From assembly GCF_900059565.1 (NCBI RefSeq), contig NZ_FIZW01000002.1, forward strand, positions 434,001 to 498,000: a stretch of 64,000 nucleotides of DNA, in the 5' to 3' direction. Every line of letters starts with the position of its first letter. Position 1 is the stretch's first letter. The translations under genes and the position numbers were made by a program. The notes under the pieces are model-generated. The model had not been told where the DNA came from and ran no database searches. It saw only the letters and a program-made list of their open reading frames with translations. Source of the DNA: Murdochiella massiliensis. GTDB taxonomy: Bacteria > Bacillota > Clostridia > Tissierellales > Peptoniphilaceae. This document shows, piece by piece, positions 1-64,000 of the stretch.

Positions 1-482
1 TCAGCACCGGCTGTACGCACCAGCTGCGCACCTTTTCCCGGCTTCATTTCGATGTTATGAATCGTCTGGCCGACCGGAATAAAGCGAAGCGGTAATGCGT
101 TGCCGACCGTAATGTCGACGTTTTCACCGGATTCTACGTGCTGACCGACTTGCAGTCCGCGCGGTGCCAGGATATAGCGCTTTTCACCGTCGGCATAGAC
201 CAACAGGGCGATATTCGCGGAGCGGTTCGGATCGTATTCGATCGAAGAGACCTTTGCCGGAATGTTGTCCTTGTTGCGCTTGAAGTCGATGATGCGGTAA
301 CGACGCTTCGCACCGCCGCCACGGAAACGCAGTGTAGTGCGTCCGTTATTCGTACGACCGCCCGAACGCTTCAGACTGACCGTCAGCGATTTTTCCGGGG
401 TGGATTTGGTGATTTCCTCGAAGGTCAATACGCGCATGACGCGGCGGCCTGCCGAGGTCGGTTTATATCTTCTGATTCCCAT
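1..482 (-). CDS. rplB: 50S ribosomal protein L2 (partial)
   Basis: Ribosomal protein L2, a 23S rRNA-binding protein needed for peptidyl-transferase centre assembly. About 160 N-terminal residues are visible; a full L2 has about 275, and the rest lies beyond the left edge. The protein begins [14 protein letters not shown], typical of L2, and contains the conserved basic stretch [15 protein letters not shown]. The ATG is preceded by a strong GAGGAGG ribosome-binding site. It is the fifth gene visible in the S10 operon, 15 bp after rplW. The cut at the window edge is not a biological truncation. Confidence 0.97.
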
Positions 483-497
483 TGCATCCCTCCTCGA

Positions 498-791
498 TTA
501 CATTCCTTCGAAGAACTCGATTTCTTTCGAGTCTTCCGTGAGGGTGACGATGGCTTTCTTCCAATCGGAGCTCTTCGTCTTGTGGTTCCCCACGCGTTTG
601 GTTTTCCCTTTCATGGTAATCGTGTTGACACGCTTAACCTTGACGCCGTCAAAGGCTTCTTCAACGGCATGGCGAATTTCCGCCTTATTGCTCTTGGCAT
701 CGACGCGGAAGGTGTATTTGTGCTCTCCCATATCCGCCATGGATTTCTCCGTGATGACCGGAGCAATGATGATATCAAATGGAGATTTCAT
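498..791 (-). CDS. rplW: 50S ribosomal protein L23
   Basis: L23 lies at the exit of the ribosomal tunnel and docks trigger factor and SRP. The 97-residue length is normal. The N-terminus carries the family motif [10 protein letters not shown], followed by the [20 protein letters not shown] region that binds 23S rRNA. Its ATG overlaps the rplD stop codon by one base, so the two are probably translationally coupled. It sits in the standard rplD-rplW-rplB order of the S10 operon. Confidence 0.97.
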
Positions 792-1414
792 TATTGAAAG
801 ACCTCCTCTGCCTTTTTCACCGCATCCTTCGTCATGATCAGCGAATTGAAGCGCATAAGATCGTAAACGTTGATGCTGTCGACCTCAACGGTTTCTACCG
901 TCGGGATGTTGCGGAAGGAACGAATCAGCTTCTCATCCGCCTCATGAACAACGATGTAGGCTTTTTTATCGGCATGAATCGCATTGAGTACCGCCGCGGC
1001 CTGTTTTGTACTGAACGCATCCAGGTTCAGCGCATCCAACACGATGAGTTCATCTGCACGAACCTTGGCCGTCAATACCGACTTGAGCGCTGTACGACGA
1101 ATTTTCTTCGGCGTCGTATAACGGTAGCTGCGCGGTTTTACGGCAAAAACCATGCCGCCGCCACGCCAGTTCGGTTGCGTTCTCGAGCCGGCACGCGCAC
1201 GACCGGTTCCCTTTTGGCGATACGGCTTGCGACCGCCACCACGAACCTCGGCACGTGTCTTGGCCGACTGGGTACCCTGGCGTTTGTTCGCCAGCAAGTT
1301 CTTTACTACGGTGTAGACGGTATGCTCGTTGACATCGACGTCAAACAGCTCCGGAGCCAGCTCCAGTTCGCCGACAACTTCACCGGTCTGCTTTACTACA
1401 TTCACTTTTGGCAT
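791..1414 (-). CDS. rplD: 50S ribosomal protein L4
   Basis: L4 is a large-subunit protein whose extended loop lines the exit tunnel. At 207 residues it has the usual length. The loop is clear around residues 45-90, with [20 protein letters not shown] followed by a GTGRARAGS run. In gamma-proteobacteria L4 also represses its own operon by binding the S10 leader. Whether that happens here is unknown, but the operon does have a long structured leader (see the hairpin at 2661-2695). It lies 11 bp after rplC. Confidence 0.97.
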
Positions 1415-1425
1415 TTCCGTCCTCC

Positions 1426-2061
1426 TTACTTCGTCCGGGCTTTCTTCGCCGCACGAATCGTCACCAGTCCGCCCTTCGGGCCGGGCAGTGCACCTTTGAT
1501 GAGGATCATGTTGTTTTCCTCGTCGACGCGCACTACGGTCAAGTTCTGTACGGTTACCCGATCATGTCCCATTTTTCCGGATCCCTTTGTGCCCGGGAAA
1601 ACACGCGCCGGATACGATCCTGCCGCACGCGCTCCGCCGACACGGTGGGATTTGGAACCGTGTCCCATCGGTCCGCGGCCATAGTTCCAGCGGCGAATAG
1701 CGCCCTGGGTGCCTTTTCCTTTAGATGTGCCGATCACATCGATCACATCCCCGGCGGCAAACAGAGAAACGGTAAATTCCTGTCCCGGTTCGAACGTTTC
1801 GCCTTCGTCTACGCGAATTTCACGCAGCGTCTTTTTATAGGCAACATTCGCTTTATTGAAATGGCCTTTCAGCGGTTTGTTGATCTTCTTTTCCTTTTGC
1901 TCCGCAAATCCGACCTGGATGGCATTGTAGCCGTCCTTTTCGGCCGTTTTGACCTGTGTGACCACCATGGGTCCGGCCTGAACGACAGTCACCGGCGTGA
2001 CAATGCCGTTTTCATCGAAGATCTGGGTCATCCCGACCTTCTTGCCTAATATACTCTTCAC
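1426..2061 (-). CDS. rplC: 50S ribosomal protein L3
   Basis: L3 is a primary 23S rRNA-binding protein near the peptidyl-transferase centre. The 211-residue protein starts MKSILGKKVGMTQIF, the classical L3 start, and contains the conserved segments GTSKGKGTQGAIRRW and GHGSKSHRVGG. Upstream is a GAGGAACTCGTG-type ribosome-binding region. It is the second gene of the operon, 47 bp after rpsJ. The C-terminus ends in a basic AAKKARTK tail. Confidence 0.97.
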   Translation of the reverse strand: MKSILGKKVGMTQIFDENGIVTPVTVVQAGPMVVTQVKTAEKDGYNAIQVGFAEQKEKKINKPLKGHFNKANVAYKKTLREIRVDEGETFEPGQEFTVSLFAAGDVIDVIGTSKGKGTQGAIRRWNYGRGPMGHGSKSHRVGGARAAGSYPARVFPGTKGSGKMGHDRVTVQNLTVVRVDEENNMILIKGALPGPKGGLVTIRAAKKARTK

Positions 2062-2108
2062 GAGTTCCTCCTTTACAGCGGATCGCTTTCGCGATCATTC
2101 TAATGGGG

Positions 2109-2417
2109 TTACAGTTTGATCTCGATGTCCACACCGGCCGGCAGGTTCAGCTTTTTGAGTGCTTCCAGCGTCTTGACATTGGGGTTGACAATGTCGATTA
2201 AGCGCTTGTGCGTTCTCTGCTCGAACTGCTCGCGCGAGTCCTTATATTTATGGACTGCACGCAGGATGGTGATGACTTCTTTGTCTGTCGGCAGCGGAAT
2301 CGGCCCGGAAACTTCTGCTCCGGAACGCTTGCACGCTTCAACAATTTTCGCCGCTGACGCGTCGATGACTTCATGATCATATGCACGAAGCCGGATTCTG
2401 ATCTTCTGATTCGCCAT
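2109..2417 (-). CDS. rpsJ: 30S ribosomal protein S10
   Basis: S10 is a small-subunit head protein that also acts as NusE in antitermination. It has 102 residues, the usual length, starting [15 protein letters not shown] and containing the GPIPLPT loop. A GGAGG ribosome-binding site precedes the ATG. It is the first gene of the S10 operon. Upstream lies a leader of about 330 nt and then a polysaccharide operon, not the tuf gene often found next to rpsJ, so S10 transcription starts inside this window. Confidence 0.97.
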
Positions 2418-2660
2418 TTTTCCTCCTTGGTTTTGCGCTCCTTTCGGCAGAGCCCCGTTCTCTCACCCGTTTTCGGGAGAGTTTTGTCTTTGCTCCGCCC
2501 TTCCCATTTATACTAAGGAAGGTTACAAAAGGTTTGCGCCGGTTCGCCGATACACTGAGCCGGGCGTGTCCTATGCCCGCCTAAAAAAAGAAATACCGGT
2601 TTTCCGTCGTTCGAATGCTATCGAACTGCTCCACGAAAATTCCCTCGACCTACGTCTTTT

Positions 2661-2695
2661 CCCCTAGTGCGTTGCATTTTCAACGCCTTTAGGGG
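2661..2695 (-). promoter_or_regulatory. Leader hairpin of the S10 operon
   Basis: A two-part stem in the 5' leader. CCCCTA pairs with TAGGGG (outer 6 bp) and GCGTTG pairs with CAACGC (inner 6 bp), around a six-base loop, with a short internal loop between the stems. It lies about 245 nt upstream of rpsJ and downstream of the mapped promoter, so it would be in the mRNA. No U-run follows, so it is not a simple terminator. A role in ribosomal-protein autoregulation is inference. Confidence 0.5.
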
Positions 2696-2752
2696 TCCTT
2701 GGACGTTCGAGCAACCTCTCGCTTCATCGCCCGTATTTCTGGACACTCGATT

Positions 2753-2781
2753 ATTTTACACAACATTGTCTGTCTTGGCAA
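2753..2781 (-). promoter_or_regulatory. Predicted S10 operon promoter
   Basis: Read on the minus strand: -35 TTGCCA, a 17-bp spacer, -10 TAAAAT. It lies just downstream of the terminator of the polysaccharide operon. Transcription would start near 2746, giving an untranslated leader of about 330 nt before rpsJ. Confidence 0.65.
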
Positions 2782-2791
2782 GTCAAAATAG

Positions 2792-2824
2792 AAAAAATTC
2801 CGATCCAGTAGATCAGAATTTTTT
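2792..2824 (-). terminator. Intrinsic terminator of the polysaccharide operon
   Basis: Hairpin with arms AAAAAATTC...GATC and GATC...GAATTTTTT, a five-base loop and a U-run on the minus strand. The stop codon of the last glycosyltransferase (2813-2815) lies inside the stem. Confidence 0.75.
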
Positions 2825-4069
2825 CTCTTCTTCTATGCGCAATGTGCGCAGGGCATTCACCAACGCGCGCTTTTCCACATCCCAATTGAGCGTTTTTTTT
2901 GCCTCGACCAGACGCTTCGGGAACGGCTCCTTGGCATAGTCCTCCGCCAATTGTTTCCATTTTTGCTGAATATCTTCCGGATTCTTGATGTCGCACAGCA
3001 TGCCGATACCATAGGTGTTCACCACGCGGGAAATTTCCGGCAAATCGGAGGCCAACACGGGATTGCCCGCATGAATGGATTCAAAAAGTTTGTTCGGCTG
3101 CGCGTAATAATAACTTTTGGATATCGGATAGATGAGCACGATGCCGATATCGGCCGCTGCCAAATAGGTGCAAAGTTCCGCTCCGGGCACCGCTTCATGA
3201 AAAAGAATACGCTCCGGTTTCGGTATTTGCCGACGAAGATCTTCCAACGTCTTTTTGTACGAATCCATCCCGTAGCCCATGATCACCAACCCGCCACGAT
3301 TCGTAGCGGAAAGCGCCTGAACCGCTTCTTCAATGCCGCGGCCCGGTCCCACCAAGCCGTGATAGATGAATATCGGTTCCGATTCGTTCAGTCGCATCGT
3401 TTCTTTCCATTGCGCTCGAATTTGCAGACTCTTATCCGGATCCGGTTCACGAAGCACCGGAATATTGCCCGCTATAACCGCCGGAAAATCCAGTTGATAG
3501 TCGCGCTTCATCTGGTCATGAATCGACGGATTGACAAGAATAGTTAAGGTGCAACGCTTGAGAAATTTTTTTTCTAAGCGATAGATAATCGCCGAGGTCA
3601 GGCGACTTCTGCGCTTACCGGTAAAGCGGCCAAGTTCATACTCATGCGCATCATAAATGAGACGCGTCTTCTTTCTTCGACCGATGCTTGCCAAATGTGC
3701 AAGCCATACCCCCAACAGATCATGACCCGAGATCACGTCCGCTTTCTGTTTTCTTATGCGCACAACATAATGAAGGAAAGAAAATAAACGCCCCAACCTC
3801 CGGCGAATGCCGCGATCTCCGAAGGGATGCGGATCAATTTCCTCTACTGTCCAGGAATGGCCGTTGCGATGTCGCTCCTTTAGTCCCTTCGGGCCAATGA
3901 CATGCAGGTTCTCCCATCCGGCTTCTTCGGCGGCAGAAAGCTCACGCTCGTCACGGCTGTTTTCCCCGAAAGAGGAAACGGAAACTTTAAGATACAGCGG
4001 CTTACGTTTGGTTGTCATGTTCGCCGCCTCACTCTGTTCCGCCCAATTCCGTTCAGTTTTCCCTTGCAT
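2813..4069 (-). CDS. Glycosyltransferase family 4 protein
   Basis: Probable retaining GT-B glycosyltransferase of surface-polysaccharide synthesis. The N-terminal half has a Rossmann-like part with SGHDLLGVWLAHLAS and LIYDAHEYELGRF. The C-terminal half carries the nucleotide-sugar site: IYHGLVGPGRGIEEAVQAL, then PNKLFESIHAGNPVLASDLP with the usual glutamate. The sugar and acceptor cannot be read from sequence. The start is uncertain: the ATG at 4069 has AAGGA seven bases upstream, a GTG at 4084 is possible, and similarity begins only around YLKVSVSS, so an ATG at 4018 is also possible. With the chosen start it overlaps the upstream gene by 17 bp. It is the last gene of the operon. Confidence 0.85.
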   Translation of the reverse strand: MQGKTERNWAEQSEAANMTTKRKPLYLKVSVSSFGENSRDERELSAAEEAGWENLHVIGPKGLKERHRNGHSWTVEEIDPHPFGDRGIRRRLGRLFSFLHYVVRIRKQKADVISGHDLLGVWLAHLASIGRRKKTRLIYDAHEYELGRFTGKRRSRLTSAIIYRLEKKFLKRCTLTILVNPSIHDQMKRDYQLDFPAVIAGNIPVLREPDPDKSLQIRAQWKETMRLNESEPIFIYHGLVGPGRGIEEAVQALSATNRGGLVIMGYGMDSYKKTLEDLRRQIPKPERILFHEAVPGAELCTYLAAADIGIVLIYPISKSYYYAQPNKLFESIHAGNPVLASDLPEISRVVNTYGIGMLCDIKNPEDIQQKWKQLAEDYAKEPFPKRLVEAKKTLNWDVEKRALVNALRTLRIEEEKKF

Positions 4070-5192
4070 GACCAAGTCCTTCACTCAACGCGCAATACAA
4101 GCGGTACAGACGCTTTTCGTCCTGTTGCCAGCTAAAGCGTTCTTCTACCAGCTTCCTTCCGTTCTGTCCGAGACGCTCGCGAAATGATGCATCCCGCATT
4201 TTTTCCATCGCATCCTCTAACGCATGCGCATCCGCCGGATCAATCAAAAGTGCAAATTCCGCCTCGCGGTTAATGCGTTCCGGATAGGCAAAGCGTGACA
4301 TAATCACCGGAAGGCCAACCGCCATGGCTTCATACACTTTCGTGGGAAAGTTTTCCAATTTCGCGTACTGTCCCTTGTCTTGAATGCCGGAAAAGCAGTA
4401 CTTGCTCCGCCGGACGATGTCACGAATCTGCGTCGGCGGACAAACACCGAAGTAGTTGACGCCTTCCAAAAGTCCCTGTTCCTTCAACGCATCGGCATAG
4501 TTGGCCGGAGAAAATGCCCCTGCAAGCGCTACGCACAATCCTTTCTTCTTCGCTGCGGTCAGAAGCGCCGTAATGCCGCGTTCAGCCGTCAGGGATCCCG
4601 TGCAGCACACGTCATATTCCTTTTGTACGCCTTCTTCCGGCTTCCAAAAAGTCAAATCCGGGAAATTGCCGATGATTTCGGTTCGCTTCGCCTCTTCGGC
4701 AAAGGGATGCTTCCCCTCAATCGTACAGGGGAAAATCACCGCATCCAGTTTTCGGCAGTTCTTCTTTTCCCGCCAACGATAGAAGCGGGCTACTCCCTTA
4801 CGCAGAAAACGGGGAATGTAATTTTTCAGCAGAATTTGACTGGCCGTGAATTCATGACTGTCAAAAATGACAATTTTTCCATGACGCTTCAGCTTTATCG
4901 CTTTGCCCATCAGTTCCGGATCATGAAAGTGATAGATGTCGGCGTCTACGCGAAGCGCCTCCTTGTACACCCGCTTCGTAAATAATAAGAAGCGTTGTAT
5001 ACGGTTTATCGGTCGCGGTCCAACGCCTAAAACCTGTACACCCTTTTCTTCCCGACTTTCGCCCGGAGCAACCAAGGTCACTGCGAACTCGGGATGAGCA
5101 GCCAACGAAACGCATTCCTTCTGGAAAACGCGCACATCCCGGCTATCGTGAACGCTGGTCATGTGACAAATTTTAATTTTTTGCTCTCCCAT
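4053..5192 (-). CDS. Glycosyltransferase family 4 protein
   Basis: GT-B fold glycosyltransferase of 379 residues. The start MGEQKIKICHMTSVHDSRDV is typical of the GT4 N-terminal domain, with ADIYHFHDPELM (a donor/acceptor-cleft motif) and VIFDSHEF. The C-terminal domain carries CCTGSLTAERGI and the conserved FPTKVYEAMAVGLPVIMSRF. A closing helix ends FSWQQDEKRLYRLY, usual for the family. It lies 53 bp after the amidotransferase gene and overlaps the next glycosyltransferase. It probably adds one sugar of the repeat unit; which one is unknown. Confidence 0.87.
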   Translation of the reverse strand: MGEQKIKICHMTSVHDSRDVRVFQKECVSLAAHPEFAVTLVAPGESREEKGVQVLGVGPRPINRIQRFLLFTKRVYKEALRVDADIYHFHDPELMGKAIKLKRHGKIVIFDSHEFTASQILLKNYIPRFLRKGVARFYRWREKKNCRKLDAVIFPCTIEGKHPFAEEAKRTEIIGNFPDLTFWKPEEGVQKEYDVCCTGSLTAERGITALLTAAKKKGLCVALAGAFSPANYADALKEQGLLEGVNYFGVCPPTQIRDIVRRSKYCFSGIQDKGQYAKLENFPTKVYEAMAVGLPVIMSRFAYPERINREAEFALLIDPADAHALEDAMEKMRDASFRERLGQNGRKLVEERFSWQQDEKRLYRLYCALSEGLGHAREN

Positions 5193-5245
5193 CCCGTCCC
5201 CGACTTCCTTTCGTCCTCGAAACCCTTATCCATATCCACAGAATC

Positions 5246-6349
5246 TTAGCCGAAGAACCGATTGCGCAACTTACGAACAGCTGTTGCGAATTTTTCTGTC
5301 TTATAGTCCGTGTGCTGTTTTACCGGCGCCTGCATCAAGTGCACAAATTCTTCGTCACCGATACCCATACGCTCCTTAATGATCGCAATATAGGCGTCCA
5401 TTTGCTGCGGATCATACATCGGTTCTTCGAGTGCCTGCAATGCCTCTTCTCGCGTCATCTGTCCTGACACAATCAGACTCGAATAATGCGATTTCCGTTT
5501 GTCAACATGAAATTTTTTCGGCAACCAGTATAGTTGCAAAAACGTCGTGAAGAGGTTCTCCTGATGTTTCCCACCATAGTACTCAAAATCGCAAAATGCT
5601 TTCAGTTCCTGAAATGCGCGTTTGCGATTATAGTCCAAATAATTTAATGGACGATATTCCACCAAGTTTCCCGTTTTGTCCGATAGCCATTTTTGGATGG
5701 AGGTGATAAAACGCAGCTTATCGATCCCCTCCGTTCCAAAACGGTGGTGAATGTCTTTAATGTTCACGACATCCATCGAATTGTATGTGTTGCCCTGCTG
5801 CAAAATGTACTCCAAGGCATAGTTTCCACCGGAAAGAAAATAGTGGACATCGTGTTTTTTTGCCTCAGCATGCAAAAATGCCAGCAGGATATTGTCTTGA
5901 GGAATAGCGAGATTCGGCACACCGGCTTTCATATACGCATGAATGAGCGCATCATATTGAGCGCGATCCGGTCGAACCGTCTCCATCACCAAATGTGCCG
6001 CTTTCGTCAGATTTTCAATATTGCGAATGGAAATCGCCGTATCATAGCCATCATCGATATGAACCGCTAAAATCCGCAGTCCCCATTGGCAACCGAGATA
6101 CGCCAAATAGGACGAATCCAAGCCGCCGGATATGCCCATGATACAATCAAATTTTTTGCCTTTCCCCGCTTGTTTCAGTTTGCGGATCATGGCTTGCAAT
6201 TTTTCTTTGCCTTCCGCATTGGGAAAGTACACTTGATCCTTTTTTGCCAGCGCATCCGTACAATAATTGCACTGTCCCAGTTCGTCAAAGCGAATGGTGG
6301 GATCGGATGTATTATCCATTACGCAACGCGTACAGCGTCTAACGTCCAT
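5246..6349 (-). CDS. N-acetyl sugar amidotransferase (PP-loop type)
   Basis: ATP-dependent amidotransferase of the WbpG/PseA-like family, which converts an N-acetyl group of a UDP- or CMP-linked sugar to an acetamidino group. The N-terminus has four cysteines in two pairs (CTRCVMDNTSDP and CNYCTDALAKK), a probable zinc-binding unit. The PP-loop GISGGLDSSYLAYLG sits near residue 70. A GGAGG site precedes the ATG. In characterised systems ammonia comes from HisH/HisF-like partners; neither is in this window. The gene predicts an amidinated amino sugar in the polymer made by this operon. The exact substrate is not readable. Confidence 0.85.
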   Translation of the reverse strand: MDVRRCTRCVMDNTSDPTIRFDELGQCNYCTDALAKKDQVYFPNAEGKEKLQAMIRKLKQAGKGKKFDCIMGISGGLDSSYLAYLGCQWGLRILAVHIDDGYDTAISIRNIENLTKAAHLVMETVRPDRAQYDALIHAYMKAGVPNLAIPQDNILLAFLHAEAKKHDVHYFLSGGNYALEYILQQGNTYNSMDVVNIKDIHHRFGTEGIDKLRFITSIQKWLSDKTGNLVEYRPLNYLDYNRKRAFQELKAFCDFEYYGGKHQENLFTTFLQLYWLPKKFHVDKRKSHYSSLIVSGQMTREEALQALEEPMYDPQQMDAYIAIIKERMGIGDEEFVHLMQAPVKQHTDYKTEKFATAVRKLRNRFFG

Positions 6350-6403
6350 AGTTCCTCCGTTACAATTGTGACTATAGTTTTTTCGTTCGTTCTTTGCAAA
6401 AGG

Positions 6404-7900
6404 CTATGCGTTGCTTTTTTTTACCGAGGAAAGCATCTTCTTTTCTTTGTCATAGGAAGGCAGCATCTCTTCCGATCGACTCAGACATTCTTTTGTCTCC
6501 TCGGGAAAAAGGCTGTGTGGAAAGGAAGCCATTTGCCAAAAAAGGAGCGAATGAAAGGTGCTGTTAAGCTCATACGTTCCGGAAATGTTGGCGACAATGA
6601 AGAACGTGGCCGCGGTAGAAACCAGATATAACGTATAGCCGTCCAACTTCTCAGTCATCACCACCCGCACACAGTAGCGAAGTATCTCCCAAACATACAG
6701 AATCAAAAACAGAGTCATTAACACCATCCCCGGAATACCGTAATAGTATCCCATCTGAAGGAGAATGTTGTGCGTGTTGTTGGTGATGTGTACACGGTTG
6801 CTGTATGTCACCGCAAAAGTGCTGTACTGAGGGCGACCGAAAAACGATATTTTTTTTATGGCTACACTCCAGATCGCAAAGCGCCCGGAACTGGTATCCG
6901 CTTCATCGGTAATGCCTTTGCCGATGCGATCCATAAAACTCTGTGTCTGCAGAGACAAATCAATATCCTCTATTTGCTCATCCGCACTTGCCATATAGGT
7001 TTCAATCTCATCACCGATGAGGCGCTGGGCTGAACCTTTTGTCCGCAGTTCCCATTTCAGCAGGCCGTAGCCCACATCTTTGACCATGAACAGGGTGGGA
7101 TAAAGCATGAGAAAGGCAAGTACCACCAAGACGGTCGTCTTCCATAAAGAAACGTGCGTTTTAAAATGGGCATAAAGAAAGCAAAGCGCGACGACAACCA
7201 GTAGAGAAAGCAGCCCCGTTCGGCTTTTGGTAAAGATCATGAAAGAGATACTGATGCCAAATAGGACAATCGTTAGAACGCTCTTTCCTATTTTTCCCCA
7301 CATTGTTTTCTTGGGTTGAAGGAGATTTTCTGCGAACAGACACCCCGTACTGACCACCATCGGAATTAACGCCTGGGCTAACCCGTTGGGATTAAGCAAG
7401 ATGGACGAATACTGCCCGGGATAGATCGGAACAAAACAAACGGAAATCACCAAGAGGAAAAGAAGTGCACCGACGGCGGCAAGCCCCGACGCACGAATCA
7501 GTTCTTTTTTACTCTCGCGGTTGGTGGTCACGAGCCATGATGCAGGAACGAAAATCCCGAGGAATGCGCCCTGAAACACTTGACCTCGTGAACGGGTGAA
7601 AAAACCCGTGACAATCATCCATAAGCCGAGAAAAAACAAAACAAAGGCGATTCTCTTCCGGTTTTTCGGAACCCCTTCGATATCCGTTTTCATCTCTCGA
7701 TTTGCTACCAGCGCCGTGGTCAAGCCGAAGACAAGCAACGCATAATACCCTAAATAGCGCAACGCAAGAAGGGGCTGTAACAAAAGCAGAATATAGTAGC
7801 TGAAATAAAGAAACGTCAAAAGAGCGAAGCGCATTTTCTTCGACATCGCTTCATTTATCGTACAGAGTACGTTTTTTGTTGTCGTCATCAAAGGTCTCAA
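6404..7900 (-). CDS. O-antigen ligase/polymerase-like membrane protein
   Basis: Polytopic membrane protein of 498 residues with about a dozen hydrophobic segments, including FALLTFLYFSYYILLLLQP and LSLLVVVALCFLYAHF. A long extracytoplasmic loop (residues about 270-375) ends in the SNRVHITNNTHNILLQMGYY region, which resembles the Wzy_C/O-antigen ligase motif with a conserved histidine. It would polymerise or ligate the polysaccharide repeat unit outside the membrane. The chosen start is a TTG with GGGAG about nine bases upstream; an ATG four codons later is the alternative. It lies 24 bp after the first gene of the operon. Confidence 0.75.
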   Translation of the reverse strand: MRPLMTTTKNVLCTINEAMSKKMRFALLTFLYFSYYILLLLQPLLALRYLGYYALLVFGLTTALVANREMKTDIEGVPKNRKRIAFVLFFLGLWMIVTGFFTRSRGQVFQGAFLGIFVPASWLVTTNRESKKELIRASGLAAVGALLFLLVISVCFVPIYPGQYSSILLNPNGLAQALIPMVVSTGCLFAENLLQPKKTMWGKIGKSVLTIVLFGISISFMIFTKSRTGLLSLLVVVALCFLYAHFKTHVSLWKTTVLVVLAFLMLYPTLFMVKDVGYGLLKWELRTKGSAQRLIGDEIETYMASADEQIEDIDLSLQTQSFMDRIGKGITDEADTSSGRFAIWSVAIKKISFFGRPQYSTFAVTYSNRVHITNNTHNILLQMGYYYGIPGMVLMTLFLILYVWEILRYCVRVVMTEKLDGYTLYLVSTAATFFIVANISGTYELNSTFHSLLFWQMASFPHSLFPEETKECLSRSEEMLPSYDKEKKMLSSVKKSNA

Positions 7901-7924
7901 AAAAAAATCTCCCGTTATCAGCGT

Positions 7925-9079
7925 TTACGCTTCGTCTTTTGTTTTCTCATCCACGCCCCGCAGCAAGCGGTTCCAATCTGCGCGCAGGCCCTGCCAAGAA
8001 AATTCCCGTCCCATTATTTCGTGATTACCCGCGGTGTCCATCACAAGGCGATGATCCAATAGTGCGGTAAGAAGCTCCGGCAATTCGTCAATATGATCGT
8101 ATTTTACATACTGCACACCGAGGGAATCGAATTCATGGTAATGAATCCAGCTCGGATTAATTAATATCTTACCGGCATAGAGCATTTCCCGTATCGTCGA
8201 CGAGAGTGCATCCGTTAGCTGGGCATGGATCAAGATATCCGTCGCCTTGCGCAATCTTGCGATCTCATTCAGATCGAAAGTCTGCGTTGACAGGACATAA
8301 GAAATGCCCGTGGTTTCCAATTTTTTCTTCAGTTCTTCATCATAGCCCGGCTTTGCGCCATACGCGATATGCACGAGTAATTGGATCTTCTCCTTGTGTT
8401 CCTCGTCCAACCGACAAAGCACATCCAAAACCGGCAAGTGTTGCTGGGCGCGATAGCCATTGTGCCCCACGGCGACGATCACTTTCTCCGGATCCAAACC
8501 GAACTGCGCTTTCAACGTTTTCTCATCTTCCGTAATCCGGTCAATCGCATCATAAGCCAGACTGCCCAGTCGGACACACGCGATTTTTTCATCGTAGACA
8601 TGCCCGTAGTGCTGAATAAATGCCTCTTTCAGCTGCAACACCTGCAGGTTAATACGTGTGGAACGGGCTAACAACGGCTTTAACGCAGGGGCATTTTCCG
8701 GGGAAAGGCGAAGAATTTCCGACCCGTGAAACAGGGTAATGAGCCTTCCTTTATATCTATTCAACAGCCGGTAGAGCAGCCGGTATAAGCCGTACTGTTT
8801 CGGTCCGTGCAGTTCCACCAGATCATAAGCATTAAAACGGTTTTTTTGGTGGAAAAAATGAAGAAGCCATGTAATTTTTTTTGCTTTATCGAAAAAATGG
8901 GCGGAATACTTGAGAATATGAATGGTTACCCCCATGTCCGCATACTCTTGAAGAAAGTCGGCATTAACCGGTTCAAAAGAAAGAATTTCAACCTGATTTG
9001 AAAGAGGAAGGTGAATATGTTTCACATACTCTTTCGTCCATATAGAATCTGCATTGCAGATCAGTAATACCTTCTGCAC
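7925..9079 (-). CDS. Glycosyltransferase family 4-like protein
   Basis: First gene of the polysaccharide operon; 384 residues starting at a GTG behind GGGAAGAAAAG. It begins MQKVLLICNADSIWTKEYV and has the ITLFHGSEILRLSPEN strand-loop typical of GT4 N-terminal domains. The C-terminal domain has EKVIVAVGHNGYRAQQHLPV in place of the usual G-x-x-E/D loop, and a DILIHAQLTDALSSTIREML segment where the donor-binding E-x7-E motif normally is, so it is a divergent member. Activity and sugar are unknown. Its promoter is at 9130-9158. Confidence 0.75.
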   Translation of the reverse strand: MQKVLLICNADSIWTKEYVKHIHLPLSNQVEILSFEPVNADFLQEYADMGVTIHILKYSAHFFDKAKKITWLLHFFHQKNRFNAYDLVELHGPKQYGLYRLLYRLLNRYKGRLITLFHGSEILRLSPENAPALKPLLARSTRINLQVLQLKEAFIQHYGHVYDEKIACVRLGSLAYDAIDRITEDEKTLKAQFGLDPEKVIVAVGHNGYRAQQHLPVLDVLCRLDEEHKEKIQLLVHIAYGAKPGYDEELKKKLETTGISYVLSTQTFDLNEIARLRKATDILIHAQLTDALSSTIREMLYAGKILINPSWIHYHEFDSLGVQYVKYDHIDELPELLTALLDHRLVMDTAGNHEIMGREFSWQGLRADWNRLLRGVDEKTKDEA

Positions 9080-9129
9080 CTTTTCTTCCCTTCTTTTCTT
9101 CTCTTTCGGGACATTTGCTCAATAGGCAC

Positions 9130-9158
9130 ATTCTAATGCAATTCCTCGTTGTAGACAA
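9130..9158 (-). promoter_or_regulatory. Predicted promoter of the polysaccharide operon
   Basis: Minus strand: -35 TTGTCT, 17-bp spacer, -10 TAGAAT. About 50 bp upstream of the GTG start of the first glycosyltransferase. The five genes down to the terminator at 2792-2824 run without another clear promoter. Confidence 0.6.
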
Positions 9159-9293
9159 TCCCCCGCTTTTCCTCAGGAAAACATTTAGAGATAGTAGAAA
9201 TACAATTGATGAGAGACCAAGAAGAAAAAAATAGAAAGAGTATTCCTGTGCGCGCTCAGCGCCCCGCTGGGTCGCCTTCCATCTTTACCAATC

Positions 9294-9466
9294 GCCGGCC
9301 GTAGGCCGGCTCCTTATGAGCGCTGCGGGCAGATTACGGCGGCTTTCCCCGCTTTTGCGTTTTACCGCCGTAATCCAGCTACTGGATTTACGGCGGCTTT
9401 TCACACTTTTTCGTTTTATAGCCGTAATTATCCCGCCCGCTTTACGGCAGCTTTCTGCGCTAAAGA
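9294..9466. repeat. Cluster of palindromic repeats
   Basis: Four or five hairpins in 170 bp of non-coding DNA. 9294-9310: GCCGGCC, loop GTA, GGCCGGC. 9333-9374: ATTACGGCGG ... CCGCCGTAAT, a perfect 10-bp inverted pair 22 bp apart. 9373-9387: ATCCAG, loop CTA, CTGGAT. 9388-9427: TTACGGC ... GCCGTAA. 9441-9466: CTTTA..GCAG / CTGC..TAAAG. The 9333 and 9388 units share the inner sequence CGGCTTTnC and CGTTTTA, so they are copies of one element. No open reading frame uses this stretch convincingly. Confidence 0.75.
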
Positions 9467-9486
9467 GAAAACAGTAATTTTCTATA

Positions 9487-9529
9487 ATTACCAGTTAGCA
9501 ATAACCAGTAAGCGTATAACCAGTAAGCG
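9487..9529. repeat. Three tandem 14-bp direct repeats
   Basis: Copies at 9487-9500 (ATTACCAGTTAGCA), 9501-9514 (ATAACCAGTAAGCG) and 9516-9529 (ATAACCAGTAAGCG). The last two are identical. They lie between the palindromes and the 3' end of the ABC transporter ATPase gene. Could be a binding-site array or replication slippage; no function is visible. Confidence 0.75.
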
Positions 9530-9609
9530 CCGACACTAATATCCCTCACCAAGTCATCACTTTTTTACGAGCTAACAGGATCTCTACTTGACGCATACCG
9601 AGTCGCTTG

Positions 9610-10347
9610 TTATTCCTGCTGCTGCACAAATTGCTGTAATGCTTCGCTCTTAGGATGCAAGAAGATCTCCTCCGGTGTGCCGATTTCTTCAATATATCCG
9701 CCACGCAGAAACGCTACCCGATGCGCGATACGACGCGCGAAGGAAATGTCATGCGAAACAACCATCATGGTCATGCCGCCCTTCGCCAGATCTTCGATGA
9801 TGCTGAGCACTTCCCCGACGTTTTGGGGATCCAAGGCGGAGGTGGGCTCATCAAAAAGCAGAACTTCCGGATCCATGGAAAGGGCGCGGGCAATGGCTAC
9901 ACGCTGTTGTTGGCCGCCCGAAAGCTGTGCGGGTTTGGCTCGATCATAATCTGCCATGCCCACGCGTCGGAGATTGTTCATTGCCACATCGCGTGCTTCC
10001 TGTTTTTCACGCCCCAACACCTTCACCTGAGCGAGCGTGCAATTTTCCAGTACACTCAGATTGCGAAAGAGATTGAACTGTTGAAATACCATGCCTACCT
10101 TTGCATGATAGCGTAGCAGATCGAACTTGGGCGCTAAAATGGACTGGTCATGAAACAGAATCTCCCCCGCCGTCGGCTCCTCCAGCAGATTAATACAACG
10201 CAGGAAAGTGGATTTTCCTGCACCGGACGGTCCGATGAGGGAAACCACTTCTCCCGGATGCAACGTGAGTGAAATATCTTTCAGCACCGTTTCGGCGCCA
10301 AATGTTTTTTCCAAATGGTTAATCGTAAGAATCGCCTGTTTTTCCAT
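9610..10347 (-). CDS. Amino acid ABC transporter, ATP-binding protein (probably lysine)
   Basis: Cytoplasmic ATPase of a polar amino acid uptake system (GlnQ/HisP family), 245 residues from the chosen ATG. Walker A is GPSGAGKST, the Q-loop lies in [11 protein letters not shown], the signature is LSGGQQQR, Walker B is [12 protein letters not shown], and the switch histidine is in VVSHDISFA. The start at 10347 has GGAGG upstream; a longer reading frame to 10386 would run into the permease gene. It begins one base after the permease stop codon, so the two form an operon. The lysine riboswitch upstream makes lysine the likely substrate. Confidence 0.92.
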
Positions 10348-10348
10348 A

Positions 10349-11911
10349 CTATGCCTCCGTTGCACTCTTAATCGTAAACGGCACATCCGGACTGATCTTC
10401 CGGCTCAGCGCTCGAATCACAAAGTTGGCTAAACGTGTCAGAACAAAGTAGATGAGGGCCACAATGAAGTACGCCTGGAAAATCTGGAATGTCGATCCCG
10501 CAACGCTTTTTGTCACAAAGAACAGCTCTGTTACGGAAATTACATTTAAAACCGACGTGTCTTTAATGTTTACAACCAGCTCATTGCCGATGGACGGCAG
10601 AATTGCTCGCATCGCCTGGGGCAAAATAATATGCGTCATCATCTGTCCGTGGCGAAGACCGATAGCCTGCGCCGCTTCAAATTGACCGCTATCCACGGCA
10701 TCAATACCGCCACGAATCGTCTCAGCAAGATAGGCCCCGGTGTTGATCGAAACAATGATACATGCCGCAAAGAGCGGATCCATATCGAGGTGGAAAAACT
10801 GCTTGCTGCCGTAGAAAATCAGCATGGCCTGGACAATCATCGGCGTGGAGCGAAAAACCTCAACATAGGCCGTCCCCAAAAGTTGAAACAAGCGAATCAG
10901 CACTTTTTTCATGCCCGTTTTCTTTTTCGTCGGAATGGTACGAATCACTTGAACGATAAAGCCGATGCCGAGGCCAAATGCCGTGCCCAAGAAGGAGATC
11001 AGAAGCGTCACGCCCGTACCGCGCAGAAAAAGGGAAGAATAGGTATCCCAAATGGCACGCACCTCATCAAGAAAAGAGGTACTGTCGTTTTCACCGCGAT
11101 TCTGTAGGGTGACCATCGCATCCATGGCCTGTTGGCGTTCTTCTTCCGGTATTTCCGCAAGAATATGGTTGATTTGCTCTTTTAAGGGATCTCCCTTGCG
11201 CACGCCCACCGCAATGGTGGTGTTTTCGGGATCCGCAACAAAGCCCTTCTCCGGAGCAAAAACAACCGTGGCTAAGCCCGGGTTCGCCATAACCGCCGCT
11301 AATGCGCCCGGCCGTTCGGAGACGTACCCGTCAATAGATCCAGCATTCAGTGCCGTAATCATCGTGGAAAACGTATCAAGCGGTGCCTGTTTGGCCACGC
11401 CTTCGATCTGATCGATCACCTCGTAGTGAAAGGTGTTAAGCTGTCCGGTAATCTTTGCGCCGGCAAAATCACTCAAGCTCTCAGCATGCGCAAACTTGCC
11501 ATCTTTCTGCACTACCATCACCAAATCCGAAGCATAGTACTGTTCGGTAAAGTCCACTTCTTTCTTGCGTTCCGGCGTCGGGCTCATGCCGGCGATGATG
11601 GCGTCAATCTTTCCCGACGTTAGGGCCGGTGGCAGACCGTCCCATTCAATCTTGCGAATCACCAGCGTTTTTCCAAGTCCTTCCGCAAGACGTTTCGCCA
11701 TCCATACGTCATAGCCGTTGGCATACTCGCCCGGACTGTTTTCCACCGGAACCGCCCCATCGGCATCGGTCGTTTGCGACCAGTTAAACGGTGCATAATT
11801 GACTTCCATGCCCACGATGAGTGTTTCGGTTTCTCCGCTTGCCCTCACCGGAAGGGGCAGAAGCAAACAAAGCACCAATAACAACAAGCCCCATTTCTTT
11901 CTTACCTTCAT
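10349..11911 (-). CDS. Fused substrate-binding/permease protein of an amino acid ABC transporter (probably lysine)
   Basis: A 520-residue two-domain protein. Residues 1-25 form a signal peptide (KKWGLLLLVLCLLLPLPVRA). Residues about 30-265 are a family 3 solute-binding domain (VGMEVNYAPFNW, GYDVWMAKRLAE, IIAGMSPTPERKKEVDFT). Residues about 285-510 are a BPD permease with several membrane segments and the EAA-like loop EAAQAIGLRHGQMMTHIILP that contacts the ATPase. Such fusions are known in Gram-positive bacteria; the binding domain is tethered to its own channel. A lysine riboswitch and terminator lie in the leader, so import is probably shut off when lysine is plentiful. Confidence 0.92.
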   Translation of the reverse strand: MKVRKKWGLLLLVLCLLLPLPVRASGETETLIVGMEVNYAPFNWSQTTDADGAVPVENSPGEYANGYDVWMAKRLAEGLGKTLVIRKIEWDGLPPALTSGKIDAIIAGMSPTPERKKEVDFTEQYYASDLVMVVQKDGKFAHAESLSDFAGAKITGQLNTFHYEVIDQIEGVAKQAPLDTFSTMITALNAGSIDGYVSERPGALAAVMANPGLATVVFAPEKGFVADPENTTIAVGVRKGDPLKEQINHILAEIPEEERQQAMDAMVTLQNRGENDSTSFLDEVRAIWDTYSSLFLRGTGVTLLISFLGTAFGLGIGFIVQVIRTIPTKKKTGMKKVLIRLFQLLGTAYVEVFRSTPMIVQAMLIFYGSKQFFHLDMDPLFAACIIVSINTGAYLAETIRGGIDAVDSGQFEAAQAIGLRHGQMMTHIILPQAMRAILPSIGNELVVNIKDTSVLNVISVTELFFVTKSVAGSTFQIFQAYFIVALIYFVLTRLANFVIRALSRKISPDVPFTIKSATEA

Positions 11912-11962
11912 GATCTCCTCCTTCTGTCGTTTTCTGCTCTCCCTCGACAGCCATTAGGATCC

Positions 11963-11994
11963 GAAAAGAAAAAAGAGAAGGCTGCGCCTTCTCT
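11963..11994 (-). terminator. Riboswitch-controlled terminator
   Basis: Minus strand: stem GAGAAGGC, loop GCA, GCCTTCTC, then a run of U with one C. It sits between the lysine riboswitch and the transporter start codon, as expected for the expression platform. Confidence 0.85.
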
Positions 11995-12004
11995 CCACAT
12001 CTCG

Positions 12005-12172
12005 AATCCGATAGCGCACCACCGTTTCTTCGGTGACAGTGCGACACCTGTTTGGTGCCACCCCAACGACGTCACGTGTCCGTTTCGTCATTTCGGCGAG
12101 ATTGCCTTTCTCTTCCTTCCCCGGCTACCGCCTCCGGAAAATACTCATCGCTCCCGCGCCTCTACCTCCTTG
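12005..12172 (-). promoter_or_regulatory. Lysine riboswitch (L box)
   Basis: On the minus strand the 5' part reads AGGTAGAGGCGCGGGAGC then GATGAGTA, the conserved L-box core. Further on are CTCGCCGAAATGACGAAAC and a GGTGGCACC / GGTGTC segment. The 3' end GTGCGCTATC closes the basal stem with GGTAG at the 5' end. It is followed by an intrinsic terminator and the amino acid transporter genes. No T-box motif (AGGGTGGNACCGCG) is present in the right place. Confidence 0.88.
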
Positions 12173-12199
12173 TTTTGTTAAGGAGTTCAATTTCGTACC

Positions 12200-12228
12200 A
12201 GTATAGCGGTCCATTTATCGTTTGTCAA
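12200..12228 (-). promoter_or_regulatory. Predicted promoter of the lysine transporter operon
   Basis: Minus strand: -35 TTGACA (consensus), 17-bp spacer, -10 TATACT. About 25 bp upstream of the riboswitch. Confidence 0.85.
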
Positions 12229-12368
12229 ATACTTGCTTTTTTGTTGCATAATCCGATGATTCACCGTTGACATTCCTCTCTTCATCGTTCCTGCGTATTC
12301 GTCTTTTTGTTTCCTTCTCGTATAACAAAAGTTACGATAGGCATTTTCTGTGCGGACGTTATGGCTTT

Positions 12369-12377
12369 TGCTATACT
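12369..12377 (+). promoter_or_regulatory. Predicted extended -10 promoter of fbp
   Basis: TGC followed directly by TATACT, an extended -10 element, about 90 bp before the fbp start. No good -35 hexamer is seen at 17 bp. Confidence 0.5.
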
Positions 12378-12466
12378 TTGAATAGAAGAAATCGTTCCTG
12401 TTATTTCCTTTCCGGTTTTGTTCGGAATGCGAGCACGGAAAGAGATCATCATGAGAAAGGAGCCTT

Positions 12467-14443
12467 GTGTTGAAGCAGGATATGCTTATGCGCATACTGG
12501 CCAAGCAGTTTCCGAACCGTCGAGCGGCGATGGGCGAAATTATTCGGTTAAAGACGGAAATGCTGTTGCCGAAAGGAACGGAATACTTTTTCAGTGACGT
12601 ACACGGCGAAGATCGCGCATTTATTCATCTATTGCGTTCCGCATCGGGCAATATTCGCCGAAAGGTACGAGATGTCTACCGCACACGCCTTTCGGAAGAC
12701 GACCAGAATGAAATTGCGGAAATGATTTACTATCCCGAGCTGACCTTGCAAAAAAAGATTGATCGTCTGGATGATGAGCGTTGGGTGCGAAAAATTATTT
12801 TGGAGCTGATTGAAGTGGCGCGCTTTATCGCCTCCAAATATCCGCGTGAACAAATCCGGCGGAAACTGCCGGAGGAATATAAAACGCTTATCGGAGAACT
12901 TCTCGAAATTAACGACGGTGAAATTGACCGTCGCAACTATTACTATTCCCTCATTGATGCGATCATTGAGGAACAGGACGCTTACGATTTTCTTTGTGCC
13001 CTTTCCTATACCATTCAGCGCATCTGCGTCAATCACATCCACATCGTCGGCGATATTTTTGACCGCGGCCCCGGTCCGGATAAAATCATTGAGGAGCTCA
13101 TCGCTTTTCGAAACGTCGATATTCAGTGGGGCAACCATGATGTCGTCTGGATGGGCGCGCAATTGGGGAATGAAACCTGCATGATGGCTGTCCTGCGCAA
13201 CGCCATCAAATACAACACCTTTGATGTTTTGGAGGATGGCTATGGCATCCATCTGCGTGCGTTAAACGACTTTGCGATGAATGTGTACGGCGATGATCCC
13301 TGCACCTATTTTCAACCGAAGATTTTTGATGAAAACGTCTATAATATCTGGTCCATTGAACGTGCGGCGCAAATGCACAAGGCAGTGGCTATTTTAGAGA
13401 ACAAACTGGAAGGCCAACTCCTTGAACGCCATCCCGAGTATGGCATGAATGAGCGCATCGTTTTGAAAAAAGTAGACTGGAAGACGATGGAATACATCGA
13501 CACCGATGGCACACGCTATCCTCTTCGCGACACCAACTTCCCCACCGTAGATCCGGAAGATCCTCTCAAACTCACCAAAGAGGAAGAGGATCTGGTCTTT
13601 AATCTGCGCGCTTCCTTCGTGCACAGCGAGCGCTTGGCGCGTCATATCGGTTTTCTCTTTCAAAAAGGGTCCAGCTACCGATGCTACAACGGCAATTTGC
13701 TCTATCACGGCTGCCTTCCGTTAAAAGAAGATGCCACATTTGATTCGCTCGTCATTGACGAACATCCGTATGCAGGAAAAGAATTGATGGATTACGTCGA
13801 TTACATGATGACTACGGCCTATTATGGCGAAAAAGACGCAAAAAAAACAAAGAGCGCGATTGATTTCACCTGGTATCTCTGGTGCGGCCCGAAAAGCCCG
13901 ATGTTCGGTAAGAGTAAAATGGCAACTTTCGAAAATTACTTTGTCGGGGACAAGACACTGGGAAAAGAAAAGATGAATCCCTATTATTCCCTCTGTGATA
14001 ATGAAGCCGTTGCGGATTATCTGTTGGAAGCGTTCGATATGAAACAGCCGCATGCCCACATCATCAACGGCCATGTCCCGGTAAAAAGCAAAGAAGGACA
14101 AAGCCCGAAAAAAGCAAACAACAAACTCTTCGTCATCGACGGTGGCATTGCCAAATCCTATCATTCCAAAACCGGCATCGCCGGCTATACGTTGATCTTC
14201 AACTCGCACCATATTGCTCTGGCCGAGCATCAGGATTTCGATGGGCTGACCAACGGTCTTGAAACATACTCTCCCCATGTCGAAACGGTGGATCGCTATG
14301 AACGCCGTTTCCTCATCGGTGACACCGATAAAGGAAAAGCCGATCAAAAGATGATTGATCATTTGCATGAGCTCATTCGCGCATATAAACGCGGAGAAAT
14401 AAAAGAGAGTTTGCCATATGCAAGGGACATGCATCGCTATTGA
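12467..14443 (+). CDS. fbp: Fructose-1,6-bisphosphatase class III
   Basis: Converts fructose 1,6-bisphosphate to fructose 6-phosphate in gluconeogenesis. The 658-residue length and Firmicutes-type sequence match class III (FBPase_2, calcineurin-like fold). The metallophosphatase motifs are clear: FFSDVHGEDRAF (D-x-H), VGDIFDRGPGPDKI (GDxxDRG) and VDIQWGNHDVVWMG (GNHD), with HIINGHVPVKSKEGQSP near the C-terminus. The start is probably the GTG at 12467, behind AAAGGAG; a TTG one codon on is possible. It is monocistronic, with a promoter near 12370 and a terminator at 14468. Confidence 0.95.
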   Translation: MLKQDMLMRILAKQFPNRRAAMGEIIRLKTEMLLPKGTEYFFSDVHGEDRAFIHLLRSASGNIRRKVRDVYRTRLSEDDQNEIAEMIYYPELTLQKKIDRLDDERWVRKIILELIEVARFIASKYPREQIRRKLPEEYKTLIGELLEINDGEIDRRNYYYSLIDAIIEEQDAYDFLCALSYTIQRICVNHIHIVGDIFDRGPGPDKIIEELIAFRNVDIQWGNHDVVWMGAQLGNETCMMAVLRNAIKYNTFDVLEDGYGIHLRALNDFAMNVYGDDPCTYFQPKIFDENVYNIWSIERAAQMHKAVAILENKLEGQLLERHPEYGMNERIVLKKVDWKTMEYIDTDGTRYPLRDTNFPTVDPEDPLKLTKEEEDLVFNLRASFVHSERLARHIGFLFQKGSSYRCYNGNLLYHGCLPLKEDATFDSLVIDEHPYAGKELMDYVDYMMTTAYYGEKDAKKTKSAIDFTWYLWCGPKSPMFGKSKMATFENYFVGDKTLGKEKMNPYYSLCDNEAVADYLLEAFDMKQPHAHIINGHVPVKSKEGQSPKKANNKLFVIDGGIAKSYHSKTGIAGYTLIFNSHHIALAEHQDFDGLTNGLETYSPHVETVDRYERRFLIGDTDKGKADQKMIDHLHELIRAYKRGEIKESLPYARDMHRY

Positions 14444-14467
14444 TGATGAGTAATTTTTTTTAAAGAT

Positions 14468-14525
14468 TACGCCTCCTTAAGTAAGGACTCGCATTATTTC
14501 TTACTTAAAGAGGCGTACGTTTTTT
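14468..14525 (+). terminator. Intrinsic terminator after fbp
   Basis: Arms TACGCCTC...TTAAGTAAG and CTTACTTAA...GAGGCGTA, then CG and six T. The T-run overlaps the 3' end of the convergent cysteine desulfidase-like gene. It may also stop minus-strand transcripts, though the U-run on that side is poor. Confidence 0.8.
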
Positions 14526-15825
14526 ACTCTTGATCCATCATAAGGCTGAGAACTTGACGATCTGTTTCTCGCATCCCAATTGCGGCAACCTTTCCCATAG
14601 TAAGAATCGTTTCTTCAATATTCTCTTTCGTCAATCCATCTCCCGGCTGAAAAGCATTGCCTTTTAAACTCATTTCCAACGCCGTCAGAGCGCTCTCCAG
14701 CGCTGTAGCTATTTTTGCTGCACAGGATGATTTTGCACCATCGCATATCATCCCACCTGAGGTACATATCGTGTTTGTAATTGTATCCGAGATGACTTGA
14801 TAAAGATCCATCTTCCTTGGATATAGCTTCAAAATCATATAAGCAATGCCACAAGCAGCACCGGCTGCAGCGCTAACTGCTCCGCAAAAGGCTGAAAGAT
14901 TGCCTATATATTTTTTTTGATGAATCGCTATCAAGTTTGCTAATGCTAAGGCTCTTAAACGCAGTTCCTCATCAGCCCCCAATTCTTTAGCATAAATAAT
15001 GATAGGCAAGGAAACTGTGATTCCTTGATTTCCTGATCCTGAATTGATAACAACAGGCAAACTACACCCTGCCATGCGAGCATCGGACCCCGCAGCAGCA
15101 TACGCTCGTGCTTGCAGATTAACGGAAATAGGCACTTGCCGTTCCATTAATGTTTTCCCTATACTAGCGCCCCATTTTTTGGATAGACCTTCTTCTGCAA
15201 TCCTGCTATTATAATCGATTTGTTTATTGAGTGCCGCTGCCAAATCCGATTGTTGTGCCTCTTCAGTAAATTCAATAATATTACGAAGATTCAACAACTG
15301 CCTTTTGTCTTGAGCTTGGCTACGCTCTAATAGATCACCTTCGTCTTGATAAATCACTTCTTCATTTTTAGTAATCCGAGAAATATGATTGTGCCTATCC
15401 TTAATTTCTACTTGTGCGCTATCTTTGCCAGACACGACTTTAGCAGAAACATAAAGAATGGCCTCATTTTCAACGACTTGACAAGAGCAAAACCCTTCGG
15501 CTAATAGTTCTTTCGTCATATCTTGTTGTGCAGGGGTAATGGCATGTAAAACATCTAGGTCCGCATTTGCATCACCTCCTACAATTCCAAGGATGGCGGC
15601 AACCTCTATTCCCTTTAAACCGCCAGAGTTAGGAACCGTTACCGATTTTACATTTTTAATGATATTACCAGAGCAACCAATGATGCACTTGTCAGGCACC
15701 CTCCCTAATACGTCTCGCGCTTTTGCTGCAGCAAGCGCGATAGCAATGGGCTCAGTACACCCTGTCGCTATCTTTAATTCCTCTTTTAATATAGAGAGGT
15801 GATTTTTATACAAATGATCATCCAT
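14524..15825 (-). CDS. cyuA: L-cysteine desulfidase / serine dehydratase alpha-like protein (CyuA/YhaM family)
   Basis: A 433-residue protein of the UPF0597 family, whose studied members break L-cysteine to pyruvate, ammonia and sulfide using an iron-sulfur cluster. The N-terminal ATGCTEPIAIALAAAKAR with its cysteine, the GCSGNIIKNVKSVTVPNSGG segment, and the cysteine-rich C-terminal stretch (AFCGAVSAAAGAACGIAYM, then ICTSGGMICDGAKSSCA) fit cluster ligands. Neither the substrate nor the cluster is proven here. A LysR gene is divergently transcribed 88 bp away and may control it. The DNA from here to 20.8 kb looks A+T-richer than its neighbours. Confidence 0.83.
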   Translation of the reverse strand: MDDHLYKNHLSILKEELKIATGCTEPIAIALAAAKARDVLGRVPDKCIIGCSGNIIKNVKSVTVPNSGGLKGIEVAAILGIVGGDANADLDVLHAITPAQQDMTKELLAEGFCSCQVVENEAILYVSAKVVSGKDSAQVEIKDRHNHISRITKNEEVIYQDEGDLLERSQAQDKRQLLNLRNIIEFTEEAQQSDLAAALNKQIDYNSRIAEEGLSKKWGASIGKTLMERQVPISVNLQARAYAAAGSDARMAGCSLPVVINSGSGNQGITVSLPIIIYAKELGADEELRLRALALANLIAIHQKKYIGNLSAFCGAVSAAAGAACGIAYMILKLYPRKMDLYQVISDTITNTICTSGGMICDGAKSSCAAKIATALESALTALEMSLKGNAFQPGDGLTKENIEETILTMGKVAAIGMRETDRQVLSLMMDQE

Positions 15826-15847
15826 GTCCTACCTCCTCCAATACGCG

Positions 15848-15876
15848 TTGCAAAAGGCTAAACGTTGTTCTATACT
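15848..15876 (+). promoter_or_regulatory. Predicted promoter of the LysR gene
   Basis: -35 TTGCAA, 17-bp spacer, -10 TATACT. It is followed by an imperfect inverted repeat (TTCTATA ... TATATTGAA) in the divergent intergenic region, a possible LysR site covering the cyuA promoter. Confidence 0.6.
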
Positions 15877-15913
15877 CGCACTATATTGAATCGGATCAAA
15901 GGGATTGGTTATT

Positions 15914-16873
15914 ATGAATTTGACGAACCTCACATATTTCATTGTCGCAGCGGAAGAGTTAAACTTTTCAAGAGCTGCACGTCGTCTATATATCTCACAG
16001 CAGGCACTAAGCAGTAATATTGCCAAGCTGGAAGATTTCTACCAAGTTCAACTCTTTGACCGTGGTCGCCCCATGACGCTGACTGACGCGGGCAAAGTAC
16101 TGTACCAGGCCGCATTAGATGTAACAGACATCATGGATGAATGTACACGCAGGGTACAAGATATAAAAGAGTTTACCCGCGGTAATCTTTCTGTAGCTAT
16201 CCCAGTTACTCGTGGCACAGTTATGCTTCCACGTCTATTCAGGACCTTTCATCAACTTTATCCGAACGTCACATTTACGGTTTTTGAAGCCCAAACCACT
16301 CCCGATGTTGAAGAAGTTCTTTCCACCGGAAAAGTCGATCTAGCGATAGGGTATATTCCTCAAGATCCAACCAACATAATAAGTGTTCCACTCTATGAAG
16401 AGACCTACGTTCTCGTAGCGCCATACAACTTACTCCGCTCTTCTTTTTCTCCACAAGAGTTAGACCAAATGCAGCATCATCCCGTATCCATGTCCCAATT
16501 TGCAAACCTGCCTTTTATCGCACAAGACGAGGAAACAAAGGGCGGAAAAATATTTAAGAAGCTATGCAAAGAAGCCGAATTCTCACCAAAGGTTATTTTA
16601 ACTTCGGTCAACATTTTAACGCAACTGAATTTATGTTCTGCGGGGCTTGGACTTTGCACTATTCCATCCACATTTGTGACACAGATGAATATCCTTCCGG
16701 GTTTTCCAAGGGAAGTGCTCATAAATTTCGATGCTGTCCCCGGTCTTGTGGTTTTTGAACTGGAGAGTGCTATCGGTACAGCTCCTTTGGCTGTAAGCCG
16801 ACTTCGCACGAAATTGCTCACTCAGGCTGGAAGTGAGTTTATCCGTATAGCACAGGAGCTCTATCAGGAATAA
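15914..16873 (+). CDS. LysR family transcriptional regulator
   Basis: A 319-residue LysR-type regulator. The N-terminal winged helix (LTNLTYFIVAAEELNFSRAARRLYISQQALSS, residues about 2-34) is classical. The rest is a substrate-binding-like effector domain (LSVAIPVTRGTVMLPRLF, then DLAIGYIP). The ATG at 15914 is preferred because AAGGG lies about ten bases upstream; the TTG at 15905 is too close to it. It is divergent from cyuA and ends flush against the UroD-family gene on the other strand. The likely target is cyuA, possibly also the AbgT operon. Confidence 0.9.
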   Translation: MNLTNLTYFIVAAEELNFSRAARRLYISQQALSSNIAKLEDFYQVQLFDRGRPMTLTDAGKVLYQAALDVTDIMDECTRRVQDIKEFTRGNLSVAIPVTRGTVMLPRLFRTFHQLYPNVTFTVFEAQTTPDVEEVLSTGKVDLAIGYIPQDPTNIISVPLYEETYVLVAPYNLLRSSFSPQELDQMQHHPVSMSQFANLPFIAQDEETKGGKIFKKLCKEAEFSPKVILTSVNILTQLNLCSAGLGLCTIPSTFVTQMNILPGFPREVLINFDAVPGLVVFELESAIGTAPLAVSRLRTKLLTQAGSEFIRIAQELYQE

Positions 16874-17902
16874 TTACATCACAATCGCCTGTTCAATCTC
16901 CTCCTTGACTTTCTTGACATAGGAAAGCATTTGACTGTTTAGAGGATACCGAATCACGCATCCTGGCGTTAGAAAAAGACGTTTTCCCTTGCTGACGCGA
17001 CAGCATTCATAAATCTGGTGGCGAATAGCATTATAGTTGCAGTTGGTGATGTCAAATCGCTTCAACCCACCCATAATACATTTGTCAGTTAGGCTTAACG
17101 CCTCATCAATGGTAGGAAGAGTCTCCCAAACATGCCAATTTAACACTTGCACAGGATAATCCTTTACAATATCAAACATAATATCTTCTCCATGACAATG
17201 AAGAGCATTTAGCCATCCGCCGGCCTGATTGGCAGCATTCAAGACTCGAATATCATATGGTTTGCCAAATTCTTGATATTCTTCTACAGATATTTTCTCT
17301 TCTTCATTTGTCATATAATTACTCACTTGGCTTGCCATAAAGATTCCATCAGCGCCCAATTCAATAGCTTTTGCTGTTAAATGTTCTGTTGTTAATGTGA
17401 TGGCTTCTAAAGCTTTTTTCAACTCTTGTCCAAATCCCGAGTGAAGATATTGAGCAAGTTTCCCTCCGCACAATTTGTTTGCTGTCGTTATCGGCGAAAA
17501 AACAGTAAATATTACGGGGACATCGTCACTTTTAACGCTCTCGAGCAACATTTGAAGGTAAAGCAACTCTCTGTGCAAAGCTCCCTTCTCAAGCGAAGTC
17601 TCTGAAAGTTTCGCCCAGTCCTCCCCCTTTTTTATGGGTGAGTCGACCAGCAAAGCACGTCCTCCTTTTTGAACTTCTGAGTAGTCAATAACTGCACCAA
17701 AATCTTCAATGGAATACATTCCGTTATTCATCGTTTTAATAAAATCGACATCATAATCATGATAAAAAGCAATTGTTTTCTGCGTTATTGCTTCGGCATC
17801 ATGATCATATTGCGGCATGTGACTCCACATAGAGTAAGGAATGCGATCTGGCTTCTCACCGTTTATCGTTGCTAAGCAGCGTTCTCGTTTTGTCATTCTC
17901 AT
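16874..17902 (-). CDS. Uroporphyrinogen decarboxylase/MtaA-like family protein
   Basis: A 342-residue (beta/alpha)8-barrel protein of the UroD superfamily, which includes haem enzymes and cobamide-dependent methyltransferases. It starts MRMTKRERCLATINGEKPDR, typical of the methyltransferase-like branch, and has an LHCHGEDIMFD motif where MtaA-like proteins keep a zinc-binding H-x-C; here it reads H-C-H. A later cysteine (FLTPGCVIRYPLN) could complete a metal site. It is probably not haem synthesis, as no haem genes are near. The start at 17902 is set by AAAAGGTG upstream. It is the last gene after abgT and the M24 gene, 73 bp downstream of the latter. Confidence 0.78.
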   Translation of the reverse strand: MRMTKRERCLATINGEKPDRIPYSMWSHMPQYDHDAEAITQKTIAFYHDYDVDFIKTMNNGMYSIEDFGAVIDYSEVQKGGRALLVDSPIKKGEDWAKLSETSLEKGALHRELLYLQMLLESVKSDDVPVIFTVFSPITTANKLCGGKLAQYLHSGFGQELKKALEAITLTTEHLTAKAIELGADGIFMASQVSNYMTNEEEKISVEEYQEFGKPYDIRVLNAANQAGGWLNALHCHGEDIMFDIVKDYPVQVLNWHVWETLPTIDEALSLTDKCIMGGLKRFDITNCNYNAIRHQIYECCRVSKGKRLFLTPGCVIRYPLNSQMLSYVKKVKEEIEQAIVM

Positions 17903-17975
17903 TTTGTTCACCTTTTCTATTCTCCGTATGTTGATTTGTGTCCTTTTTGTATTCCTCACCTGCTGGATATTGTGA

Positions 17976-19193
17976 TTATCTTGTAAACGCAATCACTTCT
18001 CTTGGTGTGTTTGTTAAAAACTCAAAGCCTTCCTCTGTGATTAAGACGGTATCGCTATGTCTGACGGCACCAATTTCTTGGCTCATCAATCCGGGCTCAA
18101 CGGTGATAATCATGCCGGCGGCTAAAGGCGTGTCGTTTTCTTTTGCAACGGAGGGAAACTCGTGACTGGAGAGCCCCATACCATGGCCACATCTACCGGG
18201 CAAGATATCTTCAAAGCCTGCCTTTATAAATTCCTCCATTGCCATTAAATACAAATCACTGAAAATCGTTCCTGGCTTTAAGTGTTCAAAGATCTTTTTT
18301 CGAGCCCGTAACATGGCTTCATATGCTTTTTTTCTGGTATCGCTGACTTTGCCAACCATAATACTGCGCTCATTTTCAACGTTATATCCAGATACTCGTG
18401 CCCAACTCATAGGCATTGTAAGATCTCCGTTTTGTGGGACATAACCTGTAGGACAATCACAGCCATAATTGAGTCTTTCATTCGTCATGCACCAAACGCA
18501 TAACGTATCAATTTGAGCTGTCTGGTTATTTGAGAAGCCACTCACCTCGTAGTTTTGATAGTTTTTATGCCATTCTTTGCGCATTGCATATTGACCTTCC
18601 GTGCAAGCCGCAGCTTCACTATATCCATCCTTAAGCGCTTCAATGGCTCTGGAAACTCCAATATCAACAAGTTTTCCAGAAATTCGGCACATCTTGATTT
18701 CATATGGATCTTTTACTAAACGTTGATGAGAGATCATCCTGCTGATATCAAAAAACTTTTCTACACCTAAATTTAATTTTAAATCCTCAATGAAATTGAA
18801 TGACGCATATTCCCCTTCGATCGCGATACTCCGAGTGTCTTGAGGAACTAAAAGTTTAATAGCCTCCATAGCGCTGCTTGCAACAGATTTGGCTTTTCCC
18901 CATTTTCCATAGCAAAATACATCTTCTGTTGCGCCCTCATTCATCGCATGGTTGTATCGAATAGCATGCACCAATAAAAAGCTCTTTTTAGGGCACACTA
19001 CAAAATATGGTGCGTGGCTTATTATGACCGGATTAAAATTGCTAAAGTAAAAAACATTTTCTGGACTACTGATTATAGCAAGATCAATTCCTTTTTTTAT
19101 CATTGCTTCCTGCAGAAGTTTAATCCGTTTTTGCACATAGCCTCGCAACTCTGGAGTCGCTTTTTTTTCATCTATTACTTTTTGTTCATTCAT
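17976..19193 (-). CDS. M24 (creatinase/aminopeptidase P-like) family hydrolase, divergent
   Basis: A 405-residue pita-bread-fold protein. The N-terminal creatinase domain (GIDLAIISSPENVFYFSNF) and C-terminal domain (GRCGHGMGLSSHEFPS, TVEPGL) are clear. The metal ligands of aminopeptidases are mostly missing. Around residue 255 the usual D...D positions read PMSWARVSGYNVENER, much like creatinase, and near the end the usual E is H (GAVRHSDTVLIT). The His that precedes the first Asp region in most members is replaced in NYGCDCPTGY. So it is probably a metal-independent hydrolase or a binding protein, not a prolidase. GAAGGAG upstream fixes the start. It lies 39 bp after the AbgT gene. Confidence 0.8.
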   Translation of the reverse strand: MNEQKVIDEKKATPELRGYVQKRIKLLQEAMIKKGIDLAIISSPENVFYFSNFNPVIISHAPYFVVCPKKSFLLVHAIRYNHAMNEGATEDVFCYGKWGKAKSVASSAMEAIKLLVPQDTRSIAIEGEYASFNFIEDLKLNLGVEKFFDISRMISHQRLVKDPYEIKMCRISGKLVDIGVSRAIEALKDGYSEAAACTEGQYAMRKEWHKNYQNYEVSGFSNNQTAQIDTLCVWCMTNERLNYGCDCPTGYVPQNGDLTMPMSWARVSGYNVENERSIMVGKVSDTRKKAYEAMLRARKKIFEHLKPGTIFSDLYLMAMEEFIKAGFEDILPGRCGHGMGLSSHEFPSVAKENDTPLAAGMIITVEPGLMSQEIGAVRHSDTVLITEEGFEFLTNTPREVIAFTR

Positions 19194-19232
19194 TATTTTC
19201 TCCTTCAATCTCTTTAACAACGCAGTCTCAAT

Positions 19233-20765
19233 TTACGATAGTAATACGGGGCCACCCGGTCCAAGAGGAATGTTAAAAGCGAACCATATTAATAGCTCAA
19301 CTACCATAAAGAGGAAGTAGCAAATAACATATGGAAGCATGTTGGACATCAGTGTTCCAAAACCAGCCTTTTTATCATATTTCTGTGCTAACGCTAGTAG
19401 CATCCCAAAATATGCAAACGTGGGGCAAATCGGATTGGAAATCGCGTCGCCGATGCGATACGCCATTTGAATCAAAGCCGGATGATATCCAAGCAACATG
19501 AACATTGGAACAAATACGCTAGATAATAATGACCATTTCGTCGAAGCGGAACCAATTAAAAGATTCAGAAATGCACACATAATAACAAACAGTACAAGAA
19601 CGACCCAAATCGGCAAACCTGAAGCTTCTAACGCATCCGCACCAGCAATGGCTAAGATCAGCCCTAGATTTGACCAGCTAAAATAGCTCAGAAATTGCGC
19701 AATAAAGAAGAACAATGCGATGTAATTTCCCATGCCAGCCATTGCATCACTCAATGCCTTAGCAACATCCTTAAAAGAGGTGAAGCGTCCTGAAACATAT
19801 CCAAAGGCTAAGCCAGGAACTGCAAACATGAGTGCGATCAGTATAGTCAAGCCCTTCATCAACGGCGCACCCGAAGAAATAGCAGATCCCGTCTTTGGAT
19901 CACTCAATATGCCACTATAAACACCAAAAGCAACTACCGCTATATAGCCTAAGAATGAAAACAATGCAGCTTTCAGTGCACGATGATCCTTTTCATTCGC
20001 ACTTTCACCAACTGGAGAATACGATCCATGATAAACTCCCATGCGTGGCTCTATTACTTTTACTGTGATTAGAACAGAAAAGAAAGTGAGAAAAATAACA
20101 GAAACTCCTGAAAAATACCAGTTCATAGCGGGAGTAAGTACTATATCTGGATTAACAAGTTGTGCAGCTGCTTCGGTATAACTCATATTAACAACGTCCA
20201 TAGATGTTACTAAAAGATTCGAAGCAAAGGCACCGGAAACAGATGCATATGCAGCAAGCATACCAGCCAAAGGATTTCTTCCCATGGCAGCCCATAACAA
20301 AGCTCCCACAGGAGGCATAACAACAAAACCTGCTCCACCAGTACAGTCCGCAATTACACAGAGAAAAGTAAATACGGTAATAACTTTCAGATCGGAACCT
20401 TTTGAATTGGTAGCTAATCTTTTAAGCGCAATGTTAAACAAACCGGAACTTTCACAAACTCCAACGCCCAGCATGCAAGTAAGAGTTAAACCCAAGGCGC
20501 TCATTCCAGTAAAATTCTTAACGGCCTTTGTAAGCATCATAATTAATCCATTGACACTCAGAAGATTAACTACCTCAACTTTTTCATTTGTTGCAGGATT
20601 AATTGCACTGACGCCTAGGGCTGAGCAAATCCCGGAAATAATTACTACCGCTACCGCTAATACAATGAACATTAAAATGGGGTCTGGTATTTTATTTCCT
20701 GCAACTTCAACTTTACTGAGAAAACGTTCAAAAGCTTTTATTTTTTTCTTATTAGTAGTTTCCAT
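19233..20765 (-). CDS. AbgT family transporter
   Basis: A 510-residue membrane transporter with 11-13 hydrophobic segments. The N-terminus FLSKVEVAGNKIPDPILMFIV and the later GSASTKWSLLSSVFVPM and IGDAISNPICPTFAYF stretches are family signatures. AbgT imports p-aminobenzoyl-glutamate in Escherichia coli; other members export sulfonamides or move other amides or dipeptides. It is the first gene of an operon with a creatinase-like M24 protein and a UroD-like protein, which suggests uptake of an amide or amidine compound. The exact substrate is unknown. The gene is visibly A+T-rich. Confidence 0.87.
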   Translation of the reverse strand: METTNKKKIKAFERFLSKVEVAGNKIPDPILMFIVLAVAVVIISGICSALGVSAINPATNEKVEVVNLLSVNGLIMMLTKAVKNFTGMSALGLTLTCMLGVGVCESSGLFNIALKRLATNSKGSDLKVITVFTFLCVIADCTGGAGFVVMPPVGALLWAAMGRNPLAGMLAAYASVSGAFASNLLVTSMDVVNMSYTEAAAQLVNPDIVLTPAMNWYFSGVSVIFLTFFSVLITVKVIEPRMGVYHGSYSPVGESANEKDHRALKAALFSFLGYIAVVAFGVYSGILSDPKTGSAISSGAPLMKGLTILIALMFAVPGLAFGYVSGRFTSFKDVAKALSDAMAGMGNYIALFFFIAQFLSYFSWSNLGLILAIAGADALEASGLPIWVVLVLFVIMCAFLNLLIGSASTKWSLLSSVFVPMFMLLGYHPALIQMAYRIGDAISNPICPTFAYFGMLLALAQKYDKKAGFGTLMSNMLPYVICYFLFMVVELLIWFAFNIPLGPGGPVLLS

Positions 20766-20966
20766 GTTTTCTCCTTTCGAAATCTCCGCCGATTCCCTTT
20801 ATTAACTTAAACAGCCTAAATGTTCCCTTCTTTGATAACGTTTTCTCCCACATCCTTTCTTTACAACCATTTGTTAGGCATTCACTCATTACAAGATTCT
20901 GTAAAAATCTTTATCTTAAGCATATGCTTTCTCCACAGTCTTTTCATACGTATTTTATTGTATTAT

Positions 20967-20983
20967 CACAATTATTTATTGTG
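20967..20983. promoter_or_regulatory. 17-bp inverted repeat upstream of the AbgT operon
   Basis: CACAAT, five bases, ATTGTG: a perfect 6-bp inverted pair about 200 bp upstream of the AbgT start. A possible operator. The rest of 20766-21043 is A+T-rich with no gene or clear promoter. Confidence 0.3.
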
Positions 20984-21043
20984 TTCATTTCACGGGAAAA
21001 TGTTGCTTCAATAAATATGGGCATAGGGGGATGATTCTTATAC

Positions 21044-21074
21044 AAAAAAAGAGTTGCAATCGCAACTCTTTTTT
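21044..21074. terminator. Bidirectional intrinsic terminator
   Basis: Seven A, GAGTTGC, loop AATC, GCAACTC, six T. On the minus strand it ends the ZIP transporter gene, whose stop is at 21098. Confidence 0.88.
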
Positions 21075-21097
21075 CTCTATAACAATTTTAAGCAATT

Positions 21098-21880
21098 TTA
21101 CCCCAGTGCCACATCCAAGGCCATCATTACGGCAAAGCCCACAGCAAAAGCCAGTGGACCGACATCCGAATGCTCACCTTGACTCATTTCCGGAATCAGC
21201 TCCTCTACGACCACATAGAGCATGGCCCCGGCGGCAAAACTTAACAAATAAGGCAAAATGGGTACGACCAGTCCGGTAGCAAAAATCGTCAGCGCTGCAC
21301 CCAGCGGTTCCACAGCACCGGACAGTGCACCATACCAGAACGCTCGATGTCGTTTCATTCCCATCGCATGAAGCGGCATCGAAATGATGGCGCCTTCCGG
21401 AAAGTTTTGGATCGCAATGCCGAGAGCAAGCGCCAATGCGCTGCGAGCGCTAATTCCATCAACTCCCGCCATCATGCCGGCAAGTACCACCCCCACGGCC
21501 ATCCCTTCCGGAATGTTATGGAGCGTTACGGCAAAAAACATCTTGTTGGCTTTGGCCAGTTGCACATCCGGCCCTTCCGCCTTCTCGCTGTTCAAGTGTT
21601 GATGCGGGATAACATGATCCAATAGGAGAAGAAACAATACGCCCGCCATCAGTCCGACGACAGCCGGAACAAACGCCCATTTTCCCATCGCCTCTGATTG
21701 TTCCATCGACGGTATGAGCAAGCTCCATACGGAAGCGGCAATCATGATGCCGGCGGCAAAGCCCTGCAATGCGCGCTCTACCGTTCGGTTCATCTCGCCA
21801 CGCATAAAAAATACGCACGCCGAACCCAGTGTCGTCCCCACAAAGGGAATCAAAAGTCCTAACAGTACCTGTTCAGTCAT
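21098..21880 (-). CDS. ZIP family metal (zinc) transporter
   Basis: A 260-residue membrane protein of the ZIP family, importing zinc or a similar divalent cation. Eight membrane segments are expected. Key transmembrane motifs are HNIPEGMAVGVVLAG (TM4) and IAIQNFPEGAIISMPL (TM5), which hold the H/N/E metal ligands of bacterial ZIPs. A histidine-containing loop (DHVIPHQHLNSEKAEG) precedes TM4. The C-terminal half keeps VVEELIPEMSQGEHSD. It lies 72 bp after the DUF1275 gene and ends in its own terminator. Confidence 0.9.
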   Translation of the reverse strand: MTEQVLLGLLIPFVGTTLGSACVFFMRGEMNRTVERALQGFAAGIMIAASVWSLLIPSMEQSEAMGKWAFVPAVVGLMAGVLFLLLLDHVIPHQHLNSEKAEGPDVQLAKANKMFFAVTLHNIPEGMAVGVVLAGMMAGVDGISARSALALALGIAIQNFPEGAIISMPLHAMGMKRHRAFWYGALSGAVEPLGAALTIFATGLVVPILPYLLSFAAGAMLYVVVEELIPEMSQGEHSDVGPLAFAVGFAVMMALDVALG

Positions 21881-21952
21881 TGTGCCTCTTTCTACTTTCT
21901 CAATCTATTTTCTCTATCCGCTGATTTTTACCTATCCTGCGCAGACATATGC

Positions 21953-22639
21953 TTATTTTCGGTTCATCTCTATACGTTTCGCTTGCTCACGCTTATCCGA
22001 TAACAGGCGAAAAACGATGCCAAGAAGGATGACGCAGAAAAGAATGGACGGAGCACCGATCCAGTCAACGAGCCGACTCTCAACAATCGCACCCAGTACA
22101 AAACTGACGATTAGACCGCTGTAAAGCGCCATATGCCGCAGAGCATCATGCGAACGCGAACGCAAAAAAGTCTCGGTTGCCGCTGTGAAACTCCGTAAAT
22201 TACCGATGAGCATTGTGGTTGCTGCCGCCTGCCCGTGAACCGAGCGAAAACTCTCTACCTGAATGCCGCAGGCCAATGATAACAAAGCATTCGCAAGCGG
22301 ATCCCAAGCGTTGCTCATATTGCTCACAAGGAGAAGCAGTGCCATCTCCACCGCCAGCGCCCACTGTCGCCAATGAAGGCGGGAAAATGACCAACGATAG
22401 CGAATGTGATCTGCCAGAAAAATGCCCACCATAAAGGCCAAAATCGGCCAAAGATGTGCGAGCGCAAGTGAAAATTCTCCTTGTGCCGCATGCACACCGA
22501 AAAGGAGGACATTGCCCGTCTGTGCGTTGGAAAAAACATTGCCGCGAAACAGATACGAATGGGCATCCATTGCTCCGCCTGCAATAGCGAGCAACACTCC
22601 CGTGCGCATGGATTCAGACATCTGTTTTTCTTTCAACAT
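21953..22639 (-). CDS. DUF1275 (YoaK) family membrane protein
   Basis: A 228-residue protein with about six hydrophobic segments. The start region GVLLAIAGGAMDAHSYLFRG with NAQTGNVLLFGV is the family signature. DUF1275 proteins are conserved membrane proteins, suggested to be transporters, with no firm function. The start ATG at 22639 has AGGAG only three bases away, so the ATG six codons on may be used. The gene begins six bases after the stop of the ECF gene, so they are probably cotranscribed. Confidence 0.82.
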   Translation of the reverse strand: MLKEKQMSESMRTGVLLAIAGGAMDAHSYLFRGNVFSNAQTGNVLLFGVHAAQGEFSLALAHLWPILAFMVGIFLADHIRYRWSFSRLHWRQWALAVEMALLLLVSNMSNAWDPLANALLSLACGIQVESFRSVHGQAAATTMLIGNLRSFTAATETFLRSRSHDALRHMALYSGLIVSFVLGAIVESRLVDWIGAPSILFCVILLGIVFRLLSDKREQAKRIEMNRK

Positions 22640-22645
22640 CTTCTC

Positions 22646-23608
22646 CTATACTTTGTTCCGTAGCGGAGCCAGTCGCACAGAAATTGCGCCCATTCGTCCG
22701 GATTTTGCAAGCGCCTGCATCAGCGACAGAATGAGCAACGCATAGACCGGAGCACTCAGCGTCTGTTTAATAAGCGCACGGAAGAACTGTGCTTTTGCCG
22801 GGGCAGCGCCGATGAAAAAGGACATAAATAGGGGCACCAACAACACGGATGTCAGGAACTGACCGATTGCAACGCCAACCAATACACGCCAAAAGGTGAA
22901 GTTCTTTTTTCCACCTAACATATCCGTAATGAACACCGGAATCGCCCCCGTCAGCGCTGAGGTCAGCGTAAAAGCCAGATTAAAGCCATTAGAAGAAGGA
23001 CGAACCAGAAAAGCCACCAAATCCGTCACCCCGCCAATGATAAATCCGCCGAAAGGGCCGAAAATGTAGCCTGACAGTACAATTGGCAACCCGCCAAAAC
23101 TCAAAAAACCGACACGCATGGAATTGATGACCACGCCGATGGCAATAAAAATGGACATTTGTGCAATACGCTTCGGCGTGAAATACTGTGCTGCGGTAAG
23201 GTTCTTCGCGTTTTCCGCCTTTTCCTTTTGTTGCGAAACGTCACCTCGCCATTCCAGTTTCTCCCCAAGCAATCCCGCCAAAAAGCCCAAGGCGACGCCG
23301 CCAAGAATTAACGCCCACCAATACCGACCAATGAATACAGTAAACTGCTCATTATTCGCTGCCCAAGTGGCCATTTTTTTTGGCTTGAATGTGGGAATTT
23401 CCTGCCAAAACCGACGGATGAGAAGGCCCAGACCAATGGTTGCGCCTCCGGTCATTGCGCCAATAAAGCGGTTAGAAAGCACGCCGCTTAACAGAACGCC
23501 AAAATATACTGCAATCAGGCCCGTGTACACTACCGGCTCACCGACCATGCGAATGGACAGCATGGATAGCCCTGCGATGAGCAACACAACAAACCAATTT
23601 TTCTTCAC
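22646..23608 (-). CDS. ECF transporter S component, folate-type, with extra N-terminal membrane region
   Basis: 320 residues from a GTG start that has AAGGAGG eight bases upstream. The C-terminal 180 residues look like the folate-type S component of an energy-coupling factor transporter: IAIGVVINSMRVGFLSFGGLP, then GYIFGPFGGFIIGGVTDL and FLVRPSSNGFNLAFTL. The N-terminal 130 residues add four or so more membrane segments and a basic linker (EKLEWRGDVSQQKEKAENAK), which plain S components of about 170 residues lack. The shared ECF module (EcfA1, EcfA2, EcfT) is not in this window, and no folate riboswitch was recognised upstream. A terminator at 23648 separates it from the cupin-like gene. Confidence 0.78.
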   Translation of the reverse strand: MKKNWFVVLLIAGLSMLSIRMVGEPVVYTGLIAVYFGVLLSGVLSNRFIGAMTGGATIGLGLLIRRFWQEIPTFKPKKMATWAANNEQFTVFIGRYWWALILGGVALGFLAGLLGEKLEWRGDVSQQKEKAENAKNLTAAQYFTPKRIAQMSIFIAIGVVINSMRVGFLSFGGLPIVLSGYIFGPFGGFIIGGVTDLVAFLVRPSSNGFNLAFTLTSALTGAIPVFITDMLGGKKNFTFWRVLVGVAIGQFLTSVLLVPLFMSFFIGAAPAKAQFFRALIKQTLSAPVYALLILSLMQALAKSGRMGAISVRLAPLRNKV

Positions 23609-23647
23609 GATATTATCCTCCTTGAGGACAGTATAAAACAATCTATG

Positions 23648-23685
23648 AAAAAAGCAGCCCCTGTACAACATTTCTTTGGAGCTGC
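23648..23685 (-). terminator. Intrinsic terminator after the cupin-like gene
   Basis: Minus strand: GCAGCTCC ... GGGGCTGC (8 bp with one G-U pair) followed by six U. It lies between the cupin-like gene and the ECF gene. A TATACT that could serve as -10 for the ECF gene lies just after it. Confidence 0.72.
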
Positions 23686-23732
23686 CTTTACATTTCTTTT
23701 TGGCCCAAAACACGCGTTTCTCGGGATGCCGC

Positions 23733-24284
23733 TTAGTTTTCGCCGTCCATATTTTGATCTTTATAGCCTTCCCGAATGACACGGTATTCGCCCGTTTCGA
23801 CGTTCAGATCGTAGATGTCGAAATTGTTGCGCATATCGATACCGTCTTCACGGGTGGCGAGATTGATGGAACGTGAGCCTTCCGGACCGGATTGGACGCG
23901 ATGAAAAACATAGGTCGGCCAAATCAGGATACCGCCGCCGTCCAATACGCGCTTTCCGTTATGCTCAATATAGTCCGGTGTGACGATGAAATTTTCCACT
24001 TTTCCGTGTTCCGGCGTATACAGTTCGACATGACGTTCACCATAGAGAACGAAGAGATTGTCCCACTGCGCCGGATGCATGTACCAAGGGCGCTTAACCT
24101 CACCCACTGATCCCGGACTGATCGCCGGACCTGTGTGAATGACACGATCCAAGCCGTCTACGCGAGGAATAAGTTTTGTCGGCATCACGTCAAACACAAC
24201 GTTCGGCGTATGGCGAAAATCTTTCAAAGCAATAATGGTATATAGCTTAGGCACTTGTTCAATAATATAGTCTTCCGCTTTCAT
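23733..24284 (-). CDS. Conserved hypothetical protein, cupin-like
   Basis: A 183-residue soluble protein from an ATG behind AAAGGAAC. It lacks a recognised signature but reads like a double-stranded beta-helix: many short strands, HPAQWDNLFVLYGERHVELY in the middle, then GGGILIWPTYVFHRVQSGPEGS with a His near the end of the barrel. The C-terminus repeats the DIYDLNVETGEYRVIREG pattern. A sugar or small-molecule enzyme or sensor is possible, but no function can be assigned. It stands alone between a terminator and the AGCS gene. Confidence 0.65.
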   Translation of the reverse strand: MKAEDYIIEQVPKLYTIIALKDFRHTPNVVFDVMPTKLIPRVDGLDRVIHTGPAISPGSVGEVKRPWYMHPAQWDNLFVLYGERHVELYTPEHGKVENFIVTPDYIEHNGKRVLDGGGILIWPTYVFHRVQSGPEGSRSINLATREDGIDMRNNFDIYDLNVETGEYRVIREGYKDQNMDGEN

Positions 24285-24434
24285 GATTGTTCCTTTCTTC
24301 CCTTTTTCGGAAAAGAGATATCGGATCCGGAAAGACGCACTGCAAAAGGTTTCGTTTGCCATGCGACTTTCTTATGCCAATTCATTTGCATTCTACTCAT
24401 ACCCGATTCGACACAGAAAGGAACGAGAAAACCG

Positions 24435-27334
<2,900 letters not shown>

Positions 27335-27336
27335 CT

Positions 27337-27365
27337 ATTATCCCCTATTATGTACCTTTTGACCA
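27337..27365 (-). promoter_or_regulatory. Predicted glpK promoter
   Basis: Minus strand: -35 TGGTCA, 17-bp spacer, -10 GATAAT, about 40 bp before the glpK start. Confidence 0.5.
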
Positions 27366-27380
27366 TAGTTAGACGTCCAC

Positions 27381-27413
27381 AAAAAAGGGACGCCTTTTCG
27401 GCGTCCCTTTTTT
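27381..27413. terminator. Bidirectional intrinsic terminator
   Basis: Six A, GGGACGCC, loop TTTTC, GGCGTCCC, six T. It ends the C69 dipeptidase gene on the minus strand. A small palindrome, ATGCCCTTGAGGGCAT, lies closer to the stop at 27448-27463. Confidence 0.9.
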
Positions 27414-27474
27414 GTGCCATAAAATCAGCAAATTCCTTTTTGTCGTATGCCCTTGAGGGCATCATGTCGTTCTT

Positions 27475-30147
27475 TTACTTGATCCAGTCGGCAATCGACT
27501 TCGCGCTTTCTTCGCTGATGGAGGCCGGTCCGCCGACGAGAATCGCCTTTTCCAGAGACTTCGTGTCCTTCAGATAGCTCTGAACGCCCGCATCAAATCC
27601 CTTCGTGCGCACCAGAAGAATCGGAAGCTGATCACGCTGAGAAAGCGGACCGGACGTTAACGCGTCCGAAGGAACAAGGCCGTTGGCAACCATAACCTGT
27701 TTCGGTTCGTTGAAGAGCTTAGCCACTTCCGCGCTCAGGGCAAAACGGTCTTTACCGCTTACGCGCTTAGCGTTCAAGCGGGTCACGCCTTCCAGAGCAA
27801 GTTTGGTCGCATCCGTCACCGTGCCGGAGCCGCCGATGATGGTCAGCGTTTTCAGATTCTTCGCCGCCGTCAGGGAGGCTTTCGTCTCGTTCGGAACGCT
27901 GTCCTTCTTCACCATGAGAACCGGAGCGTTTACGCTCTTGGCATACGGTACCGCCATCAAAGCATCCGCAAACGCGTCACCGGAAGTAATCACGGCATTT
28001 GTATAGTCCTTATAGCCGGCAAGTGTTTTGGCATTGACCGCATAACGGTTTGCACCGCCAATGCGTTCAACCTGCGTATTGGCCGACAGGGTTTTGATTT
28101 CTTGTTCCACAGCCGGAGTAACCGAAGCCGGACCACCGACGATGATGACTTTCTCCGGTTTGGCCTCTGCCAGATAATCCGCCGTCACTTTGGCCAGTTT
28201 ATCCGCCTTCGTATACAGAATGGGCATTGTGCCTTGCGATACGTTCGATGCGCTGAGGGCATCACCGGATGCTAATCCATTGACCAAAAGAATCGTCTTG
28301 GACTCGGCGAAGTTGGCTTTGGCTGCTTCAACGGCAACCGCATAGCGATCTGCGCCACCGTAACGAACGACGTTATCAACGCTACCGACCACGTCAAATA
28401 CATAGAGTTTCTCATTCTTCAGCTTCGCATCGACCGTTTTTCCGTTAAAGGTCGGTTTCAGCGCTTCAAACGCCTCTTTCTTCATCGAAATGGTGAGTTT
28501 CACGCCTTCCGGAATCTTCACCGGATTGCCATACGCGTCGACGATGGAAAGATCATGATTTTTCACATCAATGCGAACCTTCCAAACGACGTCGGTCGTA
28601 TTGGCAGGAACCGTCAGATAGACATCGCTTCCCGGAAGTTTGACATCCGGGCTCTTGCGTACGCGTTCCGATCCAGAGGTATAGCCGTTCTTCAGCAAGT
28701 CGGCTTTCAGCTCTTTTTGCACCGCCAAAAGCATCTCATGACTCTTTTCCGCCCATTTCGTGCTTATTGCGGTATTTTCCGCTGCACCCTTGTCGCTCAA
28801 GGTGACGTCCTTGAGAATGTCCGCCTGAAGTGCGCTGCGTTTTGCATCAACGATGGGCTGATATTTTGCACGGTTGGTTTCTACCATGTGCAGAACATCC
28901 ATTGCCGTCCAGTAAAGTGAATCCGGCGTATATTCATTGGAGACGTTCATGGCCGCTTTTGCCCCGTCGGTCTGGTTCAGATAATACGGTACAAAGGGCG
29001 ATACCAGGGTCGATCCCAGCGCGGTGTACTGCACACCGGGGAACGTGTCCGTTGCATCCTTCGGAACCTGGAAAATATGCGCTTCCATTACGTTACGGTT
29101 GCCGATGGGATAATATCCTTCTTCACCGGTATCGTTCGTCGCAAGGTTGCCCATGTTCTCAAAGCGATTGCGGGTAAAATCAATAACTTGCTGCAGCGTA
29201 ATGCTTCCTTTTTCGGCCTCTTGCAGGAACGGGAAGTGCGTATCTTCAACCGATACCGTTGCGTTCGGGTTGAGCACTTTAATGCCGGAAGCGGCACGCG
29301 AAGCGTTACGAGCGCCGGCTTCGGCTTCGGCATATGATCCAGAAGCATCAATGATTCCCTTCGCTTCGTCGCCCTTAAACGTTCCGGCCTCTTTCGCAAT
29401 CTTGAACAGATCTTTTGAATAGATGTACTGGTTATCCTTGGAAACAATGTAGTTCTCGTTTTCTTCGCCCTTTTCCAAGGTCACTTCGTTAATCCAGAAT
29501 GTGTTCGGGAAAACCGAGAATTTATCTTTGGGATAGCGCATCGCGAGGAATTGATGACCGGTATAAATTTCCATATACCACAGTTCATCCTTGTTGGCGA
29601 CCACAAAGCCATTGCCCTCAACCGAGCCCTTTTTCGCTACTTCCGTAGCGATAAAACGAATGGCATTTTCCGGCGTATCGCATTGGGCAAGAACTACGGT
29701 CGGCATAATGGCTTCGCTGATTCCGGATGGATCCTCCAGCGGATCTTTCTCCAATACCGCCTCGTTTGCATCCGCAGAAACGGTCATATCGACCATTAAG
29801 CCCTTCTCATTAAATCCGGCTTCGTCAAAGATGCCATATTCCGGTGTCGTATCATGAACAGCGGTAAAACGGTAAGAATCCTTCGTAAAAGTATAGCTGT
29901 ATCCGTTTTCCTCATCATAGGATACGTCCTTAATGGTGCTGTCCTTTTTGTATTCCCCCGCCTCATGAATCACATATGCCTTATTATGATTCGTTTCCAA
30001 GTCTTCGGTGCGACCGAAGATCGTGCTTCCGTCCTCTGTCAGATCGGATCCGACAATGACGCCTGTGCAGGCGAATGCCACTTCCGGCATCGTCAACAAA
30101 AGCGCAAAGGCCAGAGCGAAAGCAGCGATCGCTTTTTTCATTCGCAT
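27475..30147 (-). CDS. Secreted C69 family dipeptidase with three CWB2 cell-wall-binding repeats
   Basis: An 890-residue exported protein. Signal peptide at residues 1-26, ending MPEVAFA. The next residue is the catalytic Cys of the C69 N-terminal-nucleophile fold (CTGVIVGSDLTEDGSTIFGR), so signal cleavage would expose the nucleophile. Residues about 27-480 are the dipeptidase domain (PDSLYWTAMDVLHMVE and EGYYPIGNRNVMEAHIF). After a linker with beta-rich sequence come three CWB2 repeats, residues about 605-890 (VVRYGGADRYAVAVEAAK, ERIGGANRYAVNAKTLA, KRVSGKDRFALSAEVA; each followed by VGGPASV-like strands). It probably cleaves dipeptides at the cell surface to feed amino acid uptake. Confidence 0.9.
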   Translation of the reverse strand: MRMKKAIAAFALAFALLLTMPEVAFACTGVIVGSDLTEDGSTIFGRTEDLETNHNKAYVIHEAGEYKKDSTIKDVSYDEENGYSYTFTKDSYRFTAVHDTTPEYGIFDEAGFNEKGLMVDMTVSADANEAVLEKDPLEDPSGISEAIMPTVVLAQCDTPENAIRFIATEVAKKGSVEGNGFVVANKDELWYMEIYTGHQFLAMRYPKDKFSVFPNTFWINEVTLEKGEENENYIVSKDNQYIYSKDLFKIAKEAGTFKGDEAKGIIDASGSYAEAEAGARNASRAASGIKVLNPNATVSVEDTHFPFLQEAEKGSITLQQVIDFTRNRFENMGNLATNDTGEEGYYPIGNRNVMEAHIFQVPKDATDTFPGVQYTALGSTLVSPFVPYYLNQTDGAKAAMNVSNEYTPDSLYWTAMDVLHMVETNRAKYQPIVDAKRSALQADILKDVTLSDKGAAENTAISTKWAEKSHEMLLAVQKELKADLLKNGYTSGSERVRKSPDVKLPGSDVYLTVPANTTDVVWKVRIDVKNHDLSIVDAYGNPVKIPEGVKLTISMKKEAFEALKPTFNGKTVDAKLKNEKLYVFDVVGSVDNVVRYGGADRYAVAVEAAKANFAESKTILLVNGLASGDALSASNVSQGTMPILYTKADKLAKVTADYLAEAKPEKVIIVGGPASVTPAVEQEIKTLSANTQVERIGGANRYAVNAKTLAGYKDYTNAVITSGDAFADALMAVPYAKSVNAPVLMVKKDSVPNETKASLTAAKNLKTLTIIGGSGTVTDATKLALEGVTRLNAKRVSGKDRFALSAEVAKLFNEPKQVMVANGLVPSDALTSGPLSQRDQLPILLVRTKGFDAGVQSYLKDTKSLEKAILVGGPASISEESAKSIADWIK

Positions 30148-30437
30148 AGTTCCTCCTTATTGTTCTTTCCCTTTTTTGGTTTCTCTCCAATAGGGAAAAC
30201 CCTTTTCTTCCATAGGCCAATTACAAGGGTAACGAAGCCCCTTTCGAATGTCAATATGCCACGATGTGCCAAGTCTATTCGTCATGGATTCGTCCTTCGT
30301 TATAAGTGACTGAATTACCGCATCCATTTAACCGGAGACAACAAAAGCTCGGAAAAGGAATGCACAAAGTTGACGGTTAATTACAATGTTATCGGTTATT
30401 GGGGTAAGAGAGAAAAGAACAGAAAAGGAGGGCTTGA

Positions 30438-31364
30438 ATGAGTACCATCACAATTACCAATGGACCACAAAATGTTTCGCGGATGATCCTCGGCTGTATG
30501 CGTATGCCGGATCTTTCCGTACAGGAAGCGGCTTCCATGCTTCAAAGTGCTATTGATCTCGGCATCAATTATTTTGATAATGCCACCTGCTATACCCAGG
30601 GTGTTGCCGAAACGCGCTTCGGCGAGGCGTTAAAGGCGTCCGGCCTTCGCCGTGAAGATCTCATCATCCAAACCAAATGCGGGCTCTGCTTTGAGCGCAA
30701 TGAATTTGACTGGACGAAGAAGAACATTCTGGAAAGCGTCGATGATAGTTTGCGCCGGATGCAACTCGACTATCTCGACGTTCTCCTTTTGCACCGTCCC
30801 GATCTGCTTTATGACCCGGAAGAATTGGCAGAAGCCTTCGATCTTCTTGAAAAATCCGGAAAAGTACGTCATTTCGGCGTCAGTAACGTACCGCCGATGA
30901 TGCTGGAAGTACTTCGTAAAACCGTCCGTCAGCCTTTGGTCATCAATCAGCTGCAACTTTCTCTGGAACAGTCTCAACTCCTCGACCAATCGCTCTATGT
31001 CAACAACCTTTCGACGGATCGCTCAACGGATCGTGACAACGGTCTTCTGGACTATTGCCGCCTGAACGACATTACGATTCAGGCATGGTCGCCTCTGCAA
31101 TATGGCATGATCGACGGTTGCTTCCTGGATCATCCCGACTATCCGGAACTGAACGCCGGGCTTGCCAAACTGGCCGAAAAGTATAACGTCACCAAGGCCG
31201 CCATCGCTTTAGCCTGGATTCTTCGCCATCCCGCAAATATGCAAGTCATCGTCGGAACCATGAACCCCGAGCATCTCAAAGAATCCGCAGAAGCCATGAA
31301 CATTCGTCTCACGCATCATGAGTGGTATGAACTGTATTTGGCTTCGGGGAAATACTTGCCATAA
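30438..31364 (+). CDS. Aldo/keto reductase (YdhF-like)
   Basis: A 308-residue NAD(P)H-dependent oxidoreductase with a TIM-barrel fold. Near residue 37 is INYFDNATCYTQGVAET, holding the catalytic Asp/Tyr pair. The barrel Lys lies in IIQTKCGLCFERNEFDW, and the catalytic His in DVLLLHRPDLL. The sequence GKVRHFGVSNVPPMMLEVL and the long loop after SLEQSQLLDQ match the YdhF-type subfamily. AAAAGGAGG precedes the ATG. It is a single gene with a terminator at 31391. The substrate is unknown. Confidence 0.92.
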   Translation: MSTITITNGPQNVSRMILGCMRMPDLSVQEAASMLQSAIDLGINYFDNATCYTQGVAETRFGEALKASGLRREDLIIQTKCGLCFERNEFDWTKKNILESVDDSLRRMQLDYLDVLLLHRPDLLYDPEELAEAFDLLEKSGKVRHFGVSNVPPMMLEVLRKTVRQPLVINQLQLSLEQSQLLDQSLYVNNLSTDRSTDRDNGLLDYCRLNDITIQAWSPLQYGMIDGCFLDHPDYPELNAGLAKLAEKYNVTKAAIALAWILRHPANMQVIVGTMNPEHLKESAEAMNIRLTHHEWYELYLASGKYLP

Positions 31365-31390
31365 GAAAAACGAATCATCTGAACGATAAA

Positions 31391-31428
31391 CAAAGCAGCG
31401 GCAGAACATCTGCCGCTGCTTTGTTGTT
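31391..31428 (+). terminator. Intrinsic terminator after the aldo/keto reductase
   Basis: AAAGCAGCGGCAG, loop AACAT, CTGCCGCTGCTTT, then a T-rich run. Confidence 0.82.
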
Positions 31429-31465
31429 CATTCCTTTGTTTTCTTTTCTTTCCTTTGGCGGATAC

Positions 31466-31499
31466 CCTTGATCCGAATTGCCTTTGGGCAATCTCAAGG
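31466..31499 (-). terminator. Nested hairpin downstream of the CWB2 adhesin gene
   Basis: Minus strand: CCTTGA, ATTGCC, loop CAAA, GGCAAT, TCAAGG, with small bulges. It lies 57 bp after the adhesin stop. There is no U-run, so it may protect or process the mRNA end; the hairpin at 31391 may act as the true terminator. Confidence 0.4.
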
Positions 31500-31556
31500 C
31501 GTATTCACCATTCTTGTTCACTGTAAACTTGTCCTAGCGTGATCGGTTTCTTCCCT

Positions 31557-34277
31557 CTACTTCACCGGGAAAATCGACTTTACCGCATTGCGTACACTCT
31601 CTCCCACCGAAGCGGGGCCGCCAACAATGAGAATCTGTTTCAGATCCTTATGCGTATTGAGATAGGCATCAATCGGCATCGGCAGATTCGCCTGTTGCGT
31701 TAAGAGTACCGGGGCATTGAGCTTCTGTGCCACCGGGCCGGCGACCAACGCATCCGACCACTTTTCACCGCTCGTAAGAATCGCCGTTGTCGGGTTCGCC
31801 ACCATCTCCGCCATCTTTGCCGAGACCACATAACGATTGGCACCGTCCACACGGGATACGGTTTTACCGATCATCGCTTCAATCGCCTGTTTCGTCTCGG
31901 GAGCGATCGTTCCTTCCCCACCGCTAATGACGGCATTTGTGATGCGTTCCTTTAATACATCCGCCACATAACCGGGGACGCGATCCTTACGCACCAGAAG
32001 AATCGGCGCCTTCCACTGATGGGCATACGGTACCGACGAAAGGGCATCCGTATAGATCATACCGCTTGCAATCACCGCATTCGTGCTCTCCGGCAGATAC
32101 GCCGCAGAGTTCTTGTTCACCTCAAAACGGTCAATGCCGCCCACGCGCGTGATCTTTGCATTCGTCATAGCCTTAAGCTCGTCAATTACCTTTTCGGAGA
32201 TGGTTCCCGGGCCGCCCATGACGATAATCTCTTCACGCGGTGTACGCAGGATTTCCTGTTTCGTCACGTTAAAGAGCGTATCCTTCTGCGTATACAGGAT
32301 CGGGATGTTTCCCTGGGAGACGTTCATGGCACTCATGGAATCCGCATAGGCCATGTTCTGCACAAGAATCACTTTCTTGGCATCGCCGAAGTAGGTCTTC
32401 GATAGCGAAGCGGCGATATCTTGACGCGTGGAGTCATCGATGGGTTTGATGACGTCCGGTGTTTCGGCCTTTTTGTCGTTCTTCACATAGATGGTACGAA
32501 CGATCTGATTCTCATAGTGGACACGGCCATCCTTAACGGAGAAGGAAAGCGGCTTATCCAGCGGGATATAGCCTTCCGGGGTCTTAATTTCCTGTAAGGA
32601 ATAGTCGCCCGTTGCCAGGAAGTCAACCTTGGCTTCTCCCGATTTGTCCGTCGTAACCACGCGATTGATGGAAGAGATCATCTTATCCGTAATTTTGAAC
32701 GTTACGGGCAGCGGAATCCGGTTGCCGTCACCATCGATCTTTACGATTCGAAGGAGCGGCGTAGAGGGCTTGGGATCCGGCTTGGGTGTCGGCGTGGTGG
32801 GTTTCTTCCACTGTGCATAGACCACTAAATCATCCGAAACCACCGTATTCTCATCAAAAGCGTCCCCGGTTCCATCTTGCTTGGTATTCCATCCTTGGAA
32901 AACGTAGGTCTGTCCATTGACCGTCACATCCGTGAGATCATCAATCATAGCATCACCTAATACCCCGATCGACGGTTTCTTGCCCTCATCGAAGCTGTCC
33001 CCGGCAAGCGTCCCGTTATAGGCGACAATGGAGGTGCCGAGAACCTGTTCTTCGCTCGGCTGAAAGTCGTCGCTATTTCTTGCAAACCTTACTGTTGCCG
33101 GCACAAACTTAATCGACAGAGGAAGGCTTCCTTCAATGGAAGAAATGGGTTTTGACAAATCAATCCCAACGCCAAGCACATACTTTTTTGGCATCTTGAC
33201 AAAGCCATCGACCATACCGCTAACCGTAATGGTTTTTGCCGTATCTAACACCGTCTTTTTCGCCTCGGCTTTCGGGATGGTAATTGAGGATTCTGCGGAA
33301 AGCAGCATTGCACTGTTTTCCACCGTTCTGGCATCGACATTTTTGATGCGCTTTCCACCAAACCAGCTATTCGTACGTACAATCGTGCGAATGGTAATCT
33401 TACGAGAATGATTCGGATTTTTTATGGTAAACGTCGTGACCGGATCGGTGTCGGAGACGAAGGATTCAATCTTCCACGGTTCCGTCGATGCTCCTTCAAT
33501 CTCAAATTTTTCTCTTGTATCGGTATCACAGGCCAAATACGGCTGAAAATAGTAACTGCTAAAAGATACGGTCAGCGTATCTTTCATCGCAATGGCATCA
33601 TCCAGCGTAACATTCAAGTCGACATGCGTGTATTGCGCTTTTTTTGCCGCACTTCCCTTGTCCCCTTGCGTGTTCGTCATGATGGTGAAGCCGTTTCCGG
33701 TATAAAGCCAATGAGCAGCTATTTTATCCATTCGAAAGCTGGCATTCAAACGCAACGGATATTCATTGATTGTCTCATCAAACTTTTCAAAGATATTATG
33801 ATCGGTAGAATCATCATCTTTTCTGTGTAAAGCACTATTCGGTAAGGTCTCTTCATCACCAATACCATCGTTGATGGTGCAGCTGTTATTCGACATTATT
33901 CCGGGAGCAGATAGACTACTTAGATGCACCGGATATACGTCCGTCACCCCGTCCGCTAACAGTGCCATGGGATCTTCTCCGGAATAATACAGCTTCGCAC
34001 CATCGGTGTTGGCGTAATCTTGCTGATCACTCCAGCCGAGGAAATACTTTTTACCGGCTCCTCCTCCCGTGTCCCATGCCTCACCACGGTTGTTCGTTCC
34101 CCCAATGGTCGATTCCACTGCATCCGAAAAATCAACGGTTACCTCACCATTGGTTGTATGGAAGACAACCTCCTTTCCTGCCGCCGAGGAGGAAAGGGAG
34201 CTTAGGGTAAAGACCGCAAAAAGAGCAATCACAAAGATTGCCAACTTCCCGCCCCATCGATTCACTCGATTTCTCAT
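31557..34277 (-). CDS. Secreted adhesin-like protein with InlB-type repeat, SpaA-like domain and three CWB2 repeats
   Basis: A 906-residue exported surface protein. Hydrophobic signal LAIFVIALFAVFTLSSLSSSAAG ends near residue 33. A long beta-rich N-terminal region (to about residue 460) is unrecognised. Then come one Listeria-Bacteroides/InlB B-type repeat (YVFQGWNTKQDGTGDAFDEN, ending VVYAQWKK), a proline-rich linker, a SpaA-like prealbumin fold (LLRIVKIDGDGNRIPLPVTF, ending in GDYSLQEIKTPEGYIPLD), and three CWB2 repeats from about residue 630 that bind wall polysaccharide. No LPXTG motif. The ATG at 34277 is preferred over one six bases upstream because AAAGGA sits too near the latter. An extended -10 promoter is at 34344. 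Confidence 0.88.
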   Translation of the reverse strand: MRNRVNRWGGKLAIFVIALFAVFTLSSLSSSAAGKEVVFHTTNGEVTVDFSDAVESTIGGTNNRGEAWDTGGGAGKKYFLGWSDQQDYANTDGAKLYYSGEDPMALLADGVTDVYPVHLSSLSAPGIMSNNSCTINDGIGDEETLPNSALHRKDDDSTDHNIFEKFDETINEYPLRLNASFRMDKIAAHWLYTGNGFTIMTNTQGDKGSAAKKAQYTHVDLNVTLDDAIAMKDTLTVSFSSYYFQPYLACDTDTREKFEIEGASTEPWKIESFVSDTDPVTTFTIKNPNHSRKITIRTIVRTNSWFGGKRIKNVDARTVENSAMLLSAESSITIPKAEAKKTVLDTAKTITVSGMVDGFVKMPKKYVLGVGIDLSKPISSIEGSLPLSIKFVPATVRFARNSDDFQPSEEQVLGTSIVAYNGTLAGDSFDEGKKPSIGVLGDAMIDDLTDVTVNGQTYVFQGWNTKQDGTGDAFDENTVVSDDLVVYAQWKKPTTPTPKPDPKPSTPLLRIVKIDGDGNRIPLPVTFKITDKMISSINRVVTTDKSGEAKVDFLATGDYSLQEIKTPEGYIPLDKPLSFSVKDGRVHYENQIVRTIYVKNDKKAETPDVIKPIDDSTRQDIAASLSKTYFGDAKKVILVQNMAYADSMSAMNVSQGNIPILYTQKDTLFNVTKQEILRTPREEIIVMGGPGTISEKVIDELKAMTNAKITRVGGIDRFEVNKNSAAYLPESTNAVIASGMIYTDALSSVPYAHQWKAPILLVRKDRVPGYVADVLKERITNAVISGGEGTIAPETKQAIEAMIGKTVSRVDGANRYVVSAKMAEMVANPTTAILTSGEKWSDALVAGPVAQKLNAPVLLTQQANLPMPIDAYLNTHKDLKQILIVGGPASVGESVRNAVKSIFPVK

Positions 34278-34343
34278 TATCATTTCCTTTCTTATAACAG
34301 TTTCTAGTCGCTGTTCATTCTATACCGCAAATTTATGCATGAA

Positions 34344-34373
34344 ATTATAGCATATATAGAGTATGTCCAACAA
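34344..34373 (-). promoter_or_regulatory. Predicted promoter of the CWB2 adhesin gene
   Basis: Minus strand: -35 TTGTTG, 18-bp spacer ending in TGC, -10 TATAAT: a consensus extended -10 element about 65 bp from the start codon. Confidence 0.7.
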
Positions 34374-34504
34374 TTATAAATGCCTGTCTTTCCAAAAAAG
34401 ATATATTGATTGAACACGTATCATCTTCTTATATATATGCATTTTTGATCGTATTAAGAAAAAAAGGGTCCTTCTGCGCAATTAAAGAGCACTATTCGCA
34501 ACGC

Positions 34505-34576
34505 CAGCCGGGACATCGGCTGTCACGCATTAATTTCGCTTGTCGGAGATCGTTAGGGGTGGCTCGGTCCCGGCTG
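34505..34576. repeat. Inverted repeat preceding the palindrome array
   Basis: CAGCCGGGAC at 34505-34514 and its exact complement GTCCCGGCTG at 34567-34576, 52 bp apart. The arm resembles the CCCTGGCTGG arms of the array that follows, so it may be a diverged member. Nothing in between codes for a convincing protein. Confidence 0.55.
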
Positions 34577-34614
34577 AGGCATGTTTCATTCAATACTAAG
34601 AGGTATTCGTGCTT

Positions 34615-34924
34615 GTCTAACCCTGGCTGGTGCGTTTGAATTTCGCTAGCCAGGGTTAGACTGGAAAAATTTTCCCTGGCTGGTTTTCGTTTTTCTGCCC
34701 AGCCAGGGTTCGTAGAGAGGCGATCGACCCTGGCTGGTGCGTGTTCATTTCGTTAGCCAGGGCTCGGCTGGAAAAATTTTCCCTGGCTCGCATGAGTTTT
34801 TCCTCCCAGCCAGGGTTTTTCGAGCAAATTTAACCCTGGCTAGCAAAACTTGCTCTTTCCAGCCAGGGTTTCACGACAAAAATCGACCCTGGCTAGGGCG
34901 CTATCTTACGCACGGCCAGGGTCG
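34615..34924. repeat. Array of six evenly spaced palindromes (about 53-bp period)
   Basis: Six hairpins, each with arms CCCTGGCT / AGCCAGGG or close to it: 34615-34661 (perfect 14-bp arms), 34674-34708, 34728-34762, 34781-34815, 34832-34870 and 34884-34924. Starts are 51-59 bp apart. Units 1-2 and 3-4 are near-copies with a 107-bp offset and share the segment CTGGAAAAATTTTCCCTGGC, itself containing a palindrome GGAAAAATTTTCC. Loops differ in length and sequence while arms are conserved or co-vary (CGACCCTGGC with GCCAGGGTCG in unit 6). It is not CRISPR, because each unit is an inverted pair. No matching gene product is seen. Confidence 0.85.
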
Positions 34925-35145
34925 TACACATTTTTCGAGCCATAAATGAGAGATCAACAGCATTTCCAACGCCGCTACACGCACAACTGATCCATCAAAA
35001 GCATCTCCCGCAGCGCTCCACTCGCACCCGCGCTGCCAGTGATATTTTCAGCGGCCCTCAATGACATTTTCCACAACGTACCACCTGACTCCACCGCGCT
35101 AAGCACCACCTTATTCTCCATCGTTTTCTTCGCCTTTATTCTCCA

Positions 35146-35251
35146 CAAGCTCCCGGCCTTTCCCCGTCGCCTCTTCGACGAGTCCCGCCTGCTAAGAAGT
35201 TGGAAGCGAAGGGACGAGGAGAAGCGTGCGACGGGGAAGGCCGGGGGCTTG
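35146..35251. repeat. Long imperfect inverted repeat downstream of the zinc-ribbon gene
   Basis: About 24-25 bp arms: 35146-35170 (starts CAAGCTCCCGGCC) and 35228-35251 (ends GGCCGGGGGCTTG), with one mismatch and one bulge. The middle can pair further (GAGTCCC with GGGACGAG). It would form a strong stem on either strand, ending three bases before the stop codon of the zinc-ribbon gene. No U-run follows on the minus strand. A smaller hairpin (GCAGCGC / GCGCTGC) is at 35010-35036. The rest of 34925-35145 holds nothing I can name. Confidence 0.6.
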
Positions 35252-35253
35252 TC

Positions 35254-35670
35254 TTACATGCGCGCAATAAACGAATGACCACAACTTGGGCAGTGAATCT
35301 TTACCTTCCCCAAAGTTTTGGGAATGCGCACCGTTTGCCGACAGTTTGGGCAGGTAAAATAGCGATGGGTTTTGCGGTCACGCCATTTTCGCTGTATGAG
35401 GCGAATGCGGGAGCGAATCCCATCCGTCGCACGCAAAAAGGCAGCATTTTCGCGCTGTCTTGCGGCTATATTGCGTGAAAACACACGAAACAGACTGTAA
35501 GCGAGGAAGAGCAAGCCAAGATAATACAAGGCTCGATGAGGAATAAGCCATTGCACGATAAGCAGGCCAAGTCCAAGAAAATATATGGTGCGAGCCAAAG
35601 AATCAAGGCCGTTACGCCCGATCAAAGCACGCTGCAAACGGACACGAAGATGCCCAAAAAAGTCTTTCAA
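35254..35670 (-). CDS. Small membrane protein with C-terminal zinc ribbon
   Basis: A 138-residue protein. Residues about 25-65 hold two hydrophobic segments (TIYFLGLGLLIVQWLI and ALYYLGLLFLAYSLF). A basic helix follows (IRSRIRLIQRKWRDRK). The C-terminus is a zinc ribbon with two CxxC knuckles (CPNCRQTV ... CPSCGHSF). Such small proteins occur widely in Clostridia but have no known role; the ribbon faces the cytoplasm if the two segments form a hairpin. It seems to be transcribed alone. A long inverted repeat lies just after its stop. Confidence 0.78.
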   Translation of the reverse strand: MKDFFGHLRVRLQRALIGRNGLDSLARTIYFLGLGLLIVQWLIPHRALYYLGLLFLAYSLFRVFSRNIAARQRENAAFLRATDGIRSRIRLIQRKWRDRKTHRYFTCPNCRQTVRIPKTLGKVKIHCPSCGHSFIARM

Positions 35671-35750
35671 ATCGATTCCTCCTGTGGCAATCTATACGTT
35701 TTCTCTTTCAACAGAGATTATGCTCGAGATCATGCAAAAGATCCGCCGCA

Positions 35751-36689
35751 TCACCGGATCAGCAATTTCATCGCCAAAGCGCGCATACGCCTTCCCAATT
35801 CATCATTTTCGCAGAGCACATCATAAGGCAAGTCTTCGGTGAGTACGCCCTGATCAATCTCTTCCGGAATGATGCCGAGTGAGGACGCATAATAATCATC
35901 CATCCAGTCTCGCGAAGAGTAGTATGCGTCAAATGCATCGCTTTGCTCTTTGAAGGATTCAAAATGATCCAGAGCCTGATTGAGTTCCGCCTGCAGCGAA
36001 GCCAGTTCGTTCATGACCTTTTCCATTCGTTGAACGCGAGCGATGCGCTCCGATCGGTTGCTGTTAAGCGCCTGTCTTTTCTCCTCCTCCGTCGGCTGAG
36101 AAGCCATAATGTCGTCCAACTCGTCCTGCTCTTCGTTGCTTGCATTTGCCGCGAAAGCTTCGCCAACACGATCGCCTACAATGTTGTAAATCTTCTCGGC
36201 CGGATTGTAAGTAAGCAAGTTCATTTCCTCTATATGAAGTTGGCCGTACGAGTCCAGAAACGTTTCTTCTACCGCTACATTCTGCACTTCGCCCACCAAG
36301 TGGCCATCCACAGGGTCATAGGTGAGTAATGAGCACGCCAGCACTAAAGGAAAAGAGGCAAAAACCGGCGCTTCGACATCCTCACTTTTTGTCACCGACC
36401 AGCCGGTTTGTTCCACTTTATCCGGGACGGCATTTCCGGAAACACAGCCGACGAAATCCGCTTCCTGTCGATTTTCTCCATCCGCCAGATGAATCGTAAA
36501 TGCTTTCGTCCGCAAAATGTTGGCTATCGTCTTTCTCTTCGATTGCACATACAGCGATACGGTTCGACTGTCGCGCATGGAACCATAGGCGGCATTCATC
36601 GCATTTGGCGTTCCATCTTCATTGTAGGTTCCGATGATCAGCACCGGCATGGGCATCAAATAGGGCTTTACGCCGATAGATTTGTACAT
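35751..36689 (-). CDS. Flavin reductase-like protein fused to a DUF4298-like domain
   Basis: A 312-residue protein. The N-terminal 190 residues match the FMN-binding flavin reductase/split-barrel family: KPYLMPMPVLIIGTYNEDGTPNAMNAAYGS, then FVGCVSGNAVPDKVEQTGW. The last 110 residues are a separate helical domain (ARVQRMEKVMNELASLQAEL with DAYYSSRDWMDDYYAS and QGVLTEDLPYDVLCEN), resembling DUF4298, which is usually a stand-alone small protein. The linker is acidic (EEQDELDDIMASQPTEEEKR). The start at 36689 is set by AGGAGACACC. A terminator separates it from rpiB upstream. Substrate unknown. Confidence 0.8.
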   Translation of the reverse strand: MYKSIGVKPYLMPMPVLIIGTYNEDGTPNAMNAAYGSMRDSRTVSLYVQSKRKTIANILRTKAFTIHLADGENRQEADFVGCVSGNAVPDKVEQTGWSVTKSEDVEAPVFASFPLVLACSLLTYDPVDGHLVGEVQNVAVEETFLDSYGQLHIEEMNLLTYNPAEKIYNIVGDRVGEAFAANASNEEQDELDDIMASQPTEEEKRQALNSNRSERIARVQRMEKVMNELASLQAELNQALDHFESFKEQSDAFDAYYSSRDWMDDYYASSLGIIPEEIDQGVLTEDLPYDVLCENDELGRRMRALAMKLLIR

Positions 36690-36714
36690 GGTGTCTCCTG
36701 TCTCCTCTTCATGA

Positions 36715-36752
36715 GGAAAAGCCTGAGAGCAGATTCCTCTTCTCTCAGGCTT
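36715..36752 (-). terminator. Intrinsic terminator after rpiB
   Basis: Minus strand: AAGCCTGAGAG, loop of 12, CTCTCAGGC, TTTT. It marks the end of the allose-type operon. Confidence 0.7.
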
Positions 36753-36789
36753 ATTCCTGACATAGCGATAAATCATCGCGTTCGTTTTG

Positions 36790-37221
36790 TTATACTTCGT
36801 CAATCTTTTCTACGCGACGGCAATGTCTTCCGCCTTCAAATTCTGCGTCAAAGAAGGCGTCCACGATACACATGGCCAATTCATCTCCTACGACGCGCGC
36901 ACCCATGGCGATAATTTGTGCGTTATTGTGTCGCACGGCCATCGCAGCTGAATACGGCTCGGAGCATACCGCGGCGCGAATACCGGGCACCTTGTTGGCT
37001 GCAAGCGAAATGCCGATGCCTGTGCCGCAAATGAGTACGCCTTTATCGACTTCCCCCTCCGCCACCTTGTGGGCGACGAGATGACCGTAATCCGGGTAAT
37101 CTACACGTTCTCCCGCATCCGTTCCATAGTCGATACAGGTGTAACCTTTCTCTTCCAAGTGTGCCATCAACGCGTGTTTTAATTCCACGCCGACATGATC
37201 GCAACCAAAGCCAATTTTCAT
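36790..37221 (-). CDS. rpiB: Ribose-5-phosphate isomerase B / allose-6-phosphate isomerase
   Basis: A 143-residue RpiB/LacAB family isomerase. MKIGFGCDHVGVELKHALM carries the conserved DHxG-type start, and the active-site region is GVLICGTGIGISLAANK with its cysteine. HNNAQIIAMGARVVGDELA binds phosphate. In Escherichia coli rpiB lies beside the als genes and its product also interconverts allose 6-phosphate and allulose 6-phosphate. Here it is the last gene of the same kind of operon, so that role is likely. 41 bp separate it from the binding-protein gene. Confidence 0.9.
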   Translation of the reverse strand: MKIGFGCDHVGVELKHALMAHLEEKGYTCIDYGTDAGERVDYPDYGHLVAHKVAEGEVDKGVLICGTGIGISLAANKVPGIRAAVCSEPYSAAMAVRHNNAQIIAMGARVVGDELAMCIVDAFFDAEFEGGRHCRRVEKIDEV

Positions 37222-37262
37222 TCTGCTCCTTCTTTCCGCTTAAAACGTTCTTTAGAAACAGT

Positions 37263-38270
37263 TTACTTCGTGATGAGTTTGGATTCAACCGGTAATACCT
37301 TCGGCTCTGCATTCGGTTCAACCGTGATCTTGTTCTTCACCGCTTCAACCATTTCACGCAGTGAGGTGCGACCGATGCCTGCAGGATCCTGTGCAACCGT
37401 GGCGGACAACTCACCTTTTTCAATCGAAGCAACCGCTTCCGCATCGCCGTCCGTACCGACAACCAAAATTTCGCCTAACTTATTGGCATTCATCACCGCC
37501 TGCAGAGCGCCCAGAGCCATACCGTCGTTGCAGCAGTAGATTGCTTTCAGGTCCGGGTTCTGTTGAATAAAGCTGTTGGCGACGTCCAAAGCTTTCTGAC
37601 GATCCCAGTCGGCGGGAAGCGAACCGACCAACGTCATGCCCGCATCTTCAAAGGCTTTCTGTGCACCGTTTTTACGATCCTCACCGGAAACATTGCCTGC
37701 TTTTCCTTCTACAATCGCTACCTTATCGCCCTTTTGTAATTTTTCTACGATAAAGTCGGCCGCTTTTTTACCGACCGCTACGTTGTCTGTCGTTGCAAAA
37801 CCGATAACCGCACCACCCTGCTGTTTCAGTTGATCCATGTCCAGCTTCTCATCAATATTCATGACATAAATGCCCTTCTTATAGGCATCCGCAACCGCTG
37901 ATACGGCGTTGACCGGCGAAAGCGGTGCAATACCGATTGCTTTATATCCTTTATTGACTGCGTTCTGCAGAATGTTGAGCTGCTCTTCCGTATTCTCTTC
38001 ACTCTGTGCGGAGAAGATATCGACTTTGACCCCCAGTTCCTTGGCTTCTTCTTCAACGCCTTCCTTCATCTTGACCCAAAAGTCCGAAGCCTGGGTTTTC
38101 AAAATGACGGCATATTCCGCGTTTCCGCCGTCTTTCGGTTCCTCAGCCGCTGTGCTTTGTGTTGCCTCAGCGGATGAAGCGGGTTCTTTTCCTTCGTTAC
38201 TGTTGCCACAAGCGGCAAGGCCAAAGACCGTAACGAGACATAACAACATCAGCATTAAACGTTTTTTCAT
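37263..38270 (-). CDS. alsB: Sugar ABC transporter substrate-binding lipoprotein (AlsB-like)
   Basis: A 335-residue periplasmic-binding-type lipoprotein. The N-terminus MKKRLMLMLLCLVTVFGLAACGNS has a lipobox (LAAC), then a low-complexity linker rich in E, S and A. The mature protein is a ribose/allose family 1 binding protein (YAVILKTQASDFWVKMKEG, KAIGIAPLSPVNAVSAV, AIYCCNDGMALGALQAV). It captures D-allose or a related aldohexose outside the membrane for AlsAC. Placed between the kinase and rpiB. The substrate call rests mostly on the neighbours. Confidence 0.88.
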   Translation of the reverse strand: MKKRLMLMLLCLVTVFGLAACGNSNEGKEPASSAEATQSTAAEEPKDGGNAEYAVILKTQASDFWVKMKEGVEEEAKELGVKVDIFSAQSEENTEEQLNILQNAVNKGYKAIGIAPLSPVNAVSAVADAYKKGIYVMNIDEKLDMDQLKQQGGAVIGFATTDNVAVGKKAADFIVEKLQKGDKVAIVEGKAGNVSGEDRKNGAQKAFEDAGMTLVGSLPADWDRQKALDVANSFIQQNPDLKAIYCCNDGMALGALQAVMNANKLGEILVVGTDGDAEAVASIEKGELSATVAQDPAGIGRTSLREMVEAVKNKITVEPNAEPKVLPVESKLITK

Positions 38271-38331
38271 GGTTTCCTCCTTTTTCCATTACCGGCAATT
38301 TTCTTTTGTCTACCGACTATTTTTCTTTGTA

Positions 38332-39231
38332 TTAATCTTCATAGAAGAATCTTGCGATTGCTGCACCGATTACGCCATTCTCGTGTCCTGTTTCCGGGAA
38401 AATGTACTCCAGATCCTCTGCGGGAACAGGATGCTTTACGCGCTTTTTCACCTCCTTAATGAGCTCATCTTTTGGAAAATCATTCATACCTATTACACCA
38501 CTGGACAGAACGATCAAATCCGGATCCAAGATCGTAATTTCCGTCGCTAAGGGATAACTCAAGGTTTCAATAAAATGCCGTATCGGCTCGGTTTCTCTGT
38601 GACGGGTAAAAATATCACCAATAGGGGTGTCCGGGAAATGGCGCTGCTGTATGCGCTCCAGAGCACGACCGGACGCCAGCATTTCCACGCAACCTTTTCC
38701 GCCACAAGGACAGGCGATATCCTCTCCGTAAAGCGGAATGTGGGCGAGTTCGCCGGCCACTCCATGCTTTCCCCGATATATGCTTCCGTTTAGCCAAATG
38801 GGGTTTCCTAAACCCGTTCCGATATAAAAGCCGAGAATGGTCTTGTTTCTTCGGGGATCCAGACCGGATTCGTGAATATCATAGAGAAGTAGATGGTTGA
38901 CATCCCGATCGACAGCGACCGACAGATGCAAGGCTTCGCTGAGCAAAGTAGCCAAATTCAATTCCACGAGACCGCCTAAGTTCGGCGCACGATACACGTA
39001 ATCACGATCACGATCCACCATAGAGGGAACGCCGATACGTATCGCCTCAATATCGGTAAGGGCATAGCGCTCGATATAGGCTTTTAGGAATTCAACCAAT
39101 TTCTGTGAAGAATCCGCCTCACGCAGAAAAGCACTGGATGATTTTTCGAAATGCGAGAGATGAAGACTTTCATCAACGACGCCAAGGCGAATGTTGGTGC
39201 CGCCAATGTCGACACCAATTACTTTGCGCAT
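38332..39231 (-). CDS. alsK: ROK family sugar kinase (AlsK-like, D-allose kinase)
   Basis: A 299-residue ROK kinase. ATP-binding start VIGVDIGGTNIRLGVVD, catalytic DRDVNHLLLYD region, the FYIGTGLGNPIWLNGSIYRG stretch, GVAGELAHIPLYG (substrate-binding GxxGE and His), and the zinc motif CPCGGKGCVE. The closest named relative by pattern is AlsK, which phosphorylates D-allose to allose 6-phosphate. It overlaps alsE by 13 bp, so the two are coupled. Confidence 0.87.
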   Translation of the reverse strand: MRKVIGVDIGGTNIRLGVVDESLHLSHFEKSSSAFLREADSSQKLVEFLKAYIERYALTDIEAIRIGVPSMVDRDRDYVYRAPNLGGLVELNLATLLSEALHLSVAVDRDVNHLLLYDIHESGLDPRRNKTILGFYIGTGLGNPIWLNGSIYRGKHGVAGELAHIPLYGEDIACPCGGKGCVEMLASGRALERIQQRHFPDTPIGDIFTRHRETEPIRHFIETLSYPLATEITILDPDLIVLSSGVIGMNDFPKDELIKEVKKRVKHPVPAEDLEYIFPETGHENGVIGAAIARFFYED

Positions 39232-39911
39232 AATGACTCACCTGTTTCTTCCTCATATATTCGTGCCATCTTTTCCCAGGCTTTTTCCAAACTCTTATCC
39301 AATCCGAACAGTCCGCTGCTGCCGACAATGAGAATTTCCGCTCCTGCGGCACGCAGACGCTGATAGGTATTTTTATTACAGGATCCATCCACTTCGATCA
39401 GGAACTTTGCGCCTGTTTTTTCTTTATAGGCGCGAATTTCGGCAATTTTATCCAGCATTTCCGCGATGAAGTTTTGACCTGCAAAGCCGGGGTCAACCGT
39501 CATGACGGTGATCTTATCAACCTTGTTGACGTAATGACGAATAGCGTCAAACGGCGTTTCCGGGCTGAGCACAACGCCCGCTTTTTTCCCCCGGGCATGG
39601 ATGTGATCGATGAGACGAAACGCCTGTGCAACAATGGTCTCAGATTGCATACAGATCCACTCCGCTCCCGCATCAATCAGCGGATCGACGTAGTCTTCCG
39701 GATTGGTGACCATCAAATGGCAATCCAAAGGGAGCTCGGCGATAGGCGCAATAGCCTTCACGAAATCCGTTGATAAAGCAAGATTCTTGACAAAATGGCC
39801 ATCCATAATGTCCACGTGAAAGTAATCCGCACGGGTGTTCAGACAGGTGATTTGCTCCTGCAGGTGCAGAAAATCCATGCACATGAGAGATGGTGAAATT
39901 TGAACCTTCAT
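39219..39911 (-). CDS. alsE: D-allulose-6-phosphate 3-epimerase (AlsE-like)
   Basis: A 230-residue TIM-barrel epimerase of the ribulose-phosphate 3-epimerase family. ISPSLMCMDFLHLQEQI, ADYFHVDIMDGHFVKNLALS, PLDCHLMVTNPEDYV, and ADKI-like KVDKITVMTVDPGFAGQNF hold the metal His/Asp ligands and phosphate site. The SLMCMD start and SETIVAQAFRLIDHIHARG segment match AlsE more than Rpe, and the gene is inside an allose-type operon. The product, fructose 6-phosphate, enters glycolysis. Rpe activity cannot be ruled out. Confidence 0.87.
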   Translation of the reverse strand: MKVQISPSLMCMDFLHLQEQITCLNTRADYFHVDIMDGHFVKNLALSTDFVKAIAPIAELPLDCHLMVTNPEDYVDPLIDAGAEWICMQSETIVAQAFRLIDHIHARGKKAGVVLSPETPFDAIRHYVNKVDKITVMTVDPGFAGQNFIAEMLDKIAEIRAYKEKTGAKFLIEVDGSCNKNTYQRLRAAGAEILIVGSSGLFGLDKSLEKAWEKMARIYEEETGESLCAK

Positions 39912-39996
39912 GGTTTTTCCTTTCTACTTTTTCCACCCCGCTTTGATTTGCGGTATGGAACGGAATATTCTCTTCTATAAAGCATCAAGCACTTTG

Positions 39997-40947
39997 CTAT
40001 GCTTTTTTTGTTCCAATGATACGATCAAGCGTGACAGAGATAATAATGAGCGAGCCCATGACAATTTGCTGATAGCTGCTGGGTACCGTCATGACGGTCA
40101 TCGCATAGTTGATCAGTCCAATAATTAAACCACCGACGACGACGCCGGGAATCTTTCCCTTTCCGCCAAAGAAACTGGTTCCGCCGATAATGGCCGCCGC
40201 AATAGCATAGGTCTCAAACCCGCTTGCCGCTGCCGGTTCCGCAGCGCCAACGCGGCCGAGCAGAACGATGCCGGCGACACCTGCACAAAAGCCGGAGATG
40301 ATAAAGACAATGAGCGTATGCAACGAAACGTTGATGCCCGAATACCAGGCCGCCTCTTTATTGCCACCTACCGCATAAATGTTGCGACCAACTTTTAAAC
40401 GTGTAGTGAAATACCAGAAGAATCCGGCGACAAGTAACGCAATGATTGCGGTTACCGGGATCACGAAAATCCGCGCGGACATAAAGGACGAAAAGGCGCC
40501 GGAGAAGCCGAACACCGAGCGGGCATTCGTACCGATCAAGGTAATGCCACGGAAAATGGTTTGTGTGCCCAAGGTGATGATAAACGGATGCAAACCGGTT
40601 TTATTGACCAAGAAGCCGTTCAACGCACCAAGCAGGGTGGCAATGATAATACCGAGGAGAACCGCTAAAACAATAGGAACCTCCATAATCATGAGTTTTG
40701 CCACGACAAATCCGGTAAATGCGGCAATCGAGCCGATGGACAAATCGATTCCCGCGATCAGGATGGCAAAAAACTCACCCACAGCAAGCAGAATGTTGAC
40801 GGAGCTCTGCGCTAAAATCTGCGGTATACTGGACGGATTAAATATGGCACTCGGACGCAAGATCATAAGAATCAGCAATAGGATGCAGAAAATACCTATC
40901 GTTCCATACTTGCTCCACATCGTTTGAAACGAGCGACGTTCCTTCAT
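39997..40947 (-). CDS. alsC: Sugar ABC transporter permease (AlsC/RbsC-like)
   Basis: A 316-residue membrane permease with about nine or ten hydrophobic segments. Family motifs: VGEFFAILIAGIDLSIGSIAAFTG, NGFLVNKTGLHPFIITLGTQ and GTSFFGGKGKIPGVVVGG, typical of the ribose/allose/xylose permease group. It forms the channel driven by AlsA. 12 bp separate it from alsA. The 85-bp gap to alsE contains a small hairpin (AAAGCATAGCA ... TGCTTGATGCTTT) that overlaps the stop codon and might temper downstream expression. Confidence 0.9.
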   Translation of the reverse strand: MKERRSFQTMWSKYGTIGIFCILLLILMILRPSAIFNPSSIPQILAQSSVNILLAVGEFFAILIAGIDLSIGSIAAFTGFVVAKLMIMEVPIVLAVLLGIIIATLLGALNGFLVNKTGLHPFIITLGTQTIFRGITLIGTNARSVFGFSGAFSSFMSARIFVIPVTAIIALLVAGFFWYFTTRLKVGRNIYAVGGNKEAAWYSGINVSLHTLIVFIISGFCAGVAGIVLLGRVGAAEPAAASGFETYAIAAAIIGGTSFFGGKGKIPGVVVGGLIIGLINYAMTVMTVPSSYQQIVMGSLIIISVTLDRIIGTKKA

Positions 40948-40959
40948 AGTTTCCTCCCT

Positions 40960-42477
40960 CTATGCCCCGGTTGCGGCTTTGATAATCTTTTCTTCACTGG
41001 CTTCTTCAATGCTGAACTCGGCTTCCGCCTTGCCTTCATGCATAACAATAATGCGATCACATACGGATAGTAATTCGGGCAATTCCGAAGAAACAACCAG
41101 AACGCCCTTTCCGCTGTCAGCGAGATCAAAGATCAATTGGTAGATCTCTGCTTTCGACCCCACATCAATTCCCTTGGTCGGCTCATCAAAAATGATCAGT
41201 TCTGAATCGGCTGCAAGCCACTTACCTAAAATCACTTTTTGCTGGTTTCCGCCGGATAATTCGGTGATATTCTGGTCCATTGAACGGCACTTGACGCGTA
41301 AGCCGTTCAATTGTTCTTCCGCCCATTTCCGTTCATCAGCAAAATTCAGTTTGCCCAGAACGCCCTTGCCTCGTGAATTTTTGATAAACGACGCAATCGA
41401 AATATTTTGTTTCAAATCAAAGTTGTCTAAAAAGCCCAGTTTTCGGCGATCTTCCGTAACCATGGCAAAGCCGTTCTTGATCGCTAAATAGCTGTCGCTG
41501 TTTTGAATGGGTTTTCCTTTATACAAAAGGCTGCCCTCACTTGGCTTATCAATACCGAAAATGAGATTCATTAGTTCGGTACGTCCGGCGCCAACCAGTC
41601 CGGAAAAGCCGAGCACTTCTCCACGATGAAGCGTAAACGATACATTCTTTACCATTCCGTCTTCGCGCGAAAGATTCTTCGCTTCCAACATGATTTCCGC
41701 ATCGGAAAAGTCATGTTGGCGATTTGCTCTATGTGTTTCATCCAGCTCGCGGCCTACCATCATCGAAATGAGTTCGGAAACCTCTACGTCCCGTATCATC
41801 TTTGTTCCGACGAAGGTTCCGTCCTTCAGTACAGAAACACGATCGCCGATCAGCTTAATTTCACGCATTTTGTGCGTAATATAGACAATCGCTTTTCCTT
41901 CTTCTTTCAGCTGGTGAACTAAGGCGAAGAGTGTGTCTACTTCATTTTCGGTCAGCGACGTTGTCGGTTCGTCCATGATGATCACATCCGCATTGGTTAA
42001 CAGTGCACGCGAGATTTCAACCAACTGTTTTTCGCCAATGCTCAAATCCTCTACCGGAGTGTCTAAAGAGCGATGGACGCCGACCCGTTCCAAAAGATCC
42101 TGTGCTTCTTTACGCATCGCGGCATAATCCACCACGGAAAGCCCCATCCTTTTTTTACTCTTCAATCGACCGAGATAGAGGTTTTCCAAAATGGACAGCT
42201 CGTTGATGACGCTCAATTCCTGGTAAATAATCGCGATCCCGTTTTCTTTTGACTCATTTGGGGTCATTGCTGAATAGGTCTTTCCGCGGATGATCAATTC
42301 TCCTTCGGTCGGTTGGTAAACGCCGCTGAGAATTTTCATCAGCGTAGACTTCCCTGCGCCATTTTCCCCAAGCAAAATATGTACTTCGCCGGGATAAAAC
42401 GACAAATTGATATTGGATAATGCGACCACGCCGGGAAATTTTTTCACGATATTCTTAGTTTGAATAATTGCGCTCAT
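40960..42477 (-). CDS. alsA: Sugar ABC transporter ATP-binding protein, two ATPase domains (AlsA/RbsA-like)
   Basis: A 505-residue double ATPase. First half: Walker A GENGAGKSTLMK, signature LSIGEKQLVE, Walker B VIIMDEPTTSL. Second half: FSGLVGAGRTELMNL (a degenerate Walker A, as in RbsA), signature LSGGNQQKV, and IIFDEPTKGID. It powers import by AlsC with AlsB. The start at 42477 is set by GAGGGAGAC; it overlaps the regulator gene by 23 bp. Confidence 0.9.
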   Translation of the reverse strand: MSAIIQTKNIVKKFPGVVALSNINLSFYPGEVHILLGENGAGKSTLMKILSGVYQPTEGELIIRGKTYSAMTPNESKENGIAIIYQELSVINELSILENLYLGRLKSKKRMGLSVVDYAAMRKEAQDLLERVGVHRSLDTPVEDLSIGEKQLVEISRALLTNADVIIMDEPTTSLTENEVDTLFALVHQLKEEGKAIVYITHKMREIKLIGDRVSVLKDGTFVGTKMIRDVEVSELISMMVGRELDETHRANRQHDFSDAEIMLEAKNLSREDGMVKNVSFTLHRGEVLGFSGLVGAGRTELMNLIFGIDKPSEGSLLYKGKPIQNSDSYLAIKNGFAMVTEDRRKLGFLDNFDLKQNISIASFIKNSRGKGVLGKLNFADERKWAEEQLNGLRVKCRSMDQNITELSGGNQQKVILGKWLAADSELIIFDEPTKGIDVGSKAEIYQLIFDLADSGKGVLVVSSELPELLSVCDRIIVMHEGKAEAEFSIEEASEEKIIKAATGA

Positions 42478-43459
42478 TGTCTCCCTCTTTTCCATAGTCC
42501 ACCAGTTGAACCGGGACAATTTTGCTTGTCCAATCGATACTTCTTTCTTCCATCATATTCAGAAGAGCTGAACAGGCATTGTTCACCAATTGTGTAGTAT
42601 CCTGACGAATCGTCAGCACAAACGGAAAGGCTTCACGAATAATGGCGTTGTCATCGAACCCGATGACAGTGACATCCTGTGGAATGCGTATTCCGGCGGA
42701 AAGTAAAGCCTGACTTACGCCCATGGCCAACGGATCATTGGTGCAAAATACGCTGTCAAAGTCTTCTTGCTTTCTTAACACCTCTTCCATGCATTGAAAC
42801 CCCGCTAGACTGATAGGAGAAACTACCGAATACACGGGGACGGCTATGTCATTCTTTCGCATCGTCTCCAAAAAGCCGGCACATCTGCCTTTCACCGCAC
42901 TTGTTTCACAAGCATCGCGAATGAGCAGCGGTCGATTTCGTCCCCTCTCCAACAGCGCTTCAGCGGCTATTTTTCCTCCTGCCGGGTTGTCGGAAACGAC
43001 ACAAGGTCCACTTTCATCGGAATAACGGTCAATGTAGACAATCGGCACATTCTGTTTCGCCGTGGTTTCGACCGCCCGCTTCCGCCCTTGAATATAGAGG
43101 AGGCCATCCACGCTTCGATTTTGCAGCTCGCGAAAATATTCCGCTTCGATCTTCTGGCTTTCATCCGATGCACAGATCAAGGTGACATAGTTTCGTTGCA
43201 AAAACCACAGACTAATTTGTCGTGCAATGCGAGCAAAAAACTCGTTACAAATGTCCGGAACCAACAAACCGACAGTTCGAGTTTGCCCGGTACGAAACGC
43301 CCTGGCTAATGAGTTAAGGGAAAAACCCGTTTCCTCAATGACGTGTTGGACGCGGCGGTACGTTTCCTGTGAATAGCCCCCTTTGTGATTAAGCACACGT
43401 GAAACGGTGGCGATCGAAACGTTTGCCTTGTCCGCAATATCCTTTATGGTTGGTTGCAC
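42455..43459 (-). CDS. LacI family transcriptional regulator of the allose-type operon
   Basis: A 334-residue LacI-type repressor. Residues 1-50 are the helix-turn-helix and hinge (TIKDIADKANVSIATVSRVLN). The rest is a family 1 binding domain (VGLLVPDICNEFFARIA; GVSQALLSAGIRIPQDVTVIGFDDNAIIREAF). It heads the operon it is likely to control, being the first gene after promoter 43592-43620 and a perfect operator. Escherichia coli AlsR is an RpiR-type regulator, so this operon uses a different family. The effector is probably the sugar or its phosphate. Confidence 0.9.
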   Translation of the reverse strand: MQPTIKDIADKANVSIATVSRVLNHKGGYSQETYRRVQHVIEETGFSLNSLARAFRTGQTRTVGLLVPDICNEFFARIARQISLWFLQRNYVTLICASDESQKIEAEYFRELQNRSVDGLLYIQGRKRAVETTAKQNVPIVYIDRYSDESGPCVVSDNPAGGKIAAEALLERGRNRPLLIRDACETSAVKGRCAGFLETMRKNDIAVPVYSVVSPISLAGFQCMEEVLRKQEDFDSVFCTNDPLAMGVSQALLSAGIRIPQDVTVIGFDDNAIIREAFPFVLTIRQDTTQLVNNACSALLNMMEERSIDWTSKIVPVQLVDYGKEGDNERNYSN

Positions 43460-43543
43460 GTCGAGCCTCGTTTTCCTTTTTGTCGGTGAAGGGAAGATTC
43501 TGCACCGACATTTTCCATTTTAGACGGATAAAAGAGCTTTTCT

Positions 43544-43565
43544 TTTACGTAAACGTTTACGTAAA
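43544..43565. promoter_or_regulatory. 22-bp perfect palindromic operator (LacI type)
   Basis: TTTACGTAAAC followed by its exact complement, giving the LacI-family core AAACGTTT. It is about 20-41 bases into the transcript from the predicted start site and about 85 bp upstream of the regulator start codon, so binding would block elongation. Confidence 0.8.
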
Positions 43566-43591
43566 GATTGTCCGCCACAACGATTTAATTC

Positions 43592-43620
43592 ATTATAGCC
43601 ACCTCTTCCACACACGTCAA
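43592..43620 (-). promoter_or_regulatory. Predicted promoter of the allose-type operon
   Basis: Minus strand: -35 TTGACG, 17-bp spacer, -10 TATAAT. A near-consensus promoter, just upstream of the operator. Confidence 0.85.
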
Positions 43621-43825
43621 GGAAATGTTTTCATGCGCAAGCATAGACATTTCTCTGCACGATTATGGCCATTCCTCTTAAGCTATTCCTCTTAATGAAT
43701 AAAAAGCTACCAAAAAAATCATTCGCCATAGTTATGAAATTAGTAATATAATAGCGTATGCCAACAAAAAGAAGTACGCCTATTCGATATAAAAAATGGA
43801 TAAGCGATTGAGAAGGGAGAAACGA

Positions 43826-45400
43826 ATGCGCGAACTGATTTCCAATGCGGAAAACCGTCGACTGCTTATGCTGGAGTATTTTATCTATGGCAACCCTCGG
43901 ATAGCCATGGAGGACCTCAAGCGAGCTTTGGACATGACCGATAGCACCCTGATTGCGGACGTAGAAAAAATGAAAGCGATGTATCCGGGGTTGAGCCTGC
44001 GTATTTCGGAGGGCTACCTTTATGCTATCTTTTCCCCCACCTTTCAACCAACCGAAATCTATGTCCCCATAACGCATAACAAGCTAATCTTCCGTCTCGT
44101 ACGTCGTATTTTCTTTGAAGAAAATCTGTCCCTGACAACGCTGGCGGCACAAGAACACGCCTCCGTTTCTTCGGCCTACCGGCTTGTCCATGAATTTAAT
44201 GCGATTGCCAAGAAGCAATACCATCTACAAATTGAAAGCAGCCCCTGCCGTATGGTCGGTGCGGAAGAAGCGATTCGCGCATTTTATCGTGATTTCTTCC
44301 TGGAACTGTATCCGGGCAAATATCAACCGTTTTCTGCGGAATTTATGGAGACTTGCTCTGCCTTTGTGCACGACTTTTCTCCTTTCTTCGGCAATATGAC
44401 GACGCTCTTCCCCTTTGAAATCTTTTCGCTTCTGATTGCCATTGCTGCTACACGCTATCGCCAGGGGCATCAAAAAGAAAATTATACGCATTCGGACGAT
44501 TTTTGCATGCTTTATGACCAATGCATACAGGAAAAAGACTTTGCTGAAAAATGCGCGCACTATAGCGAGGCATTCGGCTTCCCTCTGGATAAAGAGGCCT
44601 TGTTTGACCTCTGTTATCCCCTCTCCGAACAGGGCTATCGCTTGTCCCTCTCCTCGAAAAAAGCGACGGAAAAAGATCGCGCACTGGAAAAATCACTGGT
44701 GGCCTTGGCAAAACGTCACGCCATTCCGCTGGACGACAGCCTGATGCTTGCCTGTCATTTGAACAATGCGCTCTTCTTAGCGCAGCGATCCTGCTTTCAT
44801 CCGATGATTATCTTCAACTCGGCTGCAATTCTCTGCATGAGCGCCTATGTAAATCACCATGCATTCACGGTCGACGCTATGAAAGAGCTGCACGCACTGC
44901 AGGAGCGTGTTCATGGAAAAGCCACCAACGCGAACACTATCCATCTCTTTTATGTTCTTTTGCAGTACTGGACAGGATTATTGAACAATCTTCGCCGTCA
45001 ATATGGGCGTTTGAACATCAAAGTGGAGAGTCATTTCGGGCCTTCCCATGAAGCCTTTATGACCGACACTCTCTCCTCTATCTTTTCGGTGTTTGCCGAT
45101 TTTACCTCCCATACGAAAAGCAAGAGCGAAAAAACGCCAATGGCGCCGATTGATCTGCTCATCACCAATCTCCTTAAACCGAATCTGGATGGGGATGACG
45201 TTGGACAAGTTCTTCGGGTGCGCGACAGCTTTTTGAGCAGCAATGCGCTGTTTGAAATCGGGGATATGATTCAGACGATATATGACAAGGAAAATCAGCT
45301 AACGGTAAATATCGAGACGTTCTTGACCACATTTTGCAGCTTTCAAGGCGCAGAAAAGAGCATTGCCCTCTGCAAGGCACATGACACAGCGCTGTTTTAG
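43826..45400 (+). CDS. Mga-like helix-turn-helix transcriptional regulator
   Basis: A 524-residue protein resembling Mga/RofA-type stand-alone regulators. Two winged-helix parts are near the N-terminus: LLMLEYFIYGNPRIAMEDLKRALD and LSLTTLAAQEHASVSSAYRLV. The large middle and C-terminal regions are helical and PRD-like, with no conserved phosphorylation histidine I can point to. The ATG at 43826 has GAAGGGAG upstream and is preferred over the ATG at 43796, which has no ribosome-binding site. A TATAAT at 43747-43752 may be its -10. Targets are unknown; surface protein genes are usual for this family. Confidence 0.8.
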   Translation: MRELISNAENRRLLMLEYFIYGNPRIAMEDLKRALDMTDSTLIADVEKMKAMYPGLSLRISEGYLYAIFSPTFQPTEIYVPITHNKLIFRLVRRIFFEENLSLTTLAAQEHASVSSAYRLVHEFNAIAKKQYHLQIESSPCRMVGAEEAIRAFYRDFFLELYPGKYQPFSAEFMETCSAFVHDFSPFFGNMTTLFPFEIFSLLIAIAATRYRQGHQKENYTHSDDFCMLYDQCIQEKDFAEKCAHYSEAFGFPLDKEALFDLCYPLSEQGYRLSLSSKKATEKDRALEKSLVALAKRHAIPLDDSLMLACHLNNALFLAQRSCFHPMIIFNSAAILCMSAYVNHHAFTVDAMKELHALQERVHGKATNANTIHLFYVLLQYWTGLLNNLRRQYGRLNIKVESHFGPSHEAFMTDTLSSIFSVFADFTSHTKSKSEKTPMAPIDLLITNLLKPNLDGDDVGQVLRVRDSFLSSNALFEIGDMIQTIYDKENQLTVNIETFLTTFCSFQGAEKSIALCKAHDTALF

Positions 45401-45449
45401 GTTGTTTTCTTTGCCGTCATCAACAGAAAAAGTACCGTCATAAAACAAA

Positions 45450-45486
45450 TAAGCCCATCCGCATACCGCTGCGGACGGGCTTTTTA
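45450..45486 (+). terminator. Intrinsic terminator after the Mga-like gene
   Basis: AAGCCCATCCGCA, short loop, TGCGGACGGGCTT, then T-run. It separates the convergent map gene and may serve both strands. Confidence 0.85.
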
Positions 45487-45505
45487 TTCTTAAAAGGCTT
45501 TTTTC

Positions 45506-46306
45506 TCAAAACCGATATGAATCAATCCAGTCGATTTCCTCGTTTGTCAAGGACGTATTTTCCTGTTCCGTCAACACTTCCGGACCGTCCGGGCGAACTG
45601 CAATGGTATGTTCATATTGACAGGACTTCCGGCCATCCTTGGTACGAGCCGTCCAACCGTTGGCGTCCAGCACAACCGGCCAGTCACCCGCATTGATCAT
45701 GGGCTCAACGGTAAGTACCATATTCTCGCGCAAGCGAATGCCGCGTTGTTTGGTGACATAGTGTAAAACTTGCGGATCTTCATGCATTTCCTTGCCGATG
45801 CCGTGACCGATAAAGTCGCGAACCACCGAAAATCCCTGTTCCTCAACGAACGGCTGAATGGCCTGTCCGATCGCAACCAAACGATTACCGATGCGAACTG
45901 CATCCACACCGCGATAGAGCGCTTCTTTCGTCACGTCCATCAGCTTTTGATCTTCCGGCGATAGGGTACCGATGGCATAGCTCCAACAGGAGTCTGCCAA
46001 ATAGTCACGATAGCGCACAACGTTATCAATCGATAAAATATCCCCTTCTTCCAGGCGCCGCTCGCCGGGAAAGCCGTGACAAACTTCATCGTTTACACTC
46101 ATGCACAGGGCGAACGGAAAGCCCTGATAGCCCTTCTGTTCGGGAGTGGAATCCTTATAGTGCATGAATGCTTCAGCAAAGGCGTCCACGGACAGCGTCG
46201 TCAAGCCGGGACGCAGGATGCGCCGAATAGCCAGATGCGTCTTGCACAAAATTTCACCGGCCGCCTTCATCCCCTGAATCTGTTCTTCGGTCTTAATGGT
46301 AATCAT
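45506..46306 (-). CDS. map: Methionine aminopeptidase, type I
   Basis: Removes N-terminal methionine from new proteins. 266 residues. Metal ligands are in place: [24 protein letters not shown] holds the two Asp, [12 protein letters not shown] the His, TVEPMINAG and the final EHTIAV the two Glu. The substrate His is in [15 protein letters not shown]. The insertion ahead of the C-terminal motif ([18 protein letters not shown]) is normal. Its start overlaps the mazF stop by four bases. Confidence 0.96.
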
Positions 46307-46677
46307 TCGTCTTCTCTTCTCCTCTTCCGCATCGGCAAAAGCCCGATGGATATGCCGAGCGCCTCGTCAATAGACGCCATGGTTTTCTCGTCAAACGCGC
46401 CGATTTTCATCTGCAGGCGCTTTTTATCAATGGTACGCAACTGCTCCAACAGCACCACCGAATCTTTGGGAAGATCGCTGCGCTGCGTGACATAAACATG
46501 CGTCGGCATGTGATTTTTGTTGCGCTGGGAAGTAATCGCCGCAACGATAATCGTCGGACTGTATTTATTCCCGACATTGTTCTGCAAAACGACCACGGGA
46601 CGCACGCCGCCCTGTTCGGAGCCCTGTACGGGATCCAAATCGGCAAAAAAAAGATCACCTCTGGTCACCTTTTGCAT
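46303..46677 (-). CDS. mazF: MazF/PemK-type endoribonuclease toxin
   Basis: A 124-residue single-strand mRNA interferase of the MazF/PemK family: [28 protein letters not shown] (basic RNA-binding and catalytic Arg region), then [19 protein letters not shown] with the catalytic Thr/Ser segment. The ATG at 46677, with GGGG about six bases upstream, is preferred over longer starts; it overlaps the acpS-nnrD gene by 23 bp and map by four. No MazE-like antitoxin reading frame is found beside it. Confidence 0.88.
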
Positions 46678-48052
46678 GCACATCCCCTTTCCCTTCCTGC
46701 TCATGTTCTTCCTGTTCACGCAAAACATGAAACAACCGAAATGCCGTCGGTAAATACTTTAGCAAATCGGACGCAATCATGCACTCTTCGCCCACCGCTT
46801 CCGCGGCAAACTCACCCGCCAAGCCGTGTAAATCACAGGCCAGACGCGCCGCCGTTCGTGTGGGATAGCCCGCACCCAGAAACGCGGCAAGCATACCTGT
46901 CAACACATCCCCCGAACCGGCCGTTGCCATGCCCGGCGTGCCGCTCGGATTGAATGTAGTATGTTTTCCATCCGTAATGACGGTATCCGCTCCTTTTAAT
47001 ACCACAAAAGCACGAAAATCCACAGCAAATCGCTCTGCTGTCTCTCTACGATGCGCGCGCAGAAGATTCAGCGGTTTGCCGCTGATACGACGCATTTCCA
47101 TTTCATGAGGAGTGAGAACAATATCCTGTTCGAGCGTTTTCAGCCGTTCGGGACAGGGCGCGAGAGCGTTGATGGCATCGGCATCAATGACACAGGGAAC
47201 GGAAAGTTGTTCCAATACATCGGCCACAAATGAGGTCGCCTCCGTAAAACGGCTCATTCCCGGACCGATGGCTACGGAAGAACAATCCGAGACGGCGTCC
47301 AAAACGTCCGGCAGGTGGGTCACCGTAAAATGACCGCAGCCGTCATCCGGAATCGGACGAACGATGGCTTCCAACAATTTATTCTGCACCGCCGAAGCGA
47401 TGCTTTCCGGCACTACGGCATAAACAAGTCCGGCACCACTGCGAAGCGCCGCTTCCGCCGCAAGGTACACCGAGCCGACCATCCCGCGAGATCCGCCGAT
47501 AACGGCCACTTTTCCGTATTGTGTTTTGTATCCCGTCCGATCGCGGCGCAAAAGAGAGGCCGCAAGCTCACGATGTTGTCCTCCCGGCGCATGCAACAAT
47601 GCGAGGGCTCTCGCAGAAGGCCATGCCGAAGAAGGCGACAACTGGTTTCTAAAAAGAGGGGATTCCACAGCAAAAGACGGATCCGCGGTTTGATTCGGTA
47701 TTAATACGCATACCGCCACGGCTACACCGGCATCGTGGGTGATGGCAATCTCCGCTTGACGCGCACAGCATCGTTTGAGTTGCTTTGACGCCTCACCGTG
47801 CAAACGAACCTGCGGTTTACCGGTGTCATCATGGATGATTTCCATGGCATGAAACGGGATGCTTCCGATGCCCGTCCCCAAAGCCTTACCGATGGCTTCT
47901 TTTGCTGCATACAGTCCCGCCATAGTTTCTACGGGATGTGGACTGTTTTCTATATAGCGACGCTCCTCGACCGTAAACACACGGTGCAGAAAAGATGATC
48001 CCTGTTTTCCGGTGGCAAAGCGCGCAATATCTACGACATCGATGCCGATCAT
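46655..48052 (-). CDS. Fusion of holo-ACP synthase and ADP-dependent NAD(P)H-hydrate dehydratase
   Basis: A 465-residue bifunctional protein. Residues 1-120 are Acp[13 protein letters not shown] and [18 protein letters not shown] are its two signature motifs, transferring phosphopantetheine from CoA to acyl carrier protein. Residues about 155-440 are NnrD (YjeF C-terminal, ribokinase-like): [23 protein letters not shown] and [21 protein letters not shown] with the catalytic Asp, repairing hydrated NAD(P)H with ADP. NnrD is more often fused to the epimerase NnrE, which is absent here. A linker near 125-150 joins the parts. Confidence 0.87.
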
Positions 48053-49383
48053 GCGTGTTGTCCCTTCTGCTCATGCAGCTTCCGCCAGGCTTTTTCGGTC
48101 TCTCGACAAATCGCTTCCTCGTCTTGTCCCGGAAAATGACCGTCCTGCATCCGAATGATGCCGTCGACCATGGTCATCCGAACGTCATCGGAGGCGGTGG
48201 CGTAGACCAGTGCCGCTTCAATATCCTCCGGCTGTGGCGTGTGACGCACATGACGGAAATCCACCAAAATCAGATCCGCTTTCTTCCCTACTTCAATACT
48301 GCCTAAATCCTTCTCTTGGCCGATCGCCAGTGCGCCGCCCCGTGTCGCCATCCACAACATTTTGTGCGCGTCCGCAGCGGTTGGATCCAGCATATGGCCT
48401 TTTTGGATGAGAGAACCGACCAGCATTTCTCGAAACATATCCTGCGTATTATTGGAACTGGGTCCGTCCGTACCAAGCGCAACCGTCACTCCCGCTCTCT
48501 GCAGTTTTTCCAAGGGCATAAAGCCGCTTGCCAATTTCATATTGCTCACCGGATTATACACACAACACGCTCCGCGTGCTGCGATACAGGCGATGTCGTC
48601 GTCATCCAGCCAAATCGCATGGGCAAGCATCGTCTCCGGACCGAGAAGTCCTGCACGATCCATCAGCATCGTCGGCGACATACCATAGGTTTTTCGGCAC
48701 TGTTCATCTTCTTCACGCGTCTCTGCAAGATGAAGGTGAAAGCCAATGCCCCACTCGTCTCCCAAGGCTTTAACTTTATGTAACGTCTCCGGTGAGCAGG
48801 TGTATACCGCGTGCGGAGCGAGACGCATTTGTATACGTCCTTCCGGCTTTTGGTACACCGCAAGGCGTTTCACTTCTTCCGGCCGTGTAGCGATGCTGCC
48901 ATCCGTGAAGGCGGGACACAGCAAAGCGCGAATCCCCATCTCTGTCACTGCCTCGGCAATGGCATCTTCCTCCATATACATATCCGCAAACGTCGTGGTT
49001 CCGCCACGCAACATCTCCAGAATACTCAGCTTTGCTCCGGCAACAATCTCGTCACGCGTCATAAGCGCCTCGAGCGGCCAGATATAGTCCTCAAGCCATT
49101 CTTTTAAGGCCACATCATTGCCGTAATTGCGAAAAAGGCTCATGGCCAAATGCGTATGGGCATTGATCAATCCCGGAAGGAGCACGTCTCCTTCCGCATC
49201 GATCTGAATGTCCGCGGAAATATCCTTTCTCCGTTGCTCGACCGACGGATACGCTTTGTCACCGGTAATGGACGAATAAAGTGCCGTAACTCGTCCGTCT
49301 TCGATCACAACATCGGCCTCACGTAAGATATCTCCTGCATCGTTCATCGTGACGACGGTTGCATTTTTAATCACCGTTCTCAT
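48049..49383 (-). CDS. Amidohydrolase, S-adenosylhomocysteine/methylthioadenosine deaminase family
   Basis: A 444-residue metal-dependent deaminase of the TRZ/ATZ group. GLINAHTHLAMSLFRNYGNDVALKEWL carries the HxH metal site, and FHLHLAETREE, ALGTDGPSSNN and a GIRALL region complete the barrel. Members deaminate S-adenosylhomocysteine, methylthioadenosine or related adenosines to inosyl forms. The start at 49383 has AGGA and is the first residue of the family fold; the reading frame extends 180 bases further upstream without homology. It overlaps the alarmone synthetase-like gene by 17 bp and acpS-nnrD by four. Confidence 0.88.
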   Translation of the reverse strand: MRTVIKNATVVTMNDAGDILREADVVIEDGRVTALYSSITGDKAYPSVEQRRKDISADIQIDAEGDVLLPGLINAHTHLAMSLFRNYGNDVALKEWLEDYIWPLEALMTRDEIVAGAKLSILEMLRGGTTTFADMYMEEDAIAEAVTEMGIRALLCPAFTDGSIATRPEEVKRLAVYQKPEGRIQMRLAPHAVYTCSPETLHKVKALGDEWGIGFHLHLAETREEDEQCRKTYGMSPTMLMDRAGLLGPETMLAHAIWLDDDDIACIAARGACCVYNPVSNMKLASGFMPLEKLQRAGVTVALGTDGPSSNNTQDMFREMLVGSLIQKGHMLDPTAADAHKMLWMATRGGALAIGQEKDLGSIEVGKKADLILVDFRHVRHTPQPEDIEAALVYATASDDVRMTMVDGIIRMQDGHFPGQDEEAICRETEKAWRKLHEQKGQHA

Positions 49384-50749
49384 GTTCTTCCTCATCTTCT
49401 CTCGTTTCCAACGCACGCAACGGATAAAAGCGCCGAAAATGCGCCAGGATGGCCTCTTTGTCGTTCGGATCTTCTGTACGCAGGGTGACGGAAACGTTAC
49501 GCTTAAGTGAAGCGGTACCGGCACGAATAAAATCCTGTGGAAGCAATCGAGCCATCGTTGCATGTTGCAAATAGCCCTCCGTCATGGCATCAATCAATTC
49601 TTCCGCTTTTTCCACATTTCTCCCCTCTTCACGGTAGGCTTCGCGAATTGCGTTAATCACACGAAAATAAAGATAATCCACAAAAGTGCGGAAGAGCTCA
49701 CGCGGTTTCACATGGGTGTTTAAATCAAAAAGAATGTGTACCAACAAATTCCAAAGGATGTCTTCATTTGCAATCTTCTCCAGTCGTTTGCCGAACGAGG
49801 CAGTCATGCGATCATGGTAATGAATCGGCGGATCAAACGTAATGCGTTCACCGAAAAGCTCCAATACGCGCTGTCCGCTGAAGGCATCATCCATGATGCG
49901 CAAAAACTCCGTCGCATACTGTTCGCGTGATTCGTATTCCACCCGTGCAAAAAGGAAGTCGGTAATCAGATCAATCGCCAGGCGAAAATCAAAGCTGACA
50001 TGATACTGTTCCCGCAAGGGAAGAAGATAGGCATCCTGCACCAGGCGACCGATCATGGTTTTCAGCTGATCGCGCGCCTGAAACTGGTCCGGCGAATCAA
50101 GCGTTCCCAGCTGATCGTAAAGCATCTCCATTTGCCGATCAATGATGACCAAATCCCCCATGATCGAGTCCATAATGTCATGCACAAACTTTTCCGTCAG
50201 CACATAATTATAATTTTTGTACAAGATCTTATGATCAATTTCATTCCAAAAAACATTGACGATGCTCTTAATTTGCAGTTCGAAATTAAGAACATGTTTG
50301 CCCAGAAAATGACCGTCGACACGGTAGGAGCGATAGCCGTTTTTTTGGTTCTTTGGCTGCGGTTCATCTAAACGCAATTCAATACGCGGATCACGATCGC
50401 ATTGATAAAATCCGTCGGATCGTTTTGTGGGAAAAAGCTTGAACAACATACGGTAAATCTGCTCTTCATCTCGAATGAAGCGACATTCGATGCGACTGCC
50501 GATCAAATCGGAAATATGCCCGAAAAGCTGCTCCGCCGAAACCGTATATAACAAATTCTGACGAATAATTTTTTCTTTTAAGCTGTCATCCGCCTTCACG
50601 CGCGAGGTGTAATTCACAAAGCTGTCCAGGTGTCCGAAACTCTGCGTAAAAAATGAGTCAATCGCCTGCTGTGCTTCCTCAATCTCAAAACGCAACGAAT
50701 GCTTGAGTTCGATTGCTTCATCAATATAAGAAAAAAGAGGTATTTTCAC
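49367..50749 (-). CDS. RelA/SpoT-domain protein (putative (p)ppGpp synthetase) with long C-terminal extension
   Basis: A 460-residue protein starting at a GTG behind AAAGGAG. Synthetase-like motifs: HISDLIGSRIECRFIRDEEQI (like D-x-x-G-x-R in RelQ), KNQKNGYRSYRVDGHF and FELQIKSIVNVFWNEIDHKIL (E-Q-x-K...E-x-D/E-H). There is no HD hydrolase domain and no TGS/ACT regulatory domain. After about residue 215 come 230 helical residues with no clear match (FDFRLAIDLITDFLFARVEY; FRTFVDYLYFRVINAIREAY). Probably makes (p)ppGpp or pGpp in stress; the tail may regulate it. Not shown biochemically. Confidence 0.75.
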   Translation of the reverse strand: MKIPLFSYIDEAIELKHSLRFEIEEAQQAIDSFFTQSFGHLDSFVNYTSRVKADDSLKEKIIRQNLLYTVSAEQLFGHISDLIGSRIECRFIRDEEQIYRMLFKLFPTKRSDGFYQCDRDPRIELRLDEPQPKNQKNGYRSYRVDGHFLGKHVLNFELQIKSIVNVFWNEIDHKILYKNYNYVLTEKFVHDIMDSIMGDLVIIDRQMEMLYDQLGTLDSPDQFQARDQLKTMIGRLVQDAYLLPLREQYHVSFDFRLAIDLITDFLFARVEYESREQYATEFLRIMDDAFSGQRVLELFGERITFDPPIHYHDRMTASFGKRLEKIANEDILWNLLVHILFDLNTHVKPRELFRTFVDYLYFRVINAIREAYREEGRNVEKAEELIDAMTEGYLQHATMARLLPQDFIRAGTASLKRNVSVTLRTEDPNDKEAILAHFRRFYPLRALETREDEEEHENGD

Positions 50750-50802
50750 GATAATCTCCTTTGTTCTACGCATCACTTCCGTATTCGCGGTGCTTTCCTT
50801 CC

Positions 50803-51612
50803 CTATGCTTTTGAAAATTCATCGTCTTCCAAACGAACCTGAAATCCCGAGCAGGATAAAAACGACAGGAGCGCGTCACGACCGTCTTCCGCACCGGATA
50901 AACTTCGGATGGCTTGATCCGTGAAGGAGGGAAGCGTCTTTTCCGGATGACGAAGATCCGTATAGGCCTGCATTTGTTCATCATAGGCGTCCAACTCACC
51001 AAGATGAGCATCATCTGTCGGATAGGTGTTTTCGAAAAAGCGCATATTTTTCGGCATCCGCGGTTTTTGCTGCGGCATCTGATCCGGATGGCCAAAAATC
51101 ACCGCAATAGCGGCATAGGTGCCGTCCGGCAAGTGAAGCGCCTGTTGAATACGCGAAAGATCATTCGCAATACTGCCGATAAAAGCTCCGCCAAGACCAA
51201 GCGCTTCCACAGCGTTTATGACATTTTGTGCCATAAGCAGAGCATCCGCATAGGCCGACATGAATTTTCCCATGCCGATGACGGGCTTCTTTCCCGTTTT
51301 TTGTTCCACAATGGTCGCATTGCGATGAAGATCTGCGACGAAGACCCAAAGCTCCGGTGCATCGGCAACATAGGGTTGTCCTGTGACTTCGCCAAAAACG
51401 GTTCGTATCGATTTGTCGGTTATCCGAAGCACGGAGGCCATTTGTAATCCCATGGAGCTCGCTGTGCGATCGGCCACCGCCTTAATTTCCTCAATTTGCA
51501 TTTTGTCTATGGGTTCATCGGTAAACTGGCGAATCGTGCGATGGTTGTGCTGCGCCGCCAATGGGTCCATTTTTCTGCCCTGCTGTCTTTCTTGAACTTC
51601 TGTCGATTTCAT
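50803..51612 (-). CDS. Nitroreductase family oxidoreductase (NfsA-like)
   Basis: A 269-residue FMN enzyme. QHNHRTIRQFTDEPIDKMQI opens the family fold, followed by AVADRTASSMGLQMASVLRI (FMN phosphate) and NAVEALGLGGAFIGSIAND (a NfsA-type flavin segment). The extra C-terminal helices (DLRHPEKTLPSFTDQAIRSL) are usual for NfsA-like proteins. The start at 51612 has AAAGGAG. It probably reduces nitro or quinone compounds with NAD(P)H. 53 bp precede the alarmone synthetase-like gene. Confidence 0.88.
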   Translation of the reverse strand: MKSTEVQERQQGRKMDPLAAQHNHRTIRQFTDEPIDKMQIEEIKAVADRTASSMGLQMASVLRITDKSIRTVFGEVTGQPYVADAPELWVFVADLHRNATIVEQKTGKKPVIGMGKFMSAYADALLMAQNVINAVEALGLGGAFIGSIANDLSRIQQALHLPDGTYAAIAVIFGHPDQMPQQKPRMPKNMRFFENTYPTDDAHLGELDAYDEQMQAYTDLRHPEKTLPSFTDQAIRSLSGAEDGRDALLSFLSCSGFQVRLEDDEFSKA

Positions 51613-51700
51613 TCTCTCTCCTTTATCAATTGGATAACGTTTTCTCATCGCTTGAAAAAAATCGCGCCGACGCGCGACTTGTTTTCGTCTCCTCACAGCG

Positions 51701-52585
51701 CTATGCTCTTGCGGCAGGACGCGGAGAAAAGTCGAGTTCAAAACTGCTTTCATCCTCGTTTTGTTGGAGAGTTAAATCCTCCACCTCGGCAAATTGTTGA
51801 TTGTTCTTCTTGCGCATAAACGTACCTACCGAGCGAATAATCACTTTTGCGGAATGCAGCATTTCCGGATCGGTAATGGGCACGGATTCCATGCTCAAGT
51901 TTCCTTCGTCCAACTCTAAAACGCGAATCACAGGCTCATCCAAAATATCACTGAATTGCAAAAATGCCCAGTTCTTGTCCACATGATAGTGGTCACGATG
52001 CTTGTGGCCGTTGATATAAATCGCCGTACCGCTCTTGAGTTCAAGCACATCATCCAGCGACATATGCGTGAGATAACGACCTTGGCTGTCGGTCATGCGA
52101 ACATGGTTGCATGGATGATGGGCAAACACCACGACCGGTTTTGACCCGGCGCTGAGAAGCTGGTCACAAATCCAACGGGACTGTTCTATGCCCATGTAGG
52201 ATGAATTTTTGCGAAATGCCGCAACGCGTGCGGTATCCAAATACAGCAGGCGCACATCTTCCTGATCATCTGCACGATAAAGCCAACGTAAACCGCTGAT
52301 GGCCCGGAAAGTTTCTTTTCCGCCAAAAAGGATGTCGTGGTTGCCGATGACCGGTTCAAAACGCTGGTCTTCCCGTTTTGTCTCGTTGATAATCGAAAAA
52401 ATTTCACGCAATTGCCGTTTTGTACCAAAGTGCGTAAGATCTCCAAGGCAAACGTAGCGATCCGCGTCGACGGAAAAAAATGTACGAAAAAAACGCGTAT
52501 AAAATTGTCGATTCAAATTTCGTTTGGCCGATCCGTGCAAAAACATGGAAGTATAGTGCACATCGCCGATACAGGCAATTCTCAT
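51701..52585 (-). CDS. Metallophosphoesterase
   Basis: A 294-residue calcineurin-like phosphoesterase. Metal motifs: CIGDVHYTSMFLH (D-x-H), CLGDLTHFGTKRQL (GDxxx), IGNHDILFG (GNHD), FAHHPCNHV and YINGHKHRDHYHV (GHxH). Length and spacing are typical of the family, but the class of phosphodiester it cuts is unknown. AAAGGACG precedes the ATG. A TGATATAGT extended -10 is at 52635-52643. It is followed by the nitroreductase gene, 88 bp away. Confidence 0.88.
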   Translation of the reverse strand: MRIACIGDVHYTSMFLHGSAKRNLNRQFYTRFFRTFFSVDADRYVCLGDLTHFGTKRQLREIFSIINETKREDQRFEPVIGNHDILFGGKETFRAISGLRWLYRADDQEDVRLLYLDTARVAAFRKNSSYMGIEQSRWICDQLLSAGSKPVVVFAHHPCNHVRMTDSQGRYLTHMSLDDVLELKSGTAIYINGHKHRDHYHVDKNWAFLQFSDILDEPVIRVLELDEGNLSMESVPITDPEMLHSAKVIIRSVGTFMRKKNNQQFAEVEDLTLQQNEDESSFELDFSPRPAARA

Positions 52586-52634
52586 CTTTCGTCCTTTCCG
52601 ACTCGGACAGATCTTTCTCTGCCGAACCGCCCAT

Positions 52635-52643
52635 ACTATATCA
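52635..52643 (-). promoter_or_regulatory. Predicted extended -10 element
   Basis: Minus strand: TGA then TATAGT, about 50 bp upstream of the metallophosphoesterase start. No strong -35. It may drive the cluster from the metallophosphoesterase gene towards map. Confidence 0.4.
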
Positions 52644-52696
52644 TGGAATTGTGAAGGGTGCGTGAAGGTGGAATTGCCTTTTCTCGTCGATGCACA

Positions 52697-53389
52697 TTAC
52701 TGATTGGTTTGCAAAAGCACCTCGATATCCTGGCGGCCTTCTTCCCGCGCCTGAGAAATAAGATCTTTGATCTTTAACAGGCGGGTAATCGTCGCACGAT
52801 CCTCTTCTTCCAATTTCATACGAATGTAAGTGATGGTCTCTTCCAGATCAGGAATCGTCCGGTACTCCAATGCATTCACGCGCCGCCTGGTGGATTCGAT
52901 CTCCTTCGCCATCAGCTGACAGCTTTTCTCCAGTTTGGCCAGTTCCAACAGGCGGTCCGTAACATCGTTGAGCTTTTTCAATGCCACGTCCAGTTCAACC
53001 GAAGTCTGTGCGAAGCCATAAGGATAGATATTTGCTTCTTTTCCCTCTTCGACGCCGGTACGCGTAAAGGAAAACGCAGGAATACGCACGCTCATAATAT
53101 TTTCCACGCGCACATCCACCCCCATGCGCTGTTTGGAGCTTAACAGTGCATTTTCCAGCATCGGATCGGACATCACGGCACTGGCCATGGAGAAGGCGCG
53201 AAACGCTTCTTGCAATTCCTTCTCCACCTCTTCACGCAACGTACGGTTTTCTTTCGCCAGCGCGATAAAACGTCGCATCAGTTCGTCTTGCTTATCTTTA
53301 AGCAATTTATGGCCGCGCTCAGCAGTTTTCAGGCGCTCTTTAAGCCCTGTCATCACCATGCGCGTTGGATTGACATTCAGGCGCGTCAT
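52697..53389 (-). CDS. ntpD: V-type ATPase subunit D
   Basis: The central rotor stalk that turns inside the A/B ring. 230 residues, coiled-coil at both ends. The N-terminus [30 protein letters not shown] is the family signature, and the C-terminal [21 protein letters not shown] helix is conserved. It overlaps the B-subunit gene by four bases and is the last gene of the V-ATPase operon. No clear terminator follows it. Confidence 0.95.
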
Positions 53390-54876
53390 TGCGCTTCCTC
53401 CTGTCCCTTTCCGCGATTTTCTTCATGTGTGGTCTGTTCCTGATAGAATTGCTGCTGCTTCATCATCGCCACGCGCGAAACGGCATCCGTTTCGGCACCG
53501 GTTCCCCCCGGACCGAAGTGTTCGTTAATCATGTCATCCTTGATGCGTTTGAGCTCTTCACGCGGCAACATGCGCAACAATTTCCAGCCCAGGTCCAGCG
53601 TTTCTTCAATCGTGCGGTTGGTGGTAAAGCCCTGATTGACATATTCCGCATCAAAGGCATCCGAGAAATGGGCAAAAGCGATATCTGCATCGGACAAAGC
53701 CGCCTCACCGAGGATGGTGGAAAGTTCCTTGGCATTGCGTCCGCGCGCGACGGCAGCGTAAATCTGGTTCATTGTGGCCGCGTGGTCTTTTCGGGTCTTT
53801 CCTTCGCCGATTCCCTTATCCTTCAAACGCGAAAGCGAAGGGAGAATATCAATCGGCGGGAAGATGCCGCGGTTATAGAGACTGCGGTTCAAAATGATCT
53901 GCCCTTCGGTGATGTAGCCCGTCAAATCCGGAATCGGATGGGTAATATCGTCCTCCGGCATGGACAGAATCGGAAGCTGCGTGATGGAGCCTTCGCGTCC
54001 TTTAATTCTTCCGGCGCGCTCATATAACTGTGAAAGGTCGGTGTAGAGATAGCCCGGGAAGCCGCGGCGTCCCGGCACTTCTTTTCGTGCAGCCGAGACT
54101 TCACGCAACGCTTCGGCATAGTTGGTCATGTCCGTCATAATGACCAAGACGTGCATTCCCTGTTCAAAAGCGAGATATTCCGCTGCGGTCAACGCGATAC
54201 GCGGTGTCGAAATACGCTCAATCGTCGGATCGTCTGCCAAATTCATGAACAGTACCGCACGGTTAATGGCGCCCGTCTTCTGAAAATCTTTAATGAAAAA
54301 CTGCGCTTCTTCAAACGTGATGCCCATGGCGGCAAAAACGACCGCAAATTTTTCATCCGTACCGCGCACCGTCGCCTGGCGGGCAATTTGCGCAGCCAAT
54401 TGATTGTGCGGAAGTCCGTTGCCGGAGAAAATCGGCAATTTCTGTCCGCGAACCAATGTGTTCAGGCCGTCAATAGCCGAAACGCCGGTTTGAATGAATT
54501 CGGACGGATACAGGCGCGAATATGGATTGATGGCGGAGCCGTTGATGTCCAGTCGTTTTTCCGGCAGCAGCTTGGGGCCGTCATCAATAGGCTCGCCCAT
54601 GCCGTTAAAGATACGGCCGATCATATCGGTGGATACGCCGATTTCCTGTGGATGCCCCAAAAAGCGTACCGAAGTATCGCGCATGTTAATGCCGGCAGAA
54701 CCTTCAAAAAGCTGCACCAGCGTCGCTTTTTCGCTGACTTCCAGTACTTTTCCGCGTCGACTTGTCCCATCCTGGAGCTGCACTTCGACCAGTTCCTCGT
54801 ATTTCACGCCCTCCACGCCGGTTACCAGCATGATCGGGCCGGAAATTTCGCGAACGGTTTGATAATCCTTAATCAT
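53386..54876 (-). CDS. ntpB: V-type ATPase subunit B
   Basis: Non-catalytic nucleotide-binding subunit of the V1 hexamer. 496 residues. It keeps LRTL-like [30 protein letters not shown] (the modified P-loop), [21 protein letters not shown], and the arginine-finger region [20 protein letters not shown]. The C-terminal tail after residue 460 is typical. It overlaps subunit A by eight bases at its start and subunit D by four at its end. Confidence 0.97.
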
Positions 54877-56644
54877 TGACGACCTCCTGCTCCTGCATCA
54901 GCGTTTGGAACGCCGCTGTCATCTCCTGACGGAGGGAATCCATTTCGTCCAACTTGTCTTCGGGAATTTGACGCATGCGAACGATGCGCTGACGAATCGG
55001 CATACTTTCAATTTCACGCAGATATACGCCATGTTCCAGCGCTTCCTTCGCTTTCTCATGGAAAGCAAGAATCATCGTCAACATAGTAAACTGCTTTTGC
55101 GCCGAACAGTACGTATCCACATCATCAAAGGCATTTTGCTGCAAAAAATCTTCACGCAGCGATTTTGCCGTGAAGAGTTTCAGCTGATCGACCGGTGAAA
55201 GAGCATCTTTCCCGACCAGACGTACGATTTCCTGCAAACTCTGTTCTTCCGTGAGAAGCGCCATAGCTTGCTGGCGGTGTGCTGCAAATTGCGGATGCAC
55301 CGCTTCACAGAAATAATCATCCATTTTTTCCTGATAGAGAGAATAACTCTTCAGCCAGTTGATGGCCGGGAAATGGCGTGCATAGGACAAGTCGTAATCC
55401 AGCCCCCAGAACACCTTGACTATGCGCAAGGTCGACTGGGTAACCGGCTCGGAGAGGTCGCCGCCCGGAGGAGAGACCGCGCCGATGGCGGTAAGAGATC
55501 CTTCACGTTCATCGCTGCCGAGACATTTCACGATCCCGGTACGCTCATAGAAACTCGCAATGCGCGACGCTAAATAAGCGGGATAGCCTTCATCGCCGGG
55601 CATCTCTTCCAGACGACCGGACATTTCACGAAGAGCCTCCGCCCAACGTGACGTGGAGTCGGCCATCAGTGCCACAGAATAGCCCATATCGCGATAGTAT
55701 TCCGCAATCGTCATGCCGGTGTAAATGGACGCTTCGCGTGCCGCAACCGGCATATTGGAAGTGTTCGCAATCAGAATGACCTTCTGCATCAGGCTCTTCC
55801 CCGTGTTCGGGTCAATAATTTCCGGAAATTCATTCAAGACGTCGGTCATTTCGTTTCCACGTTCACCGCAGCCGACATAGACGATAACCTCGGCATCCGC
55901 CCACTTGGCCAGCTGATGCTGAATAACCGTTTTGCCGGAGCCGAACGGTCCCGGAATGGCGGCCGTTCCGCCTTTCGCTACAGGAAAGAATGTATCGATG
56001 ACGCGCTGTCCGGTGACCAGCGGTACCGTCGGATCCATCTTTCGAGACACCGGGCGTGCCTGACGAACCGGCCAAGTCTGGGAAAGATGCAGTTCATGCA
56101 CCTCTCCGTTTTCGTCTTCCAGCTTGCCGATGACGTCTTTTACCGTATAGGCGCCGGAAGTCAACGAGGTAATTTTTCCCTTCAGTTTAGGGGAAACCAT
56201 AATTTTATGTTGCAGCACTTCCGTTTCCTGTACAGTGCCCAAAATATCTCCCGCCGAAACTGTATCGCCAACTTGTGCGGTTGCAACGAAATCCCATTTC
56301 TTCTCATGCGAAATAGCCGGCGCGGAAACACCGCGCTCCAAAAAGTCGCCCGCTTTTTCTGCCAAATCATCGAGCGGACGCTGGATACCGTCGTAGATCT
56401 GACCGACCAGCCCCGGTCCCAATTCAACACTAAGCGGCGCACCCAACGAGGTAACAGGCTCTCCCGGCCCGATGCCTGTGGTCTCTTCATAAACCTGGAT
56501 AAAGGCGACATCGCCCTTCATCTCGATGATTTCGCCAATCAGTCCTTTATCGGAGACTTCCACCACATCCTGAATGTTGGCGTCTTCCATTCCGCCGGCC
56601 TCAACCAGCGGTCCGGATACCTTAATGATTGTTCCTTCTTTCAA
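54869..56644 (-). CDS. ntpA: V-type ATPase catalytic subunit A
   Basis: Catalytic ATP-hydrolysing subunit. 591 residues. Walker A is [20 protein letters not shown]; then [12 protein letters not shown] (catalytic Glu), [37 protein letters not shown] with Walker B, and the A-type insertion around residues 115-200. [20 protein letters not shown] is conserved. 13 bp follow the F-subunit gene. Driven by the operon promoter near 61400, which I could only place weakly. Confidence 0.97.
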
Positions 56645-56657
56645 TGTGCCCTCCCGT

Positions 56658-56966
56658 CTAAAAGATATTCATGCCCACGGCTTTTTCCACATTAGCGGAA
56701 ATTTCACGCATGCTGATGCCCTTTGAGCCGCTGCTGTTCGGAATCATAATAATGGCCGGAACGGCCGCATTTTGATAGTGCGAAAGCGTCTCCTCCGCGC
56801 GTTCGGCCAATTCCTCCGTCATAAAGATGACCGCGTAGTCGTTGCGGGCAAGACGTTCAATGGTATTGCGAATTTCATGATCTTCAGTCGGTGTAAATAC
56901 CTCTAAACCGAGTGCCTCAAAGGCCAGTACCGAATGGCGATCGCCAATCACCGCTACTTTATGCAT
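56658..56966 (-). CDS. ntpF: V-type ATPase subunit F
   Basis: A small rotor-tip subunit, 102 residues with a Rossmann-like fold: [20 protein letters not shown] then [19 protein letters not shown], and [19 protein letters not shown]. It couples subunit D to the ring and may regulate ATP hydrolysis. It overlaps subunit C by eight bases at its start. Confidence 0.93.
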
Positions 56967-58026
56967 GACGGCTCCTTTCCCCTTGCGTTCCCGCCGTTAT
57001 CATACGCATATATATCGCGATTTTGTCCGCGGGTAAGCCGATACGCTTTGCGCCCAGAACGATATTCACATCCTGTATTTCCGTTCGCACGCGCACCAGA
57101 TAGGAAAAGAGTAGCGCCAAGCCGGATTCTTTTCTTCCGCCTTCGACCGCCAAAAGGAGCGATACGTGATCGCGCACCCTCTCCACTTCATTCATATCTC
57201 CTGTTTGCGCAAAGGCTTCCCAAGCGTTTACGGTAGCATTTGACGCACCGGCACGATGCAACATGGCACAAAGTTTTTCCCGATCCACGCCACTTAAGGC
57301 ATTGGATCCGTCTTCCACCACGGGCGAGGATACTTTCGGCGACAGCAGATCTTCGACACGAATGGTGCCTCCGGGTAAAAAAACGTGCGTCAGAAACGAT
57401 TTGGGTTGTTGTTGTACACGAGCGCGGAAAAAGGAAAGCAGATTGGTAAAATCCGTCATCTCCCGCGCATAACGAATAAAGAATGGGCTTTTACTTTTCT
57501 TACTCAACGCATGCAATTCCGTAAAATAGGCACGATCCAGCAGGAAATCCACCTCCTGCGCATCTCCCGTTTCCGCCCAGACCTTAGCGGCCTCGACCGC
57601 CGTCCGTTCCGCCAAAGTGGCTACGCCAAAAGTTTTCTTCTCGGCAATTTGCTTCTTGATCTGCGGAAGAAACAAGGTGCCGAAGGGAAACAACAACGAC
57701 AGAAAACGATCCGGTTCGGTCGACGCTTTGACCAGAATCTTCAGATTGTGGTAATCGTAGCGAAGAAACAGCAAACGTCTGAGTTCCGGCTCTCGCACGA
57801 GATCAAAGATGAAGTCGGCCTGTTTCTGCAATTCGATTTTGAGCACCTCGGAAAGCACGGGAAACTCGCCTTCCGCAAATAGTGCTCCATAACGGGTTTC
57901 TTTCAATACTTGTATCGCGGCGGCGTAGTCCGGCGCTTCCCGCATACGGTCCCATTGCCCGGGTGTGATCAGCGCCTTTTCAGCCATATGAACGCGCATG
58001 GAAGCAAAGGCTTGATTATCCATCAT
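56959..58026 (-). CDS. ntpC: V-type ATPase subunit C
   Basis: Socket subunit between the central stalk and the membrane ring (AtpC/NtpC, homologous to eukaryotic subunit d). 355 residues, mainly helical. FLRYDYHNLKILVKAS and ERTAVEAAKVWAETGDAQEVDFL are the family repeats. It overlaps E by four bases and F by eight. Confidence 0.92.
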   Translation of the reverse strand: MMDNQAFASMRVHMAEKALITPGQWDRMREAPDYAAAIQVLKETRYGALFAEGEFPVLSEVLKIELQKQADFIFDLVREPELRRLLFLRYDYHNLKILVKASTEPDRFLSLLFPFGTLFLPQIKKQIAEKKTFGVATLAERTAVEAAKVWAETGDAQEVDFLLDRAYFTELHALSKKSKSPFFIRYAREMTDFTNLLSFFRARVQQQPKSFLTHVFLPGGTIRVEDLLSPKVSSPVVEDGSNALSGVDREKLCAMLHRAGASNATVNAWEAFAQTGDMNEVERVRDHVSLLLAVEGGRKESGLALLFSYLVRVRTEIQDVNIVLGAKRIGLPADKIAIYMRMITAGTQGERSRHA

Positions 58027-58577
58027 TCCTCTCCTTCCGCCATCGCGCGAATGACCTCCTGCTCCAGATCATGCCGCATATACTGCAGGATCTCGATGTA
58101 ATCGAAGTTTTCGCGCATCCCTGCGCGACGAACGCGAAAGCCGCTCATGAAGCTATCGGATCTTTCCACCTTTACACCCGGAGGCGCTTGAAGGGTGCTT
58201 TCTTTTGGCAATTCCAAAACCGCATCTTCGGCCAAGGGATGTGCAGCAAGATACACATCAAGTGCTTCCTGCAACTGTGTAGGTTCTAAATGCAGAAGCT
58301 TTTCTTCCGCAAGAGCAAACACTTTTTGCACGAGTTCCTGCTTGGCACACAGCTGCGCATTACGTTCGTCACGTTCTTCTTCCGCCTGAACGCGATCAAC
58401 AATCGCCGCTTTTTCGCGTTCGGCATGGGCAAGAATATCCTCCGCCTCAAGGCGAGCCTTCTTCAACGCACGTTCTTTTTCTTCCTGCACCTGCTCCCTT
58501 GCCGCATCAAACAGCTCGGTTTTCTGTTCGTTCGCATCGCTGCGAATTTGTTCGATCAATTGTTCCAGTTGGGCCAT
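58023..58577 (-). CDS. ntpE: V-type ATPase subunit E
   Basis: Peripheral stalk subunit. 184 residues, starting MAQLEQLIEQIRSDANEQKTE, with a long charged N-terminal coiled coil (REQVQEEKERALKKARLEAEDI) and a globular C-terminal half (VERSDSFMSGFRVRRAGMRE). GGAGG precedes the ATG at 58577. It pairs with the small G/H subunit at 61038. It lies 26 bp after the K-subunit gene and overlaps C by four. Confidence 0.92.
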   Translation of the reverse strand: MAQLEQLIEQIRSDANEQKTELFDAAREQVQEEKERALKKARLEAEDILAHAEREKAAIVDRVQAEEERDERNAQLCAKQELVQKVFALAEEKLLHLEPTQLQEALDVYLAAHPLAEDAVLELPKESTLQAPPGVKVERSDSFMSGFRVRRAGMRENFDYIEILQYMRHDLEQEVIRAMAEGEE

Positions 58578-58603
58578 GTCTTCCTCCTTTCTTTGTGGAG
58601 AAA

Positions 58604-59107
<504 letters not shown>

Positions 59108-61051
59108 TTAACGCTCACGCGGCGACTGCAAGTCAACATATTTCGGCTCAGGACGCAACCCGCGGAACGGCTTGCCTCCCCCTTCAAAAAACTTTCCAAA
59201 AAATTCCACATAAATCAGGCGCATCGCATGGACATACGACGACAGCGAGCTCAAGAACAGATTGAACAGGTGGGCGCCCACAATGATGAGGGCGGCAAGC
59301 ACAAAGCCCGGAACGCCGAGCCCGGTGAGCATTCCTCCAATCATATTCATCGCATAGCCGATGTACGCACCTGCAAGCATAATCGCGGTAAGACGCGTAT
59401 AGCTGACCAGATCACCGATATAACTCGTTGCGCCATAGAGATTATAAAGTCCCCAGGTAAAGCGACCGACGCCTTTTTCGTCTCGTGCGGAAAATAGCAA
59501 CACCAATACAGCACCGACAATGGCCATGACAAACCCGACCGTTTTAAAGAGCGGATTCCCGTTCAGAATCGTCGTGAGCGCGACCATCAATAAACCGACG
59601 AGAATAAACATCCATGAAAACACGTCATAGACGACTCCCTTGGGATTTCCTTCTCGCATCAGCTGTACACCTTTTAATCCGAGACCGACCATCAAATGGA
59701 CAAAGCCGAGCGCAACGGATGCAACGATCATGGTCATAAAGTCCTTCATCGGATCCAGCACCAACGCCGGAATGGGAATCAGTCCGCCGAAAAGCGATCC
59801 GAAGCATAGACCAACGATCATCGTCGGTACGCTTAACACCTGAAAGAAACGCAGCGACATCTCCGTATTGGGCTTCCAATCGAAAAAGTGCAAGGCGAGG
59901 GTCGTTCCGAGGAAAAGCAACGCTCCATAGCCCAAGTCACCAAGCATGATACTGAAAAAGAGAATGTACCAAGGCGTGATCAGCCCGGTGGGATCCATCT
60001 CTTTATAGAGCGGCAACGAATACGTTTTGACGATATTTTCAAATGGTTTTGCAATGGCATTGTTCTCTAGAAGAATGGGCACATCCGGGTCGTTGACATC
60101 CGCCGGTGTAATATCCAGCAAATAGCGTGCCGGATCCATATCTCCGGCGACCGCCTCCTTAAAGGAATTCACCTCTTCTGTCGGAACATAGCCTTTCATA
60201 AAGCTGAGTCTTCTGGAATACAGCAGGCGATCTTCCGCATTCAAAAGCGCAAATTGCTCTGCTTTTTCTTCATATACCACTTCCAGAGACGTCAACCATT
60301 TTTCGCAGAGGCGTTTCAGATGCACTTTGCCGTCTGCGATGGTCTTTTCCTGCGCCATGGTATCTTTATCCAGCGCTTGCAGTTGCTCTGCGATCGTACC
60401 GCCTTCTTCGAGCGGAAACGGCTGGAAGCTCGCATCGCGCAGAACGGTGCCCAATCCCTCGTCCTTTCCGTTGGTAAGAACGAGTACATAGTATACCTTG
60501 GCGTCCGCATCCAGAAATTCAACGGTCGTTCCCTTCGCTTCGGCAGAAATAAATTTTCGCACATCATCCGCCCACCGTTGAGGAATGGTGCCTACCATCG
60601 CTTGGATACTGCGCATAGCAGACAGCTCCTCTTTGGAAACGTCCAACGCCGCCCAATGGGAAAGCTCCTGCTTCTTTTCAGCATTAGCTTTGATTTTCTC
60701 GATAGCGCGATGCATGGTTTCCTTTTCGTCGTGAATTTCATCGATCACATCGTCGACAGGAAAATCCACATTTGCCGTTGCTTGAGGAAGAGCATTGCCA
60801 AGCTTTTCCGTCCAGTGTGTCGGTACGGGAACGTAGGCGCGCAAAGTTTCTATGGCTTCCTCAAGGCGAGAAATCTGACTCTGCAGGGTATTATGCTCTT
60901 TCGCTAAGGACAGGGCATGAATACCTTCAACCGTCGGATCGCCCTGTTCAACGATATGTACCTTGTCAAACGTTTGCAGACGTTGCAACAAAGCGTCTCT
61001 TTCCGAAGCAAAAAAGGTAAGCTGGAATGCAGACATTTTAACGATGGCCAT
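59108..61051 (-). CDS. ntpI: V-type ATPase subunit I (membrane stator)
   Basis: Membrane stator that holds the ion half-channels. 647 residues. The N-terminal 320 residues are cytoplasmic and helical (AIVKMSAFQLTFFASERDAL); the C-terminal half has about eight membrane segments (PWYILFFSIMLGDLGYGALL; SFLSSYVHAMR-like LSSLSSYVHAMRLIYVEFFG). The essential Arg is expected in the YTRLTAIMLAGAYIGYA region. It overlaps the G/H subunit by 14 bases. Confidence 0.95.
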   Translation of the reverse strand: MAIVKMSAFQLTFFASERDALLQRLQTFDKVHIVEQGDPTVEGIHALSLAKEHNTLQSQISRLEEAIETLRAYVPVPTHWTEKLGNALPQATANVDFPVDDVIDEIHDEKETMHRAIEKIKANAEKKQELSHWAALDVSKEELSAMRSIQAMVGTIPQRWADDVRKFISAEAKGTTVEFLDADAKVYYVLVLTNGKDEGLGTVLRDASFQPFPLEEGGTIAEQLQALDKDTMAQEKTIADGKVHLKRLCEKWLTSLEVVYEEKAEQFALLNAEDRLLYSRRLSFMKGYVPTEEVNSFKEAVAGDMDPARYLLDITPADVNDPDVPILLENNAIAKPFENIVKTYSLPLYKEMDPTGLITPWYILFFSIMLGDLGYGALLFLGTTLALHFFDWKPNTEMSLRFFQVLSVPTMIVGLCFGSLFGGLIPIPALVLDPMKDFMTMIVASVALGFVHLMVGLGLKGVQLMREGNPKGVVYDVFSWMFILVGLLMVALTTILNGNPLFKTVGFVMAIVGAVLVLLFSARDEKGVGRFTWGLYNLYGATSYIGDLVSYTRLTAIMLAGAYIGYAMNMIGGMLTGLGVPGFVLAALIIVGAHLFNLFLSSLSSYVHAMRLIYVEFFGKFFEGGGKPFRGLRPEPKYVDLQSPRER

Positions 61052-61361
61052 AACGCAACACCTCTTCTACCATCCGGTCAGCCATGCGATCAACCCAGGC
61101 AGCATCCTGCTGGCGAATTTTTTCGACACGTGCATTTTTCTGCTCCGCCGTTTCTGCCGCAGCAGCCCTTGCCTCCTGTTCATACTTCTTTTTGAGAGAA
61201 GCGGCCTGCTCCTTGGCCTCGGCAATAATCGTTTCGGCTTCCTCACGATACGCACCACGTCCTTCATCAAGCATGACTTTTGCTTGATTTTTCGCTTCCG
61301 CGACAAGGCGCGCTGCTTCTTCTTCGGCAGCCAATATCTGTTGAATCGCTTCTTTCGCCAT
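61038..61361 (-). CDS. V-type ATPase peripheral stalk subunit G/H
   Basis: Small coiled-coil stator subunit, 107 residues: MAKEAIQQILAAEEEAARLV, then heptads rich in Ala, Glu and Lys (EAETIIAEAKEQAASLKKKY), ending in a helix with VDRMADRMVEEVLRYGHR. It is the first gene of the operon. The likely promoter lies in 61375-61420 on the minus strand (TATAGA or TAAAAT as -10), but the -35 is poor, so I do not list it. Confidence 0.85.
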   Translation of the reverse strand: MAKEAIQQILAAEEEAARLVAEAKNQAKVMLDEGRGAYREEAETIIAEAKEQAASLKKKYEQEARAAAAETAEQKNARVEKIRQQDAAWVDRMADRMVEEVLRYGHR

Positions 61362-61510
61362 TTTTCCTCCTTCCCCTTTACATTAACCTGCACGTTCTAT
61401 ACCCGATTTTAGCGAAAAGTGACCACAAAAAAAAGCTTGCCGGATGGCGATGCAAAGAGTTGGTTTGTTTCACTGTGTGGCCGATATAGGGCAAGTTGCG
61501 GTGCGTGCAA

Positions 61511-61560
61511 AGGCAAAAAGGGAGCCTAATTTCGGAAATCGCGAAAATGGGCTCCTTTTC
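61511..61560 (-). terminator. Possible intrinsic terminator after the recombinase remnant
   Basis: Minus strand: GGAGCC ... GGCTCC, with AATTTC/GAAAAT-like pairing inside, then CTTTTTGCC. It lies between the V-ATPase operon start and the recombinase remnant. Confidence 0.55.
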
Positions 61561-61960
61561 TCCAAGGTACAAAGCGGAGCATCTTTATGCCGGTGCATAC
61601 ATCGAAAAGCAGGCCTTCGTAGCGATTTTCGTGATCCTTCATGAAGCCTTTTGAGAGACGACCGAATGAACTCGTGGCACGGTTTTGCTTACGCTGACGC
61701 TGCACGGCATCAAAAACCTCCTGCGAGAGGAGTACTTCTTGCGCACCTTCCGTCACGATGTAATCTTCCGAAGCCATTCTGCACTGCTTCTAGCCTTTGC
61801 CGAGGTTCTTCTGGCAAACGCCCTGCACGAACTTTCCTGTATAAACAGGGCTTTTGAGAATCTTGTCCAGTCGGCCCACACCACTTGTCTATAAATTCTA
61901 AGAAATGCCTGCGCCTTCTCAATCGTCGGGCGATGCGATTCCCCGCTCTCCGTACATTCA
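61526..61960 (-). pseudogene. Remnant of a large serine recombinase
   Basis: The minus strand encodes a broken C-terminal part of a site-specific serine recombinase. KILKSPVYTGKFVQG VCQKNLGKG (segment before residue 20 of the repeat) is followed by an in-frame TAG at 61790-61792, then MASEDYIVTEGAQEVLLSQE and FDAVQRQRKQNRATSSFGRLS. ENRYEGLLFDVCTGIKM is a degenerate version of the zinc-ribbon start (Y-x-G-L-L-x-C-x-x-C-G-x-K-M): the first cysteine is gone. Upstream of 61870 the frame breaks again. The catalytic domain is missing, so it is inactive. It marks an old mobile element. Confidence 0.75.
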
Positions 61961-62114
61961 CTCGATCTCTTTCATGGTTCGGCTTATTCTCAATCCGTAT
62001 TATCCCTTTTCTGCACATTAAGATTTCTCCGCTTCTGATATATTGAAATATACGCAGTTCAGTTCCGATTTTGAAGATTATACCGAATCGAAAACGGCAT
62101 TTTAAGACGTAATG

Positions 62115-62138
62115 TTCCGATTGTTTTTACAATCGGAA
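62115..62138. promoter_or_regulatory. Inverted-repeat operator upstream of the XRE gene
   Basis: TTCCGATTGT, spacer TTTT, ACAATCGGAA: perfect 10-bp arms, 22 bp before the XRE start. A related half-site TTCCGATTTT lies about 45 bp upstream, near 62071-62080. Likely autoregulation by the XRE protein. Confidence 0.65.
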
Positions 62139-62160
62139 TGATTGGGACAAGGAGGAAGCT

Positions 62161-62565
62161 ATGAACTTCGGTGAAAAGATCCGAAAGTACCGCAAGGACA
62201 ATAAAATCCGTCAAGAGAACTTTGCTATAGAGATTGGCGTTTCCACGCGGACACTCTCCATGTATGAAAGCGGTCAGCGCTATCCCAAGTCAGTCAAAGT
62301 CTATAAAAAGATCGCCGACGTGATGAAAGTGGATTACAACTATTTGCTGGAAGACACTGATCATTTTCTTTCCCGGGTACAGGGCCGCTATGGCAACCGG
62401 GAGATGAATAAGATTCAAGCCTTGACCGAAGGCATCGCGGCCATGTTTGCCGGTGGCACCCTGTCAGATGAAGACCGTGATGCTGCCTTTGCTACAATCA
62501 CTGAAGCCTACTGGAAGACGAAACAGGCCGCTGATCGGCGCGAAACACCTGCTCAGCATGTATAG
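62161..62565 (+). CDS. XRE family helix-turn-helix regulator
   Basis: A 134-residue DNA-binding protein. Residues 4-60 form a Cro/CI-type helix-turn-helix (FGEKIRKYRKDNKIRQENFA, then GVSTRTLSMYESGQRYPKS). The C-terminal half is helical and ends in a tail with no known motif. AAGGAGG precedes the ATG. Its stop overlaps the ATG of a broken ImmA-type peptidase gene, the usual pairing in integrative elements and phages where ImmA cleaves the repressor. It probably controls the island genes and itself. Confidence 0.9.
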   Translation: MNFGEKIRKYRKDNKIRQENFAIEIGVSTRTLSMYESGQRYPKSVKVYKKIADVMKVDYNYLLEDTDHFLSRVQGRYGNREMNKIQALTEGIAAMFAGGTLSDEDRDAAFATITEAYWKTKQAADRRETPAQHV

Positions 62566-63022
62566 CGTGATCAAACGCAATCGCTTTATCTTTCTGTCCG
62601 AAGACGTTTGACGTCAGAAAAAAAACGATTCTGGCTCATGAGCTAGGTCATGATCAGCTACACCGATTGAAGTACAAAAATGCTGCCCCGTTTCAGGAGA
62701 ACAAAGTCTTTAATCCCACCAACCGTCTTGAACTGGAAGCCAACATCTTTGCCTGCCACCTGCTGATTTCTGATGACGACGTACTACACGTCTTGCGCTT
62801 CGGACATAGCGATATGGAGATGGCCGCAGAGCTGGTGTGAATGGCAATCTGCTGAATCTGAAAATCTCAGACATGGTAAAACTGAAAAAGTTGGATGTCA
62901 CTCGGATCAGCGTCGAACGTCCGCAAGGTGATTTTCTGAAGAGCCACGAACCCAACCTTAGAAGACTGGAGCGAGTGCTGAAGCCGGATATGAGAAAACA
63001 TAATGAGAGGCTTTGTAGCTAA
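62558..63022 (+). pseudogene. Frameshifted ImmA/IrrE-type metallopeptidase
   Basis: Reads as one ImmA-like protein only when frames are joined. Frame 1 (from 62558): MYSVIKRNRFIFLSEDV then stop at 62609. Frame 2: KKTILAHELGHDQLHRLKYK holding the HExxH zinc motif, then FQENKVFNPTNRLELEANIF and stop at 62838. Frame 3: NGNLLNLKISDMVKLKKLDV to about 63022. Two frameshifts, one beside a run of eight A, make it a pseudogene unless the assembly is wrong. It follows the XRE gene with an 8-bp overlap. Confidence 0.75.
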
Positions 63023-63383
63023 GACAAAAATGATACAGGAAGACGAAGCTGAGATGACCTACGAGTACGCAGGCTATAACTTGGATGAGTCCCGTACAGA
63101 AGCCCCGAAACTCAGCTTTTCCGACATCTTTACGATTCAGAAAGACGCCTTGCAGGAAATCTTTGAAAAAGAGATTAAAAGCAAAGATGAGCTTATTCCT
63201 GAGATGGTCGGTCTCGGCTTGATCGACGTCCAGTCCGATGGCAAAAGCGGAGGCACTGACAGCGATAAAATCAACTCCGTAGCCAGACTGCTGATCTTTT
63301 GTCTGTTTCATGAGGCTGTTGAGGCACGAAACTTTCAGAAGAGATCACGGTTCAGGTATTCGCACGTATTGGAGGTGAATTGA
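63003..63383 (+). CDS. Hypothetical protein, island-encoded
   Basis: A protein of up to 126 residues with no recognised domain. It is acidic at the start (QEDEAEMTYEYAGYNLDESR) and has a charged helical middle (QKDALQEIFEKEIKSKDELI). There is no ribosome-binding site before the first ATG (63003); an ATG at 63030 or 63054 may be the true start. Its stop codon overlaps the start of the AlbA_2 gene (TGATG), which argues for translational coupling and a shared function. Could be a partner of the AlbA_2 protein; that is inference. Confidence 0.5.
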   Translation: MRGFVAKTKMIQEDEAEMTYEYAGYNLDESRTEAPKLSFSDIFTIQKDALQEIFEKEIKSKDELIPEMVGLGLIDVQSDGKSGGTDSDKINSVARLLIFCLFHEAVEARNFQKRSRFRYSHVLEVN

Positions 63384-64000
63384 TGCGAAACTTCATTGAA
63401 GATATTCTTGAACGAAAAGAGCGGGAGTCGGAACGCTTAGAGTTCAAAGCCTACGTTTTTAACGGTGGTAAATTCTCAAGTCTTCCACAAAAAGAGTCTG
63501 ATAAGTTCTTAAAAGAAATCTGTGCCTTTGCAAACACTTTCGGTGGAACCATTGTGTTGGGAATTTGTGAAGATGATAATCACAATCCCTCCGACATCGT
63601 CGACACGCAAGTCACAGAAGAGTTGTTCGAAGAATGGGAAGCGTCGTTCCGCAATACAATTGCAAATCGGACTATTCCGGTGCTTTATGGAATAAAACTA
63701 GAGCATCTTGTTGTTAAAGATAAGAATTGTATTGTGGTTAAAATTCCGCGGAGCGCTCTTGGCCCACACGCCTTTGACAATGGTAGCCGTGATGAATTCT
63801 GTAAGCGAAACGGGAATACCATCACTCCGATGCGGTACAACGATCTTAAGCAAGCGTTTGTGGATTCTGATCGTCTACAGAAAAGAATCCTATCCTTTCG
63901 GGATGAAAGATTAGCAATGATTCTTTCGGGCGAAATTGATGAGTCCATGATGGATCAGACTGCTCTTGTAATCCATATCTTTCCAGAAAATGCCTTATCG
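63383..64000 (+). CDS. AlbA_2/Schlafen-type DNA-binding domain protein (partial)
   Basis: The first 206 residues of a larger protein cut by the window end. SERLEFKAYVFNGGKFSSLP, FLKEICAFANTFGGTIVLGI and the following CEDDNHNPSD match the N-terminal AlbA_2 domain found in regulators, defence proteins and Schlafen-like nucleases. CKRNGNTITPMRYNDLKQAF follows the domain end. What sits C-terminal (winged helix, ATPase or nuclease) is outside the window and decides the function. It is coupled to the preceding unknown gene. Confidence 0.8.
   Translation, partial: MRNFIEDILERKERESERLEFKAYVFNGGKFSSLPQKESDKFLKEICAFANTFGGTIVLGICEDDNHNPSDIVDTQVTEELFEEWEASFRNTIANRTIPVLYGIKLEHLVVKDKNCIVVKIPRSALGPHAFDNGSRDEFCKRNGNTITPMRYNDLKQAFVDSDRLQKRILSFRDERLAMILSGEIDESMMDQTALVIHIFPENALS

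Follow-up and report, generated by a model that had tools for sequence, protein, structure and literature searches.

Dispersed bacterial palindromes served by an enzyme of their own have their textbook example in the REP/BIME system and its RAYT protein (TnpA-REP). According to two sources (PMC2817692, PMC1525189), REP elements are intergenic, high-copy palindromes that are regularly spaced and alternating in BIMEs, the gene of the cognate enzyme is flanked by its own repeats, and a genome can hold several enzyme-repeat pairs. Insertion sequences also target these elements, with IS1397 and ISKpn1 described there as inserting into REP (PMC1525189). We analysed a stretch of 64,000 nucleotides of Murdochiella massiliensis DNA, hereafter the window, which carries an array of palindromes that resembles this system in several respects. 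Such arrays are intergenic and high in copy number, have regular alternating spacing, lie alongside the gene of a cognate enzyme and are targets of an insertion sequence. In contrast to REP/RAYT, the enzyme is a putative PD-(D/E)XK-type nuclease rather than a Y1 transposase, the GTAG/CGTC tag is missing from the A-type units of the genome of the window (G000), of its congener Murdochiella sp. Marseille-P8839 (G004) and of a genome of another genus (G010), two largely independent half-sites of 5-8 bp are conserved rather than a paired stem, and the period is quantised by helical turns. We consider the two systems analogous in their mode of working, with enzyme, tag and paired stem speaking against common membership.

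The arrays share with CRISPR loci a regular period with variable segments. However, CRISPR repeats are near-identical over 24-48 bp and separated by unique spacers, whereas here strong conservation is limited to 5-8 bp per half-site, the half-sites alternate in orientation, and the loops, which are repeated through duplications inside arrays, retain a weak consensus; no Cas protein was reported among 30 array-neighbouring proteins checked with Pfam. A replication or segregation site, one of the possibilities raised in the preliminary description of this DNA, is not supported either. The arms differ from the TGTTTCACGTGAAACA-like sites of the parS/ParB centromere, and three parS-like palindromes (GTTTCA-N2-TGAAAC; L217 19159, G000 C2:~979 kb) lie about 9 kb from dnaA and apart from the arrays, which occur at dozens of loci. 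We found no description of a pairing between nuclease and palindrome arrays in the open-licence literature, which leaves most subscription journals outside, so that absence is not proven.

The array of the window consists of six 35-bp palindromes, CCCTGGCT-19 nt-AGCCAGGG, at 34621-34921 on the plus strand. Unit 1 (34621..34655) has A-type arms, which recur exactly in unit 2 (34674..34708), unit 3 (34728..34762), unit 4 (34781..34815) and unit 5 (34834..34868); unit 6 (34887..34921) carries GGCCAGGG as its right arm. The unit starts are separated by steps of 53, 54, 53, 53 and 53, and the loop measures 19 nt throughout. A detector that requires a 6-mer, whichever it is, to pair at least twice with its reverse complement at a single offset between 8 and 47 found six pairings in the real sequence and none in 200 local shuffles of 1500 bp, confirming the six palindromes described before. 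The regular period of about 53 bp also stands, while the range of 51-59 bp originally given for the spacing does not. Units 3 and 4 are copies of units 1 and 2 in the 107-bp duplication that had been noticed (34620-34717 versus 34727-34824, 83% identical). Upstream, a decayed unit in register lies at 34514..34548 (plus strand), 107 bp before unit 1 and also recognised as a direct repeat, and a half-decayed unit at 34568..34602 (plus strand), 53 bp before unit 1. Co-variation of the arms of unit 6 was not borne out, as only the right arm is altered.

The array is flanked by two genes on the minus strand. A surface-protein gene (31557..34283), labelled CWB2-like from a homologue in locus L020, starts about 340 bp from the array, and its orthologue adjoins the orthologous array in G004. 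On the other side, a gene that is zinc-ribbon-like by its CxxC pairs (35254..35670) points its 3' end towards the array; it also adjoins the array in G004 and the relic of this array in a third genome, G001. Directly after this gene lies an inverted repeat (35145-35252) with 20-nt arms that are 90% complementary, which is possibly a terminator between the gene and the array. Outside the array, the window contains one exact CCCTGGCT, at 43300-43307. A search of the window with Rfam at gathering thresholds returned only a lysine riboswitch (12004-12172, minus strand, 104.6 bits).

We then followed the palindromes through the genome and its relatives, a check proposed in the preliminary description. 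In the 1.64 Mb of G000, CCCTGGCT occurs 157 times per strand, as compared with 13 and 11 for the reversed control. The full A palindrome was found 98 times in G000, 77 times in G004 and 17 times in G010, and was absent from the other 38 genomes of the same search, G001 among them. With a relaxed core (CCCTGR-N23-YCAGGG), six of 130 family genomes stood out (units, with control counts in brackets): G000 with 266 (0), G004 with 205 (0), G001 with 101 (0), G105 with 98 (1), G010 with 52 (1) and G106 with 40 (2), the other 124 having 0-3 units. The G000 DNA that was examined holds 32 CCCTG clusters of types A and B. Among 77 clusters from five genomes, no overlap with a called gene exceeds 60 bp. 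For 74 of them, genes were called to the left and to the right, in tandem (44), convergent (22) or divergent (8) arrangement; these counts are approximate given our home-made hexamer gene caller. Among the flanking genes checked, most are housekeeping genes. In both genera g1 and g7, an array lies downstream of four gene families, encoding a phosphoribosyltransferase (L012/L158), a xanthine/uracil-type permease (L014/L160), an ODP-flavodoxin (L024/L157) and an NADH:flavin oxidoreductase (L024/L151).

Sites alternate between forward and reverse, and the exact 8-mer shows a forward-to-reverse offset of 27 in 89 of 92 closely spaced G000 pairs. Of the linkers between neighbouring 35-bp CCCTG palindromes, 139 fell within 6-10 nt and 156 within 16-20 nt, with single linkers of 28 and 38 nt and none of 11-15 or 21-27 nt; their best common period is 10.75, and distances of 48 or more cross units that fail the pattern. 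Two arm subtypes can be distinguished: A, with the sequence CCCTGGCT and a period of mostly 53.5 bp, and B, with CCCTGAYR and mostly 42.5 bp. The type of arm does not strictly dictate the period, as a 43-bp step is found with A-like arms at one G000 locus (C2:962 kb) and in G105. Beside the nuclease genes described below, an unconstrained detector returned 104 steps under 75 from 28 arrays, which fall at 42-45 (20), 53-54 (49) and 62-65 (35), with no other step from 25 to 75; self-complementary 6-mers were dropped from this set (elsewhere they gave a step of 30 for TCCGGA, 40 for TTGCAA and 42 for GATATC). Outside the nuclease-flank set, steps of 51-52 turned up rarely and a step of 71 once. 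Our 'chain' detector, which scored the nuclease gene places below, is limited to helical-multiple steps, and the quantisation rests on the unconstrained detector and the CCCTG linkers. Units are thus spaced near 4, 5 or 6 helical turns, which is well supported and extends to other families the earlier remark that about 53 bp corresponds to about five turns, which would place bound proteins on one face of the DNA. In locus L275 (G092), from 3626, steps of 52 and 61 bp alternate under the detector limited to helical multiples, as if five- and six-turn units took turns.

CCCTG is not the only arm sequence. A detector without an assumed period found arrays with the arms CCGTAA, GTAGAG and TGTGTC/GACACA in G000 and with ACTGTA, CCGTAA and CTAGGT in Levyella massiliensis (G003). 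It yielded no array in G006 or G008 (103 kb each), in 192 kb from other loci or in shuffled sequence, with one shuffle for every locus. Sampling 400 kb of G000 at even spacing revealed GGACAC arrays with a 63-bp period, as well as additional A and B arrays. The five arm families in G000 are a minimum, since further periodic segments with 61-62-bp steps next to a GGACAC array (L210 6323-7900, C2:~346-348 kb) stand outside them.

A gene family that recurs beside the arrays encodes a protein of about 270 aa with a variable N-terminal domain and a putative PD-(D/E)XK-type nuclease domain, marked by the signature R-S-K-x-E / Y-K-Y-E / P-D-F-T / Y-W-E-H. The residues E161, D192, E207 and H208 are invariant in 40 of 40 nucleases. 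The protein matches no Pfam family and has chance-level matches in NCBIfam; PHROGs gave weak matches to endonuclease and Holliday-junction resolvase families. In PADLOC, the nuclease domain matches the C-terminus of the PDC-S68 models of candidate defence proteins (best E per protein 5e-22 to 9e-25). This likeness is confined to the C-terminal nuclease domain: the PDC-S68 models span 1202-1273 positions and match only at that end, whereas the array-linked proteins have a different N-terminal part. An AlphaFold model (mean pLDDT 91.2, pTM 0.79) shows an N-terminal helix, a three-stranded sheet and a helix, followed by the nuclease core. The three-stranded sheet and helix of the N-terminal domain may resemble AP2/integrase-arm or dsRBD domains; a fold search with this domain was uninformative. 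Foldseek returned nothing at or below E 0.001. The best VIA-align rows for the nuclease domain were the catalytic domain of the EDxHD homing endonuclease I-Bth0305I (3r3p, Z 8.0, rmsd 3.2, 92 residues) and Bax1 (Z 7.9); further PD-(D/E)XK enzymes ranked below. The I-Bth0305I match is at noise level, with Toxoplasma gondii mitoribosomal proteins at Z 7.5. The fold call leans on motif, PADLOC match and predicted topology together. I-Bth0305I is described as dimerising on a target of nearly 60 bp (PMC3943268). Unlike genes of homing endonucleases, however, the genes described here, where an array was detected, adjoin it without interrupting their presumed site, and such sites are intact at many other loci. 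Eight plasmid records match in the C-terminal half only, six of them labelled 'AAA family ATPase'. Matches came as well from three faecal contigs labelled 'Bacteriophage sp.', two of which encode proteins of about 1200 aa. The human faecal contig MT839528.1 (L291) encodes at 3033-3833 a stand-alone relative of about 267 aa with about 30% identity, and no array was detectable in the 4.2 kb around it.

The nuclease and the arrays occur together. The first nine nuclease gene places all lay near an array; most of this DNA had been chosen for its arrays, two of the nine (L220, L221) coming from the evenly spaced sample. A profile search of 249 genomes of the order found the stand-alone nuclease in 14 (G000-G004, G010, G105, G106, G007, G092, G093, G016, G107 and G114) and none in 231, while four further weak matches lie within frames of 900-1250 aa. 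All six CCCTG-rich genomes are among the 14 carriers. The arrays of G003 were already known through the insertion sequence before this survey; of the seven carriers new to the array search, six (G002, G007, G016, G092, G093, G107) have at least one array, and in G114 none was found at its single gene place. Overall, at 42 of 58 nuclease gene places, a number that includes fragments and one relic, one or both flanks contain an array with a score of at least 7 no further than 1.5 kb away. Among shuffled single flanks, 3 of 348 reach score 7 and none reaches 8, as compared with 41 of the 42 real places that reach 8. The background was 0 of 130 segments in G006 and G008, which have no listed nuclease match, and 6 of 259 segments in the even G000 sample. 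The 16 places below threshold include 5 of 6 in G092, 3 of 4 in G002 and the one in G114; two of the sub-threshold places (L262, L265) show units by eye.

In G000, five nuclease paralogues face five resolved arm families, one family beside each gene. The A paralogue lies at C2:873.6 kb (873617-874360), outside the window and about 405 kb from its array. The others are the GTAGAG paralogue at C2:884.7 kb, the GGACAC paralogue at C2:1132.7 kb, the B paralogue at C2:1216.3 kb and the CCGTAA paralogue at C2:1250.2 kb. At 884.7 kb the GTAGAG units were seen by eye, and the array scored within 1.5 kb is an A array about 440 bp away. Orthologues in other species mostly have unchanged arms beside them: CCGTAA recurs in four species and GTAGAG in two, and G105 and G010 share AGGAGGC, TAGTG and, by eye, GGTAT. 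On a tree of 40 nucleases, calculated without G093:C9, 14 changes suffice for the 15 different arm labels, which is the lowest possible number and was reached by none of 200 shuffles; 12 of the 40 rows were unlabelled and left out of the test. Some labels, among them GGTAT and GTAGAG (G000), were assigned by eye, and near-copies by themselves make arm labels cluster. B-type arms appear in two separate nuclease clades. There is also an apparent arm switch: the G004 orthologue of the GGACAC nuclease adjoins GGCTCC arms at the same 63-bp period.

We asked whether the N-terminal domain follows the arms. The arm-switch pair G004/G000 is 66% identical in the N-terminal domain and 97% in the nuclease domain, as compared with 77% and 86% for the same-arm GGACAC-nuclease pair G000/G001 and 75% and 94% for the same-arm pair G105/G106, which is not far from the arm-switch pair. 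Between genera, N-domain similarity does not track the arms: same-arm B pairs of g1 and g7 have N-domain identities of 0.30-0.35, below those of A/B pairs (0.38-0.49). These comparisons make it plausible, though not established, that the N-terminal domain reads the arms.

Broken nucleases offer a further view of the pairing. G001 has 0 exact A palindromes (as compared with 98 and 77), and its A nuclease is a relic at the syntenic place. At this place (L144 3350-4353) the relic is accompanied by a B-type array, whereas G000 and G004 carry the A nuclease with an A array, as if the B family had replaced the A family there. At the window locus, part of the array is still recognisable in G001, where four arms align: 23 of 32 arm positions, 16 of 20 positions in the 5-bp cores and 88 of 128 of the rest agree with G000. 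In G004 the corresponding numbers are 93 of 104, 61 of 70 and 197 of 290, so that the arms are better kept than the rest in G004 and hardly so in G001. With four arms, the comparison for G001 is thin, and the case that arms may be lost after their nuclease has one lineage as its basis. Two broken nucleases that adjoin regular arrays speak against a simple rule: the A-type nuclease of G004 has one in-frame TAG, yet 77 exact A units remain, and in G001 a nuclease at 632.5 kb is broken although the GATGGTG array next to it is regular. A recent loss of the nucleases might account for these two cases.

Based on the co-occurrence and the pairing of paralogues with arm families, we propose, with a probability of roughly 0.7, that the window array is a dispersed member of a two-part system of phased intergenic arrays and trans-acting, arm-specific nuclease paralogues. 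Each arm family would be recognised by a nuclease paralogue of its own, whose variable N-terminal domain is the most likely reader of the arms. A dimer could sit on the two inverted half-sites of a palindrome of about 35-40 bp, its nuclease domains meeting over the loop, and the whole-turn spacing would let further dimers stack in phase along the array. We consider it likely that the enzyme cuts or nicks near the palindrome centre and that repair is copied from another unit or array, a conversion drive that would keep arms uniform while loops change faster. Units would multiply in blocks, as in the 107-bp duplication of the window, and new loci would be seeded. A more ambitious version, for which we would not quite offer even odds, is an undescribed class of two-component elements whose nucleases of about 270 aa, each with a rapidly evolving domain for DNA recognition, bind, cut, homogenise and disperse their own phased palindromic arrays in the intergenic DNA of bacteria, new arm specificities arising through divergence of the N-terminal domain.

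An insertion sequence bears on the palindrome centre. All three G000 copies of an IS3-like element (L021 ~4063-5385, L024 ~3293-4605 and L025 ~11887-13195), with an OrfB of 272 aa containing an rve domain and the ends TGAACTGTCCCCC/TGACATGTCCCCC, sit in mid-loop of an A-type palindrome. Relatives in G003 (L174, L179, L182) and G010 (L178) lie between inverted arms of other families; one G003 copy, with an OrfB that is 96% identical, lies midway between the different inverted arms CACTGTA/TACAGTG, and two partial copies adjoin CCCGTAA/TTACGGG arms. Insertion at the centre between differing arms fits a palindrome centre that is accessible or broken, and is reminiscent of IS1397 and ISKpn1 in REP elements.

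The position of the arrays could also be read in favour of a service to the host. On this reading, which we regard as unlikely but the most serious of the alternatives, the arrays would serve nucleoid organisation or gene insulation, and the nuclease family would have been recruited as a binding protein whose cutting is secondary. Helical phasing would suit a regular nucleoprotein filament, and many array positions are orthologous between G000 and G004, some also in G001. Among the matches listed, moreover, no exact A palindrome or CCCTGA-type unit lies in C2:0-468 kb or C1:240-347 kb of G000, stretches that flank the terminus inferred from skew between C2:126 and 180 kb. A confinement of arrays to the origin-proximal part is weakened, however, by the GGACAC array at C2:345 kb and by the scope of the B-type matches, which were listed as far as C2:758 kb. 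Invariance of the catalytic-like residues in all 40 nucleases would be needless for a purely structural role, and close relatives lack particular arm families. The bound arrays may have a function for the host.

The orientation of the arrays next to their nuclease genes speaks to a second alternative, in which arrays act as operators in the autoregulation of the nuclease genes, most of the remaining copies being by-products. In its favour, the best-scoring array lies 5' of the gene at 27 of the 42 places, but it lies 3' at the other 15. Moreover, the 32 CCCTG clusters in the examined G000 DNA, whose arms are kept, are set against five nuclease genes in the genome. We consider this explanation improbable.

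The palindromic form itself suggests hairpins of RNA or single-stranded DNA, conserved as a multi-hairpin transcript, a terminator or a protein-binding RNA, and the preliminary description had named a multi-hairpin RNA. The arms are inverted repeats, arrays are often near gene 3' ends, most clearly in G105, and position 6 pairs in most units, as in a stem: 205 of 247 distinct G000 units have G-C (150, A) or A-T (55, B). The remaining 42 are hybrids with a mismatched position 6, however, and at positions 7-14 pairing never exceeded that of within-class shuffled partners by more than about 1 SD in five genomes. At position 13 it was below the shuffled value in all five (0.17/0.24, 0.16/0.27, 0.19/0.29, 0.08/0.25 and 0.10/0.24). 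The arms are strongly conserved over 5-8 bp per half-site, and in A-type loops a weak consensus persists that is oriented and includes a T-tract (T in 92% at loop position 13 in G000). The pairing statistics argue for two separately read half-sites of two types, and largely independent half-sites with quantised spacing point to putative protein-binding sites rather than RNA hairpins. Furthermore, one-turn quantisation of the linkers has no obvious meaning for RNA, and no Rfam match covers the array. We regard conserved hairpins as very unlikely, and the proposed multi-hairpin RNA finds no support in these statistics.

Mobilisation of a REP/BIME-type system by a Y1 tyrosine transposase (RAYT) would account for palindromes that are intergenic, high in copy number and alternating in orientation, for the enzyme gene beside the repeats and for the insertion-sequence target, and the nuclease carriers G002, G092 and G093 do have a match to PF01797. 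This domain has no match in G000, G001, G003 or G004, however, and G010, G105 and G106 are outside the 74 of 130 family genomes that match; on this survey we rejected RAYT/REP membership for the CCCTG-array genomes. Loop and linker frequencies show no GTAG or CGTC tag, and positions 7-14 form no compensatory stems, which leaves the transposase a scarcely credible agent. Two other candidates were rejected as well. B-type arms presumably resemble a resolvase half-site, but a small serine resolvase as common binder fails: in a search of 23 genomes, the one serine resolvase of G000 proved to be large (571-aa open frame), and no such gene was found in G106. A viral origin fails on IMG/VR, where pattern matches hold at most one core unit each and the nuclease profile finds no relative.

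Simple tandem-repeat expansion without a trans-acting factor, the fallback of the preliminary description, can point to clear tandem duplications such as the 107 bp in the window, but we give it hardly any credence, as it fails to explain distant arrays with common arms at dozens of loci and loops that keep a weak consensus only, families tied to nuclease paralogues, or quantised periods.

If the proposed two-part system of arrays and nucleases is real, it would be a second, independent case of dispersed palindromes with a dedicated enzyme beside REP/RAYT, with an unrelated enzyme. Such a system would occur in a lineage where no RAYT was detectable in the CCCTG-array genomes, and it would follow an explicit geometric rule of whole helical turns. 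The many natural nuclease-arm pairs, including one apparent arm switch between orthologues, could make a protein-DNA recognition code testable. For these organisms, the system would explain long intergenic stretches and would give a candidate role to a nuclease family without a Pfam match.
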